21,826 nucleotides of DNA from a virus: the IMG/VR virus record IMGVR_UViG_3300009494_000022, positions 1,126-22,951 of that record, one strand, 5' to 3'. A program made the translations under genes and the position numbers. Below the pieces are notes generated by a model. The model did no database searches. It was not told the DNA's origin and saw only the letters and a program-made list of their open reading frames with translations. This document shows, piece after piece, positions 1 to 21,826 of the stretch. The number at the start of each line of letters is the position of its first letter. The stretch's first letter is position 1.

Positions 1-310
1 GGTAGTACGCCACGCGCGGCCCGATGCCGAGACTGAAGTCCGTGAAGTGGCCGGTGAAGTAGTAGAAGCCGGCATCAATGCCGACCCCGAGCCCGTCAAC
101 CGGGAACCAGAGCACTCGTGGATTGACGTCGAGCATGAGAGCGCCCTCCTCGACGTACTCGCCTTCATCAATCGGCAGAGCATAGTGCATACCGAACTGG
201 CTGGCCACGTGCCAGGTGTTTCTGGTCGCGGCCCGGCTGCCGGCCTGCGCGGATGCAAGGCTGATTACGAACACGGACAGGACAAGACAGGTGCTCAGGC
301 GTCTGGACAT
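1..310 (-). CDS. Exported beta-barrel-like host protein, N-terminal part (3' end outside window)
   Basis: The minus strand is open from ATG at 310-308 to the window edge (103 codons), with a purine-rich ribosome binding site AAGGAG just upstream (about 318-323). The first 22 or so residues form a signal peptide: MSRR, a hydrophobic stretch, then ASAQA as a likely cleavage site. The mature part alternates hydrophobic and polar residues with aromatic and glycine-rich segments (VGIDAGFYYF, FSLGIGPRVAYY), the pattern of outer-membrane beta strands. This suggests a small porin-like or outer-membrane-like protein of a Gram-negative host. I do not recognise a specific family. It is transcribed away from the phage and has its own promoter, so it is most likely a host gene flanking the prophage. 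Confidence 0.75.
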   Translation of the reverse strand, partial: MSRRLSTCLVLSVFVISLASAQAGSRAATRNTWHVASQFGMHYALPIDEGEYVEEGALMLDVNPRVLWFPVDGLGVGIDAGFYYFTGHFTDFSLGIGPRVAYY

Positions 311-367
311 CTCACTCTCCTTCGTTGTTAGCAGAATGCGCATCAGATCCTTCGCTGCCACGCAGTG

Positions 368-396
368 AAGATAGACCGCCTGTGGTTCGGAGTCAA
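368..396 (-). promoter_or_regulatory. Sigma70-type promoter of the flanking beta-barrel gene
   Basis: Read on the minus strand, TTGACT (396-391) is followed by a 17-base spacer and TATCTT (373-368). Predicted transcription would start near 361, giving a leader of about 50 bases before the ATG at 310. Only about 20 bases separate the -35 box from the candidate phage end at 417, so the insertion appears to spare this promoter. Confidence 0.55.
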
Positions 397-416
397 GATG
401 AACCGGGTTGGGACTA

Positions 417-449
417 TGTACTGGTCTGAGTTGTGTCATTTGGTCTGAG
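417..449 (+). repeat. Candidate left phage end with paired transposase-binding motif
   Basis: The sequence starts TGTAC at 417. The 9-base motif TGGTCTGAG then occurs at 422-430 and again at 441-449, 19 bases apart. Transposable phages such as Mu begin with 5'-TG and carry several transposase-binding sites within the terminal 100-200 bases. The stretch 417-517 is non-coding and lies between the host-like promoter and the stop of the first phage gene. The boundary is inferred; no target duplication can be tested here. Confidence 0.4.
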
Positions 450-517
450 GTAGGAGCGTTGGGGTTGGATTGTGGCTGTGACGTCGGCGTTACGTTTGGA
501 ATGTTTCGTGGCGCAGG

Positions 518-1108
518 CTATTTCCGGAAGCAAAGTTCGATGCCGTTTCGGGTTTCATCCGGAGTACCGACCCCTGCTGGTCGTGGCTCGATTTCCGGTC
601 GGGCCCAGAACCCGGCGGCGACCCAGTCGTATCCCTCGAACGTCCTCTTTGAGTGCACGTACACCCAGATTACATCCTGAGACGACCGATATCGCTCCAC
701 AACATGCTCCACGACGGCTGAGAGAGACTTTCTGCTGCTGTCGTCCTGGTAGAAAACCCTAACCCCCAGGCGGCGCGCACCGGGGATGGCATAGTCCTTG
801 GTGCTGATCACCAAATAAGACGGGGCGCTTCGACCTGACCGGTCGTTGGACCTGAGCGCGGAACTACACAGCCAGCCCCAGGCAGTAATTACAACGCCGG
901 CTACTACTACCCACACCCAGAACCGCAGACGTTTCTGGAGGCGCTGTATCTCAGCGTGGGGGTTGGCATCAGGAGGAGGAGTTTCGCCAGGCCCGTAGAC
1001 ATGGGTGATGCGGCACCCACAATGCGGGCAGAACGAGACGTCCGGAGAGAGTTTCCCCCGACAGGTGGTGCAGTGGTACTCAATGTCGTTTCGGGGAGTG
1101 TCCGGCAT
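518..1108 (-). CDS. Zinc-ribbon, single-membrane-span protein co-expressed with the repressor
   Basis: A 196-residue protein. The N-terminus holds a zinc ribbon (C13xxC16 and C27xxC30, the CTTC and CPHC pairs), followed by a proline-rich linker, one membrane helix at about 63-84 (FWVWVVVAGVVITAWGWL), and a C-terminal domain of about 110 residues that I do not recognise. The amphipathic stretch before the helix is basic, consistent with the zinc ribbon being cytoplasmic. The ATG lies one base after the TAG stop of the repressor, so the two genes should form a coupled leftward operon expressed in the lysogen. That position is typical of superinfection-exclusion or lysogenic-conversion genes, but this function is inference from location only. 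Confidence 0.7.
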   Translation of the reverse strand: MPDTPRNDIEYHCTTCRGKLSPDVSFCPHCGCRITHVYGPGETPPPDANPHAEIQRLQKRLRFWVWVVVAGVVITAWGWLCSSALRSNDRSGRSAPSYLVISTKDYAIPGARRLGVRVFYQDDSSRKSLSAVVEHVVERYRSSQDVIWVYVHSKRTFEGYDWVAAGFWARPEIEPRPAGVGTPDETRNGIELCFRK

Positions 1109-1109
1109 C

Positions 1110-1766
1110 CTAGAACTTCTCCCGGATCAACTGGATGACCTTGCCGACGATGCGGGCGCCGTCACGAGAACGGGAGACTTGGAGCGGCGCGGCGTCACGG
1201 TTGAGGCCGAGCAGGTAGACCGTGTGGTCGTCCATAGAGACCTTCTTGAGCATGACCTGGTGGTCCACGACCACAACAGCGATGTCGTTGTTCTGGGGCG
1301 GGCAGGTCTTGTCGATGACGATGATGTCTCCAGACCTGAAGACCGGCTCCATGCTGCGGCCGGAAACCCTGGACGCGAAACACTGACAGGTGGAGTGCTT
1401 GCCCAAGAAAACCGGGAACATGCGTTCGACTTCGTCCTCGGGAATGTGCCGACCGACGCCGGTCGATACGCTGCCGACCAGGGGGATTTCCGTTTGACCG
1501 TACAAGGGTGGACGGTCGGCGGCGCGGTCGACCAACGGAAGCATCTCCCCTTTACCAGTCAGCACCCAGTTGCCGGAGAAGCCGAGCTTCTCGACACCGG
1601 CGATCATGTCCAGCGACGGCGCCGACTTGTCGAGTTCGACGGCGGAAACGAAAGCCTGAGTGCACCCCCCTAAGACCCCGGCGAACTGTGTCTGGTTCAT
1701 AGCGAGCGCCTTTCGTACACGGCGGAGGCGCAAACCCAGTCCCCGCCTAGTGCCCAAGGTCATCAT
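1110..1766 (-). CDS. S24/LexA-type phage repressor (XRE HTH plus peptidase domain)
   Basis: A 218-residue protein. Residues about 10-70 form a lambda-repressor-like helix-turn-helix (LRRVRKALAMNQTQFAGVLG followed by a second helix with CTQAFVSAVE). Residues 93-218 form an S24 peptidase domain: VSGRSMEP with nucleophile Ser138, FRSGDIIVID, and the Lys174 dyad partner in VMLKKV. The expected autocleavage segment is PLVGSVSTG (95-103), with Thr102-Gly103 where LexA-type proteins usually have Ala-Gly. It is divergent from the Ner-like gene across a control region with operator-like sites, so it is probably the lysogeny repressor, inactivated by RecA-stimulated self-cleavage. A second ATG follows immediately; the choice of start is not critical. 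Confidence 0.92.
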   Translation of the reverse strand: MMTLGTRRGLGLRLRRVRKALAMNQTQFAGVLGGCTQAFVSAVELDKSAPSLDMIAGVEKLGFSGNWVLTGKGEMLPLVDRAADRPPLYGQTEIPLVGSVSTGVGRHIPEDEVERMFPVFLGKHSTCQCFASRVSGRSMEPVFRSGDIIVIDKTCPPQNNDIAVVVVDHQVMLKKVSMDDHTVYLLGLNRDAAPLQVSRSRDGARIVGKVIQLIREKF

Positions 1767-1767
1767 C

Positions 1768-1786
1768 TAACAACTTCCGTTTGTAT
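1768..1786. promoter_or_regulatory. Operator-like site on the repressor side
   Basis: ACAA at 1770-1773 and TTGT at 1781-1784 form an imperfect inverted repeat with a 7-base spacer, the same core geometry as the better site at 1803-1821. It overlaps the predicted -10 of the leftward repressor promoter (TACAAA on the minus strand, 1785-1780, with a weak TTGTAT -35 at 1808-1803), so it could mediate autoregulation. This site is weaker and its assignment is tentative. Confidence 0.4.
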
Positions 1787-1795
1787 TTCCTTTGC

Positions 1796-1824
1796 TTGAC
1801 AGATACAAGTGAGGCTTGTATTAT
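1796..1824 (+). promoter_or_regulatory. Early rightward promoter with embedded operator
   Basis: TTGACA (1796-1801), a 17-base spacer, and TATTAT (1819-1824) give a near-consensus sigma70 promoter. The spacer and -10 contain the perfect inverted repeat ATACAAG (1803-1809) / CTTGTAT (1815-1821), separated by five bases, so bound repressor would block RNA polymerase directly. Predicted transcription starts near 1831. Confidence 0.8.
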
Positions 1825-1830
1825 ATCCAC

Positions 1831-2109
1831 GTGCCATCAACAACTGCTCACGGCAGATTAGCGGCAAAGAAGTTGGTTGTCAAGAAACCGTCCCGGTTCC
1901 CGAACACCCAGGCAATCCAGAAGTCCCTGATTGACCACCGCTGGTCGGTAACGAAACTGGCCCGCCGAGCCGGGCTTTCCAGGAACTACGTGAGTCAGTT
2001 GATACATGGCCGGCTGACGCGGCCGGCGGCTCAGCGGCGGATAGCCCGGGCGCTGAGCATGCGATTGGACAGGGCGTTTCCGAGGAGAGGACGGAGGACT
2101 GAGGAGTGA
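1831..2109 (+). CDS. Ner/Cro-like early regulator (HTH)
   Basis: From GTG at 1831 the protein is 92 residues. A helix-turn-helix covers about 39-61 (SVTKLARRAGLSRNYVSQLI), preceded by a basic arm and followed by an arginine-rich tail. Its place as the first rightward gene, divergent from the repressor, matches Mu Ner or lambda Cro, which repress both early promoters when lytic growth starts. The start is uncertain: the frame extends upstream into the -10 box, which cannot be translated from this promoter. GTG 1831 coincides with the predicted transcription start, implying a leaderless message. A TTG at 1873 is a weaker alternative. Confidence 0.75.
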   Translation: MPSTTAHGRLAAKKLVVKKPSRFPNTQAIQKSLIDHRWSVTKLARRAGLSRNYVSQLIHGRLTRPAAQRRIARALSMRLDRAFPRRGRRTEE

Positions 2110-2126
2110 GGAGAGAAGGAGGCGGA

Positions 2127-2390
2127 ATGAAACGGCACAGGAAAGTGGAAGCTGGTTGTTGTCGGGTGACGCGGCGCGGTGTGATGCGGCTGCCGGAGCA
2201 CATGCTGTCCCGCGCGGAGTGGCTGGCGGGGCAAGCCCGGTTGCTGTACTTCGTCCCCGAGCGGCATTTCTACGGCGGGTACCTGGTGTTTGACCTGTGG
2301 ACGACGATTTCTTCGTCGCGCAGGTTCCGGATGTGGATGGGCAACGCGCTCGCCCGGTCCCTGGGTGTGCCCCTGACCCTTCCGATCTAA
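2127..2390 (+). CDS. Hypothetical small basic early protein
   Basis: An 87-residue protein from ATG 2127, chosen because a strong AAGGAGG site lies 5-6 bases upstream inside a purine-rich tract; an in-frame GTG further upstream (2106) has no such site. The sequence is basic at the N-terminus (MKRHRK), with a central region rich in aromatics (YFVPERHFYGGYLVFDLW). I recognise no family and see no signal peptide or metal-binding motif. It lies in the early operon between the Ner-like gene and a very small basic protein. Confidence 0.6.
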   Translation: MKRHRKVEAGCCRVTRRGVMRLPEHMLSRAEWLAGQARLLYFVPERHFYGGYLVFDLWTTISSSRRFRMWMGNALARSLGVPLTLPI

Positions 2391-2402
2391 AAGGGGGACA
2401 AG

Positions 2403-2567
2403 ATGAGAAAACCACGGAAGAACGCAGACGGGCAGGGATGGCTGGAGGCGCGGCAAAGCAGACGGCGGAGGTACAAAGAGGAATTGCAGTGTCAGGTAGC
2501 GGGGGAAACGGAGAGAAGGATTCGGAGATTCAAGGGTTCCAGGAAAGACAACAAGGCTCGTGGCTAA
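2403..2567 (+). CDS. Hypothetical 54-residue arginine/lysine-rich protein
   Basis: ATG at 2403 follows a GGGGGA ribosome binding site by four bases. The product begins MRKPRKNADGQGWLE and is very basic (RQSRRRRYKEE, RRIRRFKGSRKD). The last codons overlap the GTG start of the next gene (GTGGCTAA), suggesting translational coupling. The segment CAAGGGTTCCAGG near its 3' end also occurs in the repeat at 19127-19159, so its C-terminus may be repeat-derived. The family is unknown. Confidence 0.5.
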   Translation: MRKPRKNADGQGWLEARQSRRRRYKEELQCQVAGETERRIRRFKGSRKDNKARG

Positions 2568-3618
2568 ACACCTAGCCAAAGTCAACCGCGCGCGTCGGGC
2601 TTACGAACTCGACGCCCTCATCGCTCACGGCATGCGCAAGACCATCCAGGCTATCCTGGAAATCGGCGCCGCCCTCAAAGAGGTCCGCGACGAGAGGCTC
2701 TACGCTGAGCTTGGCTACGTCAACTTCGAGGCCTACACCGTTGAGCGCTGCCAGATGGCTCGGGCCAATGTCTACCGCTACATCGGAGTGGTCGAAAAGC
2801 TGCCGCTCGAGTTTGTCTCACGCGTGGGACGATTGGATATCCCTCCGAGTTTTCGGCGACTTGCAGCATTGCCGAACGATCAAGAAGCCCTCTCCTCGCT
2901 GACAGCAGAAGACATCGAGCGCCTCCGGGACATGTCTGACGCTGATTTCGATGACGAACTCGCCAAACTCAAAGGCTACGACCGTTCCCGCGACGGTGGC
3001 CGGGGTCCGTCCGATCTGGACCGACCCCATGTGTCCCGGGACCGGTATCGGGACCAGGCAAAGAAGCTCATCCGGCTCAAGGAGAAGTACGACGCCGCCC
3101 GGGCGGAAATGAAGGAAATCCTTGCCACGGTCAAGCGGCTCTGCGACCAGAACGAGCAGCAGCGTGCCCTGCTCATGGCCGATGACCGGACCCGGGCCCA
3201 GCAGTTGGTCATCGAGCAACTCTCCCAGACCATTTCCGAGTACAAGACTTCTGAGGCCAAGACTGCGGTCCAGAAGGTCGACCGCGAGACCGCGATCCGG
3301 TTGATTACTGAGCTACGCATCCACGTTTTCCAGGTCCTGCGCAACTTCCGCGAGGAGGTCCACCTGCCGGACATTGAGACCGCTGCCTGGTTCGACCTCA
3401 CCTGCGACGGCCTGCGCCTGGACCTCCAGCAGATGCGTGACTTCGTGGCGTCCGAGGCCTTGAAGCAGTTCGGCGAAACCGGTGTCGACACCCCGCTGCC
3501 TGACGCCTCGGTCGCCCTCGCGACACTGACCAAGGCAATCCGCAAGAACATGGCGAAGCTGGACCTGGAAGCCGGCCTGACCCGTGAAGTCGGCAAACCC
3601 AAACCGGAGAGCGACTAG
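2560..3618 (+). CDS. DUF3102/ParB-like DNA-binding protein with coiled coil
   Basis: A 352-residue protein. The N-terminal 80 residues (IQAILEIGAALKEVRDERLY, then ARANVYRYIGVVEKL) resemble the helical HTH domain of DUF3102-like and ParB-like phage proteins, where a short helix set ends in a DNA-recognition helix. A charged linker (about 140-160) leads to a long coiled coil at about 162-232 rich in K, E, R and Q, then a helical C-terminal domain. The GTG start overlaps the stop of the preceding small gene. It sits directly upstream of the transposase (4-base gap), where Mu has no such gene; a role in organising phage ends or replication is inference. Confidence 0.65.
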   Translation: MAKHLAKVNRARRAYELDALIAHGMRKTIQAILEIGAALKEVRDERLYAELGYVNFEAYTVERCQMARANVYRYIGVVEKLPLEFVSRVGRLDIPPSFRRLAALPNDQEALSSLTAEDIERLRDMSDADFDDELAKLKGYDRSRDGGRGPSDLDRPHVSRDRYRDQAKKLIRLKEKYDAARAEMKEILATVKRLCDQNEQQRALLMADDRTRAQQLVIEQLSQTISEYKTSEAKTAVQKVDRETAIRLITELRIHVFQVLRNFREEVHLPDIETAAWFDLTCDGLRLDLQQMRDFVASEALKQFGETGVDTPLPDASVALATLTKAIRKNMAKLDLEAGLTREVGKPKPESD

Positions 3619-3621
3619 CCG

Positions 3622-5244
3622 ATGCCGGCCCGCTGGCTGCTTGAGACCATTGCATGCGAGATCGACTCCGGTGCCCTCACAGTGCAGGAGGCCGTCGAGA
3701 AGCACCAGGTTTCCCGCTCTGCCATCTACCGGTACCTGCAGCAGTGCCGCGCCCCGGGCGAGCAGCGAGTGAAGTACACACCGCATGAATACCGGCTTGC
3801 CCTGGCGGTGTCGGCCGTGATTCTGCGCGCCATGTCGAAGAAGAAGAAGCGGACCATCCCGACCCACCTTGCCATCACCGAACTCGTCCGGCTCGGCCAC
3901 ATGCAGACCGACGACACCGGCCGGCCCGAGTTATCGGTCCGCCGCGCCAACCAGCTCCTCAAGGCGCTCGGCATCTCGGCCCGTCACATGCGCAACCCGT
4001 CGCCCTGCGTCCGGCTCCAGGCCGCCGGTCCGAACCACGTACACGAGGCGGACTTCACTGAGGCCGCGTTTGTCTACCTCGACAACCTGACTGTTCGGTT
4101 CCATCGCGAGCTGACAAAAAAGAAGAAACCGGCTCACCGTACCAAGATTCTGCTCGGTGTGGTAAAGGATCACTTCTCTCGGGCAATCCTGGCCGCCCGG
4201 GCCTACCCGGCGAAGGCCGAGGGTACGAGAGAAACGATGCAACTGCTCCACGACGCCTGGAGTCCCAAACTCGGGACCTCCGGGCTACCTCACGGCTTGC
4301 CCTGGAACCTGTACACCGATCAGGGCCCCGGATTCACGTCGCGCACGGCGAAGACGGCCTGCAAGGCGCTCTTCATCAGCCTCGACCCCCACTCTCCCGG
4401 CAACCCTCGCGCCACCGGCTTGGCTGAGGGCACCATCAAGTCGCTCACCACTTTTCAGCACCTGCTCAAGGCCCGCATGTGCCAGGGCGTGAGCATCGAC
4501 CTCGACCAGCTCAACGCCTGGATGCAAGAATGGGCCATCGACCAGAACACCCTGCCGCACCCGATGACCAAAGGCACAACCCGGGTTCAGGCCTGGCAGA
4601 ACATCGTCGATGACGACATTCGCCGCTGCCCGCCCTGGGACGTCTTCTGCAAGCTCGGGGCCTACCGCGACGAACCCCGCAAAGTCGCTTCCGACGGGAC
4701 AATCAAACTCGACAGCACTCACTACGCCGTTGGCACCGAGCACCACGGCCGCTTCGTCTATCCGTACAAAGGCCCGGACAACAAGGTCTACGTCGAGATT
4801 CCGGGTCAGGGCATCACCGGCCCGCTTCAGCCCGGTGTCCCGCTGGTTGCCTTCGGGACGTTCAAGCCGCCACCGCTCACCACGTCCGAGAAGCGCCTGC
4901 GCGAAGTCCGGCAGGTGGCAGAGGATGAGCTCGGCTACACCCCGGACGACGTCGAGTACCAGCGTCGCACCGACGAAGTCTGGCTGCCGCGTGAAGGCCG
5001 CAAGGTCGTTGATGACGCCGGCAGTTCCGACCGCTTCTACGCATCGGTCTTCGAGGCCAAGTCCGCCCTGGCCGACACCGTGGACCTCGGTTCGCTCCCG
5101 CACGAGGTGGTAGAGGAGATCGAGCGCACGCTCGAAGACCGGGCCGACAAAGCCGGGCTGATCTCCACCGCTGTCGTTGACGAAATCGCCGGTCTGGTTT
5201 CCGCGTCCGACCGGTCCGACGGGTCAGGCAGGTCCGACTCATGA
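3622..5244 (+). CDS. DDE transposase (Mu A / TniA / TnsB-like)
   Basis: A 540-residue protein. An HTH at about 18-41 (TVQEAVEKHQVSRSAIYRYL) and a second basic helical region to about 130 should bind the phage ends. The rve/RNase H catalytic core follows, with D144 (HEADFTEA), D233 (YTDQGPGF) and E269 (GLAEGTIKS). There are 35 residues between the second Asp and the Glu, the spacing of retroviral integrases and TnsB/TniA types rather than the longer gap of MuA. A Mu-transposase C-terminal beta-barrel lies at about 335-410 (DGTIKLDSTHYAVG). The C-terminus ends in a Ser/Asp/Arg tail (ASDRSDGSGRSDS) encoded by a GTCCGAC-type repeat. The product should carry out integration and replicative transposition of the phage with the ATPase at 5609. 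Confidence 0.93.
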   Translation: MPARWLLETIACEIDSGALTVQEAVEKHQVSRSAIYRYLQQCRAPGEQRVKYTPHEYRLALAVSAVILRAMSKKKKRTIPTHLAITELVRLGHMQTDDTGRPELSVRRANQLLKALGISARHMRNPSPCVRLQAAGPNHVHEADFTEAAFVYLDNLTVRFHRELTKKKKPAHRTKILLGVVKDHFSRAILAARAYPAKAEGTRETMQLLHDAWSPKLGTSGLPHGLPWNLYTDQGPGFTSRTAKTACKALFISLDPHSPGNPRATGLAEGTIKSLTTFQHLLKARMCQGVSIDLDQLNAWMQEWAIDQNTLPHPMTKGTTRVQAWQNIVDDDIRRCPPWDVFCKLGAYRDEPRKVASDGTIKLDSTHYAVGTEHHGRFVYPYKGPDNKVYVEIPGQGITGPLQPGVPLVAFGTFKPPPLTTSEKRLREVRQVAEDELGYTPDDVEYQRRTDEVWLPREGRKVVDDAGSSDRFYASVFEAKSALADTVDLGSLPHEVVEEIERTLEDRADKAGLISTAVVDEIAGLVSASDRSDGSGRSDS

Positions 5245-5597
5245 TCCAGCCCGCCCGCACCGTCTTCTGCCCGCCGCGCTTCACGCCCGTCGAAGTCGAG
5301 AAGATATTCGCTGCGGCCCAGGGCCGGTGCCTCTACTTCAGCCGGTCCGAGCCGCAGAACGTACAGACCAACGACCTGGGTCCATACCTGCTCTGCTACG
5401 CGCGCGGCGAGGATTGGAAAGCCGGCCTGCCGGTATCCCGTCGCCGCTTCTACCAGGTGTTGAAGAGTTACCGCGAGCCGGTCTGTCCGGAGCGCGTGCT
5501 GGCCTTCCAACGGGAAGGACTGACGCTCCGCCAGCTTGCTCGTCTGTTCAAAACGTCGACCTCAAGCATCCAGCGATATCTGGATGAGGTCGGCTAA
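5241..5597 (+). CDS. Small HTH protein between transposase and ATPase
   Basis: A 118-residue protein whose ATG overlaps the transposase stop (ATGA), implying coupled translation. The C-terminal third (about 86-117, LTLRQLARLFKTSTSSIQRY) is a resolvase-like helix-turn-helix resembling the N-terminal HTH of the adjacent transposase (SRSAIYRYL). The N-terminal part has no motif I recognise. Mu has no gene here, while Tn7-like elements encode extra DNA-binding subunits next to the transposase. A role as an accessory transposition or end-binding protein is inferred from position and the HTH only. Confidence 0.7.
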   Translation: MIQPARTVFCPPRFTPVEVEKIFAAAQGRCLYFSRSEPQNVQTNDLGPYLLCYARGEDWKAGLPVSRRRFYQVLKSYREPVCPERVLAFQREGLTLRQLARLFKTSTSSIQRYLDEVG

Positions 5598-5608
5598 AAG
5601 GAGGCCCA

Positions 5609-6544
5609 ATGGCTACCATGTTCCGCGTCAACTGCTCGGCTCGGACTTACGAGAGCCGGTCAGTCAAACGCATTGCTCGGGAGGTCGACTCCCTTATGGA
5701 CAGTCCCGGCGCGACCCTTGTCGTCATCGGCGAGATCGGCGCCGGCAAAACCACGGCTGCATTCCACGCGCTCGGTCCGCACGAAGAAAGCGGTGACCGC
5801 ATTATCTGGATACAGCATCCGGACCGGGCTCATCTTGGCATCGGCACCATCATGAGCGCCATGGTCCGGACTCTCAAAGAAGCAGTCCGGCGCGACATCG
5901 ACGCCCGGACCGAGCAGCTCCGCAAGCTCCTTGGCACGGCGACGCGGGAGCACCGGGTCTGTGTCGTAATCGACGACGCCCAGGAACTCCCTACCCGCAC
6001 GCTCCGGGCGCTCAAGCTCCTCCTCGAGCTCCACTTCGCCCAGCGCAAAAGCCTGTTCTCTCTGCTCCTGGTCGGCACGCCCGAGCTCGAATCCCGGCTC
6101 CAGATGGTGCCGCAGCAATTCTGGCGCTGCCGGTTCGTCGACCTCAAGCTGCTCTCCCAGACCGAAGCCAAGGCCCTGGCGCTCTGGGTTGCGGACTGGG
6201 GCAACGTCCCGATTGACGCTGCTGCTGCGGAAGCCATCGGCAAACGCTACCAGAACCCGCTTGTCATCGCCAGCGTCGTCGCCGGGGTCCAGGACATGGC
6301 CGAGCGTGCTGCCGAGAAGCGCGTTACGGCAGCGGTCACCCGCACCTACCTCAACGCCGCACTGCGGCGTCAGGTCGAACGTGCCGGCATCAGCCAGGGC
6401 GACCTCGCGAAGGAACTCGGCTGGTCCCCGGCCAAAGTGTCGAAGGTCGTCACCGGCAATTACCCCGGGGACAGGAGTTCTGAACTCGTCGCCGGCCTGG
6501 CCCGGATTCGCAACGGCAGCACCGCGAAGGCAGGTGCACGATGA
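5609..6544 (+). CDS. AAA+ transposition ATPase (MuB/TniB/TnsC-like) with C-terminal HTH
   Basis: A 311-residue protein. Walker A is GEIGAGKTT (41-49), Walker B VCVVIDDAQE (117-126) and a sensor-1-like LLVGT (153-157), as in the MuB, TniB and ExeA-related ATPases that choose target DNA and activate the transposase. Residues about 255-285 (ISQGDLAKELGWSPAKVSKV) form an XRE-type HTH. In MuB the HTH is N-terminal, so the domain order is reversed here. A strong AAAGGAGG site precedes the ATG. The stop overlaps the next ATG (ATGA), so the transposition operon continues without a break. Confidence 0.9.
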   Translation: MATMFRVNCSARTYESRSVKRIAREVDSLMDSPGATLVVIGEIGAGKTTAAFHALGPHEESGDRIIWIQHPDRAHLGIGTIMSAMVRTLKEAVRRDIDARTEQLRKLLGTATREHRVCVVIDDAQELPTRTLRALKLLLELHFAQRKSLFSLLLVGTPELESRLQMVPQQFWRCRFVDLKLLSQTEAKALALWVADWGNVPIDAAAAEAIGKRYQNPLVIASVVAGVQDMAERAAEKRVTAAVTRTYLNAALRRQVERAGISQGDLAKELGWSPAKVSKVVTGNYPGDRSSELVAGLARIRNGSTAKAGAR

Positions 6545-6960
6545 CCTTCGAAGACAAGGTTTCTGCGCTCCTTCGAGCGGAGGGTATTAGGATGAACACC
6601 GAAGACAAGGTCTCTCAGATTCTTTCGATCATCGCCCAGGAGGCAGTGGCTGTCGGGCAGGAATTCGGTTGTACCACTGCCGATATGGTCCGGCTCACCT
6701 GGGATCTCGACCGCCTGGCAACCGAATACTCGGTCCTGGTTTCGGCTCTCGTCATCCGGTTCACTCCGCAGAGGGTCCACCAACATATCAAAGACGCCGG
6801 CCTGGAATACGCAGAAGTCTGGTCCGTCGGTGTCACGAGCCGGCACAAGCTCCACGTTCTGCTCCGGCCGCCCGTGGTCGAATCCGGTTCGTGTCCGGAC
6901 TGCTCTCATCGCAAGAGCGTGGGTTCCGGTCGGTGTCCGCCGTTCCGGCCCGGTTCCTGA
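6541..6960 (+). CDS. Hypothetical early protein with repeated N-terminal segment
   Basis: A 139-residue protein overlapping the ATPase stop. The opening MTFEDKVSALL is repeated 17 residues later as MNTEDKVSQIL, where a second ATG (6592) has a better placed GAGG site; translation could start at either, giving 139 or 122 residues. The middle is helical and the C-terminus contains CPDC and further Cys/His residues (SCPDCSHRK) that might bind zinc. No family is recognised. Confidence 0.6.
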   Translation: MTFEDKVSALLRAEGIRMNTEDKVSQILSIIAQEAVAVGQEFGCTTADMVRLTWDLDRLATEYSVLVSALVIRFTPQRVHQHIKDAGLEYAEVWSVGVTSRHKLHVLLRPPVVESGSCPDCSHRKSVGSGRCPPFRPGS

Positions 6961-6976
6961 TTAGAAGGAGGCGAAT

Positions 6977-7522
6977 ATGCCAATCCCGCAGAAGAAACGC
7001 GACCTGCTCAAAGAACAGGTCCTCCGCACGATCCGGCGCCACGGCCCGATCACGGCTCACGCCATTGCCGAGCGCCTTCCGATTCTGACCAACGACCCGG
7101 TCCGCGTCATCCAGCGCAAAGTACGCACGCTCATCGTCAAAGACCGCCGGCCGATTGCGTCTTCTACCGGCGTCCCTGCCGGGTACTTCCTGGTCACGGG
7201 CAACAACCCGGACGCGGCCTACCGCTACGTTCTCCAACTGCGTTCCCGGATCATCGCCATCGCCGAGCGCCTGGGCGCGTTCAAGAAATCCACCGCCAGG
7301 AAGATTCAGCTTCTCCTGTTCGAGGAGATACCGACCGGCCTGCGTCGACCCGACTACAACATCCTCGACGAGGCCGTCCACCCGGTCCGCAAGCCGAGGT
7401 CGAAACCGAAGGCGACTCGCGCCAGGAAGACCCCGCGCAAACCCGTGAAGCCCGCTGCGCCCGCTGCCCGTCGCCGTGCGCCGCGCAAACGCAAGAAGAC
7501 CGCCCGGAAAGTCCGAGCATAA
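6977..7522 (+). CDS. Winged-helix protein with histone H1-like basic tail
   Basis: A 181-residue protein with a strong AAGGAGG site. Residues about 8-75 form a winged helix (LLKEQVLRTIRRHGPITAHA, then VIQRKVRTLI and a wing). A helical middle follows, then a tail from about 138 to the end made almost only of K, R, P, A and T (KPRSKPKATRARKTPRKP and similar). Such tails bind DNA non-specifically, as in histone H1 and bacterial H1-like proteins. In this early position it could be a regulator of middle or late genes or a DNA-condensing protein; the sequence does not decide. Confidence 0.7.
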   Translation: MPIPQKKRDLLKEQVLRTIRRHGPITAHAIAERLPILTNDPVRVIQRKVRTLIVKDRRPIASSTGVPAGYFLVTGNNPDAAYRYVLQLRSRIIAIAERLGAFKKSTARKIQLLLFEEIPTGLRRPDYNILDEAVHPVRKPRSKPKATRARKTPRKPVKPAAPAARRRAPRKRKKTARKVRA

Positions 7523-7571
7523 CATGACGAGGCAGGAGCAGGCAAATCGGAACATAGACCCTGGTGCTGCC

Positions 7572-7606
7572 GGGGGTGACCGCGCTGCTCCGACGCAGTC
7601 ACCCCC
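7572..7606 (+). terminator. Hairpin between the winged-helix and GemA-like genes
   Basis: GGGGGTGAC (7572-7580) pairs perfectly with GTCACCCCC (7598-7606) around a 17-base loop. A C/T-rich tract follows instead of a clean T run, so it may be an attenuator or a weak terminator. The 141 bases 7523-7663 hold no supportable gene. Confidence 0.4.
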
Positions 7607-7663
7607 CCTGCCTCTTTCTCTTCGTTCCTCCTTCCTCCTTCCTCATTCCTGGCTCCTCTCCTC

Positions 7664-8134
7664 ATGACCACCCCCCAGTACCGCCTCGTCTACGGCATCG
7701 CCCGCAAGCTCGGCTACGACAACGACGTGCTCCACGCCCTGGTCAAAGACCTCTTCAACAAGACCTCGCTCCGCGCCCTGCGTGAAGACGAAGCGCACAA
7801 GCTCATCAACCGACTCAAGCGCCTGGCCGGCCAGCCGGTTGAACCCGGCTACCGCACGCCCGGCATGACAGTTGACGACAAAGGAACGACCAGCGAATAC
7901 TGCTCCCCGGCCCAGGCGTACATGATTCGCTACCTCTGTCGTGCGCTGGGCGTCAACCAGACCAGGCTCTGGGGCATCATCCACACCCGCTTCGGACTCC
8001 GCCGCCACATGCACACCCTGGACAACCTCCGGCACCCGGACGCCGAGAAACTCATCCTGCAACTCAAGACCGAGCGCGAAGAAAAGAAACAGCGGGCCAA
8101 GCTGGCCGCCCGCCAGACCGACCTGTCCTTATAA
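7664..8134 (+). CDS. GemA/Gp16-like protein (DUF1018)
   Basis: A 156-residue protein. The N-terminal pattern YRLVYGIARKLGYDNDVLHA, then NKTSLRAL and a helix with LINRLKRLAG, matches the Gp16/GemA (DUF1018) family found in Mu-like phages, here with a longer C-terminal part (RYLCRALGVNQTRLWG and a basic coiled-coil end). In Mu, GemA modulates host gene expression and DNA supercoiling. The ATG has no visible Shine-Dalgarno site; the upstream 50 bases are nearly all pyrimidines. It is typical of the early/middle region and supports assignment to the Mu group. Confidence 0.8.
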   Translation: MTTPQYRLVYGIARKLGYDNDVLHALVKDLFNKTSLRALREDEAHKLINRLKRLAGQPVEPGYRTPGMTVDDKGTTSEYCSPAQAYMIRYLCRALGVNQTRLWGIIHTRFGLRRHMHTLDNLRHPDAEKLILQLKTEREEKKQRAKLAARQTDLSL

Positions 8135-8168
8135 TAGACATGTCCCATTCTGCTTTGAAGGAGGCACC

Positions 8169-8951
8169 ATGAGATTCCAAGCCATCTACCGCCCTCGCGG
8201 CCGGGCCGCGGAATACGCCGAGTGGGCGTGCAACCTCTACACCGGTTGCTCCCACCGCTGTCATTACTGCTACGGCCCGCGCATCACCCACCAGACCCCG
8301 GACCAGTTCGGCCGGCCCAAGCCCAGGGAAAACATCCTCGGCAAACTCAGGCATGACGTCGAGCTCATCGGCCGGCTTCGGAACGAGAACCCCGGACGCA
8401 GCGACATCCCCAGGGTTGTCCACCTCTGCTTCACCTGCGACCCCTACCAGCCCTGCGAACGCAAGCACCTGCTTGCCGCTTCCGCTCGCGGGATTCTCCA
8501 CTTTGCCGGCATCGGGGTCCAGGTTCTCACCAAAGGCGCGGACCTGGCCGAGGCCGACTTCAACCACTACGGTCCGCTCGACTCATTCGGCTGCACCCTC
8601 ACCTGGCCGTCTGAGTGTGAGGATTCCCGTCAATGGGAACCCTTCGCCGACCCGCCTCACGCCCGGATGGCCGCGCTCAAAGAAGCCCATGTTTGCGGCA
8701 TCAGGACCTGGGTCAGCCTCGAGCCTGTCATCCGGCCCGAGCACGCGCTCGCCCTGGTCGACATGACTCATGACTATGTCAACGCCTACCGCGTCGGTCC
8801 GCTCCTGTTCCACCCGGACGTGACCGCGCACATCGACTGGGCTGAGTTTACCCGGGATATCTCCGCACTTTTCGCCGTCTATAACTACGATAGCGAACTA
8901 AAACGCAACCCCGGCAACCTCCTGTTCGCAGCAGGGGAAGCCACGTCATGA
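8169..8951 (+). CDS. Radical SAM protein, spore-photoproduct-lyase-like (COG1533 type)
   Basis: A 260-residue protein from ATG 8169, which has a strong GAAGGAGG site; the longer upstream frame overlaps the GemA-like gene and is not used. The CX3CX2C cluster motif of radical SAM enzymes is present as C27SHRC31HYC34, coordinating a 4Fe-4S cluster that cleaves S-adenosylmethionine. The flanking pattern (RGRAAEYAEWACNLYTGC, then FGRPKPRENIL and FTCDPYQPCE) is that of SPL/COG1533 proteins. The substrate is unknown; members include DNA photoproduct repair enzymes, but many are uncharacterised. It is an accessory gene for a Mu-like phage. Confidence 0.85.
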   Translation: MRFQAIYRPRGRAAEYAEWACNLYTGCSHRCHYCYGPRITHQTPDQFGRPKPRENILGKLRHDVELIGRLRNENPGRSDIPRVVHLCFTCDPYQPCERKHLLAASARGILHFAGIGVQVLTKGADLAEADFNHYGPLDSFGCTLTWPSECEDSRQWEPFADPPHARMAALKEAHVCGIRTWVSLEPVIRPEHALALVDMTHDYVNAYRVGPLLFHPDVTAHIDWAEFTRDISALFAVYNYDSELKRNPGNLLFAAGEATS

Positions 8952-9406
8952 GTCGCCGTTGCTCCATCTGTGGCTGCACCGACGCTCACGCCTGCATGAC
9001 TCCCGAGAGTCCCTGCTACTGGGTTGACGACAATCTCTGCTCGTCTTGTTGGGGCCTGCTGCAGAAGTTCCCGAACGACACCCCCGAGCACCGGTCACTC
9101 CGTTTCATCTTCCGCGCCCTGAACGACGCGACGGTCAGGCATCCGGGTTGGATGCGAGACCCGATTCACGGCGCGGCCGTCATCGCCGAGGAAGCGGGGG
9201 AGATCTGCAGCGTGGCAACCGACCTGGTCTATAACACCCTGAGCGTTGAGGAACAAGAGTGGGCATGGGCGCACATGCGCGAAGAAATCGCTCAGACCGC
9301 GGCCGTCTGCCTCCGGATGCTGATGGCGACCGAAGACCGGTCCGCGGTCATCCAGCACGCCATCGACCGCAACGACTACGAGCACGACAAAGAGGCCAGG
9401 TCATGA
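8948..9406 (+). CDS. MazG-like protein with N-terminal zinc-binding motif
   Basis: A 152-residue protein whose ATG overlaps the radical SAM stop (ATGA). Residues 5-34 hold C5xxC8GC10, C16, C23 and C31xxC34, likely a zinc-binding module. The rest is a helical MazG-like nucleotide pyrophosphohydrolase: E81E82xxE85 and E112E113IAQ116. The Gln at the usual Asp position occurs in some phage MazG-like families. Such enzymes hydrolyse (d)NTPs or alarmones and can counter host stress signalling; the substrate here is not known. Coupling to the radical SAM gene suggests joint expression. Confidence 0.72.
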   Translation: MSRRCSICGCTDAHACMTPESPCYWVDDNLCSSCWGLLQKFPNDTPEHRSLRFIFRALNDATVRHPGWMRDPIHGAAVIAEEAGEICSVATDLVYNTLSVEEQEWAWAHMREEIAQTAAVCLRMLMATEDRSAVIQHAIDRNDYEHDKEARS

Positions 9407-9693
9407 GTCGCTGGCATCCCGGACAGTATCGTTCCACCGGTGGCCCGAGGGTCCACCGCTTCCGATGCACCTGTGTTGCCTGCGGGGACACCTTCATCCG
9501 CCGTGGTCGCTGGCACCCCAACACGGGCCCCTGCAGTGAATGCGGCGGCCACGTCCGCCGGCAACGCCTGGGCCCCGACAACGTCCCCGTCGGCTTCGGT
9601 CCTTACCCTGGAACCCTGGACCCCTCGACCCCTGGACCCCTTTCCTCGACCCCTCGATCCCTTCCCTCGACCACTGGACCCCTCACCGCATGA
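9403..9693 (+). CDS. Zinc-ribbon protein with repeat-derived C-terminal tail
   Basis: A 96-residue protein from ATG 9403 (overlapping the previous TGA). Two cysteine pairs (C24xxC27, C44xxC47) form a zinc ribbon in residues 20-50. The last third is low complexity, made of Pro, Ser, Thr, Gly and Leu (TLDPSTPGPL and similar), encoded by the tandem repeat at 9606-9683. The frame closes at the ATG of the MuF-like gene (ATGA). Function unknown; a nucleic-acid-binding role is only a guess. Confidence 0.6.
   Translation: MSRWHPGQYRSTGGPRVHRFRCTCVACGDTFIRRGRWHPNTGPCSECGGHVRRQRLGPDNVPVGFGPYPGTLDPSTPGPLSSTPRSLPSTTGPLTA
9606..9683 (+). repeat. Degenerate tandem repeat of CCCTCGACCCCTGGACC
   Basis: About four to five imperfect copies of a 16-20 base unit (CCCTCGACC, CCTGGACC) run through the end of the zinc-ribbon gene up to the MuF-like start. 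A related short copy (CCCTCGACCCCTCGGCCCC) lies at 14335-14357, before the portal gene. Confidence 0.7.
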
Positions 9694-10706
9694 CCTTAGA
9701 ACTCGAATCTTCCCGCTCGGTCCGCCGCCTGACGACCGTACTGCGCAGCGTCAAACAGGAGACCATGGCGAAGATGGCCTCGCTGCCCGACGGCGAGTCG
9801 GCTCGCTACCGCTACATGCGCGACTACACCACCGAACTCGACCGGCTGATTCTCGGCTCCCGCAAGGGCGGAAGGATTGTGGTCCGCCCACTCGCCGAGC
9901 GCCTGGCGTCCAGCATCCCGGTCAGCAAGGTCTTCACCGACGCTCATCGCGGGACCGCCCGCGACCTTAACAATGCGCTCGGCCTGGCCGGCCCGCTCAA
10001 CCTGGCCGTCACGGTTCCGCTTATCGACAAACAGGCCCTTGCGTTCCTCGAAGACTACAAACTCGACCTCATCACCAAAGTCACCACTACCGGCCGGGCC
10101 GACATCAGGTCCGCGCTCCGCCTCGGCATCGTCCAGGGCGATGGCGTCGCCGCGGTCTCCCGTCAGATGCTCCGGCAACACCGTGCACTCGCCGGCCGCA
10201 CCGAGCGCATCGTCCGCACCGAACTCGCCCGGGCCAGGGCCGAAGGTCACCGCCGCGGCTACCAGCAGCTTGGTGTCACCCGGGTCGAGATCATCGGCAT
10301 CGGGATCGACTGCCCGATCTGCGGCAAATACATCGGCAAGGTGTACCGCATGGACTCAGCCCCGAGGCTGCCGCTTCATCCCAACTGCCGGTGCGACTTC
10401 GTCGCGGTCGAAATCGGGGACGGCAACTGGCTCATCACTCAGCGCCAGTTGGATTACACGGCTCGCCTGCCCTTGCCCGATGAAGTCCGGATCACTCCCG
10501 CCGTGGTCCGCCGCATTGCCGAGACCTCCCCGCGCGCCATCTACGCCTGGCCCTCCGCGCCCGACGTCCTCACCCGCGGCCGCACGACCGAATCCAAAGG
10601 CGTAACGACCTACTCCCTCCGCCGTCCCAAACCCTTCGTCGCCAACCTCCGCACGATGGCCATCGACGTCAGCGGCAAACGCATCACCGACGCCCGCCTC
10701 AACTGA
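9690..10706 (+). CDS. MuF/SPP1 gp7-like minor head morphogenesis protein
   Basis: A 338-residue protein from ATG 9690 (coupled to the previous stop). The C-terminal half shows the MuF signature: RTELARARAEGHRRG (176-190), C208xxC211 in GIDCPICGK, and HPNCRC (230-235). About 100 further residues follow and match nothing I know. MuF proteins associate with the portal and are packaged or injected with the DNA. In Mu the gene follows the portal gene; here it stands before the lysis and terminase genes and before the predicted late promoter. Confidence 0.85.
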   Translation: MTLELESSRSVRRLTTVLRSVKQETMAKMASLPDGESARYRYMRDYTTELDRLILGSRKGGRIVVRPLAERLASSIPVSKVFTDAHRGTARDLNNALGLAGPLNLAVTVPLIDKQALAFLEDYKLDLITKVTTTGRADIRSALRLGIVQGDGVAAVSRQMLRQHRALAGRTERIVRTELARARAEGHRRGYQQLGVTRVEIIGIGIDCPICGKYIGKVYRMDSAPRLPLHPNCRCDFVAVEIGDGNWLITQRQLDYTARLPLPDEVRITPAVVRRIAETSPRAIYAWPSAPDVLTRGRTTESKGVTTYSLRRPKPFVANLRTMAIDVSGKRITDARLN

Positions 10707-10747
10707 TCCGGTCCGCGTCCGACGTCCGTTCCTCGTCCTTCGTTCTT

Positions 10748-10873
10748 CGTTCCTTCCCCTGGTGTTCTTGGTGCTCTTGGTGTTTACTCCGCTTCTCGTT
10801 CTTCGTTCTTCCATCAGTGTTCATCAGTGTTCATCCGTGGTTTCCTCGCTCCAATCATCCGTGGTTTCATTCC
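10748..10873 (+). repeat. Dispersed composite repeat, copy 1
   Basis: The core CCTGGTGTTCTTGGTGCTC is followed by TTGGTGTTTACTCCG, a CTTCTCGTTCTTCG stretch, tandem GTGTTCATCA units and CCGTGGTTTC. The final GTGGTTTC unit is repeated at 10861-10868. The same modules in the same order occur at 15719-15880, 19235-19325 and 20876-20966. Confidence 0.85.
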
Positions 10874-10876
10874 CTC

Positions 10877-10905
10877 TTGACAACCCGATTCCGTTTCGCT
10901 ACACT
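10877..10905 (+). promoter_or_regulatory. Predicted promoter of the lysis/virion genes
   Basis: TTGACA (10877-10882), a 17-base spacer, and TACACT (10900-10905), with a start near 10912. The perfect -35 suggests recognition by host RNA polymerase without the activator that Mu late promoters need. No ACAA-N7-TTGT operator overlaps it. Confidence 0.6.
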
Positions 10906-11006
10906 CGTCTCAGCACCACCAACTTCCGAAAAGCACCAGGGCACAATTTCACAATCAGCATGGCCGCTCGGGTCGGCGTTCGTGCACGGACCGGAACGAG
11001 GTTTAC

Positions 11007-11237
11007 GTGCGAAAAAGAGACGTCGAGAAAGAGTTCGGCCCCGACATCGCCAGACAATTCGCCCACGTGGAACTGCTGCTTGACGCCGCCCTGCACAAGA
11101 TGCGGGACATGATCCGTCTTGCCCAGGACCCCACCCGTCTGCAGCACGAGTCTGAGCAGCGGAAGGCTGTGCTTGAAGACAAGCTGGACGAAGTACTCGA
11201 AGGAATGACCCAGCTCGGCAAGAACGTTCCTCGCTAG
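11007..11237 (+). CDS. Small coiled-coil protein, first gene of the late operon
   Basis: A 76-residue protein from GTG 11007, with a GAGG site (10997-11000) six bases upstream. It is charged and helical throughout (LLDAALHKMRDMIRL, then AVLEDKLDEVLEGM), predicting a coiled coil and no membrane segment. No family is recognised. Placed before a one-pass membrane protein and an amidase, it may belong to the lysis cassette, or be a small structural or regulatory protein. Confidence 0.6.
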   Translation: MRKRDVEKEFGPDIARQFAHVELLLDAALHKMRDMIRLAQDPTRLQHESEQRKAVLEDKLDEVLEGMTQLGKNVPR

Positions 11238-11259
11238 TCTGCTGATTCTGGCGGACGTA

Positions 11260-11568
11260 ATGCAGGAACTCCTGGACATCGTCAAAGTTACCGGTCCGGC
11301 GATAGCCATCGCCCTGTGGATCGCCATCGCGCTCTGGCGCAAAAACGTCGAACTCCAGCAGCGCATCTTCCAGCTCTACGACCGTTTGCTCCAGGAGCAA
11401 CGGCAACTCCTGACCGCCCCGCTCGAGCTGCTTCGTTCCCGGTCCGAGGCCTCGGGGGCCGACCTGGTCGGCGGGTACATTGACCTGCTTACCCAGCGCA
11501 CCGATGAACTCAAACGGGAAATTGACCGCCTTCATAAGGACAAGGGGTCTTCTGTCCCTAAGAGCTGA
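11260..11568 (+). CDS. One-pass membrane protein with coiled coil, possible holin
   Basis: A 102-residue protein. One hydrophobic helix at about 10-26 (TGPAIAIALWIAIALW) is followed by RK and a long charged coiled coil (NVELQQRIFQLYDRLLQEQR and onward). The TGA is adjacent to the ATG of the endolysin gene, the usual place for a holin or holin-like partner. A single N-terminal span with a cytoplasmic coiled coil is seen in some phage holins, but the assignment rests on context. A weak GGCGGA site precedes the ATG. Confidence 0.6.
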   Translation: MQELLDIVKVTGPAIAIALWIAIALWRKNVELQQRIFQLYDRLLQEQRQLLTAPLELLRSRSEASGADLVGGYIDLLTQRTDELKREIDRLHKDKGSSVPKS

Positions 11569-12285
11569 ATGTCTCTTTTCCGCCGCCGCAAACCCAAGCC
11601 CAAACCCAAACCCAAGCCCACTACTCGTCGTTCCCGCCCGGCCGCCCGCGTCCGACCTGTCCGACGTGTCCAACCGGTCAGACCTCGGCTCCTCACCTTC
11701 TGCGGCGACGCCGGCCACGGCGGACCGGACTCCGGCGCCGTCAGCCGGTCCGGACTCAAAGAAAGCACGCTCGCACTGATTATGACCAACCGCGTTGGCA
11801 ACATGCTCAGCGCCCTGGCCCAGAAGGTATGCTACACCCGCCCCGGCGACTACGGATTCCGACCCGGCGCTCGGCTCAAAGTCGCCGCCGCATGTCACGC
11901 CGACGTCGGCTTCTCGATCCATTACAACCATTACACGACCCCGGGTCCCCGCGGCTTCGAGGTCTGGACTTCCAAAGGCGATACCCTTGCCGACCCGATT
12001 GCGACCAGGGTCTACGCCGAAGTCCAGGCCCGGCTGCCGGGTCTGCCGGTCCGCAAAGACTTCGCCGATGGTGACATCGACAAAGAGCGGCGGCCGAACC
12101 AGCAAGACCTGTACATGCTCTGCGACACGAAGCCTCCCTGGCTCCTGATCGAAGTTCTCTTCCTCTCGAACCCCGAAGACGTGACCCTGGTTCTCGACCC
12201 GGCCTTCAACACCCTGATGGCCGAGGCAATTGCCTGGGGTCTGATCCGTGGCGCCCGCAGCGTCCTGCGTGGCAAAGATGCCTAA
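11569..12285 (+). CDS. Endolysin: N-acetylmuramoyl-L-alanine amidase (Amidase_3)
   Basis: A 238-residue protein. The Amidase_3 fold has the expected zinc ligands and catalytic residue: H50 (GDAGHGG), E65 (GLKEST), H118 (FSIHYNH) and E195 (LIEVLFLSN). It should cut the bond between muramic acid and the stem peptide at host lysis. The first 40 residues are unusual: a (KP) repeat and an Arg/Pro/Val-rich segment (RVRPVRRVQPVRP) encoded by GTCCGAC-type repeat DNA. There is no signal peptide, so it would need the holin. Its last bases overlap the small terminase start. Confidence 0.88.
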   Translation: MSLFRRRKPKPKPKPKPTTRRSRPAARVRPVRRVQPVRPRLLTFCGDAGHGGPDSGAVSRSGLKESTLALIMTNRVGNMLSALAQKVCYTRPGDYGFRPGARLKVAAACHADVGFSIHYNHYTTPGPRGFEVWTSKGDTLADPIATRVYAEVQARLPGLPVRKDFADGDIDKERRPNQQDLYMLCDTKPPWLLIEVLFLSNPEDVTLVLDPAFNTLMAEAIAWGLIRGARSVLRGKDA

Positions 12286-12775
12286 GAAACATCGCGTCGA
12301 CCTCCACGAGCAGGCCTTCCAGCTCTTTCTTCAGAATCAGTCCTTCGAGAAGATTGCCGACGAGATCGGGGTCGCCAAATCCACAGTCCAGCGCTGGAGC
12401 AAAGGCAACCCTGGCCGCGGCGAAAAACCCTGGTCCGCCCGCGCGGCTGCCATCCGCCGCAAAGCCCGGGCCTCGACCGACAAACGTGCGGCCGACGTCA
12501 TCGGCAAACTCTACGCCCAGACCGTTTCTCTGCGCGACGACGTGCTCAGCGAGTTGGAGAATACGCACTGGAAGTCCAAAGAGGGAGCTATCGCCGCGGT
12601 CCGTTCCCTGACCGACCTGGTACTCAAGATGATGCCCGAGCGCCGCGAGCTCAAAGACGAAGCGCTCCAGGCCGTGTTCCAGGTCCTCTTCTCCGACCCC
12701 GACATCGGCCCGGTACTCGAAGAACACAAAGACCGGATTCTCGGCCGTATCGACAAAGCGCTGAACAAAGTCTGA
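12278..12775 (+). CDS. Small terminase subunit / Mu gp27-like HTH protein
   Basis: A 165-residue protein from ATG 12278, which overlaps the amidase stop; an upstream in-frame ATG would extend into the amidase coding region without reason. The N-terminal HTH (FEKIADEIGVAKSTVQRW) followed by PWSARAAAIRRKA and a helical C-terminus fits the DNA-recognition subunit of phage terminases. The gene directly precedes the large subunit with a TGATG overlap, the standard arrangement. It should bind packaging-start DNA near the phage left end. Confidence 0.8.
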   Translation: MPKKHRVDLHEQAFQLFLQNQSFEKIADEIGVAKSTVQRWSKGNPGRGEKPWSARAAAIRRKARASTDKRAADVIGKLYAQTVSLRDDVLSELENTHWKSKEGAIAAVRSLTDLVLKMMPERRELKDEALQAVFQVLFSDPDIGPVLEEHKDRILGRIDKALNKV

Positions 12776-14334
12776 TGGCGGCAAAGAAGCTCGTCTACAC
12801 CACTCGCCAGCGCCGGGCGCTCGACCTGTTCCGCCGGTCCCTGGCGACCAGCCAGGAATACCGGCTCCAGTACCGGACCCGGCCCCGCGATTTCTTCGCT
12901 CAGTTCGGCCACAAGTTCCCGCCGATACTCCGGAAGCTCTTCGACGACGTCTACCATGGCCGTCAGAAGAACGTAGTAGTCCGGGCCCCGCGCGGCGGCG
13001 GCAAGACCTTCTTCGCCGCGGACATCGCCTTCGCCAAGTTCTACCTCCAGGGCTGGAACGTCCTCGACGTTGCCGGCGCGCTCGACCAGGCAACGATTCT
13101 CAACGAGTACGTCAACGAGTTTCTCGACAACCGGGAAGTCAGTCGGTACGCCGAGGGTGAAACCCGGGTTCTCGTCACCGGCAACGACGGCAACTGGATT
13201 CGGGCCTGCGCCAGCTCTCAGACCGCTGTCCGCGGTAAACACGCCCGGGGCCGGCCCATGCTGCTCATCATCGACGAAGCCGCTCTGGTAAAGCCGGCCA
13301 TCCTCCGGTCGGCCCTCAACACCCTGACCGACGCCTCCGATAGCATCGTCCTCTACCTCTCCACGCACCACGAAGTCACCGGCCGCTTCGCCGAAATGTG
13401 CGACGACCCGGCCCGGTTCGGCGTGGTCCTCGTCACTTACGACTCCTTCGACGTCGCGGCGAAATGCACCGGTGACTGTGACCACTGCTTCGACGTCTGG
13501 CGCGAGACCCTGAAGCCCGGCATGGCGGACCAGTACACCGCCGAGTTCCGGGACCACTACTGCCAGGGCCGTGCCCACAAAGGCGAAGGTCACCTCAAAG
13601 TCCAGCAGATCCGGGCCGCCCGGGTCCGCAACCTGTTCAAAGAATGGTTCGAGACCGAAAACATGGGATGGGCTCCGTCCGGTGAAGGCGCGGTCATCGC
13701 CCCGGACAAAATCAAAGCCGCCTACAGTTACGACACGCTTGAGTTCAAACCCGACGCCGACCACTGGTTCGGCATCGACTGGGGCGTGAAGTCCATGACC
13801 ACGATCAACGTTCTCCAGTGGGACGGCGAGACCGTTGACCACCTTGCATCCACGCAATTCTCCGGCGTCACCCTTCCGCTGATCGAAGAGCAACTTGATC
13901 GCTGGGCCGCGGAGTACTGCACTCGTGAAGTCCGGGCTGACTCCTCGCACCCCTTCGAGAACCAGAAGCTCGCCGAAGACGGCTTCGACGTCACGCCGGT
14001 CAAGTTCGGCGACTACAAATCGACCGGTATCGGCTGGGTCAGATACCTGATCGAGACCGACCGCTGGCGCGGGCTCCGCGAGTTCGAGGTTGTCATCGGG
14101 CAACTGCTCAAATGGAAGTACGACAAGCACGGCAAGCCGGTCAAGAAAGACGACCACCACCCGGACGGCCTGCTTGCCGGTACCCATCACATCAACGAAG
14201 GTGCCGGCGGCCGCGGCTTCATCGGCTCGGTTCCGTTGTCTGACTCTGCTGCCGAGTCTCGGCTCGACGCCCTCTTTCATACCGGCGCCCGCAACCTCGA
14301 CCGCCTCATCGGTTCCGGAGTCTCCGATGAATAA
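12775..14334 (+). CDS. Large terminase subunit (Mu gp28-like)
   Basis: A 519-residue protein. ATPase: Walker A APRGGGKT (71-78) and Walker B MLLIIDEA (162-169). RNase H-like nuclease: D335 (FGIDWG), D389 (VRADSSH) and D464 (HHPDGLL). A cysteine group (C231, C235, C238, C263) in the linker could bind zinc. The enzyme powers DNA packaging and cuts the replicated, host-flanked phage DNA. Its length and domain order are normal. A very long open frame on the opposite strand (15411 down to 12511) is a by-product of codon bias. Confidence 0.92.
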   Translation: MAAKKLVYTTRQRRALDLFRRSLATSQEYRLQYRTRPRDFFAQFGHKFPPILRKLFDDVYHGRQKNVVVRAPRGGGKTFFAADIAFAKFYLQGWNVLDVAGALDQATILNEYVNEFLDNREVSRYAEGETRVLVTGNDGNWIRACASSQTAVRGKHARGRPMLLIIDEAALVKPAILRSALNTLTDASDSIVLYLSTHHEVTGRFAEMCDDPARFGVVLVTYDSFDVAAKCTGDCDHCFDVWRETLKPGMADQYTAEFRDHYCQGRAHKGEGHLKVQQIRAARVRNLFKEWFETENMGWAPSGEGAVIAPDKIKAAYSYDTLEFKPDADHWFGIDWGVKSMTTINVLQWDGETVDHLASTQFSGVTLPLIEEQLDRWAAEYCTREVRADSSHPFENQKLAEDGFDVTPVKFGDYKSTGIGWVRYLIETDRWRGLREFEVVIGQLLKWKYDKHGKPVKKDDHHPDGLLAGTHHINEGAGGRGFIGSVPLSDSAAESRLDALFHTGARNLDRLIGSGVSDE

Positions 14335-14394
14335 CCCTCGACCCCTCGGCCCCTGGATGCGTAGCCTCACCTCGGAGGGGAGAACCCTTTCCGC

Positions 14395-15708
14395 ATGAAC
14401 ATCCTCACCCGTGGTCTCCGCCGCGTCGGCGATCTCTTCCGGGTCCACAATCTTGAAGGCGAGACTGTAAACCTTGAGCACCTCGACCCGACCCAGCTCA
14501 AACAAGCCTACCGCGAGGTCCCCTTCGTTGCCCCGATTGTCAACGTCGCTGCCAGCTTCATCTTTGCCGGTGGCATCGAAGTCCGGAGCGAAGACGAAGA
14601 AGCGGCTGAGGCCTGTACCGACTTCTTCCGCGCCAACGACGGCGACCTGCAGCGGGCCGCCGTCGAGGCCTGCCTCTACGGCTACACCTGGCTCCTTCCC
14701 CACTGGGACGACGGCCGCCCGCGCCTGCGTGTCTACTCGCCCGGCGCCGTTGCGCTCATCCCCCACCCGGACCGTCCCTGGGTAACTCAGCAGGCGGTCA
14801 TCACCTCGACCCAGGGCCCCAAGCGCACGGTCCAGACCATTACTGCCGACCGCTACGAAATCACGGTCAACGGCCGTGTTGCCGAGCGCGGCCGCAACCC
14901 ACTCGGGCTGATACCGGTTATCCCGGTTCACCTCAATCGTTTCTCCGACGACCTTTACGGTACGGGCGAGATCTCCGACGTCCTCTACCTGTCCCTGCGC
15001 GAGTACGCCCTGCTCCGGGCCAAAGGCATCAAGATCGAAAAACGTCAGAGTTCGTTGCTGGCGATCTCCGGCCTCAAAGGCTTCGAAGCGCTCAAGTCCA
15101 AGATTGAAAAGCTGGCAGCCGGCGACGCCATCCCGGGCATCTACCTTCCCGACCCCAAAGGCAGTGTCAAGTTCGTCGAATCCCTGCGTGGTCCCGAGGG
15201 CATCATCGAACTGCTCAAGATGCTCTACCACCACATCATCGGTCAGTCCGAGACTCCCGAGTACCTGCTTGGTGTCGGCATGCCCTCGGCCCAGGCTTCG
15301 ACTGCCGAACAACGCGCGGTCATCGAGCGCAAGACCGCCCGGCTTCGTTCCTCCTGGTCCGCCGCGCTTCAGCAGCTCAACCACGTTGTGCTCCGGCTCC
15401 ACGAAGTCCACCAGGTCCGCCGCTACGAGACCATGGAGACCGACATCGAATTCGGGCCCCTGTTCGACAAAGACGCCGCTGCTGCTGCCGCTGCCCTGCA
15501 GAAGAAATCCGTCGCGCTCGTCGGGCTCCAGTCGGTTGGCGCGATCTCGACCGAAACGATGCGCGAAAACCTTGAAGAAGTAGTCGACGACCCCGAGCGC
15601 GAAGCCGAGCGGGTCAAAAAAGAACGAGAGTCCGGTGCCGCGTTCCCCTACCCGCCCGAGCCTGAGCCTGCCGAGCCCGGCGAAGAGGAAGAGGAGCCTG
15701 GAGAATGA
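14395..15708 (+). CDS. Portal protein
   Basis: A 437-residue protein directly after the large terminase. The portal pattern is visible: VPFVAPIVNVAASFIFAGG near the N-terminus, PLGLIPVIPVHLNRFSDDLY (about 163-182), GEISDVLYLSLREYALL and MLYHHIIGQSETPEYLLGVG. The C-terminus ends in an acidic tail of Glu and Pro. It forms the dodecameric ring at the capsid vertex through which DNA enters. The ATG lies about 12 bases after a GGAGGGGAG site. It resembles SPP1 gp6-type portals as much as Mu gp29 (DUF935). Confidence 0.85.
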   Translation: MNILTRGLRRVGDLFRVHNLEGETVNLEHLDPTQLKQAYREVPFVAPIVNVAASFIFAGGIEVRSEDEEAAEACTDFFRANDGDLQRAAVEACLYGYTWLLPHWDDGRPRLRVYSPGAVALIPHPDRPWVTQQAVITSTQGPKRTVQTITADRYEITVNGRVAERGRNPLGLIPVIPVHLNRFSDDLYGTGEISDVLYLSLREYALLRAKGIKIEKRQSSLLAISGLKGFEALKSKIEKLAAGDAIPGIYLPDPKGSVKFVESLRGPEGIIELLKMLYHHIIGQSETPEYLLGVGMPSAQASTAEQRAVIERKTARLRSSWSAALQQLNHVVLRLHEVHQVRRYETMETDIEFGPLFDKDAAAAAAALQKKSVALVGLQSVGAISTETMRENLEEVVDDPEREAERVKKERESGAAFPYPPEPEPAEPGEEEEEPGE

Positions 15709-15718
15709 CCTCCGCCTT

Positions 15719-15880
15719 CCGCGTCCGACCGGTCGGGGCTCGGGGATCGGGGCTCGGTCCGTGTCAGACTTGTCCGGCGGGTCCGACCGGTCCGACGCCC
15801 GTTCCTCGTTCCTCGTTCTTCGTTCCTTCCCCTGGTGTTCTTGGTGCTCTTGGTGTTTACTCCGTGTTCATCCGTGGTTA
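15719..15880 (+). repeat. Dispersed composite repeat, copy 2 (shortened)
   Basis: The order is GGGGCTCGGGG units, GTCCGAC units, GTTCCTCGTT units, the CCTGGTGTTCTTGGTG core, then GTGTTCATCCGTGG. Relative to copies 3 and 4 it lacks the segment between ACTCCG and the last TGTTCAT. It fills the gap between portal and protease genes (15709-15907), which holds no gene. The ribosome binding site of the protease follows at about 15896. Confidence 0.85.
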
Positions 15881-15907
15881 TTTCCCCTCTGCCCGAAGGA
15901 GGCCCTG

Positions 15908-17266
15908 ATGCGCTACGCCGACCCTGACAACTCTGCCTTCCCGCTCGAGCCCCCGGCCCGGGCCTCGGTCGCCCACGACGCGATCCACCGGCTCTACAAC
16001 GACTCCCGTTACGGCCGGTCGACCGCTGCTCACGTTGCGCCCATGGGTGGCGCGGCCGCGGGCTACGATGGTGCCAAGTTTGCCCAGGTCCATGCCGAGG
16101 CGGTCCGCGCCATGCTCGATGCCGGCTACGACCACCGGCTCCGTTGCGACGGCACCCTCGACCACTCCCTGCCCCAGGACCTGTTCGACCGCTCCAAGCC
16201 ACCGGCCGGCGCGGTCATCGACGCCCAGGCCCTGATGGCTCACTTCAGTGCCCAGGGCGAGCTCGCATCCGACTCCCCGGTCGAAGTCGAGATTCCCGCC
16301 GACGTCCTCGCCCGGATCAAAAAGGTCGACCCCGAGCCCTTCATCGTCTCCGGCATGATCTCCAAGGCCGGTACGATTCTCCGGGTCCCGGGCCGGGACC
16401 CGGGCGAGGTTCACGAAGTCGAACTCACCCGCGAGTTCCTCGCCGAAGTCGCGGCCCAAATTCCCGTGGTCCAGCATCCCGAGCACTTCGACCGCCAGCG
16501 CGGGGTCCATGCCCGGCGCTCCAATGCGAGCTACATGCTCGCCGCGGCCCTCACCCCGGTCGGCGACGAACTCTGGGGCAAAGCCTGGATTCCGGCCAGT
16601 CAGGCCGACCTGCTCAACGAAGTCAAGGCCGGGTTTGCGGTTGGCCTTCCGCCCGCCTGGTCCACCGAATGCTTCAGTGCCCAGGATCGTGACGGTGACC
16701 GGTTCCGGTTCCGGTTCCGGCCCCGGCCCGGAACCATCAAGCTCCTCAGCATCGACTGGGCCGAGACCGGTCGTCCCGGAGTCCCGGGCGCCGGGCCCAG
16801 CAAAGTCATCTCTGCGCAGAACACCCAACCCTCCAAGGAGGACCCCATGACTGAACAGGAAAGGGCCGCATTCCTCGCGTCCCTCACGCCCGACGAGCTC
16901 AAGACCGGTCGGCCCGACCTGGTCGACCAGCTCGTCAGCGCCCAGACCGCGGACGCGGACGCGACCGCCGAGATCACGCGGCTCACGGAAGCGAACGCCG
17001 GTCTACAGAAACAGGTCGACGAGTTCGAGAAGACCCGGTTGACCGCCCAGCTCAAGCTCAAGCGTGACGAGCTGCTCACCGCCATCGAAGACGACGCCAT
17101 CCGTGACGTCGCCGACGGCCTGCTCTCCGGCCAGACCGCCGAAGAACTCGACGCCAACTGGCCCGGTGTCCAGGCCCGTGTCGCCAAGCTCACCAAGCCG
17201 ATGCCGGTCATCGACGGCGGTGACACCAAGCCGGGCGAGAAGAAGCCGGACCAGCTCCGCTACTAA
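15908..17266 (+). CDS. Mu I-like capsid protease fused in frame to scaffold
   Basis: A 452-residue protein from ATG 15908 (GAAGGAGG site); the open frame reaches further upstream but only through repeat DNA. Residues 1-120 form an extension beginning YADPDNSAFPL (DUF6582-like pattern). Residues about 140-300 look like a prohead protease; H190 (VVQHPEH) and S252 (AWSTECF) are possible catalytic residues and RPGVPGAG marks the domain end. Residues 314-452 are a charged, coiled-coil scaffold domain. This matches Mu gene I, whose C-terminal part is also made separately as Z. A run of CGGTTC repeats (about 16699-16723) encodes RFRFRFRPRP. Confidence 0.8.
   Translation: MRYADPDNSAFPLEPPARASVAHDAIHRLYNDSRYGRSTAAHVAPMGGAAAGYDGAKFAQVHAEAVRAMLDAGYDHRLRCDGTLDHSLPQDLFDRSKPPAGAVIDAQALMAHFSAQGELASDSPVEVEIPADVLARIKKVDPEPFIVSGMISKAGTILRVPGRDPGEVHEVELTREFLAEVAAQIPVVQHPEHFDRQRGVHARRSNASYMLAAALTPVGDELWGKAWIPASQADLLNEVKAGFAVGLPPAWSTECFSAQDRDGDRFRFRFRPRPGTIKLLSIDWAETGRPGVPGAGPSKVISAQNTQPSKEDPMTEQERAAFLASLTPDELKTGRPDLVDQLVSAQTADADATAEITRLTEANAGLQKQVDEFEKTRLTAQLKLKRDELLTAIEDDAIRDVADGLLSGQTAEELDANWPGVQARVAKLTKPMPVIDGGDTKPGEKKPDQLRY
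16847..17266 (+). CDS. Internal in-frame start: scaffold protein (Mu Z-like)
   Basis: Within the protease gene, an AAGGAGG site (16835-16841) lies five bases before ATG 16847, in the same frame (codon 314). Translation gives a 139-residue protein starting MTEQERAAFLASLTPDEL, with a heptad-rich middle (ITRLTEANAGLQKQVDEFEK) typical of scaffolds. Mu makes scaffold Z from an internal start in gene I in the same way. A site this strong in a coding region is unlikely to be accidental. Confidence 0.8.
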   Translation: MTEQERAAFLASLTPDELKTGRPDLVDQLVSAQTADADATAEITRLTEANAGLQKQVDEFEKTRLTAQLKLKRDELLTAIEDDAIRDVADGLLSGQTAEELDANWPGVQARVAKLTKPMPVIDGGDTKPGEKKPDQLRY

Positions 17267-17277
17267 AGGGGGACGTG

Positions 17278-17634
17278 TTGAAGAACCAGGCACTCCAGAC
17301 CTACCCGACCCAGAACGTGCCCTTCACCGCCTCGGCCGCCCGGATCGCCGGCGACCTGGTCAAAGAAGGCAACCGCTACGGCCGCGTCGTCCAGGACGTC
17401 GCGTCGGCTGCCGAAGGCATGCTTTCGATTCGCGGCATCTTCAAGATGCCCAAAACCACTCAGGCCGACACCTGGGATGACGGCGCGTTCATCGAGTACG
17501 TCGCGCCCGGTGAAGGCGAAGCCGACTTCACCGTCCAGGCCCACGACCAGGGCACCAAGATCGGCAAAGCCTGGGGTGCGACCACGGCCGAAGACACCGA
17601 GGCCAACATCGAACTCCTGCCCGAGCTCTACTAG
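17278..17634 (+). CDS. Capsid decoration-like protein (DUF2190-like)
   Basis: About 118 residues. Small and beta-rich, it shows the pattern FTASAARIAGDLVKEGNRYG, GRVVQDVASAAEGMLSIRG, then FKMPKTT and FIEYVAPGEGE, which fits DUF2190-like capsid cement proteins. Two adjacent starts are possible: GTG 17275 and TTG 17278. The AAAGGGGG site at 17265-17272 leaves two or five bases of spacing, which favours TTG. It lies between scaffold and major capsid genes, the usual place for a head decoration protein. Confidence 0.65.
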   Translation: MKNQALQTYPTQNVPFTASAARIAGDLVKEGNRYGRVVQDVASAAEGMLSIRGIFKMPKTTQADTWDDGAFIEYVAPGEGEADFTVQAHDQGTKIGKAWGATTAEDTEANIELLPELY

Positions 17635-17642
17635 GAGGACCC

Positions 17643-17987
17643 GTGAAAACCAGAATCCTGTTCCTCGCCATCCTGCTCGTTATCGTCGTCGGTATGGTCG
17701 CGCTCGCGGTCACGCCGTCCAAGGTCTCGCCCCAGGCGAACACCACGATCTACTTCGGCACGAGCACTTTCGGCGCGACCGCGACCCCGGCCGACACTCT
17801 CATCTGGGACGAAGCTCGCAGCTTCTCCGACACCGGTTACACGACCGCGGTGTTCGTGACCGGAGCCACCGCTACCGGCACGCTGGTGTACGCTGTCCTT
17901 GACGACTCCTCGGTCATCATCACCACCAGCGCGGCCACCGATTCGGGCAAGGTCTACTCCTACCAGGTCCTGCTCAAGAAACACTAA
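17643..17987 (+). CDS. Signal-anchored small protein inside the head module
   Basis: A 114-residue protein from GTG 17643, with AGGAGG five bases upstream. Residues 1-25 are a hydrophobic signal or anchor (RILFLAILLVIVVGMVALAV). The rest is short, Thr/Ser/Ala-rich and beta-like (ATGTLVYAVLDDSSVIITT), ending in a basic LLKKH. There are no cysteines and I recognise no family. Head-operon genes rarely encode exported proteins; it could be a decoration protein with a hydrophobic tip, or a membrane protein of the lysis or exclusion type. Confidence 0.7.
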   Translation: MKTRILFLAILLVIVVGMVALAVTPSKVSPQANTTIYFGTSTFGATATPADTLIWDEARSFSDTGYTTAVFVTGATATGTLVYAVLDDSSVIITTSAATDSGKVYSYQVLLKKH

Positions 17988-17999
17988 GGAGAAACGCAC

Positions 18000-19058
18000 A
18001 TGATCTTCAAGCAGTCCCAGTTCCAGGACCCGACTTCGCTCAAGCGGTTCCTGGATGACCCGGCCAACCGGGCCGAGGCCAACCGGAGCCTTGCCCGGTT
18101 CCTCCTCCACGACCTCTACGCGGCCCAGGGTGGCGAGCTCCTTCCGCTCAGGCCCCCGCTCTACAACGCGGTTGAAGGTTACGGCCGCGCGGGCACGACC
18201 GAGGGCTACATCTCGGCCGCCATCGCCCCGGGCGACGTCGGCGGCGCGGCCGCGGGCGGCGAAGGTGCCGCCACCCAGCCCGCGATCTACTTCGTGCCCG
18301 AGCCCGGCGTCGACACGCAGTGGATGAACCTCTTCTCCCGCCGGCCCTCGACCGGCGACGGCGAGTCCTATGAGCACGCCTCGGCCGTGTTCTCCTTCCA
18401 GGAGATCAAGCTCGGCGGCAAGCCCAAACTCGCCATCATCGAAGACAAGGTCGAGTTCGTCCGCAACATCAAGTACGGTGCGGCCGTCTCGATCTTCCGG
18501 GTCTGGATCGAAGACAACAAAGTCTGGACCATCAACGAGGTCCTCTCCCGCGGCCGGCGCGACGCCCTGCGCAAGCAGGCAACGCTTGCCTACCAGGCCA
18601 TCCTCGATCAGGCGTTCACTGCCATCGACACCGAGTCCACCTGGCAGGCAACCCTCAACAAGGGTTTCGCCGCACTCGAGCGGCTCGGTACCCTGGCCAA
18701 GGGCCAGCGCGTGGCTGTTGTCTGCCCGTCCGAACTCGCCGGCCTCTTCGTCCAGATCAAGCACGACCAGGCATCGATGCTCCTCACCAACAACCAGGTC
18801 ACCTACCCCGACTTCGACGTCATCTCCACTCCGCACTTCGCCTCCACCGATGTCCCGCGTCTCATCATCCCGGGCGAGGGCCTGTACTGGCAGGATCGTC
18901 AGCCCCTCCGCCAGGACGAAGACAAAGACATCATGCTCGACGCGACCGACACCACGCTCGACTTCCGGGGCAACTTCGTGGCTCTCAAGACCAAGGTTGC
19001 GGGCGAAGCGACGTCCAAGTTCCGCCAGGGCCTCAAACTCCAGCTCGCCGCCGAATAG
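18000..19058 (+). CDS. Major capsid protein (Mu gpT-like / HK97 fold)
   Basis: A 352-residue protein with a GGAG site seven bases before the ATG. Its position after scaffold and decoration genes, its length, and patterns such as MNLFSRRPSTGDGESYEH, GGKPKLAIIEDKVEFV, EVLSRGRRDALRKQ and TWQATLNKGFAALERLG fit the major head subunit of Mu-like phages. The Ala/Gly-rich insert around residues 77-95 is unusual. No clear N-terminal delta domain is seen, consistent with a separate scaffold (Z-like). Confidence 0.75.
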   Translation: MIFKQSQFQDPTSLKRFLDDPANRAEANRSLARFLLHDLYAAQGGELLPLRPPLYNAVEGYGRAGTTEGYISAAIAPGDVGGAAAGGEGAATQPAIYFVPEPGVDTQWMNLFSRRPSTGDGESYEHASAVFSFQEIKLGGKPKLAIIEDKVEFVRNIKYGAAVSIFRVWIEDNKVWTINEVLSRGRRDALRKQATLAYQAILDQAFTAIDTESTWQATLNKGFAALERLGTLAKGQRVAVVCPSELAGLFVQIKHDQASMLLTNNQVTYPDFDVISTPHFASTDVPRLIIPGEGLYWQDRQPLRQDEDKDIMLDATDTTLDFRGNFVALKTKVAGEATSKFRQGLKLQLAAE

Positions 19059-19331
19059 CATGTCCGCCTGCCGCATCGCTCCTTTCCCTGTCCCCTCCCG
19101 GGGCAGGGGAGGAGCGGCGCGGATAGGGTTCAAGGGTTCCAGGGTTCAAGGGTTCCAGGATTCTTCTCCCTCTCCCTTGACGGGAGAGGGCAGGGGTGAG
19201 GGTGCCGGTTCCCCGTTCCTCGTTCTCCGTTCTTCGTTCCTTCCCCTGGTGTTCTTGGTGCTCTTGGTGTTTACTCCGCTCCTCGTTCTTCCATCTGTGT
19301 TCATCAGTGTTCATCCGTGGTTTCACTTCTG
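19059..19331 (+). repeat. Repeat-filled spacer with two hairpins and composite repeat copy 3
   Basis: No gene. A G/C hairpin (CCCTG-T-CCCC at 19086-19095 against GGGGCAGGG at 19100-19108) is followed by tandem GGGTTCAAGGGTTCCA units (19127-19159). Next comes a perfect 9-base hairpin CCCTCTCCC (19168-19176) / GGGAGAGGG (19182-19190), the inverted-repeat family common in bacterial intergenic DNA. The composite repeat core and tail follow (19235-19325) and end seven bases before the next ATG. Either hairpin could end capsid transcription, but neither has a T run. Confidence 0.75.
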
Positions 19332-19694
19332 ATGGTCACTCTCGCCCGTCTCCGCGCCCGCCTTCTCGGCTACGACGAGACCGACATCTCCGACGAAGTA
19401 CTTACCGAGCTTCTCGACACCGCGAAGAACGACTACGGCCTCACCGAAGGCATCGACGACGCGACCATCATCGACCTGACCGTCGCCGTTGCCTACCGCG
19501 CGCTGGCGACCCAGGCTGCCCGCAACTTCAAGTACGCCCAGGGCTCCGAAAAGGTCGACAAGACCGAAGAAGCCAAACGCCTGCAGGGTCTCTACGAAGC
19601 CGCCTGGGCCGCGCTCCCCGAAAGCGTCCGTACTCAGGGCGAGCCCGACCCCGACGTTTTCACTTTCGGCCCCACCGAGGTCACCGATGAATAG
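19332..19694 (+). CDS. Head-tail adaptor-like protein (Mu gp36 position)
   Basis: A 120-residue protein from ATG 19332; the frame extends upstream only through the composite repeat. The helical sequence (LARLRARLLGYDETDISDEV, DLTVAVAYRALATQAARNF, then AKRLQGLYEAAWAAL) and the location after the major capsid fit head-tail adaptor proteins of the HK97 gp6 or Mu gp36 type. No Shine-Dalgarno site is visible; the repeat ends just before the start. The assignment is mainly positional. Confidence 0.6.
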   Translation: MVTLARLRARLLGYDETDISDEVLTELLDTAKNDYGLTEGIDDATIIDLTVAVAYRALATQAARNFKYAQGSEKVDKTEEAKRLQGLYEAAWAALPESVRTQGEPDPDVFTFGPTEVTDE

Positions 19695-19695
19695 G

Positions 19696-19865
19696 TTCGA
19701 TTCGTTCCTCGTTCTTCGTTCCTTGTTCCTCCCTTCTCCGTCATTGCGAGCGAAGCGCGGCAATCCTCCTATCCGCCTTGGTTCCTCGTTCCTCGTTCTG
19801 CGTTCTGACTTCTGCACTCTGACTTCTCATCTGTGTTCATCTGTGTCCATCCGTGGTTTCACTCT
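19696..19865 (+). repeat. Mixed repeats: C/T arrays, GCGAGCGAAGCGCGGCAAT element, partial composite copy
   Basis: The gap 19695-19898 has no gene. GTTCCTCGTTCTTCG-type arrays flank TCATTGCGAGCGAAGCGCGG (19741-19760, followed by CAATC), an imperfect inverted repeat (ATTGC/GCAAT) of a family frequent in bacterial genomes. A partial composite copy (GTGTTCATCTGTG, then CCATCCGTGGTTTCACTC) ends at about 19865, before the AAGGAGG site of the next gene. Confidence 0.75.
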
Positions 19866-19898
19866 CCTCGTCCGATTTCCTTTCTCAAGGAGGCTAAC

Positions 19899-20585
19899 AT
19901 GATTCGCTGGTTCCAAACCTACTACCGCATGGTTCTGCTGGTCCTTGCCGTTGCGGTCACTCTTTTCTTCGTCTGCGTCGGGTTCCGCTCCTGCCGCCGG
20001 CCGGCCCTGCTTGCCGTCAATCCCGCATGCATTGTCCTCAGTGACACCTCCACCCCTGCCGGTCCGGATCAGCCCCGGGTCCGGCATGTCACCACGGCAA
20101 CCGGGCCGGCCGGCGACCGCCTCGAAATCCAGGTCCCGCCCTCGCCGGACACTGTCCGAATCATCATCGACGACCGGCTTGTGCCCCGGGTCCTACCCGG
20201 TCCGGACTCGACAGTCCCCGAGGTCATCATCACCCGTCGCTCGGCCCTCATCACCTGGTCCGGCGAATTCGGATTCTGCGTCCTGGCCGCGCCGCCGCCG
20301 GCAACCGGTACCGGGTCCTGGTCGGTCGCCCCTGGCGTCAAACTCCGGACCATCGAAGTCTGGCGCATCAGCCCCACCGCGTACCTCACTCTACCCTGGG
20401 ACATCACGCCCGGCGAAGAGCCGGTAATCGTCAGTGCCGGGGTCGGGCTCGGTGCCGGTCTCGACTACCGCCTCACCGACCGCCTCACCCTCGACGTCGC
20501 CTGTCTCTGGCGGGTTCTCGGCCACAGGTCCAATTCGGCCAATAAGACCTATTCCTACCACGTCGGCATCTCATTCGGAATCTGA
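19899..20585 (+). CDS. Membrane-anchored protein with outer-membrane-like C-terminus (possible spanin)
   Basis: A 228-residue protein from ATG 19899 with an AAGGAGG site. Residues about 10-29 form a single membrane anchor (MVLLVLAVAVTLFFVCVGF) followed by RSCRRP. A proline-rich periplasmic-type region follows, and the last 60 residues read like paired outer-membrane beta strands (VGLGAGLDYRLTDRLTLDVA, then YSYHVGISFGI). A protein anchored in the inner membrane with an outer-membrane-interacting end would suit a spanin that fuses the membranes at lysis, but no family is recognised and it lies among neck genes. A surface or exclusion role is also possible. Confidence 0.65.
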   Translation: MIRWFQTYYRMVLLVLAVAVTLFFVCVGFRSCRRPALLAVNPACIVLSDTSTPAGPDQPRVRHVTTATGPAGDRLEIQVPPSPDTVRIIIDDRLVPRVLPGPDSTVPEVIITRRSALITWSGEFGFCVLAAPPPATGTGSWSVAPGVKLRTIEVWRISPTAYLTLPWDITPGEEPVIVSAGVGLGAGLDYRLTDRLTLDVACLWRVLGHRSNSANKTYSYHVGISFGI

Positions 20586-20677
20586 CAACGATGCAAGCCC
20601 CTCTCCGCCGATTTGCGCGCCTCAACTCCCCGGACGGGGGAAACACACCTGTCGAAAAAGTTCAACAGAATTCAATA

Positions 20678-20710
20678 CCCTGCTGCGCCTCACACGGGCA
20701 TCCAGCAGGG
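20678..20710 (+). terminator. Hairpin with 17-base loop after the membrane-anchored protein gene
   Basis: CCCTGCTG (20678-20685) pairs with CAGCAGGG (20703-20710). As at 7572-7606, the loop is 17 bases and a C/T tract ending CCTCATTCCTGGC follows. There is no T run, so termination is uncertain. Confidence 0.35.
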
Positions 20711-20875
20711 ACAGACCTCCTCAATCCTCATTCCTCATTCCTCATTCCTGGCACTGAAGCCCCCCGTCCCGCTTCACTCCGGTCGGCCGGGGCTCGGGGC
20801 TCGGGAATCGGGGTTCGGGGTTCCGTCCGCGTCCGACAGGTCCGACGGGTCCGACTGGTCAGACTCCCGCCTCTT

Positions 20876-20966
20876 CGTTCCTTCCCCTGGTGTTCTTGGT
20901 GCTCTTGGTGTTTACTCCGCTCCTCGTTCTTCCATCTGTGTTCATCAGTGTTCATCCGTGGTTTCA
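20876..20966 (+). repeat. Dispersed composite repeat, copy 4
   Basis: Preceded by GGGGCTC units (about 20788-20823) and GTCCGAC units (20830-20865), the core CCTGGTGTTCTTGGTG and tail CATCCGTGGTTTCATT match copy 3 almost base for base. It ends 20 bases before the start of the next gene. Confidence 0.88.
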
Positions 20967-20985
20967 TTCCTCCTGGTGTTCCCTC

Positions 20986-21372
20986 ATGCTGATCTCCGAC
21001 CGCGACAAAGCCGCCATCAAACAGACCAGCGCCGACCTGATTGCCGGCACCGGCCAGCCCATGACCCGGTTCCGTCTCCTGACCGCCGAACCGCCCGAGA
21101 GTTACGACCCGATCTACGGCGAGTCCGGCGACCCCTCCGAAGAACAGTACGCCGAGCTCGAGTTGGTCGGCAAAGTCTTCTGGGACCCGCAGGAAGAACT
21201 CCTCACCCGCGACTTCGGCGGAGTAATCGAAGCCCATGCCGACGTCCACGTCGCCCATGACGCCGACGTCCTCGTCGGCGACTACCTCGACATCGACAAC
21301 GTCCGCTACAAAGTCAACCGCTCGGTCCTCGCCCCGCTCGGCGGCTACCGAGCCCTGGCGATATCCCGATGA
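20986..21372 (+). CDS. Head-closure/stopper-like connector protein
   Basis: A 128-residue protein from ATG 20986; upstream codons are repeat DNA. It starts with a helix (LISDRDKAAIKQTSADLIAG) and continues as a beta-rich domain (MTRFRLLTA, ELELVGKVFWDP, DVLVGDYLDIDNVRYKVNR) ending LGGYRALAISR. That SH3-like layout, the size and the position between adaptor and gp10-like genes fit phage head-closure proteins. The start has no Shine-Dalgarno site. Its stop overlaps the next ATG (ATGA). Confidence 0.6.
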   Translation: MLISDRDKAAIKQTSADLIAGTGQPMTRFRLLTAEPPESYDPIYGESGDPSEEQYAELELVGKVFWDPQEELLTRDFGGVIEAHADVHVAHDADVLVGDYLDIDNVRYKVNRSVLAPLGGYRALAISR

Positions 21373-21826
21373 ACCCCCTCTCCTTCGGCTTCGACACCGC
21401 GGTCCAGCGACTCGGCACCATGCCCGAGCGGCTCCACTCGGCCCAGGCCCAGGGCCTCTGCGACGCGGCCCTGCTCGTCCTCAAGGCGACCAAAGAAAAC
21501 ATCGTCAACGGCAGGCCCGAATGGCCCGCGGTCAAAAAAGCCAGCCGTCTCGGCCGGGTCAGCAAAGCCAGTCGTCAACGCGACGAAGCCCTGATCGACA
21601 CCGGCGAAATGCTCCGCAGCGTCCACGCCGAGTTCGAAGGCAAAGGCAAGAGTGCGGTTGCCTATCTCGGCTGGGGCACGCGCTACGGCCCGGCCCAGGA
21701 ATTCGGGACCAGGCGTGCCGGCAGCAGTCGCAACGTTACGATTCCGGCCCGGCCCCACATGCAGCCCGCTTTCGAGGAAAACCGTGACCGGATTCTCGAC
21801 GCATTCCGTCGGCGCATCAGCGCTGC
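21369..21826 (+). CDS. HK97 gp10-like tail completion/virion morphogenesis protein (3' end cut)
   Basis: Open from ATG 21369 (overlapping the previous TGA) to the window edge, 152 codons without a stop. The C-terminal part has the gp10-family pattern: WGTRYGPAQEFGT, then IPARPHMQPAFEENRDRIL. The N-terminal helices (AVQRLGTMPERLHSAQAQGL) and NGRPEWPAVKKAS also fit. This family, which resembles Mu gpG virion-morphogenesis proteins, completes the tail end that binds the head. Only a few residues are likely missing. Confidence 0.8.
   Translation, partial: MNPLSFGFDTAVQRLGTMPERLHSAQAQGLCDAALLVLKATKENIVNGRPEWPAVKKASRLGRVSKASRQRDEALIDTGEMLRSVHAEFEGKGKSAVAYLGWGTRYGPAQEFGTRRAGSSRNVTIPARPHMQPAFEENRDRILDAFRRRISA

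Follow-up and report, generated by a model that had tools for sequence, protein, structure and literature searches.

Three genes lie between a GemA-like gene and a MuF-like head gene in a phage that is Mu-like by its gene content in profile searches, and they raise the question of what a radical SAM protein, a MazG-like protein and a small zinc-ribbon protein do in this position. The window analyzed here, a stretch of 21,826 nucleotides, covers positions 1126-22951 of a phage record that is 22,951 bp long and incomplete; its features are collected in Table 1. The explanation that we favor, with a probability of about 0.5, is that of an acquired cassette that carries a nucleic-acid-modifying radical SAM enzyme along with passenger genes.

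Table 1. Features of the window (numbering of the window; SPL, spore photoproduct lyase; L223, the related locus described in the text)
Feature	Position	Strand	Remarks
Transposase	3622-5244		
MuB-like ATPase	5609-6544		
GemA-like gene, left cassette flank	7664-8134	+	Pfam GemA 7.6e-7; 38% identity to L223 GemA
RBS-like GGAGG directly upstream of the P0002 gene	8160-8164		
Radical SAM protein P0002	8169-8951	+	260 aa; phrog_13321 family; predicted SPL / PA0069-like fold
Fe-S motif C27-x3-C31-x2-C34 of P0002	8247-8270	+	each Cys kept in 80/81 family members
C87-F88-T89-C90-D91-P92-Y93 of P0002	8427-8447	+	F88 aligned with SPL Cys140, C90 with SPL Ser142 (alignment to 4fhc)
S183-L-E185-P186 motif of P0002	8715-8726	+	common to DUF5131 as S-x-E-P
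MazG-like protein P0001	8948-9406	+	152 aa; N-terminal Cys-rich (putative zinc) module, residues 5-34
Zinc-ribbon protein P0003	9403-9693	+	96 aa; repeat-derived C-terminal third
Tandem repeat directly before MuF start	9606-9684	none	units of 8 and 21 bp
MuF-like head gene, right cassette flank	9690-10706	+	Pfam Phage_Mu_F 1.1e-6; 46% identity to L223 MuF
Amidase	11569-12285		
Large terminase	12775-14334		
Portal	14395-15708		

An earlier, sequence-only reading had described three overlapping genes at 8169-9693 as an accessory block, and as one not usually seen in Mu-like phages, and both points were borne out. The open reading frames were confirmed, and 4-bp ATGA overlaps join P0002 to P0001, P0001 to P0003 and, beyond the trio, P0003 to the MuF start at 9690. 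Read from 9690, the MuF N-terminus is MTLELES, and that of the syntenic MuF of L223 is MDLELQS; because the two align, we take 9690 as the true start and the open reading frame from 9540 as over-extended. The cassette is apparently coupled translationally to the head genes. The P0001 and P0003 genes start within near-identical junctions, with 18 of 20 positions shared between 8937-8956 (GAAGCCACGTCATGAGTCGC) and 9392-9411 (GAGGCCAGGTCATGAGTCGC), and both proteins begin MSR; the two sites are possibly a duplicated coupling junction.

The site without the three genes was found in L223, the sole relative reached via the large terminase, which is 45% identical. Six syntenic homologues keep their order there at 37-46% identity (GemA, MuF, the small open reading frame at 11260 in window numbering, TerS, TerL and portal), and MuF, starting at 2067, directly follows GemA, ending at 2054. 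The radical SAM profile had no match in L223, and neither did the cassette proteins in blast comparisons. On the basis of this one relative, the GemA-MuF junction of L223 therefore marks the three genes as an insertion, and they look like an accessory cassette, at about 8135-9689, acquired by a Mu-like phage. A transposase-seeded search found no relative. Low-complexity, text-like repeats, mostly intergenic, were also noted at 9606-9684, 10725-10868, 15800-15827, 19125-19319 and 20718-20960; the repeat sequences of the window include CCCTCGACC, CGTTCCT and CATCAGTGTT. These are perhaps host-typical intergenic repeats acquired by the phage.

Judged by its profile matches, P0002 belongs, as a divergent member, to a large radical SAM family of phages. 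The phrog_13321 profile matched its core domain at 6.1e-16 (residues 13-190), and a search of 2.9 million viral contigs returned 86 radical SAM relatives. The NCBIfam models PA0069 (1e-10, 41.2 bits, cut-off 360) and Rv2578c (3e-8, 33.1 bits, cut-off 430) both matched below their cut-offs, and at this level of similarity P0002 is related to these equivalogs and not a member of them. PA0069 and Rv2578c, which are COG1533-type proteins, belong to the same family by profile and have the same Fe-S motif, whereas the phage proteins are shorter and have SLEPV and CFTCDPYQ motifs. Pfam Radical_SAM matched weakly (3e-4), the SPL model TIGR03886 did not reach its cut-off (13.2 bits against 437.55), and the DUF5131 model PF07505 had no match in the window record. 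A bacterioferritin match confined to one short stretch was treated as chance. We know of no tested function for phrog_13321 or PA0069-Rv2578c-type proteins, and none was found for any member of the radical SAM family in the literature searched.

The AlphaFold2 model of P0002, built from a 66-sequence alignment, reached a pLDDT of 91.7. Tested for membership of the radical SAM superfamily, P0002 has the CxxxCxxC motif and, by its model, the partial TIM barrel that carries it. Among solved structures, the model was closest to SPL (Z 16.9, rmsd 3.5, 227 residues), in keeping with the SPL-type radical SAM enzyme that had been proposed from the sequence, followed by the tRNA enzyme TYW1 (Z 15.2); both of these top matches act on nucleic acids. 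The C87 and C90 columns of the family hold Cys at both positions in 66 members and Ser, Thr or Gly at both in 14. This pattern may reflect a redox pair, or else one change in the ancestor of a clade.

The genomic neighborhood of the family was then clustered for 81 non-redundant members. ParB was present in 31 of these loci and a protein of about 200 aa, c2, in 23, often directly upstream; neither lay within 4 kb in 36 of the 81, in some cases owing to contig ends. The c2 protein resembles a Trm1-like class I methyltransferase (PDB 2dul, E = 1.6e-4, over 78 residues; DxDAYGxP motif). In a control set of 80 loci selected by a terminase, we counted ParB in 45, c2 in none, this radical SAM family in 2 (one being the query's own contig) and DUF5131 in 2. 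Although its 31 loci looked like a strong link, ParB was rejected as a specific partner and regarded as background because 45 of the 80 controls carry it, whereas c2, absent from all 80, is a specific partner of the radical SAM family. In the window phage record neither c2 nor ParB had a match, the record being incomplete and the c2 query lacking a positive control in that run, while the c2 profile finds members elsewhere. In one locus (L086, 5508-6572), c2 and a terminase-small-subunit domain (phrog_309, 4e-17) form one fused protein, which links the methyltransferase to DNA packaging; an equally long c2 open reading frame occurs in L008 (8518-9588).

Loci were also fetched with c2 itself, using single-sequence queries, and removal of near-copies left 23 non-redundant loci. 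Thirteen of these carry the radical SAM gene, nine carry DUF5131 (also named Gp37/Gp68), none carries both, and one short contig carries neither (Fisher p = 1.2e-5). Either gene was thus present in 22 of 23 c2 loci, against 4 of 80 terminase controls (p = 2e-17). DISPLACEMENT by DUF5131: c2 loci without the radical SAM gene carry DUF5131 in the same region, above the Pfam cut-off in 10/10 such records. When 37 radical SAM records were searched over their full length, DUF5131 exceeded its cut-off in none, and the three sub-threshold matches proved to be the radical SAM genes themselves. Beside c2, the radical SAM family stands in for DUF5131. Moreover, the radical SAM gene often adjoins c2 in c2-fetched loci, on either strand, and since the association survives strand flips it is not just operon hitch-hiking.

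The two families also resemble each other in sequence. Profile-profile comparison aligned them with a probability of 96% (E = 4.5e-9, 197 columns), with the Cys, LTK and S-x-E-P motifs of the one matched to those of the other, and on this comparison they share ancestry. Both have a three-Cys motif, in which six residues separate the first two Cys of DUF5131 versus three in the radical SAM family. Besides the slot by c2, the families share one after SSB in some phages: SSB is the gene immediately before the radical SAM gene in the recombination operons of two Bacteroidales phages, PDS1 and C1_85S2P, and immediately before DUF5131 in Erythrobacter phage R6L. In contrast, a DUF5131 partner found in Gordonia phage Easley, where the two genes abut, is a different annotated methyltransferase, TcmP (TIGR04474), which was not found in c2 loci. 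At least 153 records of sequenced phages contain DUF5131, which in those listed is mostly annotated as hypothetical; the literature searched held no paper on the function of DUF5131 or TcmP. One-for-one replacement beside the same methyltransferase suggests that DUF5131 is itself a radical SAM-type enzyme. As to placement, genes on the opposite strand to c2, often just before the terminase, were seen both for the radical SAM family (L112, L114, L115, L117, L119 and L125) and for DUF5131 (L113, L118, L120, L123 and L126), and in two control loci without c2 (L189 and L192) DUF5131 lies directly after TerL on the opposite strand.

By analogy, the radical SAM family is probably a nucleic-acid-modifying enzyme equivalent to DUF5131, and we infer its substrate and chemistry on the same footing. 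A [4Fe-4S] cluster held by C27, C31 and C34 would cleave S-adenosylmethionine, and the resulting 5'-deoxyadenosyl radical would initiate modification of a DNA (or RNA) base by abstracting one of its hydrogens. A methyltransferase would usually act alongside, namely c2 in many phages and TcmP for DUF5131. The family itself shares ancestry with SPL, PA0069/Rv2578c and DUF5131. Chemistry on nucleic-acid bases is the best-fitting reading because of the fold neighbors SPL and TYW1, the Trm1-like partner and the slots among packaging and recombination genes. Of the roles that the sequence-only reading had listed, nucleotide modification thus survives in an altered form, with nucleic-acid modification as the best guess by analogy with DUF5131 and with the Trm1-like c2, not the other genes of the trio, as the partner. 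Because P0002 is divergent and its record has no c2, a function in the window phage itself can only be inferred. A broader proposal would see in the pairing of c2 with a radical SAM enzyme, SPL-like or DUF5131, an unrecognized phage nucleic-acid modification pathway, of which the window phage would hold a divergent, stand-alone copy in a three-gene cassette; we advance it tentatively, at somewhat less than even odds.

Among the alternatives, the one that survives best, though we consider it unlikely, is that the radical SAM enzyme modifies RNA, most plausibly host or phage tRNA, with its Trm1-like partner, for example in evading tRNA-cleaving defenses. Trm1, the best solved match of c2, is a tRNA guanine methyltransferase, and TYW1, second among the fold matches of P0002, is a tRNA-modifying radical SAM enzyme. 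However, the short match between c2 and Trm1 may reflect the methyltransferase fold only, and the genes sit among packaging or DNA recombination genes.

A different possibility is that the copy in the window is drifting or decaying and has no current enzymatic role, being carried along by its coupling to the head genes. P0002 sits on a long branch of the family tree (1.62 versus a median of 0.51) and, of 60 strongly conserved columns, it differs at 10, with Leu for N213 and Arg for K208 among the changes, so that it may have drifted in function. Furthermore, its last 18 residues are disordered in the model, at a place where relatives keep a YYxK motif. Outright decay is nevertheless quite improbable, given a full-length open reading frame in which all three cluster Cys and the CFTCDPY, LTK, EP and SLEP motifs are intact.

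Repair of UV lesions in phage DNA by a photoproduct-type lyase, which the structural match to SPL might bring to mind, is more doubtful still. SplB is the closest solved fold to P0002 and shares its CxxxCxxCY motif, and Tyr98 of SPL, after the third cluster Cys, corresponds to Y35 of P0002, a Tyr in 72 of 81 members. SplB differs in its length, about 340 residues versus 260, and above all at its active site. Cys140 of SPL is the essential catalytic H-atom donor. In the profile alignment, C140-T-S142-D of SPL falls on F88-T-C90-D of P0002, and the F88 column holds Phe in 80 of 80 aligned family members; since an invariant Phe thus occupies the Cys140 position, SPL-type repair is unlikely, and the DNA photoproduct repair suggested by the sequence-only reading fails at the very residue that it had proposed to check. 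C90, at the position of Ser142, could by the same alignment face the pocket. Moreover, sequence similarity to SPL was marginal (best E = 0.012), and the family lies near terminase, methyltransferase and recombination genes, not UV repair genes.

The remaining two genes of the cassette were compared with known families in the same way. P0001 matched phrog_31484 (1.6e-10) and had no Pfam match, Pfam MazG included. With ORF29 of Xanthomonas phage CP2 it has a common core, EExGE...REExxQTAA, at 38% identity over 72 aa. Like MazG and the all-alpha NTP pyrophosphohydrolases, it has the EExGE ... REE helix-pair signature; helices are predicted for it as well, at low confidence (pLDDT 55 from a single sequence). 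Tested against the MazG metal-binding signature EExxE(12-28)ExxD, P0001 has E81-E82-x-x-E85 but E113-x-x-Q116 in place of ExxD, and because of this replacement its pyrophosphohydrolase activity is uncertain. It also differs from the MazG family in its N-terminal module, whose CxxCxC...CxxC pattern recurs on an unrelated phage protein, H14. P0003 contains two CxxC knuckles, and its last third is translated CCCTCGACCCCTGGACC-type tandem repeat.

Neither gene was found to accompany the radical SAM family elsewhere. The search of the 2.9 million viral contigs returned no relatives of P0001 or of P0003, blast found neither protein in 83 other radical SAM loci, and phrog_31484 occurred in 1 of 50 radical SAM records, the window itself. 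Pfam MazG was found in 2 of 50 records, one above cut-off, with a model that is insensitive and misses both P0001 and the MazG of PDS1. Immediate neighbors of radical SAM genes include terminase small subunit, sliding clamp, DNA methyltransferase, HNH nuclease and PAPS reductase, and across 70 other immediate neighbors no family occurred more than 4 times. The trio was therefore rejected as a conserved system, its genes not having been found together elsewhere, an outcome that the sequence-only reading had itself named as refuting, and, as PADLOC returned no defense-system match for it, also as a known defense system; the alarmone or defense role once put forward for it found no evidence. Least probable of all is a single nucleotide-directed pathway in which a nucleotide, produced or eliminated by the MazG-like protein, is modified by the radical SAM enzyme and bound by the zinc proteins, or in which an alarmone defense is disarmed. 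The three genes are tightly coupled by ATGA overlaps, and Parabacteroides phage PDS1 has an annotated MazG five genes downstream from its radical SAM gene. However, relatives of P0001 and P0003 were not found near other family members, Pfam MazG, an insensitive model, is rare there, and the P0001 core has ExxQ versus ExxD. The P0001 and P0003 genes would instead be independent passengers of the same cassette, with P0001 probably a nucleotide pyrophosphohydrolase of weak or altered activity and P0003 probably a small ribbon that binds nucleic acid or protein.

Taken together, the trio itself is an ordinary accessory cassette, and the part worth following is the radical SAM family, which alternates with DUF5131 at the side of a Trm1-like methyltransferase. 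A radical SAM or DUF5131 gene together with c2 offers a concrete pair for finding new DNA or RNA modifications.
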